Source of the DNA: Bryoerythrophyllum caledonicum
Taxonomy: Eukaryota; Streptophyta; Bryopsida; Pottiales; Pottiaceae
DNA: 64,000 nt
NCBI GenBank assembly: GCA_963971425.1
Contig: OZ020524.1
Coordinates: forward strand, 8,249,845-8,313,844
Direction of reading: 5' to 3'
Shown: positions 1 to 64,000 of the stretch, in pieces
Layout of the letters: every line of letters starts with the position of its first letter
How positions within the stretch are numbered: position 1 is the first letter of the stretch
Position numbers and translations under genes: made by a program
The notes under the pieces: generated by a model
Seen by the model: only the letters and a program-made list of their open reading frames with translations
What the model was told of the DNA's origin: nothing
Database searches by the model: none

Positions 1-600
1 TCCTTCCATATTCAAAAACTTCAATTTCACCAACTTATTGATGTCTTGGGGCAACTCTCTTAATTCACTGCAATTATTGAGTATTAGCATTTGTAACTCT
101 TTGCAAGCTGGAACCTGCAATACCACCAAAGAGACATCAAGTTATTTGAAATAGATTCTAGAAAAGATATCTTGTTTCATTCAAACAAACTTGTTTTGCC
201 TTCATACATAGAATACAAACACAAATGAGATTGTAATAGCTAACATCCATTAAAACAATCTTGATATTTGATATACTGTTGGAGCAATGCATTGGACACC
301 TAGTGACTAATTGACAACAAACAATAATCTTACACTGGATTCGAAGGCCAGAGGCCAAACACAAGTGAGGGAGTCACTATTCCCAAGATCTAGAACAACT
401 AAGTTTGGTAAGGTCAAGCTCAAAGGCATTTCTTTGTAAGGCATGTATCTCCATTGCAACCACCTTAATTCTTCACACCATTCTGAAAAGTCACCATCCA
501 CGGGGCAACCATCCAATCGGAGGTATCTCAATTCCCTCATCCTTGCATATAGTTCTACTTTGCAAGTTGTACCACAATTCTCTCCAACTACGGTGAGCGC
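1..600 (-). pseudogene. TNL resistance gene, LRR part (partial)
   Basis: Two minus-strand exon-like blocks encode leucine-rich repeat sequence. The block near 540-307 reads ELRYLRLDGCP, then ELRWLQW, then LPNLVVLDLGNS, the usual start of the LRR region in TIR-NBS-LRR proteins. After an intron-like gap, an acceptor (AG at 116-115) leads into a second block from 114 to the window edge, reading ELQMLILNNCSELRELP and KLKFLNMEG. These proteins are intracellular immune receptors. The LRR part lies downstream, in transcription order, of the NB-ARC fragment at 3794-4258 and is separated from it by a Tigger element. Because the NB-ARC part carries stops and a frame break, the locus is treated as a pseudogene. 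The gene runs off the left edge. Confidence 0.7.
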
Positions 601-844
601 TAAGACTTTGTCAGAACCCTAAGCATGCAACACATGAGTTAGCTACAAATTATGCATGAGATTATTAATATATACAGAAACTTATAAGTTCCAAATTGAG
701 ATTTTCCACAAATCATATTTCAAACATTTAGCAATATGACATAATTCTTTCCTTCGTGTGCATGCATAAAATTAAATTAAAGCATTTTACTTAAGAAATC
801 TTACATGCTTTTTTAAGAACCTTCATAGCAATTGAAGAACCCCA

Positions 845-3793
845 TACAGTCACAACTCTATAAATGTTACAGGCCGGGAGCAGAAAATTTATAACATATA
901 TAGAATTATAACAACTAACATTTATAGAATTTAACACCACAATATATAGCATTTATAGAAATAACACTTAAAAAACCTCAAATTAAACAATATAACATTT
1001 ATAAAAATAAAGGATGAAAATACAAATGATACAACATAATTCAACTAAACTAATTGTAAAACATAATCCATATTGTAGTAGCTTGACGAGATTCTTCCAA
1101 CTAAACTAACTGAAAGAAAGAATCTATAGTGGTTTGATGACAATCTTCCAAACGATGAGATGAAACTTCCTTATGAAGTGCTCGGATGGTTCTAATGTGT
1201 GATAGAACATCATTTGGTCTTTGTTGAAAGTATTTTTCCAAAGTCTCTAGACAACGCTCAGCAGCTCCAAATCCCACAACTTCTTCCACTACATCAACCA
1301 TAGCCTCATCAACATCAACTTCTTGATGTTCGGTAGGAAGCATATCCAAGAAATCCTCATCGGTGGGTTCATAGGGATTGTTTAAGTCATATTCTAGCTC
1401 ATAATTTAGATATTCATGAGCACCCATGGCAGAAGTCTCTCCAATATTAGAAGATAACAATGTCAATTGATGAAGTAAAGCAGTAATCTCATCAACCTCT
1501 TCTGTCTGTCTAGTTTCCTCTATCTCCCTCTCAAAAAGGATTGAAAGAATGCTAGTATGTTTCCAACAATTTTTAATTGTTGTTGTTGTGACTCCAACAC
1601 GCCACGCCCGCTCTACCATAATGATAGCTTGATACAAATCAATTGCAAACACCTTGTTTGCAATAAGACATTCTATCTCGTATTGAATCAATAACTTTCA
1701 GTATTGTGCCTTGAAAGATGTTATTATGCCTGCATCCATAGGTTGAAAATGGCTAGTTGTGTTTGGAGGTAAGAAAACTAATTGTGTCACCCTTAATCGT
1801 GAACCCACGTTTGGCACCTGGTGACCAGAAAAATTATCCACAAGCAAAATTACCTTTTCTTTCTGTGCCAATATCATTCTCCTCTGAAAATCCAGTATAA
1901 ATTGCTCAAAAATATTCGTAGTCATCCATGCCTTCTTGTTAGCAGCCCATTTAATCCCTAAGTTTTATGGATTTAAAATGTGCCTGGAAGTCAAGGCTCT
2001 GGGCCTTTGAAACTGATTAATAATCAGTGGAGGGAGGCAAATAGTCCTTGTAGTGTTTGCTGTGAGCGCTATGGTAATTCTCTCTTTCTGTTTCTTCTTT
2101 CCAGAGAGTCTTCTGGTAGCCAAAGTATGACTTGGCTCCAATCTATAAAATAGGCATGTCTCATCCATATTAAAAACATCATCACTATTGTATTCAGATA
2201 CAAGAGCTTTGATTTCTTCCATCCTCAATACAACTTCTGTTGAAGTATCAACAGAAGCATCTTCTCCGTGACGCGTATAGGCTCGAATGTTAAATTTGCC
2301 TACCCATCCATATGAGAAGTGAAGTTCCTTCTCGCTGTGATCTCTTGGCATTAAAGTGTACAATCGCTTTGCTGCAGCTATCACTAAGTCATCGGATATG
2401 GTAGCACCCCGCTCTTGCATTGTGATAATCCAGTTGAAGGTGGCTTGTTCCACTTATGGACACTGGACCATTCTAATGCGTTTTGTATCAGCTAAATGAC
2501 CCACATCAAAAGTAGTGAGTGACTCCTTACATTTCAACAACCTACCGATAGTCATCTGCGTAACTGAAGTTCCATACCTCGCATTGGCCCATTCAGTCAA
2601 AGCCTTGTTGCTCATTTTTTGCCCTGAAGCCAACAAACTCTCACGATGAGATAGAATCTCTTATTTCTCTTTAAAGGAGAACTCCCAGCGCCTAGCTATT
2701 GTGAACTCTCCGCTTCTACCCAATACACAATGCTCAAAACATAAATGTCCCTTGTGTACACAAAATCCTCATAAAAATTAATGGTGCCTCGACCACCAAA
2801 AACCTTGAGCAAAATCAATTTGGGTTGAATTAGAAACCAAGTGGCTAAAATAAAGTAGATAATAGAATAAATTGTGAGAGCTTCTTGCAAAATAAAATTC
2901 TGGAACTTGGGGCCTGTTGTTGGTGCTAAATGTTTGAGCCTGATGCTAGTTCAACAAATGTCTAAGTCAATGACATTGGATTGTGTTATCATCTAATCAT
3001 TGTGCCTCATGATGCCAATGAAACTTGATAAAATGTCCCAAGTCTTGATGATGATTATTAATTTGAAAATAAAAATTCTAGAATCATCCTAGGTGTTGCA
3101 GCCGCATGCCTGATGATGCATGATGATGTATGCCAACGATGCAAAGTCTCAAGTCTCGATGATACTTGATGGAGAGTTTAAAAATGAATAAAAAAAAACC
3201 CAAATGCCAGAATCCTTTCGCTGCCACAATCATGCCAAAATCGTCCAAAATCGTCAGAATGCTAGAATGCTAAAGCCGATGCCCAATGCCTGATGCTCTT
3301 GCTTGGCTCAAAATCCAATGCCCAAGCCTAACTATCTCTGACGGACTCTAACCCAGAACCCTAAACCTAAATCTCTGACCCAAAACCTTGCAAGTTTCCT
3401 ACCTACACTGCAAGAAAGGTTACTCAAGTCGTCTCACTAGCTCTTCTCGCCCTCTCACCATTCCTCCAAAATTTAAAACTTGATTCAAAGTGCATAGAGA
3501 TGATTCTCTCAATAAGAATGAACATACAAGTTATGCTCAAAACATATGGTATAATGTGTATGTGAAGATTTAAGTATAAAATCTATGGTTTTCATGTATG
3601 ATTATGTTGTTTTTCCCCAAATCTAACACTTCTAGAATTGAATTAACAAAGGAGGGAGTGGAGAATGTTATAACATTTAACATATAACACTTACTAGTGT
3701 TAAAATGAGCGTTTTTCTATGGAAGCAAAATTTTCATAACATATATGGAATTATAACACTTATAGAAGTAACATTTATAGAGTTGTGACTGTA
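845..3793 (-). mobile_element. pogo/Tigger-like DNA transposon, full length with TIRs
   Basis: The element starts TACAGTCACAACTCTATAAA at 845 and ends with the inverted copy closing at 3793. The inverted repeat is about 25 bp, with the TA dinucleotide at each edge expected for the Tc1/mariner-pogo superfamily. It is 2,949 bp long, typical of Tigger. Internal subterminal stretches rich in ATAACATTTATAGAA repeat near both ends. It encloses a decayed transposase on the minus strand and lies between the NB-ARC and LRR blocks of a TNL gene. Confidence 0.85.
1101..2700 (-). pseudogene. Tigger/pogo transposase, decayed
   Basis: The reading direction is 2700 down to 1101. An N-terminal CENP-B/pogo-type helix-turn-helix is seen (NKALTEWANARYG, TIGRLLK). 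The DDE_1 core follows, with first Asp in FNMDETCLFYRL, second in ILLVDNFSGHQ and third in FQPMDAGIITSFKAQY; the last two are separated by 33 residues. The C-terminal acidic part continues to 1101. The catalytic triad can still be read, but stops and frame changes fall near 2455, 1960 and 1695, so no full-length product is possible. In the live family the enzyme cuts and pastes its element at TA sites. It could not be the source for itself but is a good family marker. Confidence 0.85.
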
Positions 3794-4258
3794 TTATATG
3801 GCTTTGCAATTTTGGTCTGTGTAATGATTTTTGCAGTACCAAATTCCGTCCCATATCTCGCTAAAGGTCATGCATGCTAAGCTTGTTGTTGACCATTTTA
3901 ACCAAACACTTATCAATCAATCTGCTCAATAACCAACTTAATGATCCATCATGCAGGATCATTAAAATCCCAAACTTCAATGGCTACCCTCTCAGGATGG
4001 CCAAGTATGAAGCAAGCAATGTCCAAAAACATGCATTTCTCATCTTCCGCCAAGTTGACATAACTTAATTGAAGACTATTGATGATATCTCCACCTTTTC
4101 GTAGAGCCAAATTTGCTTCTCGCCAAAATCTCGTATGAATGGAGATATTCTTCTCATCAAATAAAAATCCTCCCATGACTTCCAATGCAAAGTGGCAATC
4201 CACTACACGTTCCCGGCTGTTTGCAGCATCACTTCCATCTGCGAGCAACCCATAAAGA
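3794..4258 (-). pseudogene. TNL resistance gene, NB-ARC C-terminal part
   Basis: The minus strand encodes the end of an NB-ARC domain: HFALEVMGGFLF (the GLPLAL region), a tryptophan-spaced helix, LQLSYVNLAEDEKCMFLDIACFI, then after a frame shift LSRLIDKCLVKMVNNKLSMHD, which holds the MHD motif, and GRNLV. FLDIACF is a hallmark of TNL-type receptors, which act as nucleotide-dependent switches in plant immunity. A stop directly after MHDL and a frame break near 3950 show it is inactive. The Tigger element begins immediately after this block. The TIR domain and P-loop that should lie at higher coordinates were not found. Confidence 0.75.
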
Positions 4259-4603
4259 CTGATATCACAAACAACTTATAAAGTAACAACAAACGTCACA
4301 CAACAAAAACAATAAGTATAAGGCAAGGATTTTCGAGAGTGACTAGTATCGAATCTTTTAGGCTCAGAACCGCCAGAATAAGTGGAACGTATGCTTGAAT
4401 CCTTGCGTGAAAGGTCGCCATGTTAGAAATTCAACGCTGTAGCTAGAAAAACCATGGAAAAAGATCCAGTTCACAAAGCTCACACTCTAGGCAATACAAC
4501 GCTACATCTTAAGAGCAACCCGTCCGTTGTTGCCCGATTCCCATATGGTGCATCTTTCTCGTATACTTTATCCCAAAATACGAACTCTCCAACAATGGAT
4601 CTT
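4259..4603. other. No gene seen
   Basis: Unique-looking AT-rich sequence between the NB-ARC fragment and a TTAA element; possibly intron of the broken TNL. No motif recognised. Confidence 0.4.
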
Positions 4604-5532
4604 TTAACCCTTAAACGACGGAGCCTATGACCGTTATGAAAATATGTGACGTTTATAATTTAATTATGCAAGGTTGATAATTTAAAATATAAAACGTTTT
4701 TGACGTTTATAACTCAAATTTATATAACTTATATATACAACGTTTAAGTTATATTTAAATATACGACAGATATTTAAGTTAAATATAACTTAAACAACGT
4801 TTATAACTCAAATGACGGAGCCTATGACGGAGCCTATGACCATTATAATTGCTATTAAAAAAATGTCAATCAATTGTATGCTCAAGTTTCTCATCAAATG
4901 CAAGTGGAATTTTATTTTTTTTAAATCAGAGATGAGATCATATGTCTCAATTGTGTTACAAAAATCACAGATTTTTTGTGGAAATTTGAATTTTTTGTGA
5001 TTTTCTGAAGAAAAAGTGAAGAAAACTCATATTAAATACATATTATGCTAAAAAATTCTGAAAATTTCATCAAAGGTGGACATTATAGTACCAAAACTTG
5101 TGGTGTAAATGAAAGTTCCGAGTTTGGCGAAAATTAGAACCACGGTTATAGGTCCAAGTTCAAATTGCAATAACTTTTTCAATTTTACGTTTTATTTTTA
5201 TTTTTAAAATGGTATGGAAACTAGACATCATTAGCTTCATTTTATTAGTTGGACTAAAATTCAAAAAATATCATTTTGATAGATTGAATTCAGATCTAGA
5301 GCTAGAGCTAGAAGTTTCTCAATTTCACAGTATTGCGATCCGTGTCACAGGCATTTCCTTTCTTAGATAAAACATGATTACCTCAATGAGGCAAGTTTCA
5401 TCATCATCTTATGCTTGTACATACAAGGAACTCTCCTAACAGAATTGGATGAAAAACAATTGTACGTTGATTATCATCCAATAATGTCATCCGAGAAGCC
5501 AATTTCTCGTTGCTTCGGCGTTTAAGGATTAA
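4604..5532. mobile_element. TTAA-target non-autonomous element (subfamily B)
   Basis: TTAA flanks both ends (4604-4607 and 5529-5532), with termini TTAACCCTTAAACG and CGTTTAAGGATTAA. The phrase GACGGAGCCTATGACC is present three times in the left 250 bp. Interior sequence matches the elements at 7453-8840 and 30990-31470 (for example the block around 5040-5120). It has no coding capacity. A TTAA target with short CCC-starting repeats is the signature of the piggyBac superfamily; that assignment is inference. Confidence 0.6.
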
Positions 5533-5708
5533 AAGGTTCGTTGTCGGTAAGCGCGTTTTCCACCTGAGAAACCTAAGACCCGATTGTCGGTAAAACGTTC
5601 TCCACATCCTCTCAAAAGAACAAACCTTCAGGATCGACAGAAATGAAAACCCACTTAGACCCCAAACATGATACTCGATTTCGCCACCACTCAGAACTGT
5701 TGTTCACA
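5533..5708. other. No gene seen
   Basis: Short spacer between two inverted-repeat elements. A minus-strand open frame crosses it but resembles nothing I know. Confidence 0.4.
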
Positions 5709-6624
5709 ACTACACCGTTCACTGAATATAGTATGGAGGTATAGGTAATGTGGATGAAAATTGATGTGGACCACATCAATTCTAGTTTTGGATGAAAATT
5801 GAGGTAGACCACATCAATTTTGGTTATTGTATATAATATTAATATGTTATTATTTTATGTTATTATTATGTTATTATATTATTATTATGTTATTATTATT
5901 TTATTATTTTATAATGTTAATATTCTTATGTTAATATTATTATATGTTATATTATATTATAATGTTATGTTGATATTCTTATGTTATATTCTTATGTTAT
6001 AAAATAATATTATTATGTTATATTATGTTATTATGTTATTATATTATTATGTTATTATTTTATTACTAGTGGCATATCAGTGTCCTTTGGACACCTTTTC
6101 TTGTTGGATAATTTTTGTTTGAGATCAAATCCAAATCCTAATGAAAGGACACATTCAAATGATTCCTCTAAATGGTACATTCAAAGGATTCCTCCAAAGG
6201 GAACATTCAATGGATTCCTCCAAAGGGCACAGAAAGTCATCCAAAAGTTCCATTTTCATCCATGGAGCTCAATTTTCATCGGCGCGTTCATCAATCGGCG
6301 CGCTCATTTCTCATCCTGTATTCTTTTATATATATAGATGTTATTATATTATTATGTTATTATTTTATTATGTTATTATTATATTATTATATTATGTTAT
6401 TATCATGTTATTATATTATAATTTTGGTTTTGAGTACAATTTGTAAAAACTTATCCACATCAATTCCCGTGTCTTTTATTGTGAAACAAGCCACACTATT
6501 TCTAATGGACATGATTTGATGTGGATGGAAAATTCAAGTGGACCACTTTAATTTGCATTTATTGAAATTACTGTAGGAAATTTCAAATCGTCTAGTCTAC
6601 ACTATATTCAGGGAACGGTGTAGT
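5709..6624. mobile_element. Inverted-repeat element with TTA-rich core
   Basis: A 24-bp terminal inverted repeat with one mismatch is visible at 5709-5732 and 6601-6624, beginning ACTACACCGTTC. The 916-bp interior is non-coding: two TTATTATG-type microsatellite tracts flank a short segment with three imperfect copies of a 27-29-bp repeat containing GGATTCCTCCAAAGG. No clear target duplication was found, so the superfamily is open. Confidence 0.6.
5820..6070. repeat. TTA/TTATG-rich microsatellite
   Basis: About 250 bp composed almost only of ATT, TTA and ATG units (TTATTATGTTATTATT and variants). A second tract of the same kind lies at 6335-6420 inside the same inverted-repeat element. Confidence 0.85.
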
Positions 6625-6800
6625 GAAAGATTGCAAAAAGACAGTTACTAGCCACTTACCAATTGGCCAGCAGCGGCATGCAAATGATTCTGGAGCGGCT
6701 ACGCTAGACTTGATAGATAGGCAAACGTAGGAAGAGCAAGAGTGGAGAGATGACTCACTCAGCTGTGGCATCGGACTAAGTTCTCTACTCCGCATCGACA
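6625..6800. other. Unidentified non-repeat fragment
   Basis: Normal base composition and an open minus-strand frame that may once have continued into 7225-7452, now split by the element at 6801-7224. No family recognised. Confidence 0.3.
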
Positions 6801-7224
6801 GTAACGTCAAAATACCTTAAACCGACACTTTAGTGATTCTGTGTTTCAAAAGTTGAGATTTAATTGCAAAAAAAATATGCTTGGGTAGAGAAATAAGGTT
6901 CTGATTTGTGAGAGAATTTTTTTTTGAAAACAACGTTGTAGATTGTGAGAAAAAAGAAAGAAAGTGGGTTTCCTCCAATCAACCCTAAAGCAACCAGGTT
7001 TAGTGACAAAACCAAACCTTAAAAGCACATTAAACCGTCACCTCTATCCCACCAAACCGCCAACTCCATCCAGCTCCATCCTTGCATTCATTGGTGGGCT
7101 TGGAATAGACTTGGAATATTTCTGACAGAAATTATGACAACAAAAGAGAGGAAGAAATCGGTTCTGACGAGGTCTGTAGGGTCGCTTCAGGGTTGAGTGT
7201 CGGTTTAAGGTATTTTGACGTTAC
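6801..7224. mobile_element. 424-bp MITE with perfect 29-bp TIRs
   Basis: The first 29 bases, starting GTAACGTCAAAATACC, are the exact reverse complement of the last 29. The interior is AT-rich and non-coding. Perfect termini suggest a recent insertion compared with its neighbours. The target duplication is not clear; a TA duplication just inside the repeat is possible. Confidence 0.75.
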
Positions 7225-7452
7225 ACTTCTGGAAAATCAAGCAACATCGCGAATGGCGTGACAACTCTTACAAGGGGCTTCATGGCCGGCAACCCCAACG
7301 CTCTGAAGTTTCGAATGAAAGTCATTGACCTATTCAAAATTACTTGTTGCACAAGTTTTCGATGTGCCAAACCATACCGTTTGACTGGTGCAACAGGTAT
7401 TGACTCCGGAATATTCAGGTGAGCTTTGGACTTTTCAGTCCACCCGCTACTC

Positions 7453-8840
7453 CTAAACCCCTGAAGGACAGAGCCTATGACCGTGGCATCATTCCCTATT
7501 TCCATTCCATTGTGTGCTCTATTTCTTCATTAAATATAGGTGGAATTTTTTTTAATTTATTTTTCACACATGAGATCGCATGTCTTGTTTGGGTCACAAA
7601 AAATGCAGATTTTTGAGTGAAATTTTATGATTATTGTGGTTTTCCCAAGAAAAAGTGAAGAAAATTCATATCAAATCCAACGTATGCCTAAAAATTCTGA
7701 AAATCTCACCGGAGTTGTACATCACACTGCCAAAACTTTAGGTGTAGATGAATCTTCCATGTTCACCTAAAATTAGGATGAACGTGTCGAGCTAAAATTA
7801 GTATAAATAGATGAAACTTCCGTGTTCTAGCTTTTGCTCCAAATTTGAATGAGCAAGACATACACCTTTGGACTAACGATTCTTTAACTAACATCTTTCA
7901 TTTGGAGGTCATTTCAATATTTGGATCTTATCTTGCTCAAATACAACACCGTACATGTAGAATACATGCCATTTTGCAACTTCTCAAGCATATAGTAGGT
8001 GCAATAATTATCTAAACTAGAATTGTCATGTGTCATTGAATTGGACTCAACACAAATACAAATTCTAATAACTATTGTATACATCAATTCTTACACCTTG
8101 TATGTCAACTACACCAAAAAAATCATGTTGCAAACCAAATGTGGCTTCTCATACCTTTATTGGTTAATTCTGAAACCCTTGAGAAGCCAAAAAGTAGCTT
8201 CCTAGATGACATTTGAGGATGAAAATTGATGAATACAATTGTTTCTCATCCAAATTTTTTGGTGGAGAGTTCATTGAACGTGTAAGTATTAGTTGTTGAT
8301 GAAACTTGCCTCATTGAGAGCCTAGTCATGTTTTATCTGGAGAAGAAATTCTTTGTGACATGGATCTCAATGTAGTGTATTTAAGAAACATCAACCTCTA
8401 GCTCGAAATCTGAATTTGAGTCATTAAAATGATTTTTAATGAGTCCAAAATTTGAGTCCAACTGATGAAATGAATTTTATGAAATCTAGTTTCCATTCCA
8501 AATTGAAAAATTGAAAAATACATAAAATTGAATAAGTTATTGCAAATTGAACTTTGGGCCTATAACCATGGTTGACCAATTTTCTAATTTTAGCTGAACA
8601 TGGAAGTTTCATTTACACCACACGTTTTGGCACTATGATGTACACTTTTGGTGAAATTTTTAGAATTTTTAAGCACAATCTATACTTGATATGAATTTTC
8701 TTCACTTTTTCTTAATAATATTACAATTTCCATTCTACTATGATTTGAATAATTCCATTCTACTATGATTGGGTAATAATCATAGTAGAATGGAAATTGG
8801 GATTGTGCCACGGTCATAGGCTCCGTCCTTTAAAGGTTAA
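7453..8840. mobile_element. TTAA-target non-autonomous element (subfamily B)
   Basis: The ends are inverted copies of CAGAGCCTATGACCGTGG (left, 7469 onward; right as CCACGGTCATAGGCTCCG), preceded by CCCCTGAAGGA and closed by TCCTTTAAAGGTTAA. The right TTAA is intact (8837-8840); the left has decayed to CTAA. The 1.39-kb interior is non-coding and shares blocks with 4604-5532 and 30990-31470. Confidence 0.65.
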
Positions 8841-9221
8841 TGATTTTGATTATACCTTTTCACATGTGCAACACCATAATCGTTACCTGACCTATGAACA
8901 CACACTTCGTTGTCCAAATTCACATGACGATACCGAAACTAGAATTCAAGCTAGACTCAGATCCTGAAGTCGAATCATATCGGCGTTCCAATTGCCATGA
9001 CCAGTGATCCTGGACTTAGGAAATCACACTCTAACATACTTCCAATGTAATCTACTCCTACGTAAGTCCAAATAAATATTTCCTTGTACACTTTCCCCGT
9101 TCAGGTACACGTTGGTTTGCAAGTGATAGGTTGTCTGGAGACGTTGCCAAGAAACTCGAAGTCACACTCGTCGTGCGTGTCCTCGGTCTTGTTCTGTCTT
9201 TCAAGTTTGAGAAAGTGGATG
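8841..9221. other. No gene seen
   Basis: Unique-looking spacer with no recognisable coding sequence or structure. Confidence 0.4.
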
Positions 9222-9224
9222 TTA

Positions 9225-9719
9225 GAGCATCTCCACCCCGCACCGCAAACCGCCAAACTGGCGGTGCGGGGTGGTTGAGTGCCCACACCGCATGCCCCAA
9301 AACGGGGCATTGGTGCAAGGATTTGGAGTTTAGGCGAGCCCCGAACGGGGAACTGGGGTTGGGCACCCAGCTCCCGAGGGTTTGCAATTTCGGCCCGCCC
9401 ACTCCCCGCATGCCACGTGGCATGTCAGGAGTGGAGCGGTCGGATTTTTATTTTTTTTAAAATAAAATTTAAAAATATATTTCGATTTTTTAATAAAAAT
9501 AAACAAAAGAAAACATTGAGACAGAAATTTATTTTATTTTAAATATTTTTTTTAATATTTTTTTTTATTTTTTTAAAATAAAAAAATCCTGAAGCTGCCG
9601 GCCAGCTGCAGCTGCCTGCGGGTGCGGGGAAGGAAGGATAACTCCTCCCCCGTCTCCCTTAGCCCACACCAAAATCTCCCCTTGACGTGGGAGTTTCCCC
9701 GCCAGGGGTGGAGATGCTC
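9225..9719. mobile_element. PIF/Harbinger-like MITE with TTA target duplication
   Basis: The termini are GAGCATCTCCACCCC and its inverted copy, each followed outward by TTA (9222-9224, 9720-9722). A 3-bp TTA duplication with a GAGCATCTCCA end is typical of plant PIF/Harbinger-derived MITEs. Its edges are GC-rich and contain a second inverted repeat (CCGCCAAACTGGCGG region), while the centre is A/T homopolymer. Open frames inside it are composition artefacts. Confidence 0.8.
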
Positions 9720-9776
9720 TTATAGACTATAAAAGTTGTATCGGCAGGTTTTGGCACCCTTCTCATAATTTTCCGT

Positions 9777-10150
9777 CACTACTGCAAATTAGGCTCTTTT
9801 CGACACTATTTTTTCGACAGCTCTTTGTGAATTGTTGGAAAAGTGTCAAAAACTTGTGCATGTTACAAGCAAGTGTCAAAAACTTGTGCATATTACAAGC
9901 AAGTGTCGAAAACTTGTGCATATTACAAGCAAGAGTGAGAAAAAGTGTCGAAAACTAGTGCACATTACCACATATTGTCAAAGGTTGTGCATATAACAAG
10001 CAAGTGTCAAAAAAATTGTCAAAAGCTTGTGCATATTACAACATATTGTGATAAAGTTGTGCACATTACAAGCATGTGTCAAAAATAGTGTTGAAAACTT
10101 TTGCACATTACAATATATTGTTGACAACTTAAGCTTATTATAACATGATC
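9777..10150. mobile_element. CACTA-like terminus with subterminal repeats
   Basis: The sequence starts CACTACTGCAAATTAGG followed by TTTTCGACAC units. Three near-identical tandem 30-bp units (9839-9930, containing AAGTGTCAAAAACTTGTGCA) and several diverged ones follow, some in inverted form. CACTA elements have such ends and subterminal motif arrays. The opposite end was not found, so this is probably a fragment. Confidence 0.5.
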
Positions 10151-10857
10151 AAATAAATATAAATATATATATATATATATATTATAAAATGTATTGAAAA
10201 CTTGTGTACATACTTTATATTGCACATAGTGTTATGAAGTTGTATAGATACTTTATGAATATCCCCAAAATGTCAAAACTTATGCACATACTTTGAGCAC
10301 ATGCTTGTAGGGTAAAATCAATGTGATAAAATCTTATTTCACATTTTAAGCAACAAATCAAAAACATTGTTGCATATATATAACATTTGTATGCCTCTGT
10401 GGTATGTGATGGTCATTTGTACTTAATAAATGAAACTTTAGATTCTAGTTTCTGCACTTGACTGTCAAAATGACAAATTGCGTATAGAACTTCTAAGATG
10501 AAACAAATCTTATTTCCTTTTATATGAAATTGTGAACTTTCTATAAAAAATATATATTAATATTAAAAATCTTATTAAAATTTCAAAAAATAATGATAGA
10601 AACAAAAATAAAATGAGACAAAATGATAGTCATCATATTATTGGAAGAAAATGATAGAAAATTTTACTCAAAACAAATGTATTTCTTCTCAATAGAATAT
10701 TTAATTTGTTTTCAATTTGTTATGTTAAAAACAACTGGACAATGCAAATTTTTCATTTTAAGCTTAATGATTTTCATACTCCACAATGATGTACTGTACA
10801 ATACCCTCACACAAGTATACGTACTTTTTGCTTATGAATGTTTCCACACTACATTGC
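10151..10857. other. AT-rich, no gene seen
   Basis: Contains a short AT dinucleotide run near 10160-10185 and otherwise featureless AT-rich DNA. Confidence 0.4.
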
Positions 10858-11150
10858 TGCCAACTTTGACACCCTCCTGAGGATTGAAAAATTGTCAATT
10901 TACCATGAAATTTTTGGCACAAGATCATTTCTATGTTGACAACATGTGTGCCAAATTTCAAGTCTAAAAGATGAATAAAATAAGATATTCAAAATTTGCC
11001 AACATGTGTAGCTATGAGAAAAGTTTCACAGCTGCCAACTTTGACATCCTCCTAAGGACGAGAAGAATTCTTTTGCCCATGGAATTCTTAGCGTGAGACC
11101 ACTTCTATGTTTATTACATGTGCAAAAAATTTCAAGCCCAAATGATCCAT
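10858..11150. repeat. Diverged tandem duplication (about 170 bp unit)
   Basis: Two copies of a unit begin CTGCCAACTTTGACA, at about 10860 and 11032, each followed by CCTCCT, a run related to CATGAAATTTTTGGC, and a CAAATTTCAAG block. Non-coding. Confidence 0.6.
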
Positions 11151-13127
11151 ACAAAACAAAACAAAACAAAAACTCCGGTCCTCGTAACGAGGCCGGGGTA
11201 AATAAAGTGTTTGTTCGTTCCACTACTAAATCTATATCCACCAGACATAGCTTTAGTAGTATGGAACTACTCCCCCTCTCGAGGATAGGCACTATGTAAC
11301 CAAGGACCAGTAACCAATAGCCAGAGACCAAGGACAAACAAGAGCCACACGGCTCCATTCTGAGAAGTGATCTGTTTAAATTAAGTGTGTCTTTTGAGAG
11401 GTTTTAAGGTGTGTCATGTGAGTCTGGAAGGGGTTGGTTATTTTCTAGTTGTCGTTTATGTAGAAGTATGGACATTGCATGTTGGATAGCAATGGGGTTA
11501 ATTTTTGTGAATGAATTTTTTATTGGATTGGTGGGGATATTGTATTTTTTTTTCAAGACTTTTCATAGAGAGGATAAAGGTAGTAGCTCTAGCTCCGGCG
11601 GTAATGACAGTAAGGGGGTCAACTTTCGATCCAAGTGTTGTAATGTCGTTGATAAGTGGTTGGTATTTATTAATTTTGTTTTTGATTGCTTCCAGAGAGA
11701 ATCTATCATTACATTATTTGAATTTGATAAATTGGATGGTAAGGTTTGAATTTATGTGGTCCGGTGGGGGGTCTTTATATGGTAGTCCTTTGACGCATAA
11801 TATGTCTGGTTTGAAACTGGCAATACAGTGACATCCTTGGCTTCCACATGTACATGGAAGTAGCGATGACGGGATTGTATTTTCTTGTGGTTTGTTGTTG
11901 AAGGTTCCGGCGTTCATAAAGTATAAAGCATCGTGATTTATTGGAGGATATAATTAGTTTCCGGATTTTCCATACTGCTTTATTGTGCCTTTTGATGATT
12001 AGGGAGTGTATATGTTGATTTTGGCATTTGAGGAGTACGTGTAGTCATGTGCCTTGGTCCGTGGATGCGCACATTGGGCATGTTATGGGTGGAAATCTTT
12101 CTATACCAAAAAAAAGTTGTTTGTGGGCATTTCCCATATATTGTCCAGTACGAAATTTGATAATGCATGTTTTTTGTAAGTTTGTAATTGTGAGATTTTT
12201 CCAAAAGTTTGTAGAAAGTTCATTATCAATGTCATTGTAACCGGTCCATTTATTTGTGCTATGGAGAAAAAAATTATGAGATTAGGTCTAGGTTGTTAAT
12301 TATATCTTGTTTTTTGAGGTATTTGTCTAAAAATCTGATGGGACCTTTGTCTGAGGTGTCTTCCATAGAAGACCAGCTTTCTCTTTGGACGTAGTATGGG
12401 GTAGCGTGGGCGTGTTCATGTGGGTATTTGGCATTTCTATGTGATTTGTTTAGTCCTTCTTTAGCTAGTTTATCCGCTTGTTCATTTCCTTCTATGTTGA
12501 CAAGAGCTTCAACTTTATGAAGAGTTGTGATTTGTATGCAATTTTGCAGCATTTGAACCATGGATGATAGGATGGTTTGGTTGGGGTGGCTATTGTGGTG
12601 GATAGGGTGTGTTATTTGTGTGTTTAATAGATATAAGACGTTTGTATAATGTGTAAAGATGTGTGCAGGTTCATTTGGGTATTGTGTAGTGATAATTTGG
12701 AGGGTTTTATAGAAGGCCATTATTTCTGCTCTGAGGATATTTTGAAGTCCATGGAGTCTTTGAATATTTTTATTTCTTTGATTGAGTTGTATATGTCGTA
12801 TCTCGTTTTTTCTCTTTGCAAATGTCCCGGGCTAACTTCTGTTGGTTCTTTGAAGGAGCCATCTGTGTAATAATCATATTCAGGGGCAAATTTTAAGGGA
12901 GTATAGTCATGATATGTGGGGAAGGGGTGGTGTAATGGGGTGGGTTTGTATTGTGTATGCATATTAGAATGGGACCATTTTTTGCTACGATTCACTGGGG
13001 TTAGAGGGGGTGTAGGTGGAGCTATTTTTGCATATATTCCGCTTATGTTGAGGTTATTTGTTATGGAGGTGAGTATGGCCATTTGTTCTCACGTACCAAT
13101 ATTATTATTTTGATGGTGTATGCATAA
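11150..13127 (-). mobile_element. LINE retrotransposon, 3' part with RNase H
   Basis: The minus strand from about 13120 down encodes the end of a LINE ORF2. A thumb-like REQMAILTSITNN is followed by an RNase H domain with YYTDGSF (first Asp), an SE.. helix, and the C-terminal NEQADKLAKEG. A degraded Cys/His tail follows near 12050 (MPNVRIHGPRHM). Stops and frame changes interrupt it. The 3' untranslated part runs to an A-rich CAAAACAAAA tract (on the plus strand) near 11150. A shorter copy of the same 3' end lies in opposite orientation at 29336-29795. The 5' side is cut at 13127 by the transposon starting at 13131. Confidence 0.75.
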
Positions 13128-13662
13128 TAAACACGCAATTAAGCAATTTTGCCCTCAACAAATAAAAGTGCACTTAGGTACAACGGCGGCCATTGTGAAC
13201 AAAAGTGTCAAAATTGCAAAAAAAAATGTTTTTCAAAGAAAAAAAATTGAGCTTCTGCAACAATATTATGTAAATCATGGTTGTTAATATTGGAAGCAAT
13301 TTTTTGGCATTTTCAACTAATTTTTGGTGGCCCCTTGTTAATACGAGATAAATGTGTATTTAATATAGTTTCACAATATTTCAAAGATAGATTTAAAGGA
13401 TTGTAGTATACAAATAGGCGTAATCACAAAAAAACATACTTTATGCAAGGGTTGGCAGTTGATTAAAAGATATTCTACGTAGTACATAATGCATACAATG
13501 GTGGAAACTAAATATAGATACTTCTACAAATGGACTTAGCACCAATAATAAAAACACCTTTACTCTATAGGATTAATGATGTAACGTCATACATCACTCT
13601 TACACATACACTATATAACAATTACCATATACAACTAGTATACTCTCATAAAGGCACACTAT

Positions 13663-16600
13663 CTACTCCATAGAATTTAGGGCTGCTTGCAAACGGTCGT
13701 CATCGATAGCTTCAGTTTGCATTGCAATATATAGTAATATGTGAGCCTTTGCCGATTGAAGAATGCGAATCTTGCTTTCAACCTGCACTCCAAATACATC
13801 GTGCTTTCTCCACCCACTCGCCCTAGACATGGTTCTTTCCAGTGTGTCTACCCATGAAAAAATGTATGCATCTTTCTCTACCCAACTATGGCTCTCTCCA
13901 GATGGCTCCCACAATGAATCCATGCAATTTGCATACCGTTGTGCAGAAGACCCATGTCCATCAACAAACCTATATCTTAAGTCTCCATTTTTTTTTTCCT
14001 TCCTTAATCACTTTCCCTACATAGAATGGTACACCGCCTCGTATTTCTGCTCGATCAATACTCAAGGATACAAATTGTCCACAATAGTTATCAGATTGTG
14101 GATTAAATGGTGGAAATGGGTTGTGATTACCTTCATACATTGCTCTTTCTTCGGCTTGTTCCTCAACATAGTTGCGCTCTGTTCGTTGTGCCCTACGCAG
14201 TGCTTGATTAGAGGGTCTTCCTCTACAAGGGCCAAAGTATCATCGAGCCTCGGCATTTGGAAGCATGGCCACTACCTGCTCTACGACATCTATCTCGCGA
14301 TTTTCTTCACTTGCACCATTCATTACATGCAAAGATGCACTCTCTGTAGGTCCGGTGTTGGAGAAACTCTGAAGGCCAAAACGGTGAGGAACGATGCTCA
14401 TTACTACGGTCTTTGTGTGGAAATACAGCTAAATAGAGTTTCAATCTTTCAACCTGTACTTTTGCCTCACAATTCTTGTCCTCATGCTGCAACCTTTGAA
14501 TGCACATTCATTTACATACAATGAAGTCATCCAACGCCTTCAACTCCCGTTTGTCCGCTGCAAATACTTGCGCAAACGATGGCCGCACATCCCTACTTGG
14601 CAAGGACCTCAAAGTTTTTGTCCCTGCCTCCGGTCCCCATGGATCCTTGCAATAATGCTTGTGTTGTACTCGAATCTCACGAGTCCATATAGAATCGAAT
14701 GTGGTACGGAAATGTTATGCCCACTAATGAATCATGACCTGTCAGTAAGTGAAGAGTTATGAACAATTTCCAATCCCATACATTCTCTAGCAGCCGGGCG
14801 CTAACGAATGCCTTCGTAGGAGATGTTCCTCGTTCTGTAAAACTAATTATTTCCTTCAACAAATCCACGTCCGACCTCTTCAACATATTTGATATACAAC
14901 TCAAGCGTTGATCAATATCTTTGTGTGTATGGCCCGCTATAAGAAAAGATAGTTCCACGTCCTGAAAATACCCCAATCCCACCAATGTAGCACATAGAGC
15001 AAACATATAAATGTTTTTGTTCTCGCGTGTGTAGTTGTTCGCCTGGATTTGTAATGTTGGTGGCAAAAAGCCCTTCCTCCGCAGCACATCTCCTATCACG
15101 TACAACAATGTACTCACGACTTGATTGCTATCGTGTTTGTGGTGAGCCCCAAACCACACGTCGCAATATAAACCAATCCCATGTATAAGAGCACCACATA
15201 GATGGGTCTTCACAAATCGGTGTTCAATGTTCTTCACAGTCTGACGCATCCTCGGTACCATGGTCGTGTTTTGGTCCATGCCATCCACTATGATGCACAT
15301 GTACAACTCACGGCTAATATAATACGACCTCTTGAATATCCAATAATGCATACGTTCTTCCATCTGGTTGTGCAAATGCAACATAAACAATTCCTTAATC
15401 TTTATTCTTGCATTCACATTGGTGATTCTTTCCATGGCACATTTATACTCCCAACATTGATAACACTTTGAGAATCTCGAGAATGGAGGTACCTGAATGT
15501 GAGGATATCAGATGCCCCACATCCTCCGGAACAAGCTGATTGAAATGGTATCCCAATTACAAATTATCTTCACCTCCTCGCTCACGTAATTGAATACATC
15601 AAATTTGGTTGTGTTCATAGGAAGGAGAATGAGAGGCACCACTTCGTTGTCACTCTTACGGCGAATACAGCAATGAGGTTGAGGACAACCAGCTTTATCG
15701 ACAAACGATCTAAAGCAAGCCTCTGCCGTAGACATTCTAGTGCTCTCTCTGATCGGATCTGAAAGGGTATTGCCGTGAATTGATGTCATTCTTACATATA
15801 TTAGACAGTCCTTCTTCAATTGCTTAAAGCGCCTCTATGAATATCCAACCCCAAGAGCGTAGCAAACATTGCAAACTCGTTTTTTATAACTTTGTTACAA
15901 ACTTGTCTCGACAAGTTCCTTCCGTCATTGTGTAAAAAGAAACCAGCATCTATCTCATCCACGTACTTTGTATTGAAAACTCATTAGCCCATGCACTATA
16001 TCGAATGTCCAGTAGATACCTTGTTGGAACGTCCCTCAAACAATTGCGTTTGCATCCTCCTTGTGCTATTGCAATTTGCACGCTTCTAAGCGATACCTTA
16101 GATGGTGCAGCTTCTGTCAATGATGGCTCTCTTGAATCTCTCCTTCTCCTATTTTGCATAGAATAGGGACGACGTGCTGGTCTAAAATAAGCAAATCCAT
16201 CTACATGGGGCAAATCTTGGATATTTGAGGGAGTAGGTTGGAAAAATGGTGAATTTTCATCTACGACGTTAGAAGCTTGACTATTGCGTCAAGACTTCTC
16301 GGTTGATCCTGGTGTGTTGATGAACTCAGGAAAATCAAATTTCGGGGCCATCATTTGTAAAGGCGTTGTTTGTAATCCAACGTCACGATGGACACTTGTA
16401 ATATCAGGTTCTACAGCCACTATACGTAGCAAAGACCAATGCCAACGAATGATCAAGCCTACACACATGTTAAGGCGTTCTCCTACAATCTCTCCGGTCC
16501 AATGCAATGCATCATCTACCCTAGTGATACGCACCGCCACCTCGAATGGGAATACCTTTGATCTATTCAATTGCATGCCACTTTTGAATGCATGCTCCCT

Positions 16601-16800
16601 GGTTGTCAGGCCCATCACATCTCCTCTCTCAGAAGTAATTCTACCGCCCTTTCTAATTCAGATGTCATGATCCCAAGAGATCTCTACTGAATTTGCCTTG
16701 CACGTGCTGCTCGTACTAATGGAGCCCCTACAGAGCTATTGGAATGCATATTATCCCTTTGGATGAGTGGCCGTATCGAAGGAGTTTGAATTGTGCGGCT
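13663..16800 (-). pseudogene. DUF7869-type DDE transposase, copy 1 (decayed)
   Basis: Reading from 16800 down, the N-terminal part (near 16618-16289) has no known domain. A Cys-pair segment follows near 15900, then the segment 15819-15508, then the core 15435-14677. The core shows VDGMDQNTTMVPR (likely first Asp), IGLYCDVWFG, IQANNYTRENKNIYMFAL, and GHTHKDIDQRLS. These match DUF7869 proteins, whose conserved D, QLDN and GHTHEDID boxes look like a DDE-type active site; here the second acidic residue is lost (QANN). A coiled-coil stretch and a C-terminal block (HSWVEKDAYIFSWVDTLERT) end near 13663. A stop at about 15510 and several frame breaks inactivate it. Copy 2 lies at 44230-48720. Confidence 0.65.
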
Positions 16801-17024
16801 TTCCATTATCACTATTAAAAAAATAGGAACATTATGGCTGCACATTAGTCAAAATACATGTACTAATTGTTAACCTTCAAAGCACCATTCATCTGATAAA
16901 AGATATGTTTCTAAACACATATTTATTGTTTAAAATATGATGATGATATTGGACCTTTTGATAAAACAACTTTGAAATTAAAAAATTAAGAATTTGTAGA
17001 GCATGAACTCCTTGCACGGAGTCT

Positions 17025-17979
17025 TTAACCGTGAAGATACAATGACAATTTTACACCAAAAACACTTCAAAATTGTTGGATTCCAGCGCAATGAACAAAA
17101 AAAGAAACGAAAACTTTTATTTCTAGTTTTGACCGTAGGATCTCAATGAAGACTTATTAAGTAATATACAAACAAAATTTCATAAACTTTGACCGCACGG
17201 ATTGAAAGATTATAGTGTTTGAAGTCAAGCATATGGTTCATTTTCTTCCCTGCGTGCAGTGGATCAGCAGACTTTGACTTCACTTGGTGTCAATATTTTG
17301 CACTACATAAGGTCTAAATCCATAACCATCTTGTTAAGCATCATGTTAGTTCCTTGTACACCAATTTTTAGAGGTAGAGAATGGGTGTAGCATATTCAAA
17401 ACAAGTGTGCAAAGAGTGGAAGTTTGGAATTTGTTGATTCACACTGTAATTTTTTGTGAATTTAATATGTTTTAGATTGGTAATCCAAATGGTCAATAAG
17501 AAGGTTTACACCACATATTGTTGTGGAAAAAATAAAAAGTGAAAAATAAAAAGATATCTTGGATTTAATTGGAAAACAAGAAGTTTTTTTGTTACCTTGC
17601 CCAACACTGACTGACAATGTGTGAAAATGTTTGACTTGGGTTGGTAATATGCTATTTTTCACTAAAGACAAGAACTTATTTTGACAACGTCAAGGGAAAT
17701 AATATTTTTTGCAAGTATTGAAAATCTCACATTCAACAAAGTGTCCTAGCAAAAGTTTTTGGACGTGCCCGACTTGCCTGCTCTCCCCATTTGAAATTCA
17801 AAACCCTAATTTTTTTGATCATATGTCCAATTTAGGTAAAAAATTGTTTTCTCACTAAAGTCTTTGTAATGCCTTTCTATAGAAACAAATTCAAAGAGGA
17901 ATGGTGGAAATTGACACCATAGGAACCTGACCGAACTTTCAAAAAGCCCATTTTTGACACTTGATCCTTTAGGGGTTAA
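17025..17979. mobile_element. TTAA-target non-autonomous element (subfamily A)
   Basis: TTAA lies at both ends (17025-17028, 17976-17979); the right end reads TCCTTTAGGGGTTAA. The interior matches 44694-45639 along nearly its whole length, including the shared phrases ACCGTAGGATCTCAAT, TTTGACCGCACGGATTGA and GGATCAGCAGACTTTG. It has no coding capacity. It is inserted just upstream of the copy-1 transposase. Confidence 0.75.
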
Positions 17980-19125
17980 ATATGCTACACCTCTTCTGCA
18001 TCCCTAAACATTGGTGTAAATGGAACTTATATCATTTCTGACATGATGATAATGAATTTAGATCATGTGTCATGCGATCTTTTGAATCCAAGTGAACTGA
18101 AACGAAGGGAATCCACTGAACGTAGGGAAGAAAATGAACCATGTTATCTACTTGCTATTACCAACACCATTGGAACTTATTACAATCGCTAATTAAAAAA
18201 AGGGTTTGTACATCCACGTAAAGGTTATTCTACAAACAACATAGTATAGAAGATCAATCAACAATCAATCCTAAACTTGTATAAAAATAAATGTTTACCT
18301 CAAGATACGTTGCAGGTGTTAGTGGTATACGCACTAATGCTTGATGGCGTTCAACATTAAATCACCACTCCGTCGTTGTTGTTGAACATGTTTTTCAACC
18401 CTTCCAACTTTACCTGCAACACATGCATAAAATTTATATGGTAAACTATGCGATAAAAACTCCTAAGTATCTTCGTATTACATATAGCCCAAAATTTTAA
18501 TATAATATGTAAAAAGTTTAAACATAAGGAGGAACAAAGCAAAAGGTCCAAAGTTCAAAAGTCAAATTTTGACTAGTAAACTTGAGGCACAAGGTTCCAA
18601 CATGGATATAAGGTTTCTATGCAAATCTAGAGGTCATTTCTTGTCCCAATTTCTAAGGTGAGCTCTCTTGCAATCGAAACCTCAAGGCCATGTGCATTTT
18701 TACTCCATTCACTAATTTCTGTCAACTTTGTATACTGTGTAGATTGGTGGAAATTTGCACATCAAGGAGATTTTTACGAATTTGGTAAGCTTCTAACTCT
18801 GTTTCAATTCTGCATAGAGGAAACTCCAGGGTTATGATTGAAGTTCAGTTAGAGTTATGATAGTTTTAGGTGAGTACCAATATTTGAATACACAAATGAG
18901 GACACCAATTTGAGTGTATAAAAAATTGCAAATTCAACAAAGTTGAATGAATACACATATAGCAGTAACAAGTAGTGAGTTCAACCTTTGTTCTACTGAA
19001 ATAATTACACCAACACCACACAAATTGAAGTCAAGAGAGTAGCTAATAGTATGGCACTAAATCCTCAGTAAGGCACATCACCGCACTACCTGAAATCCTA
19101 GCCACCACACCCAGATACCCAAAAA
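17980..19125. other. Transposon interior, no clear gene
   Basis: Minus-strand sequence at 18357-18551 (including VKLEGLKNMFNNNDGVV) may be an upstream exon of the DUF7869 transposase, because the short segment with GTTTACCTCAA is shared with copy 2 near 49170. The remainder is AT-rich without a recognisable gene. Confidence 0.35.
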
Positions 19126-19235
19126 CTAGCTGCCACAGCCAAACCCTAGCCACCACACCCAAACCCTAGTTGCCACACCCAAACCCTAGTTGCCACACCC
19201 AAACCCTAGCCGCCGCAATTAAACCCTAGCCGCAG
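19126..19235. repeat. Short tandem repeat with telo-box-like units
   Basis: About five copies of a 22-24-bp unit containing CCAAACCCTAG followed by CCACCACA or TTGCCACA. The AAACCCTA core looks telomeric, but the spacing and flanks show an interstitial minisatellite. Confidence 0.7.
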
Positions 19236-19282
19236 ATCCCATGGAGTTCATGTGACACGTCATGGAATAACCGTAGACTGGA

Positions 19283-19914
19283 GGTGTGCGCACGCACACC
19301 CCCAACTGTTGGTGCTCTTGCATCCATCTAAAAATGTTGTGGCTAAAAACCCGAGCAAGGACCTTCGTAAGTTTCCGAGGCGTGCCACCTTTTGATGACG
19401 GTGAGGAAGAACTTCGTGAGTGTAGGGTTTCCATTAAAATAAGCACCTTACGTTAAAGCCCTGCGCAGCCCTTGCTGCGGCCTGACACAGGCAAAGCAGC
19501 CCTCGAGGCCTCCCAGGTCGCCTGCCCTTGCAGGTCGAGGTCGAAGGCCTCACAACCCTCGCAGGCACGGCGCAAGTGCATCGTGGCGAAGGAGCGGCTA
19601 TGCGCTACGTTGATGGATCTCATTGTTTCCATTCAATCCAGCGGCTGTGCGCTACGTTGATGGATACACTCATTGTCTCCATTCCTCACACCTTCCAAAC
19701 TTCTCTCCTTCTCTCTCCCAAACCCTAGCTGCCCACAACTTCTCTCCCTCACACCTCCCCTCCATTCTTCTCCCTCACAACTCTTCTCTCCTCACCTTCC
19801 GCCCTCACAAGCCCCTCTCTCACAAACCCATAAGCCTCTCCCTCCTCCAAACCCTCTCTCACACTCACAACCTCCCTCGCAAATACTGCAAGGGGTGTGC
19901 GCGCGCACACCCCT
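19283..19914. repeat. Segment bounded by GTGTGCGCGC palindromes
   Basis: A near-palindrome GGTGTGCGCACGCACACC (19283-19300) and a perfect 24-bp palindrome (19891-19914; AGGGGTGTG, GCGCGC centre, CACACCCCT) bracket about 600 bp of mixed GC-rich and pyrimidine-rich DNA. Related palindromes bracket 53413-53970. Probably two diverged copies of one repeat family; class unknown. Confidence 0.45.
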
Positions 19915-20109
19915 CCTAGGACTACCCAAAGGTGCAAATGATTGATATCCTTCATAGATACCCTAATTTCCAAAACCCTAATATCAAACCCTAATTGATT
20001 ATTGAAATTGATACCTCGGTTGATAACCGGGAATTGGTACCTACGAACTCATACCCTGGTAGTGATACCCTCGCTATTGATACCCAAAGTACCTTGGTCC
20101 ATAAATGAT

Positions 20110-20840
20110 GTTGAGAATATCTCAACCAAAAATCGTTAAAAATGCTTGTTTTAGTGCATTTAGCAAGGAAGAAAAAATAAAGTTTTTTTTGGAGTTTTAA
20201 CCGTAGGATCTCAATCTTTACTTATTAAATAATGTACTCACAAATTTTGTATATGTTTACCGCACGGATTGAAAGATTATAATGTTTGAAGTAGAGAAAA
20301 GGCTCATTTTCTTCCCTGCGTTTATTGGATCAGCAGACTTTGACTTCAATTAGTGTCCAATTTTTGCACCATAAAAGGTCTTCATTAATTACCATAATGT
20401 TAAGCATGATGTTAGTTTGCTATGTACCAATTATGAGAGGTAGACAAGGGGTGTAGCATATTCAAAAAAATTAAGCAATGAGTAGAGGTTCAATAATTCT
20501 CAATTCACGTTATATTTTTTTGTGAACTCGATATTGTTTTAAATGAGGATCCAAATGGTCAATAAGAAGGTTTACATCTCATAATGCCGTAGAAAAAATC
20601 AAAAGTGAATCATACAAAGATCTCAAATATTTATGTGGAAAGGTAGAAGTTTATTTGGTACCTTGGCCGAAAATGTGTGAAAATGTGTGAAAAATAATTG
20701 ACTTGAATTAATATGTTATTTCACCAAAGAACTAACAACATGCTTAAGACGATGGTATTGGATTTAGATCTTGTGTAGTGCAAATTTTTTTAGAGGTAGA
20801 CAAGGGGTGTAGCATATTCAAAAAAATTGTGCAATGAGTG
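20110..20840. mobile_element. TTAA-element fragment (subfamily A)
   Basis: Contains the subfamily A landmarks ACCGTAGGATCTCAAT, TTACCGCACGGATTGA and GGATCAGCAGACTTTG in order, but neither the CCCCTAAAGGACC end nor its partner is intact. The phrase AGACAAGGGGTGTAGCATAT occurs twice (near 20441 and 20800), a partial internal duplication. Confidence 0.6.
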
Positions 20841-20918
20841 GTGGTTCAAAAATTCTTATTCCATACTAATAGTGACTATTGTTTTGTAATGATATACAGG
20901 TTTTTTGAGTGTTGCATT

Positions 20919-23900
20919 ATGGCACCACCAAAAATTGATAGAATCTGGGAGAGCCACGGGTGGTGGATCGTGGAAGTGGATGAGTCGAGCGCCTTCTTGT
21001 GGGTGACGGATTATCCCTTTGAGTTGAGGAAGCGTACATTGGCATTGGGGAAGAGTTTTGGCAAAATCCAGGCAATCACTATTCGATGTGATGATATGGT
21101 ATACGTAACTTGCGTAGTGGGTCCATGTCGATTGGAGGTAAAGACTTCTCTTTCGAAGAAGTTGCTTCTTGCACCTATCCATTTGAATCTTCTTCAAAAT
21201 CCAGGTGAAGTGAAATTCCTCAAATCATTGCAGACGTTTTGGTTAAACATCTCTCTTGCGGTATGTACTACTAGACACTATAACGTCTTAGCCTGTTTAG
21301 CGTTATCACCGGAGATGGTGCTGAAGGCTAAGAAGATTATGGAGGAACATATTAGATATGAGGCACTTCGGCAGAGGGACCTATCACGTGCGACAACTCA
21401 AGCCCCACCAACGGAACCGGAAGAAACAGAAGTTTATCGAATTCTTGCTCAGCCGTTGCAGTTGGATTGGCGACCACTGAAGGGGGAGGGGAAGTGAAGG
21501 CCAGCATCCCATCAGAACTTCTGAGGTACAAACATTACATAATCCTCTATTCACGAGTAGACGTCCTACGAAGAGGCCACGGCGTGTTGAGAATGATGTA
21601 GCTTCTGGTTCAAGAGAAGGCCCATCAGGTTTGGATCCAAGCGAGAGGAGGTTGATTGGAAGAAGTATAAGATCGGGTTCCTAGGTCAGGGCTTAGGACG
21701 TCTCATGGTCATCGTAGGGCCCTTGCCTCTACACCGGGAGATTTAGCTGATTCGTCAGCTATGGCGCAGGATGAAGAAGCATTTCACAACCTATCAGACA
21801 GTGTACCAAAGGATTTTGAAGACAATGCGGAGATACCACAAGATGTTCCAACTTCAATGTATTTAAAAGCACCGGTGCCCACAGCGGAGGAGATTGCAAA
21901 AGAACCAGTGTAGGGGAATTTTGTATTTAAGACACACATAGACCGCATTGTCTCTGTGGAGAATCCAGAAACGAACCACCGGATTTTATCACAGAAGAGG
22001 GTCAGTAAAGTATTTAACTACTTAAGAGACCCAGAATCCGCGACTCGGGTGAGTAGATTGGTACTTCAACCGATCAGATACATCGTGCATAGTACCACCG
22101 ATGATGGTGTCGTTGAGAAAGAGGAATTGTTATTTCCGTCAATAGGAACAGCACGAGAGTTTGAGAGCATGTTCATTGCACACGGGAGTGATTCTGCACA
22201 TGGTGCCATTGGATCCCAATATTCTTGGCTTCAAGATCATATCATTTGGGAACCGGTGGATGGGCAATACATAATAGCAGCTTGTAAGTTTGCACAGCAG
22301 TAGTGGAAAGATGGTATTATACCTTTAAATAAGTACCTAGACACGTTCGAGCGACGGGAGGCTTTTTTTGTGGTGTATGATGATCGCCGCTTTGACATTG
22401 AGAAGTCTGCGCAGATCAACGTAGCGGAGTTCCAGAGACAATCATATTCTACCATGGAGGAGGATTTGAGGAAGCTCCGTCAGATTTGGGATCTATATGG
22501 AAGGCCTGATAGCACACTACGTGCGGACGATGCATGCAAGGCTGTTGCTTTGATAAGTGCGGCAAGTGTAGTGCATAAATTGCCCAAAGGAGATGGAGTT
22601 GTCACGGTGAAGAAGTTGGCCAAAAACATGGAGGATCTGACCAATCATGCATGGAATCCGAACAATGATTGCTTTGAAGCTGTCATTCAAGTATGCAAGG
22701 ACTAGGAAGACGACATTCTCTTTCATAGCAAAGAGGAAGAGGACAAGTAGAAGGACATGGCAAGGAAGAAAGAGCTGGATTCAAATGTGGACGTACGACC
22801 AATTAAAAAGGAGATGACCCAGAATTGGTTGAGGCCGTTAGGTAGGGTTTCGAATCCATATTATCTTCGTTGGCAAAGCCTGCTGCAGCGAAGCCGGTAA
22901 AGGAGGATGGAGTTGGACCTCGTCAAGCATATTACTTCAACGGTGTAAAAGACAAGAATCCACATCCTTGTGCGATTGCCGGTGTGGTTGACCGGTATCA
23001 GAGATGAAAAGCTGTGATGAATTCCATCCGTTGGTTGATGGTGGAGAACAAAGAAAGTACACTTAATTCCATGGAGGAGTTCTTTCGTATCCGTGTATGG
23101 AAGTATTTTCCAAGGAGTAACGAACAACTTGATACCTTTGGAAAGCTTTTGAATGCTACCACGAAAATAGCTTGGAGTGCTCCTCTACGGGGGAAGGTGT
23201 CTAAATTAGAAGACATAGGCTACTTCATCCCCGCCTCCATCAGGTTTCATTATGGTGACATTGCAGCAGGGCGGCGTGAATACATTGGACTGTCTATGGA
23301 TGTAGGAAGATTGGCTACTGCTAATTGGAAATGGCAGATGGAAGTCAAGAGGCCAGGCTAGTACAATACGGAGAATCTTCTTTCGGTTCGGTGTAGAAGA
23401 GGGTTATTCCGCATTGACTACATAGAGTTGGGAAAACCATGTTTGTGGGTGATTGATTGTCGACGTGGTGATGGGAGGCATGGAGATGGTCATTGAGGAG
23501 ACCCCCAATTATCCGCAGCTTTTGCACAGCTGACATTATGGATGGCAAATATTGAACGATGGAACGTCATCTTCTTGTTACTAGTGGCTCTGTATGCGAA
23601 CGAAGAGTTTTTCACAAAGGTGAAGCTTCCAAAGTGATGTATTATGCGACATGGATGTTGGACATTTGATCCCAACTCGGTTAATCCCTATGCTCTAGAT
23701 TTTACAGAGAATGGGTGTTTGGAGCAAGTAGTACAACCAATTGGCAATGTTGTGATTTGTATGTAGCACCCTGTAGATACATCTCCTGGCCCAAACTATG
23801 TTTCTAGAGACCTTCCACTTCCTCTTGTATTCTTGGATCACTGGACTGAGGCACGCCAACCCTCTAAAGTTGATTCACTTGAGAAATCTCTGTCAGAGCT

Positions 23901-24890
23901 GGCAAGACTAGTAGGCTCATATTTGCCCCTTGGTTGGGGTTTAGTGGCGTGTAACATATCTACGGCCATTCCCACGATCCTTCAAGGAGATTTCTAGGGA
24001 TCTAAGATTTTTATCATTGACGATTGTAGAGACAGAGTTTCATTCTTGTACAATGAGTTGTCCGACAACTTCCGAGGACAATTGTTGGTTGGGACTGGTG
24101 GAACAAGTATTGGTTGCAACATCGTACATCAAACCAAAGAGACGGTTGGTGGAGTGAGGAATGAAGACGACAATGAGGATGGAGGTGGTTTACATGAGAG
24201 ATTGCCACGTTCAAGTACCACTGAAGACTCATCATCTCGCACTAGCCCGAGCTACAAGACTTCGGACAACGATGAAGATGAAGTGAACCAGTCTCTTCCA
24301 AAAGAGATGATTCCATCAACGTAGCGGGCGGTGGGAGATATTTCAAGGGAGACATCTGCAATACCTATAGAGAGGATGCAAGATACCGGTGTAGTGGATG
24401 TTGGTTTGGCGGCAGGGGCAAGAGGGGGGGCATACATTTGATGGTCCTAGGCTGGAGGTGGGGGAAGAAGAATTGGACTCATTGGAATTTTTTTCGGTGC
24501 AGAGGAGGATTCCAGAGCCTTCGATGTCTTCTCAATTAGAGCCGGTATTGGTGACACATGAGACGTTCGGAGGTACTCAGAGTGATGCCGGACCAAGTTT
24601 GCCTTCCGTTCCAAGATCTAGCGTATCCAAGGGTACCATTGCATTTTAGGGAGCCTTCTGCTTATAGCGAGAGATGTCCTTTAATACAAAGGATGGCTTT
24701 TCTACAATGATGATAGTATAAGGCATACGCGGGAGGGTGTTCCTGGCAATTACCAATATGTTGAGTGTGCATCCATTAGCATCGAAGATGTGGAAGATCG
24801 TCCAGTGCAGGATCATGAACTGTCTGCTACGGTAGGTAGCGCCATTGGATACGTGGACGGAGTTGTTGCGCAAGAAGATTAGCTCTAAGA
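20919..24890 (+). pseudogene. ParB-like / DNA methyltransferase-like gene, decayed
   Basis: A single long gene-like stretch starts at ATG 20919 and is broken by several frame changes and many in-frame stops, mostly TAG. The N-terminal 190 residues are unrecognised. At 22000-22450 the reading VDGQYIIAACK, then FFVVYDDRRF and INVAEFQRQ, has the layout of a ParB/sulfiredoxin-like domain (the G-Q-H box followed by the N-x-Q-R helix) and parallels the intact gene at 60.7 kb. At 23440-24060, LWVIDCRRGDG is followed by LEKSLSELARLVGSYLPLGWG and SKIFIIDDCRDRVSFLYNEL, which fits motifs IV, X and I of beta-class N6/N4 DNA methyltransferases; the FxGxG and DPPY residues are lost. The tail is acidic and low-complexity. 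The gene diverges from the DUF7869 transposase in the same transposon. Confidence 0.5.
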
Positions 24891-25485
24891 CCAAGAGCTA
24901 TATACTATAGTAGAGCATGCATGCAGTTTAGGTGGCAAATATGTTAGTATAATGTAGTTTAAGATGTCTCTATTATTCAGATGGGTGGTATATATTTATA
25001 TATTGGATAGTCCATATGATATATTTGATTTTAGAATCTCTCAGCAATAGTGTGGAATTGCTTGATTATGTATGTTTTTGTGTTATAAAATATAGTGAGG
25101 TACTTTACACTGTCTTAGGAAATTGCATATATATTTTTGAATCTCTTACACATAGTTTTTGTAGTGCAGTACTCTAAAATCCTATAATAATTCAAAACAC
25201 ATTTATAATCTCTTTGGGCACATGATTATAATTTTGTAGCAAGATTTGCAAACTAGATTAGAAATCATATATTTTCTTTAAAAAGGTAGAAAATGTAAAA
25301 AATATATTATTTACATGAACATGAAGATGCCAATGTTTGACACGACAAACACCAAAATTTTGTGACAAAAAACATACTAAGCTCTTGCCAAATTTTGATT
25401 TTTTTAAAGTTATGAGCAAACAACTTGTGGCTTTCTACCAACAACCAGTGCACTTGGCTAAGTGCATAATTGCTTAATTGCGTGT
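24891..25485. other. Transposon right subterminal region
   Basis: AT-rich, non-coding sequence between the ParB-like pseudogene and the right terminal repeat of the 12.4-kb element. Confidence 0.5.
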
Positions 25486-25488
25486 TAA

Positions 25489-26189
25489 TATTTGAATGGT
25501 TAATGGTTTGAGCCTAGGTTTTTTTGACAATTCGAGTGGTAAGGTGGCTTCTTCATATGGTATCGAGTCTGCCTGGAGTAGGGCTATGATGTGAGAGTCT
25601 AGGAATGGGCCTACGTGAGGGTTAAAGTTTCGTTACCAATTATTGTCTGGTATTTATAAGATACTTTGAACACATACTTATATAGGGCTTTATCTTCCAG
25701 ATATGGTCTCTTTGGCATGGGCACCTTGCCCTCCAATACACTACCCGCCAAGTGGAAAACACCAGATGGTTGAAAATCCGATGTTAGAAAGCCCACACTG
25801 GCAAATATCGCAACTGCAACATCTTTTATACAAAGGTGTGTGCGGCAGCTCTACGACTAAAAGAAACCGGTCGGACCGAGATTGGAGTAGGATCAGCAGT
25901 AGAAGTAGCCACATCCGCGATGCTGGACAAAAGACGTAGCCGAGACTAACCAATGTAGTCCGACAAATCCGTGTGGCATGGACGGCCACTACTACCTGGC
26001 ATAGAGGAAGAAGGTGCCACCGCCTGTGCGGTAGTTTGGGCACTAGTGGCAACCGCTGCCACCACCTCCCTTGAAGCGTCATACAAATAGCGATCTAGGG
26101 TCGAAGATGAGCCATGACCCTTCATTGGAGGCTGGGTGTCGGCCACTTGCTCCAAAGAAGCCATCGCGGTTATGTGTTTCATCAGCTCC
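25489..26189. other. Retroelement-like flank, not resolved
   Basis: GC content rises here. Minus-strand sequence runs into the gag relic next door; a small frame near 25611-25796 is unrecognised. It may be protease/polymerase-side or LTR sequence of that element, but no motif proves it. Confidence 0.3.
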
Positions 26190-27300
26190 ACCATTTCGGC
26201 CTCAAGTGTCTTCATGACGTCTGATCCATGAGCCAAAGACACTGGACGCTTCTCGGATAAAGGGCAAAAAATAGTTCTCATCAATGTGGTCCGACTTGCC
26301 ACAGTTAGAGCATGTTACAGCCTTCTTTTCCTTGACCCCAGCCTTCTCTACAGTCCTGGCCGCCTCGGTCTTGGGCTTGGCCTTCACGGTGCCTGCACCC
26401 TTCTTTTTGGAGCAATTGTGATCCCCCTTGGTGTGACCCGTCTCCTTGCAAGTCTAACAATGCACAACCTTTTCAGGTTGTGCCTCTGCCAAGCTACCAG
26501 TTGCGGTGGTAAAATTCTTAGGCTTAGGAGCGTCAATCAACGCTGTGATCCAAATCAGTGACTTTGCTCACGCCGAACGCTCTATCAAGCGCCTCTACCT
26601 GAGCAAACACCTGCTCTAAAGTGGTGTTTCCATAATACCAAAAAAAAAATTCGGACTAGTCAACTCCACCATTCGCTTATCCAGCTTTAAAATAAAGATT
26701 TTTACCAGTTGGAGCTCTGTGAACACATCTTCGGCCTCGGCTAACAATAGTGCCAACCGGATATACATCGTGCAAGGGGTATCTTCCTTCTCCCGGCGGA
26801 AATCTTGGATGCATTGCATTTTATCACGCCTAAATCCCCCGTACTCCACCTCCAAATGTGCCATAAATTGCGCCAATGGATTGAAAGTTGACGGACTGCC
26901 AACCTCCATCAATGGCGCACATGTGGCCACGGCCAAACGTGACATGGCCTTTATGCCAGACCGTTCGGCCACATTGGCAACGCCCTTGCCTCTGGAGTCC
27001 TCACCTTCCAAACTCTCTTCCTCTATGGGCTCCTCGGTGAAAGTTGAAAGTTGGGCAACTGCACTCTCCTTGAGTACAGTCATCAACTCCACACACTAGC
27101 TCCAGTATTCCTTAACGGATCGCAACTGTGCATTGTGATGCGTGGTCCACCTTTCATATGACTAAAAGACCTCCAACTCCAAATGTTGAGGCAAGAGCTC
27201 GAACGGATACCAGTTGTTAAACGACGGCGTCTGCTCGCGCTTCTCTTTCGTCTAGGTCTGAAATCGTAGCCGCCAATTGGACAAGGAGATGCCTTCAGCC
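26190..27300 (-). pseudogene. LTR-retrotransposon gag relic with zinc knuckles
   Basis: Reading down from about 27300, NNWYPFELLPQHLELEVF and a helical segment DTPCTMYIRLALLLAEAE followed by LQLVKIFILKLDKR resemble retrotransposon gag cores. Downstream, near 26450-26290, are two CCHC zinc knuckles: CKETGHTKGDHNC (its first Cys pair interrupted by a stop) and CSNCGKSDHIDENYF (last Cys lost). Gag forms the particle and binds RNA. Several stops disrupt it, no protease or polymerase was found, and no LTR pair was recognised, so Ty3 versus Ty1 type is open. Confidence 0.55.
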
Positions 27301-28739
27301 CGTCCTAAGAACTTGTCTCGTACGATATGACGGAGATCGTCATCTATGTCTACAAACGTGCCCACGTCCCAGACTTAAAGCCTACGATCGGTATCCAACG
27401 CCTAATCATGCTCAAAAGCCTCGTCGGTATCCGATCCTGGCCCAAAGTCTGCAATGGAAGCACTCTTTGAATGGTCTAGTAAAGGGAAGCGGTAATATCG
27501 ACTCCGTGTACTCACCATAAACAACAACCACCTCGGGACCTATCTATGGCTTCTATCTAAAGGGTAAGGGTACGAACGAGCAACCTGCACCTACAAAACC
27601 ACCAAACTTTGTAGTTCACCGGTCATCACTTCCAGCTAACACAAGTCCAACCACAACTCTCCACATAAAAAGGTCTTGCCGGCTATGAACCCGACATCAC
27701 CCCCACAATATCCTATCACAATCTAGGACAACAAGAAATGGGGCCACCGGAAAACATTGGCAACAAATCCACAACACAGAGGAGATACTGCACAAGAATC
27801 CTGAAATCAAAATTGGATCCTCTCCCCCAACAATATAAAAGGGGTAAATAAAAATGACTAGAGCCACTGACACACGCCTCCAATAGATGGTCAATAGTCG
27901 CAAAATCTACAACAGTACAAGGAAAAAATCCAAAGGTGTCCTTCCCGAAGTCTAAAACTAAGGAGGTAGTGAGTTAATGCGATCGCGGTGTTTACAAACA
28001 CTCATTGGATTGAAAAATTGCAGATCAGGTCCAACAATTATTCTTCTACTTCCAATTCTTGCGCTGCCCACATCTTGCTCAAAAATTGTCCAATTTGGAC
28101 ACCGTTTATTGCGTTGGCTCTATCTTGACGCGCTCTACAACTTTAATCTAAGCACCCAAAAAATTTCCAAGCTTATCCAAGCTCAAATTCTATAATTAAA
28201 GAGAGCAACGTGAGAGGATCTTTGTCAAGTGAATAACTAGTGAATCACAAGAGTAGTCAGGCGTCTCGCACTTCACAATGGGGAAATCAATGAGTGCAAG
28301 TAGTATAAGAGAATGTGGAGCCTTTACTAATGATTAAAAATCACTTACAAACAAAGGTAATCACAAAACATTCTCTAACTCACTCACAAAGTTTGGCTTG
28401 ACAAAGACGTCAAGTCAAGGACGTGTGCGGCGTTATATGCACACACACAATCCTAAGTGGATGGAAATCACCCATAGATGAATGTGATACGCTACCGTAC
28501 GTCCCAAATCCCGTAGAATAATAACAAACTAATTTCCGCTAACACTATGATGCAGAGAAGCCCCCGACGCCACACCCCGTAACAATATAGACTAAATATA
28601 TAACTTCAAATCCATAGGTATTGAATGCACTATTGTGTACATTTTACACACCCTATTATCTATGCAAGATCAAATTCTATGCAAAAACCAAATGTGCTAT
28701 AAAAATGCATCTCTAAACCTTATAATACATGTTCTCCCT
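27301..28739. other. No gene seen
   Basis: Unannotatable sequence of middling GC content, perhaps the 5' part of the neighbouring gag element. A minus-strand frame at 27697-27903 is hydrophobic but unlike any family I know. Confidence 0.35.
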
Positions 28740-29884
28740 CTCTCTTAATGTTTGCTTATGTTTTTTTTTGGTGAACTTAATATGTTTAAGAATGAGAATT
28801 GGAATCCTCAATCAGAAGGTTTACACCACATAATGTTGTGGAAAAAATAAAAAATAAAAAATATGAAGATTTCTAAGTTTTATGTGGGAAGGAAGAAGAT
28901 TTTTTGGTACCTTGTCCAACAATGTGCAACAATGTGTGAAAATGTTTGACTTGGATTGATATGCTATTTTTCACAAAAAACAAGAGATTTTTTTGACAAT
29001 ATGTGAGAAAGTAATAGTATTTGTTAGTATTGAGAATCTCACATTCAATAGAATGTCATAGCAAAAGTTTTGGAGTTGCCCAATGTGCCCGCTCTCCCCA
29101 TTTGAACTTCAAAACCTTGTAACTTTTACATTAAATGCTGGATTGAGGAAAAAACTAGACTCACACAAAGCTTTTAGTAATTTTCATCCACAATAAAATT
29201 TCAAAAAAAATCCCACACGATCACATTAATTCAAACTTTACTATCCAATTTATCGAATTCAAATATTGTAATGACAAGTTTTTCCTAGAAGCAATCGAAA
29301 ACAAAATCAATAAATATCAACCACTTATTAATGGCACTACAACCCTCTGATGGAAAGTTGACCCCCTTATTGTCATTGCCGTGGGAGCTAGTCTATGAAA
29401 AGTCTTAAAAAAACATTCAATATTCCCACTAACCCAAATAAAAAAACATTCACAAAAATTAATACCATCACAATCCAACATGCAATGTCCATACTTCTAC
29501 ATAAATGCAAACTAGAAAACAACCAACGTTTCACAGATTTACATGATACACCTTAAACCTCTCAAACACATAATTAATCTTTACAAATCAACTCTTGGAA
29601 TAGAGCCTTGTGGCTCTCGTTGGTCCTTGGTCACTGATTACTCATTACTGGCTACTGGTTTTTGGTTACATAGTGTTTACCCTCAAAAGGGGGGAGTAGT
29701 TCCATACTACTAAACCCATGTCTGGTGGACATGAATTTAGTGGTGGAACAAATAGACACTTTATTCGAGGACCGGAGTTCTTCTTTTTAAAATTTCAAAA
29801 AATAATGTGATAAATTGACATATGAGGAACCTATCCAAACCTTGAAGAGTCCCCCAAGGGAACTCTTGGTAATTTAGGGATTAA
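28740..29884. mobile_element. TTAA element (subfamily A) split by a LINE end
   Basis: Sequence 28740-29165 matches the right half of subfamily A. The block 29821-29884, ending CCCCCAAGGGAACTCTTGGT and then ATTTAGGGATTAA, matches the right terminus of the copy at 39270-40084. A LINE 3' fragment sits between them. The left terminus was not located. Confidence 0.5.
29336..29795 (+). mobile_element. 5'-truncated LINE 3' end
   Basis: This segment is the diverged reverse complement of 11160-11640: the same CATGCAATGTCCATACTTCT, GAGCCTTGTGGCTCT, GGTTACATAGTG and GGACCGGAGTT landmarks occur in the same order. It begins abruptly and ends near the GGAGTTCTTCTTTTT tract, as expected for a 5'-truncated LINE insertion. 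Confidence 0.75.
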
Positions 29885-30289
29885 TTATTGTATCATAAAG
29901 ATAATATATTAAATATGGAAATTCCATCTTAATATTTGTTGGAAAAATTTCACATATAAAAACTAACATCTAAAAATCAAACTTGTAAACTTGTAAATAG
30001 ACTCTGGAGGGTAAGCTTGGCTTTAGTTTGACACCCCTCTCAAAATTACACTCTCTAACTCTACAACACAAATTTCAACAATTTTATCAAAAATGATTGA
30101 CCCTAAAAATAAAATCTGGAATTGGGAGGAGGTTCTGCTTAAGCTCTCCTTCACGAACCCTAAGTTTCTTCACAAGCTTACTTCCTTGCCTTCCTTGCTG
30201 TCTTTAATCATAAGACCTACCCTTTATCTACTTTGGTGCAATTATAAACCCTTGTTACTAGCACAAGATTTATAGTCTCATAAGAAAAA
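29885..30289. other. No gene seen
   Basis: AT-rich spacer. A short frame at 30093-30275 lies in an unfamiliar non-repetitive segment and is not supported as a gene. Confidence 0.35.
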
Positions 30290-30377
30290 TCTCAATGTCA
30301 ATAGAAACTTTTGTCAAAAATTTTGGAGGTGCCCGAAGTCCCACTTTTGGCTTTAAGTGGTACTAACTTTCAAACCA

Positions 30378-30409
<32 letters not shown>

Positions 30410-30541
30410 CTCTCCACGAAGCTCTTATCAGATCCTATCTTGAGAAAAAAATTCAATTTAAAAGGATTTTTTTTCGAATTGTAGGTACATGCCCAGAATC
30501 CAAAATGACTCCGGGGGGACGTTTGGTCCTTTAGGGGTTAA
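30290..30541. mobile_element. TTAA-element right-end fragment
   Basis: Contains TTTTGGAGGTGCCCGAAGT and ends GGTCCTTTAGGGGTTAA with TTAA at 30538-30541, the subfamily A right terminus. An AT dinucleotide run is present near 30389-30412. Confidence 0.6.
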
Positions 30542-30784
30542 TGTCATCGTGAACTCTCTTTTATTAGGGTTGACCCTCCTTGATTGACTCAAAATTGGGA
30601 TTTCAAAGGAAAGAGGATGCATACCCTCTTTGGCATGACCACAACGACAAGGGATGTTGTCTCTCACGTTTTAGAGAAAAGTGTGGCCGAGTCGCAAGGG
30701 GAGGGGTTGGAGGAGAAGAGAAGAAGAGAGTGAACATGTCAGAGTGAAGGAGTCGAGTAGAGTGGAGTGTTGCCGTTGCTTGCC

Positions 30785-30987
30785 ATTTTACCATTTTACA
30801 ATGTAAATTTTACAATAAATTTACATGTGCCTACAATGTAAAATTTACATTTTACTGTAAAATTTACATTTTACTGTAAAATTTACATTTTAATGTAAAA
30901 TTTACATTTTACCATTTTACAATGTAAATTTTACAATAAATTTACATGTGCCTACAATGTAAAATTTACATTTTACTGTAAAATTTA
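30785..30987. repeat. Tandem repeat of TGTAAAATTTACA palindromes
   Basis: A unit of about 118 bp (CCATTTTACAATGTAAATTT, CATGTGCCTACAATGTAAAA, then repeats of CATTTTACTGTAAAATTTA) is present almost twice. The core TGTAAAATTTTACA-like blocks are self-complementary, so the array can fold extensively. Confidence 0.8.
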
Positions 30988-30989
30988 CA

Positions 30990-31470
30990 GATTTGTCCCT
31001 AGAATGTGTGCCGTGATTTTTCATCAAATGTAAGTGGAAATTTTTTATCTCATTTTTAAGAGATGGAATCACATGTTTTGTTAATGTCACCAAAACCACA
31101 AAAAAAATGATTTGGGGATTAATTGTGATTTTTGGAAGAAAAAGTAATCAAAATTCATATCAAATTCAAATTATGCTAAAAAAATTTGAAAATTTCACCA
31201 AAGGTGTACATTGTAGGGACAAAACTTATGGTGTAAATGAAACTTCCGTGTTCAGCTAAATTAGAAATTTGGTCACAGGGCCAAAGTTCAAATCGCAATA
31301 ACTTATCCAATTTTAAGTATTTTACAAAATTTCAAATTGGAATGGTAACTAGACTTTATAAACCTCATTTCATTAGTTGGACTCAAAATCAAGAAATATC
31401 ATTTGTATGACTCAAATTCAGATTTAAAGCTAGAGCGAGAAGTTACTAAAATACACTACATTGAGATCTA
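30990..31470. mobile_element. TTAA-element fragment (subfamily B)
   Basis: Shares ordered blocks with 4604-5532 and 7453-8840: ATTTTTCATCAAATG, TTTCACCAAAGGTGTACATT, GGTGTAAATGAAACTTCCGT and GGACTCAAAATCAAG. Neither terminus is visible. Confidence 0.6.
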
Positions 31471-32478
31471 CAACCACAATTGTCTCATCCAGATGCAAAC
31501 AAACACGGCGGTAGATATGGATGAAGATCGTCCACCACCAGACATGAGGATGCGGGTATCCTCATGTCCATCGCCCACATGCGCCTCCCAAAACCGGCAC
31601 CACATGCAAAAACTCATACATTACGAGAACCGGTCAGACACCGTACCTTAACCCGTTACTTATGCCATAAACCGTGACTGTCTTTGTCATCTTCACGGTT
31701 CCCGCAAGTCAGCCTCATAATCACAAGGGACTTTTAGGGACCAATGCCGGTTTTGGGTACGCATCGCTTAGATCCAAATCCTTACCCAAAACCGCTACAG
31801 TACACGAAGTCAGTAGATTTCAGAGGATGATCTCCAATATTGAATGTAATAGATTCGAACATGTACAGACGATGGGTATTAAGGTATGAAAACCAAGTGA
31901 AATATACCACATAATATGGTATGAAAACCAAGTGAAATATACCATGTACCCAACATGATATGGAGAGCAAACAGTTTTGCCGACGACGTCTTGAAAACGT
32001 GCCGACGACGTCTTGAAAACGTCTAGGACATGTAGACTTGTTTGGGGTACAGTAACGCTTTAGGATTCCCGTTGCTGGCAGCGCGTCGCAACATCGGCCG
32101 AAGAGGAGATTGCGTCGGGAGCATGCGCGCGCAGCGCCAGGAATCGCTGCAAACGCAGCTATAGTACACTGATGCACACTCCGCCACAGATATCATATGC
32201 TGGGCTGCATTCAATTTCCGTCGCAATTCCAAACCCGGTTTCAATCCCAATCCCTCAGGCAGGCTGACCCCAAGTCGTCGGCACCTCGTTTTATTCTCTT
32301 CTCCTGTCCTTGTGTCTTCTGGCTGACTTTGACCCAGCTGCAGCAAACGGGACGATCATAGGTGGCGTGTAGTTTGTGGGTTCTGCAATCCGCTCAAGGG
32401 GCATTGGTGGAGGAGGCGAGGTTTTGGGTTTTTCTCGATGGAATGACTTTGCTCGGACAGGGGTGTGGATTTGGCTCC
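31471..32478. promoter_or_regulatory. Upstream region of the O-fucosyltransferase gene
   Basis: Higher GC than the repeats to its left. It holds a hairpin-forming inverted repeat (GACATGAGGAT, 6-nt loop, ATCCTCATGTC, about 31541-31568), a 35-bp tandem duplication at 31884-31945 and a perfect 24-bp tandem duplication at 31978-32025 (GCCGACGACGTCTTGAAAAC). No TATA box or start site can be assigned with confidence; position makes it the likely promoter and 5' UTR. Confidence 0.4.
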
Positions 32479-35400
32479 ATGATGGGGATCCGTGGGCGGA
32501 ATCGATCGCGCCAGGGAGGAGCCTTCTGCCCCGCAATCTCTACCATCTCGGTCGTCTGCTTCGGGGCGCTTCTGCTGCTCGCCGTGCTCTCGGTTTTGTC
32601 GGGCCGCTTGCTCGACATTGACGCGGATTTGCGTACCCACGCCGAGTCGTCTCGTGGTGGCGCAGGTCAATTTTCCCACTTCGAGGATGAAGACTCTCCG
32701 GTACATTGATCTCTCTGAAAATTCTCCAGAAAACTTTCACATTCGTGTGATTGATCATTCTCACTGTTTGAAATTCTAGTTGTGGTGAACTAGGTTTGGG
32801 GACAAGACCCTGCCTGAGGTTTTTTCTAGAGTGATTGAGAATTTGATGTTTCAATTTTTTCTGGCTTGTAAACCTAGAAGCGCGAAGCGATGGGTTTTGT
32901 GGTGTTGAATTCTGAAGCTCTCTTGAGGACTGTTCATCAAATTCAAAGAATCAGTGTCCTTTGTTGAATGACCCTAAATAGTGAGGGTTTGAAGATGTTA
33001 TGATGCTTGTATCTGATTTTATATATATATTTTTATCCCAGAAGCACGAAAGCGACGGGTTTGAGGTGTTGAATACTAGAACTGTTTGGAGTGTTCATCG
33101 AATTCTAAAGACTTGTTGTGTGACCCTGACAGTGAGGGCGAAGCCAAAATACTGATCGTAAAGTGGTTTTTCAAGTGGTTGGATGTACTGACTACGCTTG
33201 TGGGTTGACATAGATCATGGAGGAAGAGAATGTAACCCAGCCTTTGGTGCAAGAAACGCTGCGTGTGCCTGTAAGTGTCTTTGGAAACCCTGATTATTTT
33301 TCAGCAGAAATTCTGATCTTGAGCATCATACATATGCTTATTTCCTTGTTCACCTTGACGTTACGTTGCTGAACCCTTTTCAAAATGAAGCAGCCGAAAT
33401 CTTGAGGATAAAATGTTTTGATATTTTCTTAGTACCGTATCCTATTCTTCCCAAGACTGTATCTACCATCTCATCGAGGTATTTATATATGTATTTCACA
33501 GGAGATGAGATGAGTTTACTTTCGCTTTTAGCATGTAACTTGTGTGTTCTGTTTTATTACCTGCTCCGTCTTGCCATGAAGTTATTACAGAGATTTTTAA
33601 GCATTGTTTGAATATATGAACCTCAGGGCCAATGGGATACTTCTGGACTACTTGTTTGGGATTCTGAGAATGCCGAGTATTACTATGGGTGCAGTGAGCC
33701 CAGCGAAGATTACCCAAGTAGGTGGCTTTTCTCTCCTGTTACCTCATCACCATCTAAAACATAATATTTCAGCAAGTTTCAGCAAGATTTTCAGCAAGAT
33801 ACAAGATTTGCAAGATTTCAGCAAGATTTCTTCTCTCAGCTTAGTTGTTAGTATTTAAATTTTTCCTCATGTGTCGTATGTTTTTGTCTCGCAGGTGGTC
33901 CAAGTCCAGAGGTTAATGGGTATCTTCTGATTGCAGCTAGTGGGGGTCTGAATCAGCAGAGAACGGGGGTAAAACCCATGTTTTTCCACTTACTGGATTT
34001 CATTTGTTTGATCACTTCCTACTGCATTGCTAAACTTTTAATCTTTCTTGAACCATTGTTAGCTCACTGATTGTGCAGATTACAGATTCTGTCGTTGTCG
34101 CTCGGCTACTAAACGCAACCCTAGTTGTCCCACAACTCGATCATCGGTCATATTGGAAGGATCCCAGGTAGTCTCTCATCCTTACATCTACAGTTTGTAG
34201 TTTAAGACATGCTTTCCTGCATATGTCAAACCTTGTCTATAATATGCTGTAGATTTTTTGATTGAGAAGCTGGAATTATACGACGGTACTGATGTGTTTT
34301 GCGTGGGTTGTGGATGACAGCAACTTTAGTGACATCTTTGATGTTGACTGGTTCATAAAATCCGTAGCTCCTGACGTGAAAGTAGTCAAGGAGCTACCTA
34401 AAGGTGAAAGGAAGTTCCTTACGAAGCAGTTGTCCAGCCTTCGAGTCCCAAGGAAGGTTACACCACACTATTATCTGATGCGCATCCTGCCCACCCTGAA
34501 AAAGAAACAAGTAAAGGCCCCTCTCCTCCACTTACTCACATCGTGTATGTGATTATTATCTTGCTTTTGTTTACATCACATCCGCAATCGGGCATAGCAT
34601 CTCAATTTAAGGACTTGATGTGTTTTACCCTTTGACTTTATCAGTTCATCAGGCTTACTAAATTCGACTACCGACTTGCCAACCGAATCGACACAGATTA
34701 TCAGAAGCTCAGATGTCGTGTAAACTACAAGGTATTTTATCTTTACCACTACATAGCAAGAGAGGAACCACTTTGGCATCCGATTAGTATCATGTCATGC
34801 TCACAAGATTGATGTCCTCTTTTTGAGTGTTTACAGGCGCTGCGTTTCACACCACGTATCCAAAACATGGGGCAGATGCTTGTAGACAGGATGAAGGCAA
34901 AGAGCGGCCGATATATTGCATTGCATTTAAGGTTTGAACTGAGCTCTTTCACTTTCAAATTTTTCTAAATTTCTGACCCTGTTAGAAGAAAGCGTTGCCT
35001 TCAGCTGGTTGCACTCTGTGTCAATCAAAGTCTGCATAAGTAATGTTGCCAGCAAGTTTTATCAGTTCGGTACTCATATCAGTGATTGGTGTGACCAACA
35101 CGACTCTGCAGATATGAATCTGATATGCTGGCATTTTCGGGCTGCTATTATGGTGGAGGTGAGAAAGAGAAAAAGGAGTTGGGTGCCATTCGCAAGCGGT
35201 GGAAGACTCTGCATGTAAGACATTTACCTAAAAGTATTCTACTGCTTTCTAGGACCTATGACTTGAACATCATACAATCTTGCATCTCTTGTTGTTACTT
35301 TATGACTTTATTAATTGCGCACTTACAGGAACTTAGAGTTATCCCTTTTCCAGCATGTAATAATTCGCGAGTAAGCTGAATAATAAGTGTCAATGACCAT

Positions 35401-36782
35401 CTGTTTTCGGCAATTTACGCATGAGATTAATGCTGGTTTTGTTGTTGTCTTATATTTCAGTATCACGATCCTGAGAGAGAAAGACGCAACGGAAAGTGTC
35501 CTTTGACTCCCGAAGAAGTTGGTCTCATGCTCCGTGCACTTGGTTATGGCAACGACACCTATTTATATGTGGCCTCCGGCGAAGTTTACAACGGGGAGGC
35601 TTCATTGGCGCCCTTGAAAGCCCTCTTTCCGAATTATTTCACAAAAGAATCCATAGCAAGTCGGAAGGAGCTGAAACCCTTCAAGAAATACTCGTCCCAA
35701 ATGGCTGCAATCGACTACATTGTCTGTTCACAGAGTGATGTCTTTGTGGCCAACAACAATGGAAACATGGCCCGAATATTGGCCGGTGAAAGGTACACAT
35801 CCCTCAGCTTCATCACACCCGTAATTCCTCAGTTACTGCTTTTCATTCTACTTGTACCCCGAATGTTTTGGTGCATGGATTCTATCTGTTCACAGGTTTG
35901 CACAGAGAGACAGAGAAGCTGTTATTGATAATATGGTGTGCAGACGCTTTAACGGTCACAAGCGGACCATCAGACCCAATGCCAAAAAGCTGGGAAGACT
36001 TTTACCTGCTCGGCATAACATGACATGGCAGGAGTTTGCTGAAACTGTACGACATGTTCAGAAGGGTTTCATGGGAGACCCAATGGAGGTAATGTCCTGT
36101 TTCTTACATAATAGAGATATCTGTAAAGTGAGGCAAAGCTACCGAATATGCTTACCATCAGCACCAAATAGCTCTAAATTTCATAATCGGCTCAAAGAGG
36201 AAAAAGGCGGCTAAGATCCTGGTACAACATGACCTCTTCTTCTTCCTTCTCAAACGCGACTGAAACTACTTCTAGCTCGACCTGAAAGATCACCAAGCGC
36301 TTCCATACTTTATAAGGCGTCTAGAACGAGGTTTTCGCCTTCAATCGAGAATTTGGTCCATCTCTCACAACTGTGAGAAGGAAGGTTCTGTCAGTTTTGA
36401 TTGATTGTGTGGTTGATTTCAGGCGAGGCCTGGACGTGGTGAGTTCCACGAGAACCCTGCGGCGTGTATATGTGAGAAGCCAGAAGCCCAAGAGAAGCTG
36501 CGGCAATGGAGAGAGCAGCAATACAAGAAGCCCAAGAAGGAAAAAGAAGCGGCGGAGATCAAAGCACAGGACCCGGTCATTCCTGTAGAAGATAGAATCG
36601 AGGCCGAGGAAGAGGAAGACGAGGAAGTGCCTCTGGTGATCGAAGATGAACAGGCAGCTGGTGAGGAAACCGAGGGCGGAGCTGTGGAGAATTTGCTCCT
36701 GGAATCCAACGAAAGCACCAGTGAACAGGAAGGCGCTGCTGAAGAAGTCGCTGATGATGAAGAAGAGGGCGACAACTACTGA
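32479..36782 (+). CDS. Plant O-fucosyltransferase family protein (12 exons)
   Basis: Exons: 32479-32700, 33214-33270, 33627-33717, 33895-33968, 34079-34167, 34321-34510, 34645-34731, 34837-34931, 35112-35214, 35461-35792, 35896-36088, 36423-36782. All junctions are GT-AG and the total is 1,893 nt, giving 630 aa. A short cytoplasmic tail and one membrane anchor (residues 19-42) mark a type II Golgi protein. Family motifs follow: NGYLLIAASGGLNQQRTG, VARLLNATLVVPQLDH, YIALHLRYESDMLAFSGCYY (near residue 300), GHKRTIRPNAKKL (near 470) and GRGEFHENPAACIC. This is the plant GT65/GT106-like (DUF246) group, which moves fucose or rhamnose onto proteins or cell-wall pectin; the exact substrate cannot be read. 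The last 70 residues are an acidic, Glu-rich tail not usual for the family. A second in-frame ATG follows at 32482. The gene is intact. Confidence 0.9.
36089..36422 (+). repeat. Repeat shared between intron 11 and 3' flank
   Basis: Intron 11 of the O-fucosyltransferase gene contains GTAAAGTGAGGCAAAG followed by AGGAAAAAGGCGGCTAAGAT. A diverged copy with the same blocks in the same order lies downstream at about 37730-37880. Probably two insertions of one small repeat or a local duplication. Confidence 0.5.
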
Positions 36783-38201
36783 TTTCAGGAGTGCAACCAT
36801 TCATCTGGTGGTGAACCTGAAATCATCACCCAAGTAGAAGCCATTATCTCCCACAAAGCTTGGGGCTTTATGTGCTTCGGTGCCAGTTTCACCTCAAGAT
36901 TGCAGAGGTTTTATAGGTGGCTGCGATATAATTCAACACTTCTCCAGTCCTCTTGAAGATTATTTGCCAAATTCTGGTCGGAGACTTTATTGCCAAACTT
37001 GGAACGAATTCGGTGCTGTTGATGATGGAAGCAGTCGCAGCTTGACCAATTTCCTCAAAGAGTTTTCACCGTTCCTGGATATCACGTAAGTTTCTCCTCT
37101 GTATCTCATCAGGATGTAGAGCTCTTGCCATTGTGTCGGTTGAGATAGGGATGTAGATTGTTACAGATCCAAAACAAGGGTCTAAATTTCTGCCTGGCTC
37201 TTCTTGTGGAAAGATGACATGTTCCTTCAACATGTGCCAACAACGCACATTTCATTTTTTGTTCCCTGATTTCTTGCTTCAGGTTAAGTTGTGGAGTTTT
37301 TTATTTTCGAAATTATTTCGTTTGGAACAAACGAATTGTAGTGAGATGAATAGTAGAAGAGCACACTAGACTACAAACAAGGAGAGTGCACATAGATATT
37401 GATTGATGAAGTTATGGTTTCTTGTACTCTAGCCACTCAATCTCTTCTCCTTTGCCTTAATTCATTTTGTTAATAAAAGCTATAGTATTGTAAATACAAG
37501 AACTGGATCTTTGATATGCCAACATTCTCACATCAAAATATGGGCCAATTGTTATGATAAGCATACAAATCATGTTTATTTTGCTTTAATGAAACAGAAA
37601 ACAAACCTTGGGATTCCTGACAGTTCAATTCCTATATAGTTTTTGACTCGCAAGGGAATGTTTTTGGTCATTTAGCTTTGCCAAGGTAAAGAGGATACAC
37701 TATATGCATACTTCTTCAATAGAGTAATTTGTAAAGTGAGGCAAAGATACTGTGAATTTTGACCTCTTTTTTTAACTTCTAATAACTAAAATGAATTGTA
37801 TGTGATTAATTTTTTTTTAGCAGCTTAAATAGGAAAAAGGTAGCTAAGATTCATGGTATTACATTGCTAAGATTCATTTTCAGATTGATTTCAGAGCCTA
37901 TTAAAACTAATTCTAATTTGACTTGCGAGTTCAAATTTATCCTTTACTGTTCATGCAATTGATTTTTGGTCGTTGAGTTTGTAAAATCTCAATTTGTTTG
38001 AATCTCTGAAGAATTAGGTTCTCAACTTTGAAGTTTAGATCTAGATGATTCTAATAAATTAGAGAATGAATGAATTAGTGAGGAATCGGATTGTCATCAA
38101 TGAAATTTTAATTTGGATGTACAGTAAATCTAAGTAAAAAAAAGCCATGGTAATTTTCACAATTCTTATGATTTTTATCTGTAATTTTTTTTTGAATGAG
38201 A
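36783..38201. other. 3' flank of O-fucosyltransferase, no gene
   Basis: The first 300 bp keep near-exonic composition and are probably 3' UTR; no clear polyadenylation site is assigned. The rest is AT-rich, with the diverged copy of the intron-11 repeat at 37730-37880. Confidence 0.45.
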
Positions 38202-38734
38202 TTAACTCCTAAAGGACTATGAGTATGTTTCACCAAAACTTCACCAGGAAAATCTGACCTTGTCAAATAAGTTTGAAAACAACATGAATATAGTTTGAAA
38301 TATATGTTCTTGTAGATTCCATAGGGATGATATATACTTTCAATACAAACTAGACCATATCATCCATATATAAAGAGTATCAACTTAATCCCTCTAGTTC
38401 ATACAATCACTCCAAAAATTGAGTCAATGTTATGGACAAGCACTTTCAAAGCCACTTGGTAAAAAAAAATGAGATTTTTAGTGGATGTAGAATATGGATG
38501 AAAAAGAACCTCAAGTTGACTTTGAGATGATGCCATGATGACATCATCATCTTCCAGAAGGTTTGAGTGACAGACGAAAGCTTCGGGAGTGCAGAGACTC
38601 AATTTTTGAAGCCTTCTTTGCTACCTTCTTCGGTAACTTGTTTGTTCTTGTTTCTTCATGAAATTTGATAATTTTTTTCCTGGGTTTGTACTAGATTGTC
38701 TTGTACACTTCTTGTGATTTGTAGAAGTTGAAAT

Positions 38735-40537
38735 GAAGGATGAGGCCGATTTCTACAGACAAAGAATAAAATATTGTAGCTTTAATAGAAAAAAGAAATA
38801 ACAATATAAAGATTGCAAGAAGCTTAGGTTTATCACAATCTACAATTAATAGAGTGAGAAAGCGTCACTCTCACAACTTAGACTTGTCTAAAGGAGGTCT
38901 TTCAAAAGTCCTCACAGAGCGGGAGAAGCGGTATGCTTCACGTTTGGTAAGTGTTGGAGGTTTAGGAACTGCAATAGAGGTTGCATAAGTGCTCAGAAGA
39001 GAGACAAGTATAGAAATGTGTGATAATACCTTGAGGAATGCATTGAGAGAAAAATGATTGTCTTCTTCTAGAAAAATTGAGAAGCCTTTTCTACGTGAGA
39101 AGAACATCAAAGCAAGGTTTCAATTTGCTCAAAATCACAAAGATTGGACAGTGAGTGATTGGGAGCGGGTGGTATTTACTGATGAAACCAGAATATGTTG
39201 TTTTAGCTCAGATGGAAGAGCTTGGTGTTGGATTGAAGACAAAAAAAACATTTTAGTACGTGATGTCAATTAACCCCTAAAGGACCAAGGCGATTTTTCC
39301 TCAAAAACACTCTAAAACTGCCATTTTCAGCACATTCAACACAAAATGATACAAAATCATTTTTTTGAAAATTTAACCGTAGGATCTTGTACTAGACTTG
39401 TATGAGAGTGTGTGGTGAATTTTTTTGTAAGTTTGACCGCACGGATTGAACGATATCAGCCTTTGAAGTGAGACATAATCTCTTTATGAGGTCATACTAA
39501 ACACCTTCAACAAACTTCGACCACCTTCTATGGCAACTTTTTGCACTATGGGCCGTGAATTTATTATGTTAACTTGAAAAGGATTATGTTAGGCACATGT
39601 GCACCAAATTTAGAAGTAGAAGAGGTATAGAAGATGTCCTAAAAAATCCTGCAATGCAACTATGTGCTGAGAATCAACAATACACTTTATATTTTGCATA
39701 TATTATATCCTTCTCAAATTTTTGAAATTCACAAATCCATACGGCAGATGCAAAGATCTCAATTTCCTTTCCAAGTGGACATTTTTTTACTTTTAAATGG
39801 ACAAAAACTTGAATTTCTATTGAATTTAGAAGTTATTAAAGTTTAGTGACAGTATTTGTGATATGTCACACTAAACTGCTGCACTATTTGTATATGGAAG
39901 TGAAAATAAATTGTAACTTTTGAACCGTAAGTCGGAATTCTACGAAATTTGTGTCTACGCAAAGCTAATCAAAAGTTCTCCATTCAATAAAAAATCTCAG
40001 AAAATAATGCCTAGAATTGAGAACGTGGTACCTTATCCAAACTCAAAATGTCCCCCGAGGGGACATTGGTCCTTTAGGGGTTAAACTGTCAAACATGGTG
40101 GAGGCGGCATTATGCTTTGGAGTTGTTTGAATTCTGAAGGATTAGGGGCATTGCACAAAATACAGGGGCGTTTAAATGCTAGAGGCTACATTGGGATTTT
40201 AGAGCAAGATTTGTATTCTACGTTGCAAGATTTGGAGTTCAATGTTGAGGAAGTTATTTTCCAACAGGACAATGCTAGTGTCCATTCAGTAATGATTGTT
40301 TAAGATTAGTTTGGAAGGCAATCATTTGGTGTCTTAAAATGTCCTTTACAGTTCCCTGTCCTATATCCTATTGAAAATGTGTGGGCTTCACTCAAACGGC
40401 AATTGAATTTCTATTCTACTCCTCCCAATGGAATTCTCCAATTATGGGAGCGAATGCAAGAAGGTTTCTTTTCTATTAGTATAGAAGAGTGTAAGAGATT
40501 ATATGCTAGCATGCCCTATCAAATTGCAGCTGTTTGA
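38735..40537 (+). pseudogene. Tc1 transposase, interrupted and decayed
   Basis: The N-terminal helix-turn-helix is seen near 38805-38870 (IKIARSLGLSQSTINRVRKR), followed by VLTEREKRYASRLV. The catalytic core begins ERVVFTDETRI (first Asp), is interrupted at 39270 by a TTAA element, resumes at 40085 with TVKHGGGGIMLWSCL, then VIFQQDNASVH (second Asp), and YPIENVWASLKRQL (Glu). Exactly 34 residues separate Asp from Glu, the DD34E spacing of the Tc1 family rather than the DD39D of plant mariner-like elements. Stops occur in the N-terminal half and after the second Asp. It once catalysed cut-and-paste movement into TA. Confidence 0.85.
39270..40084. mobile_element. Inner TTAA element inserted in the Tc1 transposase
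   Basis: Ends are TTAACCCCTAAAGGACCAA and its inverted partner TTGGTCCTTTAGGGGTTAA, each including the TTAA target (39270-39273, 40081-40084). The 815-bp non-coding interior contains ACCGTAGGATCT and TTTGACCGCACGGATTGA. It splits the transposase core between the first and second Asp, so it arrived after the Tc1 element. Confidence 0.85.
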
Positions 40538-41258
40538 GTGCGGTGGATACATTTTTAAGTGACTTTTCAGGTGTAGTACAAAAACCGAGTCAATGTACAT
40601 ATTTTGCTTCAAGATCTTTCTTTACTTTGTTGTAATTAAATTCATCTTTTTCCATTATGGTGTTGTATATTACTCTATTCTTTACAATTTGTTTTCTATA
40701 TCTTTTGATTTTTTATCATCCGTGTTTGTGGCATTGTCATTTGAAGTCGTGTGTTTCTTACATAGAGTCAATTTTTGGAGTCACTGTATCATGTGAGCAC
40801 TATACAAAATTGCACCCTAAATCTACCTCTTTCATACTAATCCAAACAACTATTTGAGATACTATGAGACTAATCTGAACAACTTACTACTAGTTCCAAC
40901 TGTAGAATCTTAAAGTTTAGTATTACAAGAAGACACTCCAAACATTTTCTAAACTTTGAACGCGTGGATTGTAAGATATATGCATTTGAAGGGTGTAATA
41001 AACTTTTTCCTTCCAGGCGTGGACAAGGTCTAATGTCATCTACCGTTCAAATTTAGATAAAAAATATATCAATTTAATTTAAAAATTAAAAAATTGCACT
41101 TGTCCTATAACCCCAGTAGAAAATTATTAAAAAATGACTTATTCCTTCAAACCGTTTCCAAATACCTAATTCAATAAAATTCTCAAAATTAGAATTTTAA
41201 AAACATGTCTGAATTCTCAATTGTCCCTCGCAGGGACAGTTAGTCCTTTAGGAATTAA

Positions 41259-44229
41259 ACCATATTCTTCATAGATGCCCTCTAACTGCTCATATGTTTG
41301 AAAAAAATATATATCCTTGACTATTCCCTTACCAAAAGCACTTAAAAGTTTTATACCATTATGGTATACATGTAATTATTCCCTTGTACATCAACTTTAG
41401 AGGTATAAGATGAATACATAGATTATAAACATGTGTGCAATATAGAAAGGTTAAATATTGACAACTCAAAAAAAATTTATTGATGAGTTGAGTTCCTTAT
41501 GAATTGCAACTCCAATTAGTCAAAGACAGGTTTATGCTTCTTCTCTAAATGAAAAAATACGTATAAACAACCAATTCTTTGGGTTTATGTAAAAAGAAAT
41601 TATAAAATTAGTTTAAAAAAAAATTGCACATGGCTTGGCAAGAAGTGAGAATTTTGAATTGTCTTGGAGTGAAGGTTTTGTACTATAAAGGATATTTTAA
41701 ATTTTAAATGAGTAAAAATTTCTTTTATAGTTTAGTATTAAATGATATTTTACTTTTTAAATGTGCAAAAAATATTATACATAATAGATCATGGGTGTAA
41801 CAAAAGATTTGGAGTTAATTGAGCTTACAAAAATCAAATAATATGGCAATAATTTCTCTATAGACCAATAGTATATATTTTGACATATTTGCTAACTACT
41901 TGCATTGTCATTATACTAGTAACCTCTAATTAACCTCAAAATTTTAACTTTCAAGATTAAGTTTCAAAAATTTTATTGAGAGTAGGGACATAGGTTATCT
42001 TTGAGGGGACTATATACATATATGTAATTTTATTTTTAATTATTTTTTCAGTAATTTTTTTAAAAAATGGATGTGAGCCTAATCAGCGTCTCATAAGTGT
42101 CTTAGTCCCACTTAACGCTTGTATATTACTTTGGCATACAATTAAAGCATCAATTTTTATAGAAAAGACTTATGGCATACAAATTTAAGGAGACTTTGAT
42201 GCTTTCATGTCACTTGTTTGTCACATCATCTCAAGTTTCCTTCTATTCTCATGGCACATGCAAATTTTCCAAATAATATTCAGATAGTCATTTTTGATAC
42301 CCTGGTACTGTGATTAGACTTACACCCAATATATTTTTGGATTTATAGAAAAAACATGATGGTGCTTTAAACATCAAAATTTGGATTCTACGGCAAGGTA
42401 GAGTATTACAGAGTTGTGTTATACTATAGTAGAGGAGAATAGTACAATTATTTGAGGCGTGCTAGAGTAAGAAAAACTTCTTGGTAGCACTCATTGTTTT
42501 TACATAAAAGTGCATAGAAAATAAGAGTTTTATATTTTCCCTTAGTAGATGATACATAAGAATCCAATCCTTGTATATATACTTAAAAAATAAAATTGTT
42601 ATTCTAAGGGAATTGTTGTTTTTTATACCCGCATACATTGCACAATTTTGTTGCTTCTGCAATGTTTCCCCTAAATCACTCCATTACTTATATTTTTCTC
42701 CAAAACCACTCAATTACTTGTGATTTATGACGTGCAATGACACAACATGAGGTAGAACATAATTCCTTAAATTTATGCAATGTATAGTGGAAAATATGCC
42801 ATTATTTTGACCTTGTTTGCATAAGGAAAATAATATATTGCACCCTTCAAATGCATGTATCTTACAATTGGCGAGGTCAAAGTTTAAAAAATGCATTGAG
42901 TGACTTTGTGTAGTACCAAACTCCAAGATCATACACTTGAAAATAGTAAAAACTTATTTAGATTACTCTCATATTATATTAACTTAAAGAGGCAGTTTTA
43001 AGGTGGTTATGATGAAACATAATTATGGTCGTTTAGAAATTAAGAGTCAAAAATATAAATTTCAACTATGAAAAGTTGCCTTAGATTTATAGAACTTTAC
43101 CTCTATGTTAACCGAGGAATTAGTGGCATGACAAACGTAGAAGTAGAGTAGTATTTTTTGATCTGGTAGAGGTCCAAAAGTGAACATATTGGATGAAGTT
43201 GGACATATTGGATGAAGTTTGGCTTGTGATAGTTTTCCATCCATCCGGACATGGCGGCTAGGGTTTGGGAGGGATGAGGGCGGACTCCCTCATTCCTCAT
43301 TCTCTCCTATACTGAGTGTAGTGAGTGTGTGTGGAGAAGAATAGAGGTGTGTTTAGGGCGGAATGGGTGTGTTAGTGAAGGTTAGAAGCAAAATTAGGCG
43401 GATTTAGGCGGATTGTACATGTTTTGAGTGAGTGAACTCTTTGTATGCAATCCCTAATGTGTGTATCGAGTGAAACATGCCCTCAAAAATGAGGCCTAGT
43501 TGGTTTGATTGTTTTATGGGACTTTGGAGTTGTAAATGGTCTAGATCTGGACCAAATATCACTAGATCTAACCTAGATCTAGCAAATCTACACAATCCTA
43601 GTTTTTTATAGCATGTTTAGGATTTAGGGTTGAAGATAGTAAGGGACAAGACCTTGGCACCGTGGATCTAATGAGAACCATCTCATCTACCAAAAAACTC
43701 ATTTAAAACCTAAAATCTCAAATCTTAAGGTTTAGGACTAGGTTCCAAACTAGGCCTAGGGGTGCTTGGACATCTGGAACTAAAAAAGTTAGTTTGGAGA
43801 AGTTTTATTATAAACGGGGATGAAAATTCTCTTTTTCACTTTGAGACTTTAGGAAAAACTATGTTGGATCAATCTACAATGGCAACAAAAATAGTTGTAT
43901 TATAAAAGTTGTTTATGAAAATCAGCTACCAAATCTACATAAACTCTTATAAAATAGCAAGAACATCCTCAAGAGCATCCACAATGTGCAACAACAAAAC
44001 ACCTTTACAACTCAATGATTCAATTCACAAGCACTGACAAACACTACCACCGTGTGTACATCTATACCTAGACTTAGTGATGTAATTTATCAATAGTAAA
44101 AACCTCTTTACTCTGTACAATTGCTCCACAACTTCCTACATAATCCTTACCAAATACTACCCTTGCACATACATTGAATACAATTACCATGTACACTATA
44201 CACTCATTATACTTTCAATATCTATTACA
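41259..44229. other. AT-rich, no gene seen
   Basis: No coding sequence recognised. At 42836-42900 an inverted fragment related to the TTAA family occurs (TGCATGTATCTTACAATTG, AGGTCAAAGTTTAAAAAATG). At 43185-43220 the 17-bp phrase ACATATTGGATGAAGTT is repeated in tandem. Confidence 0.45.
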
Positions 44230-44693
44230 TAACATTTAAGGTTTCTTGCAAGCGGTTGTTGTGAATAGCTTTGGTTTGCATTGCAATGTACTCTAGTATG
44301 TGAGCCTTAGCCGATTGAGGAATGCGAATCCTGCTTTCAACGTGCATTCCATATACATTGCTTTTTCTCCACCGGCAAGCGCCAGTCATGGTTCTTCTCG
44401 GATCCTCTGCCCATGAAAAAATGCATGCTTCTTTATCTATCCAACTATGGCTCTCACCAAATGGCTCCTACAATGAATCCATGCAATTTACATACCATTG
44501 TGCAGAGGACCTCGGTCGATCAACAACCCCCCCTCGGATAATGGGCCAATACCAACAAACCTTCATCTTTAGTCTTCATTGGCTATTTCTGTCTTCAATC
44601 ACCTTCCCTACATAGAATGGTACACCGCATTCTACTTTTGTTCAATCAACACTCAAGGCTACAAATTGTCCATAACCAATATCTAATTGTGCA

Positions 44694-45639
44694 TTAACCT
44701 TTAAGGTACCGTGACAATTTTACACCAAAAACACTTCACATCTGTTGGATTCTAGTGCAATGAACAAAGGAGGAAACAAAAACTTCTATTTCTAGTTTTG
44801 ACCGTAGGATCTCAATTAAAACTTATAAAGTAATATATTTTCAAAATTTCATAAACTTTGACCGCACGCATTGAGAGATTATAGTATATGAAGTCAAGCA
44901 AATGGTTCATTTTCTTCCTTGCGTTTAATGGATCAGCACACTTTGGCTTCACTTGGTGTCAAATTTTTGCACTATACAAGGTCTAAATCTATTACCACCT
45001 TATTAAACATGATGGTAGTTCCTTTAACACAAATTTTTAGAGGTAGAGGACGAGTGTAGCATATTCAAAACAACTGTGTAAGGAGTGGAGGTTCAAAATT
45101 TGTCAATTCACACTTTAATTTTTTGTGAACTTAATATGTTTTAGATTGATAATCCGAATGGTCAATTAGAAAGTTTACACCACATATTGTTGTAACGAAG
45201 ATAAAAGTGAAAAATATATAGATATCTAGGTTTTATGTGAAAGAAGAAGTTTTTTTGGTACCTTGCTCGACGATGAGTCATAATGTGTGAAAATGTTTGA
45301 CTTGGGTTGGTATGCTATTTTTCACTAAAGACAAGATTTTTTTTGACAACATGAAGGGAAATAGTATTACTTGCGAGTATTGAAAATCTTACATTCAATA
45401 GAGTGTCCTAGTAAAAGTTTTTGGAGGTGCCCGAGGTGCCTGCTCTCCCCATTTGAAATTCAGAATCCTATAACTTTTCATCATATGTCCAATTCAAGGG
45501 AAAAAAAATTCCTACTAAGGTCTTGGTAATGCCTTTCTATAGTAGAAATTTCAAAGGGGAACGTTGGAAATTAACACCATACGAACCTCACCAAACTGTC
45601 CAAAAGCCCATTTTTGACACTTGGTCCTTTAGGGGTTAC
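44694..45639. mobile_element. TTAA element (subfamily A) inside transposase copy 2
   Basis: The left TTAA is at 44694-44697 and the right site, now TTAC, at 45636-45639 after GGTCCTTTAGGGG. Copy 1 of the host transposase has the uninterrupted site at 14103-14106, a single TTAA in GTGGATTAAATGGTGG, so this is a natural empty site proving TTAA duplication on insertion. Confidence 0.85.
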
Positions 45640-47913
45640 ATGGTGGAAACTAGTCGTGATTACCTCCATGAGCCGCTCCTTGTTTGAGTCATTCCTTAGC
45701 ATGGTTTTGTTCCGTTCCTTGTGCCCTACGCACAACTTGATTAGATGATCTTCCTCTAGAAGGACCAAAGTATATTTCGAGCCTCAGCATTTGGAAGCAT
45801 GGCCACTATCTAGTCGACGGCAGTGATCTCGTAATTTACTTCACTTGGACTGTCCATTGCATCCACGGCTGCAGTTTTAGCAGGTGCAATGTTGGACACC
45901 TCTGAAAGCCAAAATGGTGAAGAACGATGGTTGTTGTTGCAGTCTTTGTGTGAAAATTCAGGAATATAGAGTTTTAACCTCTCGGCCTCTTCTTTTGCAT
46001 CACGGTTCCTATCCTCATGCTGCAATCTTTGAACACACTTTTGTTTATATACAATGAAGTCATCCAACGCCTTCAACTCCCACTACAAACACTTTCGGAA
46101 TAGTTGGTCGCTCCTCTCTACTTGGCAATGATCTCAAAGTCTTTGTTCCTATCTCTGGTCCCCATGGATCCTTGCAATAATGCTTGTGCTACACTCAAAC
46201 CTCTTGAGTCCCATCTGGATTATCCATGTAGAAATGCATGTGTTGTTGAAATGTTATGCCCACCAATGAATTTGAACATGTCAGTAAGTAAGAAGTTATA
46301 AATAATTTCCAATCCCAGAAATTCTCTAACAACTAGATGCTAAAAAAAGCCTCCGCGGGAAATGTTCCTTGTTCTACAAGACTAAGCATTTCCTTCAACG
46401 AGTCCACATCCGACCTCTTCAACATACTTGATATACAGCTAAAATGTTGATCAATATCTTTGTGCCTATAGCCTACTATAAGAAAAGAGAGTTCCACCTC
46501 TTGAAAAAACCCCAATCCCACCAATGTAGCACATACTGCAAACATATAAATGTTTTTATTTTTGTGTGTCCAGTTGTCCACTTGGGTGCACAATATTGGT
46601 GGCAAAAAGCCCTTCCTTTGCAACACATCTCTTATCACGTATAACAATGTGCTTACAACGTGGTTGCTATCATATTTGTGGTGAGCTCCAAACCACACAT
46701 TGCAATATAAACCAATCCCATGTACAAGGGCCTTACTCAAATGGGTCTTCACAAACCGGTGTGCAGTGTTCTTCACAACTTGACGCATCCTTGGTACCAT
46801 AGTTGTGTTTTGGTCCACCCCATCTACTATGATGCACATGTACAACTCAAGGCTAATATAACACGACCTCTTGAATATCCAATAATGCCTATGTTCCTCC
46901 ATATGGTTGTGCGGATGCAATATAAACAACTCATTTATCTCAATCCTTGCATTTGCATTGGTGGTTCCCTCCATGGCACATTTATTCTTCCAACAATGAT
47001 AACACTTTGAGAATTTCAAGAATGGGGGTACTTGGACATGGGGATACCTGATGTGCCACATCCTCCAAAATGAGCTTATTGAAGTGGTTTCTCCAATACA
47101 AAATTTCTTCACCTCCTCGTTCGCATAATTGAATACATCAAACTTTACTGTATTCATGGAAAGGAGAATAAGAGGCACCACTTTGTTGTTGCTCTCAGGG
47201 CAAATAGAGGGATGAGGTTGAGGACAACCAGCTTTGTCCACAAATGATTTAAAGCAGGCCTCTGCAGCAGGCATTCTGGTACTCTCTCTAACCGGATTTG
47301 AAAGGGTGTTACTGTGAATTGCCGTCACTCTTCCATATATTAAACAATCTTTCTTCAATTGTTTAAAACACCTCTGCAAATATCCAACCCAAAGAGCGTA
47401 GCAGACATTGCAAACTTGCTTGCCATCTAACTTTGTTACATATTTATCTTGACAAGTTCTTTTTGTCCATGTATAAAAAGAAATCAACATTTGTCTCATC
47501 CACATACTTTGTACAAGAAACTTGGAAGCCCATGCATTATATCCCATGTCCAAAAGATACCTTGCCGAAATTTCCCTTAAACAATTCCGTTTGCATCCTC
47601 CTTGTGCTATTGCCCTTTACACGCTTGCAAGGGATACCATACTTGGTGCAACTTCTATCAAAGATTCCTTGCTTGAAAATCTCCTTCTTCTATTTAGTAA
47701 AGAATATGGATGACGCGTTGGTCTAACGTAAGCTAGCCATCTATATGGAATACATCTCGGATGTTGAAGGGAGTACATTAGGAGAATAGCAAATTCTCAT
47801 CTATGGGATTTGAAGCTTGACTAGAGCGCCGAGACCTCTTGGTTGATCCTAGTGTATTAAATCTCTCGTGGAAATCAAATTCTGAGGCCATAATTTGTGT
47901 AGGTGATGACTGA

Positions 47914-48266
47914 GGGGCGTTTCACACTAAGCCCAAGGGCCGAACTCCATTGAAGACCAAACTATGCCGAGGGGCCGAGTTTTGGAGTTGTAAAAAATTA
48001 TTAAAATGATTTTAATGAGAAAATGATCGGCCCCTCGGCAAGAGTTTGGGTTTCTATTCTTGTTGGACCCAAATTCTCCTCGAGGGGCCAAACTATTGGC
48101 GCCAAAATTCTCAAAAAGTGTTGCCATGTAAGCATTTTGGTGCCCTTCGGCCCTAGGCCCTTGGCCCCTAGTGTGAAGGCCCACGGGCCGATTTTCAACT
48201 CTAGGCCAATCAAATTGCTAGATTTGCTCGGCCCCTCGAGCTCGGCCCCTAGTGTGAAACCCCCCT
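47914..48266. mobile_element. 353-bp GC-rich MITE inside transposase copy 2
   Basis: The ends GGGGCGTTTCACACTA and TAGTGTGAAACCCCCC are inverted repeats flanked by CTGAG on both sides, a possible 5-bp target duplication. The interior is rich in GGGGCCGA/TCGGCCCC and can fold on itself. Copy 1 lacks it at the equivalent place (about 16370). Superfamily unknown; hAT-like is possible but the duplication is too short for certainty. Confidence 0.7.
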
Positions 48267-48720
48267 GAGATCCATCTTCACCATGGACATTTGTAATATC
48301 AGGTTCTATGGTCACAACGCGTAACAAAGACTGATGTCAGCAAATGATCAAGCCCACACACGTACCAAGACGTTCTTCTACAACCTCTCAAGTCCAATGC
48401 AATGCATTGTCTATGATCCTAGTGATACGCACTGCCACCTTGAATAGAAACAACTTTGACCCATTCAATTCCATGCGACTTTTGAATACATCCTCCTTGG
48501 TTCCCAAGCCCACGACATCTCTTCTTTCCGAGAGCAACTGTATAGTCCTTCCCAATTCAGATATAATGACCCCAACAAATCTTTCTTAAGTTTTCCAAGC
48601 CCGTGTTGCTCGTACTAATTGGGCTCCTAGAGAGCTAGTGGAAAGGATATTATCTCTTTGGATGTTTGGAGGTACGAAAGAGGTCTAAAATGCATTGCTC
48701 TCCATTTTTGCTATCGGTAC

Positions 48721-51560
48721 ATGAAAAACATAACGGTTCTAAGTTGGTCAATATCTATGTCGAAGTTAACCTCTAGGAAATCAATTCTCTTTAGAATACT
48801 TTGTTTTCTGACATGTACCTAGTACACTCTTCAAAATGATGATCGCTTTGAAGTCTTCATTCAATAGTGAATAGAAACGTAAATATTAAAAAGTAAAATG
48901 GCTTCAATAAAAATGGCGCATCTAAATACAAGTCAAACAATATCACACATCAACAAACAAGGTAGTATAATTTCTTACATGAACAATTTCAAATACAATG
49001 ACAAAAAAGTTATATTCTCTTTTCTATCTAAAAGTTAGTTCTATTTTATTGTTCTTGCATTTTATTTTCATAATGTGGTATACACCTTCTTATTGAACGT
49101 GGAATATTCATATCAAAATCTATTGATTTAACAACAAGTAAAGATAAACTACAAATAACATTTCAATGTTTACCTCAAAAGTTGGTCCCTTGTACTTCAT
49201 ATGCTTTCTTTGTGAGGGCGAATGTTCCTTCGTAGTGCCAAAAATGATGTATGATAGATTGTCATAAGTTTGCCTCTTCTTGCAAGTTTGTCTTAGTAGT
49301 CCTAGTCAACTTTGTAGTTTTACGTGTACGCTTTATATATTGTGTGGTGATAATCATTAACGTACTCCAAATAATTTAGCTACAACAATACAATATTCCC
49401 AAATTTCCACAAGTCTGTTAAACTAATAACCCCCAAAAATCGCCCCTCTTAGATGAGGCATTCCATGATCAATTCAACAATTTCTTACTATAAGTTTCAA
49501 TTGTAGGGAATTTAAATTAACTACTACAAGAAGACACTCAAATATTTTGATAACCTTTAACCTCACAGATCATAATTTATATGTTTGAATAGTGCGTTTT
49601 GGTTTTTGTATTCCTTGTGTGGACATTGTTAGGGTATTTTGAATACAATTAATGGCATATTTTTGTTCAGTAAACATTGACTAATTTTATGCATGTATAT
49701 TCTAACTTGTATTAGGACATTGCATGCCCAAAAGTCACAAGTAATAGAGGTGTTTGGGATAACGGAAGTGGAATTGCAATGACTACCACTCTAGAAAGTA
49801 CTCATTTCCTTAGGAAAACAATTAACTTCCATAACAAGAAAATAATAGTAGTTTGCCTTGTCCAAATGGTGGATAGAATCATGATTCTTGCTTTTAGTAG
49901 GATTGAAAAATATCTTCAAGAATTATATAATCCTTAATTTATACTTGTTTTAATTAAAAGTAATGAGGATTCCCAATACCTATCTATCAATGCTTTCCAC
50001 CTCAAAAAATGCATTATTGAACTCTACAATACTACTTTTGAAAACAATTGTAAGAATTTTCTCACCTACAGTAAATTGCAGCTTTTTGTTGGGCAATCGC
50101 TAGAATTGGATAGCGTTGAATTCTTGATGCCTATGCTGGCGCTATTGGTGGTCACGTACTTCAGCTTTTGGGTCTTGGTCGACTAAGCTAGTATGAAAAA
50201 CTTGTCACAAGTAAGCTAGTATGGACAAGTAACGAGCCTTAGTAGGGACAAGTAACGAGCCTTTGTTTGCAACCTAGTGCCAATGTAGGTTTGATTTTGG
50301 AATTCTCCTAATGAAATGTACTTGCTTACTTCAATAGTAATATGAGAATCCAAAAAATTAGAGTTCCGGCTCATGGTTTGATGAGTAGAAGTATATCTTT
50401 CATTACTACATACCTGTCACAGGTATGTCAAATTAGACAAATATATTTTTTTTGGAGAGTTTCAAGATACTACAAAATACTTCAATTTTTTTGAAAGACA
50501 TTCATACCATAATGTGCTCTTACATTATAACTGAAAATTCTAGATCCAAAACTTAATTTGACTTTTATTGGTAAAAAATAAGTTATTTTTTCAAGAAGCC
50601 TAAATAAGAAATTAATGTTGATTTTTGCTCCAAATTCTTATCCAACCTTCTCTAGTATAAAAAATCTATCTTAATGTATAAAGTGATTTCAAAAAAAATA
50701 AAACTCCATGATTTTCTTCAAAACCTAGTTTTTTGGTGCCTTGATTCAATATATATACTGCGTAGTATATTTGGTATATTTTCAGTCTCTGTAGTATGAA
50801 ATATACTCACCTCAGGAAAGGGTTGGACCACCTATAGAGCGACATGTGTTATGACAACACAAAGTTCAAAAAATCAGCACCTTCTTCAAGTCTATATTTT
50901 CTGTTCACCTACATTTTATTGGCCATGTTTCTTCACACCTAATCAATGGACGGTTGGCATTCAACAACAATTTAACAAACTTAAGGGCTCCGAAACAAAT
51001 ATACTACGGAGTGTATGTTTTTTGCCCAAAAGTGAGTAACCTAAGTGGACTTCTACCCTTTTGCAAAAAACCTACACAAATTGTTGATAATTCAATTGAA
51101 GCTCTGTCGAAAACATTGAATGAAAAGTATCTCCAACACTAACCATTTCAACACTTGTATGTTGAAATTGATCCACAAGTACAATACTGAAGTTGTAAGT
51201 GATGAAAACATCATCATATTTCTATGTAGCACTAAATTTTTCTATAAATATAAAATGACTAAACAAAACGGAAAAAGAAAGTTCCATAGATATCATGGAA
51301 AGAAGAAAGTAATCAATGTTCTAAACTTGGAGTTAGACTCCTTGTTAACCTTTATTACGCAGCCTATAGCCATGGGGTCCTAATAGAAATATAAGTGGCG
51401 TGAGCATACAAAAACATGGTTTCTTTTAAGGATGGACCTTACTAACATTTGTAAGCATTCATGTTTCTCCTATTGATTGATAATATGTATGTGCATCACA
51501 TAACAATAGTATTACATTTTTCTGCATGGTTATTGATTTTTCAGCATGATTTCTGCATGA
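48721..51560. other. No gene seen
   Basis: AT-rich sequence. A diverged TTAA-family fragment is visible at about 49490-49640 (CTACTACAAGAAGACACTC, CTTTAACCTCACAGATC). Short frames at 50851-51383 overlap one another and resemble nothing known. Confidence 0.4.
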
Positions 51561-51584
51561 TGATACATTATTTTTTGAAATTTT

Positions 51585-52424
51585 TATTGTAGATAGACAT
51601 TACTAAAAGCTCTGTGTAAGTCAAGTTTTTTTCATAAATCCAACATTTAATGAAAAAGTTATAGGGTTTTGAAGTTCAATTGGGGAGAGCATGCAAGTCG
51701 AGCAACTCCAAAAACTGTTGCTATAACACTCTATCCAATGTGAGATTTCCTTTAGTAGAAAATAATATTATTTCCTTTCATATTGTCAAAAATAATTCTA
51801 CTTTTTAGTGAAAATAGCATATTAATCCAAGTCAAACATTTTCACACATTGTCCCACATTGTCGGGCAAGGGAGTAAAAAATCTTCTTCCTTTCCACATA
51901 AAACTTTGAGATCTTCATATTTTTTACTTTTAATTTTCTCCACCGCATAACGTGGGATAAACTATTAAACCTTTTTATTGACCACTCAGATTCTTATTCT
52001 AAAACATAGTAAGTTCACAAAAAAGTAAAACGTGAATTGACAATTTTTGAACCTCCAGTCCTTGCACAATTTATTTGAATATGCTACACCCATTTTTTCC
52101 TCTCAAAATTGGGGTACAAGGAACTAATATCATGTTTAACATGGTGGTAATCAATTAAGACCTTGAGTTAGTGCAGAAATTGGATACCAAGTGGAGTCAA
52201 AGTTTGCTGATCCACTAAACACAGGGAAAAAAATGAACCCTTTTTTGAACTTCAAACACCATAATCTTTAAATCCGTGCGGTCAAAGTTCATAAAATTTT
52301 GTGAGTATGCTATTGAAGAAGTTTTAATTGAGATCCTACAATTCAAAGTAGGAATAAAAGTTTTGGTTTTCTTCCTTGCTAATTGCACTAAATAAAGCAG
52401 TTTTGAAGTGTTTTTGACAGTACG
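51585..52424 (-). mobile_element. TTAA element (subfamily A), inverted orientation
   Basis: Reverse complement of the subfamily A interior: GAGATCCTACAATTCAAA, TAAATCCGTGCGGTCAAAGT and AACTTTGCTGATCC-like landmarks run in reversed order. The left terminus (high coordinate) is missing and is directly replaced by the minisatellite at 52425. Confidence 0.65.
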
Positions 52425-52760
52425 TTGACTTGCTGAGTGTGGTCTAGTAAGTATGTCGACTTGCTAAAATGTAGTCCTCTAAGTATGTCAACTAGCTAAG
52501 TGTGGTCCAGTAAGTATGTGGACTTACTAAGTATGTCGACTTGCTTAAGTGTGGTCTAGTAAATATGTCGACTTGCTAAGTATGTCAACTTGCTTGAATG
52601 TGGTCCAATAAGTATGTGGACTTGCTAAGTGTGGTTGAGTAAATATGTTGACTTGCTTAAGTGTGGTCCAGTAAGTATGTCGACTTGCTAAGTGTGGTCT
52701 AGTAAATATGCCGACTTACTAATTTTGAACATGTCGACTTGCTTAAGTGTGGTCCAGCTA
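52425..52760. repeat. Minisatellite, about 31-bp unit with GTCGAC core
   Basis: Around ten imperfect units built from AGTATGTCGACTTGCTAAGTG followed by TGGTCCAGTA. Related GTCGACATGC and AAGTATGTCAACTT motifs continue more loosely to about 53100, where GCCAAAAGCATACAACTCA is repeated three times. Confidence 0.8.
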
Positions 52761-53412
52761 AAGTATTGTGACTTGTTGAATCAAGTATGTTGATTTGATA
52801 AGATATGTACTACTAAGAACCCGTGGAGCTATGTACTACTAAGTCGACATGCTTTTTGATCAATGAATTTACTAATTGACATGCATGTTGAGTTCAGCAT
52901 GTCAACTTAGTAGGTTGATTTGTAAGTTAAGCTCAAGTATGTCAACTTAAGCATACAACTCACAATTTGAACAATGAGGAAGAAGCCAAAAGCATACAAC
53001 TCATAGTTTGAGCATTGAGGAAACAGCCAAAAGCATACAACTCACGGACAGCGAGGCCAAACTAAACTTACTAAGTCGACATACGCTGAAGAAGCAATTC
53101 TTATGTAAGAAGTAAGTTGACAGCAAGTTGACCATAAGCTGATGATAAGTTCCATAAATCCAACAACACTAACTTGCCTGGATTGGTGGTCATTTGATCG
53201 ATAATCAACGGAGCTTTGCTAAAATCTCAAATTGAAGAATTGATTTTTTGTCATGTGTTCTCATGCTCCTGCTCTCTCATCGTTCCGTCTAAACACCTCC
53301 ATCTCTTCTCGATTTACTGCATAAGACGTAAGATTATAGCATGTCTATGAAGTTCCTTTTTACTATGAAATCCTAGCGTTGCTTCTACCGAAATCTGGTT
53401 ACTCTAGCCCAG
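52761..53412. other. Loose repeats, no gene
   Basis: Degenerate continuation of the minisatellite motifs, then unique-looking sequence; no gene recognised. Confidence 0.4.
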
Positions 53413-53970
53413 AGGGGTGTGCGGCTACACACCCCTTGAAATCACCACTTCAAGGAACGTTTAAGAACTGTTTCACAACCGGACCTCAATTGTTCATTTC
53501 CTGAGCAAAGCTTGCTACGTGAACTACACTTTCTTCTCGCTCATCAACACCAGGTCTTGTTGATAAACCTCTCTCCTAACTTTTCAACCTCCCTCCTGGC
53601 TTTTCAACATAGTTCAGGTCTCCTTCCTTAGCTCCTTGCTCCTCCCTCCCTCCTCAGATCTTGCTCTTGGCTCCTCGCTCCTCACATCAGCCTTCTGAAC
53701 CTCCTATACCCTGCCGATTAGGAGTTGTTAGGCTGTGGCGCACCTCGTCTGTGCACACGTACCTCGCACTGACATGACTACGTAGGTGTGACCATCTGCA
53801 GACACAAAAACCCCAGTGCACCTACTCCAACAACAAACCTCAATGTAGTGCACATGAACCAAACTTCAAAAGTTACGCACGTCATAGCCAAACCCTAGAC
53901 CTAGCGTCGCCGACCCAAGATTCTACAGATCTGTGAAATGTTGTGGGATGTGTGGCCGCACACCTCTAGG
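53413..53970. repeat. Second segment bounded by GTGTG/CACAC palindromes
   Basis: Begins with a 24-bp interrupted palindrome (AGGGGTGTG, variable centre, CACACCCCT; 53413-53436) and ends with a related one at about 53947-53970 (GGATGTGTGGCCGCACACCT). Spacing, pyrimidine-rich interior and the following GATACCC phrases recall 19283-20100. Confidence 0.4.
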
Positions 53971-54154
53971 GATGCACTTCTCAATGAACGCCTAATACCC
54001 TGATATCACCCTCTGATACCCGTACCTCAGTCTACCCTGCAATATCCTACAAATATCCTACTCCGTCAAATAATTTGACATAGATTTTGACTGTACATCT
54101 TTTTGCTTGTGGTAGAGATCAGCTTGTATACATCTTTTTGCTTGTGGTACATCT

Positions 54155-54458
54155 CTCAAAACGGACTGCATACATATTACTGTTCACGGATGCATCTGTC
54201 CGATTACCAATGACGAAAATACAAATGGCTGCCAACCTTTGGAGCCCCATAACTTTCTCAGCATTATCCAAATTGGGCACATAAGATGTTTTCTGGAATT
54301 TGATTTTTTTTAAATGCCAAAAAGCATCTCATATGTCCAATTTGGATAAATTTTGAGAAAGTTATGGGGCTCCGAAGGTTGGTAGCCATTTGTAGTTTAG
54401 TCATCATTAATCGAAAAGATGCTTCCGTAAACAGTAATATGCCGTCCGTTTTGACAAC
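54155..54458. repeat. 300-bp foldback hairpin element
   Basis: Arms of about 130 bp are nearly perfect inverted copies: AAACGGACTGCATACATATT on the left pairs with AATATGCCGTCCGTTTTGA on the right, and CTTTGGAGCCCCATAACTTT with AAAGTTATGGGGCTCCGAAG. The loop is about 30-40 nt. No coding capacity. It could be a foldback MITE or, if transcribed, a long hairpin RNA precursor. Confidence 0.8.
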
Positions 54459-56169
54459 CTTGTTTGATATGAATCATGATGGATGAGATAATATCCAAGA
54501 TGCATTTTTTTATTTTCTGTTTTTGAAGTCATATTTCACGAGTATCTTTTTGCTTGTGCTTGAGGTAGGGATCTGATTTCTTGTTTCTTTTGCATTTTCA
54601 GGTATCCAAGGAGTTTGATGAAGTGGTGAAGAATATATAAGACTTAGTTCAACTCTTCGTATTACCTCTTGATTTATCATGTACAAATTTAGAGGACTTT
54701 GTATCGCCTCTTATTTCTACATTGGACATATATATAGTGACCATAGTAGTGCAACATGTGCTTCGAATGATGGATGTGAACGTTGAAATTAGTCCAAACA
54801 GTGAAGGTGTATGTTTTTGGTACATCATTTTGGAATCTTAAGCTGCATTTGGAAGCGTTGATGATGGTGAGTTTTTTGGAACCTGATAGTTTTTTGGTTC
54901 ATGAGACGTGAGTTTACATGAGTTTACATGAGTTTACATGAGTTTACAATTTGCAAATTTATAATAAAGGTTAGGGCAGTGGTCGTTTGGTGAATGTGGA
55001 TGTTAGAGTGCTCAAAGAAGTGCATTATTTCAGCGCCGTTTCCCTTGGAACTGTGTTTGAAGAAATGATACTTTCAACACCTTCCAAAAAACTATCAGGT
55101 TCCATCCTCTGTACTTATCTAATTCTTGTGATGTATCTGAGCTACCTAATCTATATATTGTTGATTTCTTACTACAGCACATGCACAATTACTGTGTAAT
55201 ACTTTCAACAAGCTGCATACATTGTCAAGGAGAAGCTTAATTTCATGTGACAACATGCCAAGTACATCTTGAACAACAATAGTCTTGTATGAAAAAATAG
55301 TTATATTTTGCATCCATGCATTTCATTTCGATATGTACAGCTCTCGATTATTGCTCATAAAAGAGTTGCAAACACACTAGTTACAACATCCCTCCCAAGG
55401 AGTGAAATGGATTTGGAAATTTTGACTGATCAACTTCAGTTATTGTTGAAACCTATATGCCCAATTCAACTATTTCTGGACTATGAGGTGAATTCTGGAC
55501 TAAGGACTAAAAGAAAGATCCGGAGATGTGCCTTATAAAAGAGAGTGAAGCGTAAAAGCCGAGGAGTTTCGAGTACTTTCCAAGCATTAAATGCATCACC
55601 AATGACACTTATGAAGGAAGAAATGGCTAGAGCGACCAAATTTGAATTTAGACAATACGTGAGTCCGGAACATGCAGCCGGATATCTCCGGGTGAATATC
55701 AAAGTGGAAACCAGAAGAAGAACCGAGTCCTGAAAATAGAAATTAATGGACATACTGTACATCACAAATGTGTGGTTGGGAAACATGTGGTAGGGAAAAA
55801 TGGGACAGAGATGCGGACAGAAATTACTCGCAATTGATAGAACATGCAACCGGATATCTCCGGATGAAATCAGAGTAAGAGTCCAGTACTAAACTGTTTC
55901 ATTATAAGAAAGTGTCATACAAAATATGAAGGGTAGCCGTTGATAAGAGGCGCGTGTAATCTACGAAGAATCGAATCAACTATTCTAATTTTAGTGCTTT
56001 ACAGATGCCCTCTACCCGTCCTGTATGGTGTCTCCCATATGTTAGATAATGAACTATAGCCTTTCTAGGATTCTTGAATGGATCTAGATCTGCAACAACA
56101 ACAGATTTAGGCCACAAATAATGCCTTGTTCTAGGATTAAATGAGGCCTTCTTAAAGATGTGGAGAAAC
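54459..56169. other. Intergenic, no firm gene; two variant palindromes
   Basis: Short plus-strand frames at 55308-55538 and 55545-55733 may be remnants of an unrecognised element. The variant palindrome CCGGATATCTCCGG occurs at 55678-55691 and 55850-55863, each preceded by GAACATGCA or a close match, suggesting a short local duplication. Confidence 0.4.
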
Positions 56170-59100
56170 CTAACATAGCTGGGCCTTCGAGTCTGTTTGC
56201 TGGCATAGCAAAAAGAATATCTGATAAGATGTCTGGGGGCAATAACACTTGGGCCGCCTCCATGAGCCTATCTGGACGCATAGGAGACCAGATCCCGACA
56301 TTGAAATACCGCAGTAGTATTCGAATAACATCTGCGGTGTCATCAAAGGAAGGCAGCTGCGCGGATCGGGACTTGGCCGAGTCAAGGACCTCGTCCGAGT
56401 AGAGAGGACCACGGAGAGATATGATTATGACCTGCGAAATAGATGGCACGACCATAGAATTAGAAATTGAACATTGAAAAGAAGAGAAAATATGGTAGGA
56501 GGAACTCAAGTCACATCCTGGACCGGAGATCTCCGGGTGCCCCTCCCAGACCAACGTTCTGCAGTGGAAATGGTCAGGAGAATACTCAATAGAGTTCACA
56601 GATATTAAGGGTGAAGTTTGGGGGCGAGGCACCAACAATAACAAATAAAATGAAGGACCTCAACAAATAACGGTACTGACAAGAACATTTGTCTTCAAAA
56701 TTGAAAGGTCAAAATCCGACAGACATTCATGACGAAACATTTACAAAGCATAGAGTTAATACTATCCAGTATATTTCATTGTTCTAAGGCGCCGAAATTA
56801 TGCCCTTCACCACGGAGCGAGCCTGAGTGGAATTTTTGTCTACTGGATCACTGGCAAACTTCAATTGATTCCGTCTAACAAAGTCGGGAACATCCTCATT
56901 TGACGCTAGCAGTCCGGAGAGCCATGGGAGAAACATGGTGGTCAACCAGGCTTCACCCGAATTCCCAGTCCATGATGGCGGATGAACTGCGCTGAAGAGA
57001 TCGTTAAGGATGTTCTTTAGTGGGGTATCGTCCACAAGCAAGACATCCTTAGGAGATGTGGGCGACGCTTTGCTATTAAAAACTGTCAGGTCCTTTAGGA
57101 AAATTGGCTTCTTTGGATGAGATGGAAGCATATATGATGTTTTTGTGCAATCGGCCTGTGTCAGGATTCTGGCGCCTTCCGAAATGGTAGCACCTTTCTT
57201 GCGCAACTCCTTGATGATATCCACAATATTCTTTTCCAGTACACTGCTCCAGAATGAGACAGTAGCCTTCTCTCCCACGAAGTTCAGGATTTCAGTGGAA
57301 CCAGGCCTTACTTTCATGTCTCTCGGTTGTCCCTGTTTAAATTCCCCCCTGTGCACAAGAACTCCATTTAAGTCAAACACGACATGATAAACCCGTTGTT
57401 GTGTTACCTGATCCTCGATTGGAGGCTCTCGGACGATCGTCGTAAACTTCTTCAGACCTGAACCCAAAATACGAGTACGTCGGCTGAGATGAGGAACTTG
57501 TATAGCTTAGAGAAATTGCAAAGATACATATAAAAGTGTCCCGCACTCAGAACCCAGAAATGCTGGATGAAAGAATGAGCACTATATAGATGATGGCACG
57601 TAAGTATGAATGTCCATATTAGGCACCTGGGACAGTAGGTGTAGTATCCCTAGAAGTCTGAGCTACACCAGCGACTTCAGCAGTCTGTGCGAGGTTTCTG
57701 CCACCGACATCCTTCGACTGTGTTGATCCGGCCGACACCTGAATACCAGTAATGTAGTGGTAAGAACACGGTCTGCAGAGAGTGCACTGTCTTGAGAACA
57801 ATCAAGAAGGTTTGATGGACAAGTAACTGTTCACCTTATCTTTTTGGGCCCTTGTCCGAACTGTAGGCGGAGGAGGAGGAACTTTCGGCACAGGATTCTT
57901 CGCGATTGCCTTCTTCTTCTCTTTTTGAGCCAGCTGCCCGTGGCTCCGTGGAGGGCTGCGCGGAGGGCTCATAACCTGTAATTCACGCAATGTTTGTTGC
58001 GCCGATGCCTCATCCATCGTGTGATCAGTGTCACGCAAAGTCAGGTCCTCGGCAGTCTTGGACACAACTTCTACTTCAGGACGCGTCGTGAAAGGGTTGT
58101 CCAGCGGGAGATCTCCGGGTGCTCTGTGGGTGTGGTCGAACTCCAGGCGATCGGACATTGCCGTGTGATCGTCCAGATCTGGCGGAGGAGAACGTTGCCT
58201 ATCGGAATGCGAATTGGTTTCCATTTGAGAGGGACGCCGTCTACCGTCCAGAGTAGAGTCGCTTATTGAACTAGGCGAGGCACGCCTGACAGCAAGATGT
58301 GGTTCATCATCGTTTACCTGCAATGGGTCGATTGGGGTGCCCGCACCGATGATCCGAGCGGCTGTAGCCAAGGACTCGAGTCTAAAATTGGGAACCGCTG
58401 ATGAACTTGGTTCATTCTGCACATCAACATCAAGCATCGTGGCATCAGTCGTCTGCGTCACATTGACGAAGTCAGTGTGGAATACATTAAAACGCAATAC
58501 GAAATGAAACGGTATCATACACCCGGAGATCTCCGGTTCAAAGTTGTCCGAGTCTACCGGGGGAACTAAAAATAAACATGGCAATGATAAAGACGAGTCC
58601 TAAAGAATGGAGGGCATCCGAATGGAATAAACATCCGGAGATCTCCGGGTCAGGTAGTATCCGTAGGCGTTATACCTCGCCGGTGTAATTCATCCTCGAC
58701 ATAGCCCGTGTTTGAACCCCAGCGCCTTGGGTCGACTCAGTGATGTCAGTCTCTACTAACTCCTCAGGATTGGCGTCGGTAACGTCAGCTAAGATATTCA
58801 AGTGGAATTTGAATATTTGTTCTGCGCAGGATTCGGCATTTACTTTGGCATCTTCGCTGTTCACAATCTCGAGGACCCGCGCGTCGTGAGTCTGCAAACC
58901 AAAAAAAACTTAGGACGGCGATATCCAATTCATATAACTGTATGCGGACCGGAAATCTTAGACATTGGATTGCTTGGGAAGGATGTCTTGCTTACCAAGC
59001 CGAGGTATGTAATATGTGGTCCTCCATGAACATTGACGACCACCATACCCTCTCTGATGTATCCCGTGAACAGCGAATCGAGGACCGAGATCCTCAGCTG

Positions 59101-62100
59101 TGGGACACCGGTTTGCTTCCAGCGCTGGATGGTTTCTTTATGTTGAGCGGCTGAAAAGAAGGCCGGCATTTTTTCGGGGTGGCCTTTGAAGAGCCTCTTG
59201 AATGACTGAGTAGGCGTCTCGCTTGAATCGTATTCATACAGGAATACGCAGTATACTGTCTCCTCGACCCCAATTACTGGAACCGGAAATCCATCACTAG
59301 GGTGGGGGAAGTAGTAGACGACATGCGTTGCCCACAATTTTACCTTGCCTCTGGACTCTCTCTGCCGAAGACTGATGTACCTCTTTAATTCAACGAATCC
59401 TGCGACGTCAGTGATAAGAACCGACGGTGATCTGACCCTCGTCCGCCCGTCCTTCGTGTCCACTTCGAGATGGTCGAAAATGGTTCTGAAGTCAAACACA
59501 TCTAGCACCTGTGCACGGCATATGTCGTCTTTAACGCGGTAAAGGAAAAAGAAGTAAAAGTGAGGGTCAGTGACGTTACGCCACTGCTGAATGTCCGGCA
59601 TGATAAGTACTTCGGCGATCTCGCCCCCTCTGTCAGGCATAACCCTGCAGGTGTATTTGGAGTCGAACAGGGACGTATCATCCGTGGGTGTGGCCTCGGC
59701 AGCATCTTCAATGATGTGTTGACTCCAAATGGACACGAGGAAGTCTGGAGTGGGGTCGGTATCCTTGTTTATCGCCTTCAGTCGACCCTCAAGCCAAGCT
59801 TTACCCTTGGCAGAGTGATTAGCGGCGTCGACCCAGGACTCGAGCTGGACCCTTCCAATATTCCTGTCTTCGGCAAATGCGTCCCACTGCTCCTTCGTGT
59901 ATGGGACGAAGTCAACAGACTTCGAGGGAAGGGGGTGCGACTTGTATTTAAGCATTAGTTCATTCTTCATTGCACGGACTCTCTTCTCTCTGTTCGCCGC
60001 GTTTTCGAGAGTCTCCGCCTGCCCTTTCATAGTACCTTGGTTTGCCGCTTTGGAGGACTTCACACAGACCTTCTTCTCGAGCACTAATTCCGCGAGGTAG
60101 TCTAGGTCTTCAGCGCGCATTTTGTAAAGAGGCTTGAAGTCGTTCTGCACCAGAGGTTTCCGCTTCAGCTTAGCTGGGTCCCCCGTCTTCCCGTTGGAGT
60201 CTGGTAAGACTCGAGCGACGAACAGCCTGTCGATTCGGATCCACTTCTGGACCACCGCATCATCCATCTCAAATAGAAGTGGGACCTTCCCGTCTTTGGG
60301 GTCTGTTTTACCAAGGTGTGTAAAAACCGTTGGCACCACTTGCCATTGGAACGTCTGCAATGAAAACAATTACAGGGTGTAAGCAGCCGGAGATCTCCGG
60401 ATGATTGGTTTGGTTGCTGTGAGGATAGAGCACATCCACGGAATAAAAAATATTTTCAGGTTAAGAATGGTAATTTACCGAGAATGCGTCAGATTGAGGA
60501 CGACCATACAGTTGGGGGGCTGGTTTACCGAACTCAAACCACTTCACTCTGCACGTCTGCAGCTGCTCAGTGAAACTCTGCTCCTTCCGCAAACCCGTCA
60601 GATCTTGGTTAAGAGCGCGCGAGAGCTGTAGCAGGGTCATGTCTTTGGGGTCCGGTTTTGTCCAAACCGGGATGATAGAGAAGTGGGAGATCTCTTCGAG
60701 CATCCACGTTGTTGGCAATTCGTGTGATAGAACCTTGTGCGCCGCCACAGTATGCTGACCTCCGATAATGTAAAAGTGTGTCGAGTCCCTCAGGCAGTCC
60801 TCCTTCGTCGGCTTGGTCGCGAAAAACTCTACCTTACTTCCTTCAGGTTTCTTCTTCAGTGGCAGGACTCGAATGTGAATCTCAGGTGCCGTGGCCTTCG
60901 AAGACGCGCGAACTGCGTTGATAATTCCTTCAAGCCGTTCTTTCTGGATGCCCCTATATACTAATCCTCCAGGGGGGGCCCGGTGCAGCTTATCGAAATG
61001 AACGAGCTTCACGACATCCTTCTTCGTGTCAGGGTCTTCTACTGTCAAAGGCTTATTATTGTGTATGTAAACGTTTTTGAACGCGTCGTCGAGTACCTTA
61101 CCAATTGCTTCCACTTCAGTCCGCTTCATTTTGGTGAGGTCAGCCTGTGTGAAGTTCAGGCACCTTTCGATCGCGAGGCCAGGCTCATCGGCCTTCGCTT
61201 TCTTCCCCTTCTCCGCCCGCGATGAAGAACCTGGGGTCGAAGTCTTCAAGGTGGTCTTGCGTTTTCTTGCCAAGGTCGATGCTGGTGTCAGAGACAGATT
61301 GGGAGTTACGTCTTGAACGGGCATTCGGGACTTCTCTTGTGCTTCAGCCATCCACTTCCACTGCTCATTCACGTACTCCGGATACCACGTATCACCCGTT
61401 GGAGGGGCAAATAAAAAGTTCTCACTCTGGCAGGTCTCCACCATCTCATCCGAAATCTTAGATGATTCAAGGATCAAGCCGTATATATGTGGCTCGGTGG
61501 AGGAGTCCACATTCTCCTGGACGATAACGAGACTGACCTCGTCATCAAGACCCTGCAACTCGAGAACCTGGAGACCAATGTCGGGGTGACCCCGTTTGCC
61601 AATCCGAAGCTGAGGGACGAATTCCCAGGCACCATCAGGGGTTTTAATGAGCTTGATGCCCCACTGGGTTATGCTCTTTCGGCAATTGTATACGTAGCCG
61701 ACATTGTGTATCCCTCTGTAGACAAACTCAGGGAGCCAATACTCTACAAATGCCCCAAGTTTCCCGGGTCGACATTCAGTCGAAAGTGTGGTTGTCCACG
61801 AATCCCTGCAAGATGATTTTGAAAGAACAGGCAGGAAGTTTAGAATCGATGCAATTGTCTGGTCAATAACAAGAATCCGAAACAAAATCACCTGACAAGT
61901 TCCTAGATGTTGAAACCATGAATCGTGCTTCCAAATCTGTATCACAGTGCCATCAGGGGATAGTACCCGGAGATCTCCGGCTGATTTGGGGAAGTCGAGT
62001 GCATCCGACAAGGAACGAATCCTGGCTGCTCTGACGGGTCTATTTCTGACCTGAACCGGAGATCTCCGGTTAATGACCCCTCAACGCGAATTTCCACTGT

Positions 62101-62241
62101 TTCGATACGTCCGGAGACCTCCGGCTGCTTTCGAGAATAACTAACGCCTGTATAGGGTATACATATTCATCTGATCGCTACATCATCCGGAGAACTCCGG
62201 CTGATTACTGGAACTCCGTATTTTCAGCCGGAGATCTCCGG
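55678..62241. repeat. Cluster of 12 CCGGAGATCTCCGG palindromes
   Basis: Exact copies start at 56523, 58523, 58635, 60387, 61967, 62056 and 62228. Single-mismatch copies start at 55678, 55850, 58105, 62111 and 62187. In the ParB-like gene, five are in intron 1 (within 275 bp), one in intron 2, two in intron 4, one in exon 5 and three in the 3' flank. I saw no other copy in the window; only half-sites CCGGAGAT at 21309 and 55520. By established analogy ParB binds palindromic parS sites; that these are binding sites is inference. Confidence 0.85.
56170..56431 (-). pseudogene. Second HAD/FCP1-like exon, active site lost
   Basis: An exon-like block with acceptor AG at 56433-56432 and donor GT at 56169 lies downstream of the stop of the large ParB-like gene. 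Its reading VIIISLRGPLY, then ADVIRILLRYFNVGIWSPMR, parallels VVFDLNGVLVH and EILNFVGEKATVSFWSSVLE of the intact HAD domain at 57.2-57.4 kb. The nucleophile Asp is replaced (SLRG instead of DLNG), so phosphatase activity is not expected. One exact CCGGAGATCTCCGG lies just upstream at 56523. It may be a degenerate tandem duplicate of the last exon or part of another decayed gene. Confidence 0.4.
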
Positions 62242-62855
62242 CAGAAGCACATACGGCACTTCGAAGCACTAATCGGATCATATCAGGACTCGAATATTTA
62301 CATTCATTTACAGAGAGGTTTGACGTGTAACTCTTGAAGTTTGACATACTTAAATAACAAGTTACATAATTGAGAACATAAATATATGTATCAAATGAGC
62401 TCACACAATTCTGTTATAGCTCGACCTTACACACTAGAAGAAGAATCCGCTAATGTTTCGATGGAACGCCAAATTTGACGACTCTACATGAATTTAACTA
62501 TATACATTGAATCGAACCAGACTCGACAGACTCAGTGAGGAAAAACACATTCAAACATTCCTGGAATTCCAAAATCATTCGCATATTCATGAATAGATAT
62601 ACAAATATGTTCACGGGACAACAAAAAACCAATCGACTATAGCCAAACAGACAGCTGAATTCTAGTACGCAATTTTTGAGGTTTTTCAAAATCATTCAAG
62701 TGTTTGTCCACTCCGAAATTAGAACTAATTCGGAACTCACTCAAAAAAAGGAAACCCACCTGGTCGCCCGGACTGAGCATAAACAGTTCGATTGTGTATA
62801 CTTACCGGTTTCCATCCCACGCAGTCTCATCCGACGTCGCTGCCGTAGTCGCCAT
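56784..62855 (-). CDS. ParB-like / methyltransferase-like / FCP1-HAD fusion protein
   Basis: Exons, 5' to 3': 62855-62806, 61805-60479, 60354-58996, 58891-58676, 58452-57835, 57738-57627, 57457-56784. All six introns are GT-AG and frame-preserving; total 4,356 nt, 1,451 aa. The start ATGGCG is in good plant context and the first donor is GTAAGT. Residues 1-200 are unrecognised; a basic linker (EKGKKAKADEPG) lies near 215. Residues about 300-440 look ParB/sulfiredoxin-like: KERLEGIINAVRAS, FYIIGGQHTVAAHK (near 362-375), FSIIPVW, LQLSRALNQ. Residues about 820-970 resemble a worn beta-class DNA methyltransferase: VLITDVAGFVELK for motif IV, then GMVVVNVHGGPHITYLGL and ARVLEIVNSED for motif I onward, without DPPY or FxGxG. 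A Ser/Pro/charged linker (985-1190) ends in PPPPPTVRTRAQKDK. Residues about 1250-1400 are an FCP1/NIF HAD domain (VFDLNGVLVHR, FWSSVLEKN, VLLVDDTPLKN). Codon-like composition is GC-richer than the surroundings. Function unknown. Confidence 0.7.
61806..62805 (-). promoter_or_regulatory. Intron 1 with dense five-site palindrome array
   Basis: A 1,000-nt first intron, far longer than the gene's other introns (96-223 nt). Its 3' half contains five of the twelve palindromes at spacings of 89, 55, 76 and 41 bp between start points. First introns of plant genes often hold regulatory sites; an autoregulatory operator or parS-like array is a natural guess. Confidence 0.45.
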
Positions 62856-63999
62856 TTCGCAATCTCCTCCAGTAACTGCTCTGGATTAAAGCGTATACAC
62901 AACTCTGCAGTACATAAGCATTCAACAACTCAGAACGACAAACTATACAATCTCTCAAATGCCCTAGAATGTATGGTCCAGTTCTGACATATAGGAATTC
63001 GGTGGAATAAATTTCAACACTGCATAAATTGCTCAATTACGGCCCTTCGAAACTGAATGCACAGAACACTAGAACCCTAAACCCTAAATCCTTCTATTTC
63101 TCTCAAACGATTATCAACATCAGTACTATTCGACTCTCTCGAACCCTAATGAAGCTTACCGAACCCTACACCTGCTCTAGTGACGATTCTATGAAGTCCT
63201 GTGCAAATTCAACTGAAATTTCAGTGAAAGCCATTTTTGAGACTTTACATACCTCTTCACTTGCCGAATCGGCGCACCCGTACGTCGTGGTCGTTCGTGT
63301 TGACGCCACCCTCAACCGCAACGTCGTTCACTCTTGGCTGCTGAACCTAGGCGCTCTTCAACTCTCTTCCTAACGCATTCGCTCTCTTTCAGTCCTACTC
63401 TCTGACCTTCAGTCCATATCCAGTTAACAACCTCTCCACGGCACGTTCAACGTCCCTCACATAAATCAACACTCACCTTGCACACCAACGGCCTCTCACA
63501 GCGCATACGAAACTAACCTAATGCGTCGACGCCGACTCCGCAAACCAAGAAAGAAAACCCCTCCCGCCACTTCCGCTCACTACCTTCGACATTACGAAGA
63601 CAAAAGCCAAAAAAATCAAGAAATGGTTCATTCTTGGAGTTCCTAAAACCCAAAGAGGACAAGCTGGACGGCTCAAGGGTGTGACGGCTCATGATGACAG
63701 TGGGTGAAGTTAAAAATCAGCTGAAATGATGTACATGTACAACGTGTCCATTTCACAATCATGACATTGTCAATGTCGTGAGCATGCGTGAGAAGACGTA
63801 TTGATACCCGGTTTCATGGGTATTAGATATGACTATAATAGATACTCGGGTTCACCGGGTATTAGAGTAATAATTATACTTGAATTTAAAACGACATTAG
63901 TGGAAAAGCTGAATCTCCCTTTCCGTTACTCTCCCTCCCTTCTTTCCCTCACTTGTTTTTCTTATTTTTGTTCTACTCTCTCCTCCTTCTCCATCTCCA
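62856..63999 (-). promoter_or_regulatory. Putative promoter/5' UTR of the ParB-like gene
   Basis: Sequence upstream of the ATG. It contains ACCCTAAACCCTAAA at about 63074 and further GAACCCTA repeats (telo-box-like motifs, common in plant promoters) and ends in a pyrimidine-rich tract. At 63800-63870 two variants of GATACCCGG...GGGTATTAG occur in tandem. No palindrome copies are present and no other gene is convincing. Confidence 0.4.
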
Positions 64000-64000
64000 T

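Follow-up and report, generated by a model that had tools for sequence, protein, structure and literature searches.

The palindromes clustered in the window, by which we mean the whole 64-kb stretch of DNA analysed, belong to a DNA transposon of 18,189 bp (C12:8305301-8323489), and comparison of its copies shows that they are under selection at the level of the propagating lineage. On balance we lean slightly towards a protein encoded by the element as their binder, most likely the one of 1451 aa carrying the GGQHT motif, which would probably be a family-specific anti-silencer or activator like VANC. The sites are probably retained to keep the element's own family active.

The boundaries of the transposon were taken from comparison with other copies, from its inverted termini and from the target duplications. 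Roughly its left half lies in the window:

55453..55456, no strand: left 4-bp target-site duplication CTAT; its right counterpart is found beyond the window
55457..55482, plus strand: left terminal inverted repeat of 26 bp, ATGCCCAATTCAACTATTTCTGGACT
55457..64000, no strand: part of the transposon inside the window; 9,645 bp more follow past the window end

In copy C1e the 26-bp inverted repeat is perfect at both ends, and 4-bp target duplications were present in all four copies with both ends found (CTAT in the window copy C12, TAGG in C1a, ACAA in C1b and TACA in C1e). The right-end pattern occurs at 290 places in the genome, whose telomeres are of the plant type. Among six copies of subfamily A, divergence over the left 7.3 kb is 1.3-2.3%. 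The transposon is multicopy and was recently mobile. Past the window end, a frame of 650 aa matches PF25273 (DUF7869) in Pfam with 1.9e-44. We infer its product to be the transposase; a literature search for DUF7869 as a transposase yielded no paper. By its sequence features, the element is an 18-kb class II DNA transposon of the cut-and-paste type with a DUF7869 transposase-like gene. It was named in none of the titles found in the literature, a check behind which stand the text or abstracts of few papers. Both genes were fully open in none of the five copies compared.

The second gene lies on the minus strand and is open in the window copy, encoding 1451 aa in seven exons according to a model built by eye, from sequence alone without RNA support:

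62806..62855, minus strand: exon 1 with the start codon
60479..61805, minus strand: exon 2, conserved domain with the motifs IIGGQHTV, VYRG and LNQ, ParB/sulfiredoxin-like by motif only
58996..60354, minus strand: exon 3, 453 aa, no family match in Pfam and NCBIfam
58676..58891, minus strand: exon 4
57835..58452, minus strand: exon 5, fast-evolving region
57627..57738, minus strand: exon 6
56784..57457, minus strand: exon 7, C-terminal NIF/FCP1-type phosphatase-like domain, residues 1251-1417 (PF03031, E 4e-12)

All six introns are of the GT-AG type in the window copy, as they are in 5/5 copies, and a crude dN/dS for the gene was 0.30-0.44 (four pairs). Pfam recognized only NIF and DUF7869 in the two main proteins of the element. 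The usual phosphatase motif of NIF/FCP1 domains is DxDx(T/V); at this position the protein reads DLNG. A profile search with exon 2 found seven homologues. Patterns of the exon-2 family matched 26 stretches in viral and 13 in prokaryotic contigs, none of them a relative, and a scan of plasmids for the family gave none.

Within the window, the 14-bp palindrome CCGGAGATCTCCGG has 12 matches at up to 3 mismatches, all of them between 55678 and 62241:

55678..55691, no strand: subterminal site, variant CCGGATATCTCCGG, 3' flank; the same 14 bases in 5/5 copies having that part
55850..55863, no strand: subterminal site, variant CCGGATATCTCCGG, 3' flank; the same in 4/5 copies, with 2 additional mismatches in C1e
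56523..56536, no strand: palindromic site, exact, 3' flank
58105..58118, no strand: palindromic site, one mismatch, coding, exon 5 (reads APGDLP)
58523..58536, no strand: palindromic site, exact, intron 4
58635..58648, no strand: palindromic site, exact, intron 4
60387..60400, no strand: palindromic site, exact, intron 2
61967..61980, no strand: palindromic site, exact, intron 1
62056..62069, no strand: palindromic site, exact, intron 1
62111..62124, no strand: palindromic site, intron 1; mismatch private to the window copy among the copies compared
62187..62200, no strand: palindromic site, intron 1; mismatch private to the window copy among the copies compared
62228..62241, no strand: palindromic site, exact, intron 1

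Seven of these are exact and five carry one mismatch. Introns hold eight of the sites, with five in intron 1, two in intron 4 and a single one in intron 2; three lie in the 3' flank and one, at 58105, is coding. In 100 dinucleotide shuffles of the window a mean of 0.67 matches and a maximum of 3 were obtained at the same threshold, by which a chance origin of the cluster was rejected. A preliminary description of this stretch had already given this count with its exact and one-mismatch copies, regarded it as beyond chance and placed eight sites in introns and three in the 3' flank; our recount, the shuffles and the seven-exon model agree. The extent it gave for the cluster holds within the window, but past the window end the same copy has another 11 sites, counted with up to 2 mismatches. 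Scans of the window with Rfam and for tRNAs gave no match.

Genome-wide, CCGGAGATCTCCGG occurs 2718 times exactly, compared to 3 times for a reversed control. Among the matches listed (50 distinct exact places of the 2718), all fell within copies of the element, four in number including a truncated one, and on these 50 sites we rejected the idea of a general dispersed repeat with no tie to the gene. Five near-full copies contain 21-23 sites each. It had been suggested that enrichment of the 14-mer next to the gene, with palindromes conserved in diverged introns, would support a link between gene and sites. In each copy fetched the 14-mer clusters around the 1451-aa gene and the palindromes are kept in diverged introns, so that a functional link between gene and sites is likely.

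The dyad is longer than 14 bp. Pooling 123 sites from six copies, we obtained YAN-CCGGAGATCTCCGG-NTR, i.e. 20 bp: position -2 is A in 85 of them and position +15 is T in 107, and -3 holds a pyrimidine and +16 a purine in 102 sites each. Symmetry reaching this far fits a dimeric DNA binder.

Evidence for selection came from two subfamilies, between which 0 of 154 noncoding site bases showed fixed differences compared to 342 of 2814 other noncoding bases. Private noncoding changes numbered 6 in sites and 115 elsewhere (fixed versus private, p=2.9e-4). Likewise, in the noncoding left half of C12 and C1e 5/154 site bases differ versus 556/2853 of the rest. In the right half, one of the pairs compared, C12-C1d, exhibited no significant conservation of the sites (7/139 versus 174/2096). 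A mutational cold spot was rejected, since private mutations strike the sites at the ordinary rate (6/121 noncoding private changes, with sites making up 154/2968 noncoding bases). This also bears on the idea that the palindromes are kept by a process of DNA or RNA without a binding protein, for instance through gene conversion, a cold spot or a hairpin in intronic RNA. By its sequence, a single strand of the palindrome can fold back and pair, and the intronic position of 8/12 window sites would suit a hairpin. Together with the missing cold spot, the subterminal sites, which lie outside the gene bodies as modelled, and the resumption of symmetry past a free position, to 20 bp, make such a process very improbable.

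Alternatively it might be that the dyads serve transposition, with an accessory protein like TnpA or the transposase folding the element and pairing its ends. Four subterminal sites, two at 222 and 394 bp counted from the left end and two at about 365 and 128 bp counted from the right, share a GATATC-centred variant that is kept in 5/5 left parts and 6/6 right ends, in some cases with 1-2 additional mismatches, and positions near both ends and in the middle suit the compaction of an 18-kb element. However, the window copy has 19 of its 23 sites in the interior, many of them in introns and beside the two genes, and these do not form subterminal arrays. Furthermore, the interior sites, too, are conserved. 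We regard a role in transposition as possible, if on the unlikely side; the sites might also have a joint role.

The element copies also bear probable traces of methylation. Private mutations at CG and CHG amounted to 0.009-0.014 compared to 0.004-0.005 at CHH, in noncoding and coding DNA; inserted copies gather C-to-T changes at CG and CHG and are thus probably methylated. Between subfamilies, noncoding transitions reached 0.104 at CG versus 0.106 at CHH, whereas other repeats at the same loci, which are older and have overlapping alignments, gave 0.214 versus 0.114. In coding DNA between subfamilies CG transitions exceeded those at CHH (0.081 versus 0.045, C12/C1e). By these rates, the propagating lineage shows noncoding DNA without CpG decay between subfamilies. 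This footprint of the lineage could mean that only active copies propagate. A search for a standing protection of inserted copies from methylation, made on the private mutations of six copies, found no such protection.

A second family encodes a protein 35-36% identical over exons 2 and 3. The CCGGAGATCTCCGG motif was not found in it within 2 mismatches. Instead, it carries a different dyad at 16 places in 7.9 kb, this dyad being defined on the same stretch on which it was counted. This second dyad lies ahead of exon 2, within intron 2 and inside an open frame, which are the corresponding places. Judged from these two families only, motif and protein appear to diverge together. The second family is known from part of its element, was found on high-numbered, small contigs only and may belong to a different organism present in the assembly. 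The transposase-like protein of the 18-kb element diverges along with the other parts and could be the binder.

The two dyads also bear on the idea that a transcription factor or silencer of the host recognizes the sites and is exploited by the element or targets it. The symmetric, CpG-rich dyads do resemble transcription-factor sites. However, among the matches listed the motif is present only in this element, and a single host factor does not predict a different dyad in a related family of the same assembly, though that family may stem from another organism; a host silencer would not select for the keeping of its sites. We consider a host protein quite improbable.

The preliminary description had called the gene ParB-like and proposed a eukaryotic ParB/parS-like system. 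As to the first claim, the protein has a GGQH motif and a link between gene and sites is likely; there is no significant match to a ParB profile. ParB models of Pfam and NCBIfam did not match the 1451-aa protein or its homologues; PF02195 (ParB_N) was absent from 8/8 sequences (that of the window and seven homologues) and had 0 matches at E<=10 over the whole genome, while the same search was positive in 11/14 control genomes. In the P motif GxxR, the arginine is replaced by threonine (GGQHT) in all eight. Three sub-threshold matches to ParB-related profiles cover GGQHT, including a ParB-like phage family and DUF6551. A profile comparison with ParB of phage P1 (a single sequence) gave a probability of 0.3%, one PDB sequence search found none and another only a chance histone match (E 1.9), and AlphaFold2 predictions with mean pLDDT of 39 and 42 were too poor to judge the fold. 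Membership in the ParB family is not established.

As for partition or segregation, palindromes clustered around a gene with a GGQH-motif product, along with the sub-threshold matches, recall ParB/parS. The element is integrated in the chromosome, with 290 right-end places, and partition is therefore not needed; in addition, no ParA-type match was found among the element frames submitted to Pfam. A partition role is thus unsupported, and we hold it to be improbable in the extreme.

Under the reading we favour, the element would encode the DUF7869 transposase-like protein on one strand and the 1451-aa regulator, consisting of the GGQHT domain and the C-terminal NIF/FCP1-like domain, on the other. 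About two dozen 20-bp dyads, grouped in intron 1 of the regulator gene, next to the transposase-like gene and close to either end, would be bound by the regulator, which would act in cis and in trans as a symmetric multimer. Bound regulator would mark copies of the family, and chromatin silencing would be lifted or held off. The genes of the element, thereby freed, would be expressed, as VANC does for VANDAL elements. A more specific version, which taken as a whole we think unlikely, is that of a ParB-derived DNA clamp turned family-specific anti-silencer in a eukaryotic transposon. The GGQHT protein would load at the dyads the element itself carries and spread from the clusters in intron 1, on the transposase side and at the ends; the whole 18-kb element would be kept open, the NIF/FCP1-like tail would act on RNA polymerase II or chromatin, and protein and dyad would change together between families.

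VANDAL elements belong to the MULE superfamily, whereas the element described here has a DUF7869 transposase-like gene and 4-bp duplications. In Arabidopsis, VANC motifs are reported from noncoding DNA of VANDAL genes, introns included (PMC5735166). The motif of VANC21 measures 9 bp, is non-palindromic, keeps a single orientation in its arrays and is associated with tandem repeats, and targets of VANC6 and VANC21 have different motifs (PMC5735166, PMC10398659). The two systems share a transposon-borne non-transposase gene, short motifs in noncoding DNA, own introns and upstream regions, motif enrichment in the own family and different motifs in different families. Here, too, the motif is enriched in noncoding DNA of the element itself and, in the 50 of 2718 places listed, confined to the family. 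Unlike the 9-bp motif described for VANC21, our dyad comprises 20 bp and is mostly dispersed; unlike VANC, the protein has GGQHT and NIF-like domains and a putative anti-silencing role.

TnpA of En/Spm is encoded by its element and binds many short subterminal motifs of it. An element-encoded protein and many short motifs in the own element are found here, with binding presumed, but the sites are spread over the entire element, including the regulator introns, and are not restricted to subterminal regions. The likeness to ParB/parS lies in palindromic sites near the gene and the G-x-Q-H motif; the differences are the eukaryotic transposon setting, a ParB kinship by motif only without above-threshold profile match, the threonine in 8/8 P motifs and the lack of a ParA found. 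In a survey of the ParB-CTPase fold, orphan ParB-fold proteins are reported to be frequently linked to mobile elements (PMC12704722), and VirB, a ParB-related antisilencer, shows that a ParB relative can counter silencing (PMC10770331).

For annotators, the exon-intron gene in the window is a transposon gene, not a host gene. Two families with two dyads and two proteins 35-36% identical would allow specificity to be mapped by domain swaps. In the literature consulted, the documented case of sequence-specific counter-silencing by a transposon is VANDAL/VANC of Arabidopsis. If another type of element had selected dyads that differ between families, this would suggest that self-marking systems arise repeatedly. 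If the clamp version were true, a VANC-like system would have arisen independently on a ParB-type scaffold, and a ParB fold in the GGQHT domain would mean that a DNA-clamp fold enters eukaryotic genome conflict.

Exactly the twelve 14-bp palindromes of the preliminary description, seven exact and five with one mismatch, were recovered, and no thirteenth was present in the 64-kb window at up to 3 mismatches. Its statement that they are not expected by chance also held, as dinucleotide-shuffled versions of the window contained 0.67 sites on average and never more than 3. The gene amid the sites, here called the regulator, lies on the minus strand and is open over 1451 amino acids, with seven exons as modelled and GT-AG introns. 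This model agrees with the earlier placement of eight sites in introns and three in the 3' flank, the remaining one being located in coding exon 5.

The window corresponds to C12:8249845-8313844 in a genome comprising 437 Mb in 894 contigs, with CCCTAAA/TTTAGGG arrays of the plant type at the four contig ends examined. The genome-wide count proposed in the preliminary description gave 2718 exact sites, whereas the reversed pattern had 3; with one mismatch allowed the corresponding figures were 4841 and 58. Among the matches listed (50 distinct exact places of 2718), all 50 fall inside four element copies. Identical sites with identical spacings were found again elsewhere in the genome, and five further copies (one truncated, one without left terminus) make one repeated element evident. 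Its termini are 26-bp inverted repeats, and 4-bp duplications (CTAT, TAGG, ACAA, TACA) occur in all four copies with both ends located. The window copy (C12) measures 18,189 bp, starts at 55457 and extends 9,645 bp beyond the window end. A 31-bp right-end pattern was detected at 290 genomic places at up to 3 mismatches (control 0). The plus-strand protein of the right half carries a DUF7869 domain (PF25273, 1.9e-44, Pfam), and we infer that it is the transposase of the element; a literature search on DUF7869 found no paper with that name.

The following features were located in the window or in DNA stretches outside it (L022, L027; L006 continues past the window end):
1965-2453, minus strand: part of a transposase of the Tc5/pogo type (HTH_Tnp_Tc5, E 2e-7)
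14677-15507 and 46333-47616, minus strand: two shorter elements, whose frames encode another DUF7869-type protein
54156-54454: stretch of 300 bp, 81% self-complementary, to the left of the transposon and resembling a small hairpin element
56784-57457, minus strand: NIF/FCP1-like domain with DLNG at the phosphatase motif position
63940-64000, continuing in L006: repeat of a ~430-bp unit between the regulator and transposase-like genes
L022:6720-8642: another palindrome, CTCGGTACCGAG, eight copies at up to 2 mismatches in 2 kb
L027:2050-2200: right end of contig C12, TTTAGGG repeats grading into degenerate TTTAAAG repeats

The unit number of the ~430-bp repeat varies among element copies, and that of the window copy contains no palindromic site. 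The CTCGGTACCGAG cluster is partly T-rich and lies near LINE-like frames, immediately beyond element copy C1d. The DUF7869-type protein of the shorter elements is about 24-26% identical to that of the 18-kb element; no perfect palindrome of at least 10 bp repeated three times was found in them.

Among five copies compared, the regulator gene, read on the C12 exon plan, is free of internal stops and frameshifts only in the window copy, and C1a alone keeps the two long frames of its transposase-like gene open; hence no copy of the five is completely intact. In the window copy the first of these frames (in L006) has an internal stop absent from C1a, so this copy may depend on others for its movement. 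Exon 2 of the regulator contained no stop in 49 of 95 genomic copies scored (95 of 1370 candidates).

At up to 2 mismatches the near-full copies carry 21 (C1e), 22 (C1b) or 23 sites (C12, C1a and C1d) and the truncated C1c 11, 123 in total, across which the symmetry reaches YAN-CCGGAGATCTCCGG-NTR. The sites cluster in regulator intron 1, in the flank of the transposase-like gene and near the element ends. In the four subterminal sites the centre GATATC replaces AGATCT in every compared copy having that part, with a few additional mismatches; via these sites the dyads may have a role in transposition.

In noncoding DNA of C12 and C1e, 5 of 154 site bases differ in the left half compared to 556 of 2853 other bases (p=7e-9), and 23 of 140 compared to 664 of 2042 in the more poorly aligned right half (p=5e-5). 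Over five pairs and two halves p was at most 0.015 in nine of ten comparisons, whose noncoding class takes in, close to the left terminus, some sequence that is probably coding, a bias against the contrast; site conservation was not significant in the right half of C12 and C1d (7/139 vs 174/2096, p=0.2). Fixed differences between subfamilies A (six copies) and B (two copies) affect 0 of 154 site bases and 342 of 2814 others, while private mutations in the six copies number 6 in sites and 115 elsewhere (fixed versus private, Fisher p=2.9e-4). Mutations thus do occur in the sites, yet spreading lineages do not retain them.

The GT-AG ends of all six regulator introns are kept in five of five copies, and dN/dS is 0.30-0.44 in four pairs (a crude count including broken copies); judged from these alignments, the gene is under constraint. 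The sole Pfam match is a C-terminal NIF/FCP1-type domain (E 4e-12). Phosphatases of this type usually carry DxDx(T/V); given DLNG instead, the domain may bind phosphate rather than cut it. An exon-2 profile search yielded seven relatives (31-52% identity, E 2e-136 to 5e-37) with VYRG, IIGGQHTV and LNQ invariant.

The ParB/sulfiredoxin-like domain proposed earlier stood in one motif only, GGQHT. The suggested HMM check gave no match to ParB profiles in any profile search of the regulator, its relatives or the genome, and the matches over the GGQHT stretch, of P0007 to a ParB-like phage family (E 0.04) and of P0003 and P0008 to DUF6551 (E 0.03 and 0.09), are sub-threshold, as are others to unrelated families. 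In a ParB-fold survey, a mutant of the GxxR arginine served as binding-dead control (PMC12704722); this position is threonine in all eight sequences. As, moreover, structure predictions were too poor for use, we consider the regulator ParB-like in a single motif and do not assign it to ParB.

With P0003, a distant relative, as query against the genome (99 of 1213 candidates scored), we detected eight places with 45-48% identity to it (seven top-ranked, one lower), compared to 35-37% for the window's own family. They lie on high-numbered contigs, two of them 100,928 and 23,018 bases in size, which might come from another organism. A stretch of C836 (L036) holds homologues of exons 2 and 3 (35-36% identity) and no first-family dyad at up to 2 mismatches, although three matches appear when 3 are allowed. 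Instead, TCGKGRGATCYCMCGA, which was defined on this same stretch, occurs at 16 places at up to 2 mismatches, 11 of them perfect, compared to a mean of 0.2 in 30 Markov-simulated sequences. Nine lie upstream of exon 2, the position that intron 1 occupies in the first family, and two separate exon 2 from exon 3. An open frame containing a 108-bp tandem repeat accounts for four more, and the last lies near the start of that frame. The four (L036:411-750) are spaced 108 bp, each encoding SGDP, and thus the dyads there seem to multiply with the repeat. A second copy has 11 places in 3.5 kb and, being 97% identical, is not independent. The window and six element copies contain a single TCGKGRGATCYCMCGA match at up to 2 mismatches, in C1e, overlapping a first-family site. 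With flanks, both dyads comprise 20 bp with the core GRGATCYC and differ mainly at two positions outside it. We take the second dyad as the strongest sign that a protein evolving with the element reads the dyad.

Noncoding transitions between subfamilies amount to 0.063 at CG versus 0.066 at CHH (C12/C1d) and 0.104 versus 0.106 (C12/C1e), compared to 0.214 versus 0.114 in other repeats of the same loci (101 partly overlapping alignments, mostly of older repeats). The element's coding DNA does show more transitions at CG than at CHH (0.081 vs 0.045, C12/C1e). For CpG the observed/expected ratio reaches 0.86-0.89 in the element, compared to 0.60 in window 1-55000. A simple reading is countered by the private mutations of inserted copies, which show an excess at CG and CHG, both coding and noncoding. 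The propagating lineage may therefore have been little methylated in its noncoding parts, but inserted copies are probably methylated. This footprint fits anti-silencing, and also any lineage spreading from active copies.

Most likely the regulator would bind its own dyads on family copies and, once bound, lift or prevent silencing as VANC does. VANC motifs, too, sit in introns of genes that the element itself carries, and they vary among families (PMC5735166; PMC10398659); VirB is described as a ParB relative acting as antisilencer (PMC10770331). From the candidate ParB/parS-like system there remain palindromes which, by sequence comparison, are real and under selection, with a likely functional link to the regulator gene. 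On this evidence the transposon system, assigned to neither, would be closer in its working to VANDAL/VANC than to ParB/parS.
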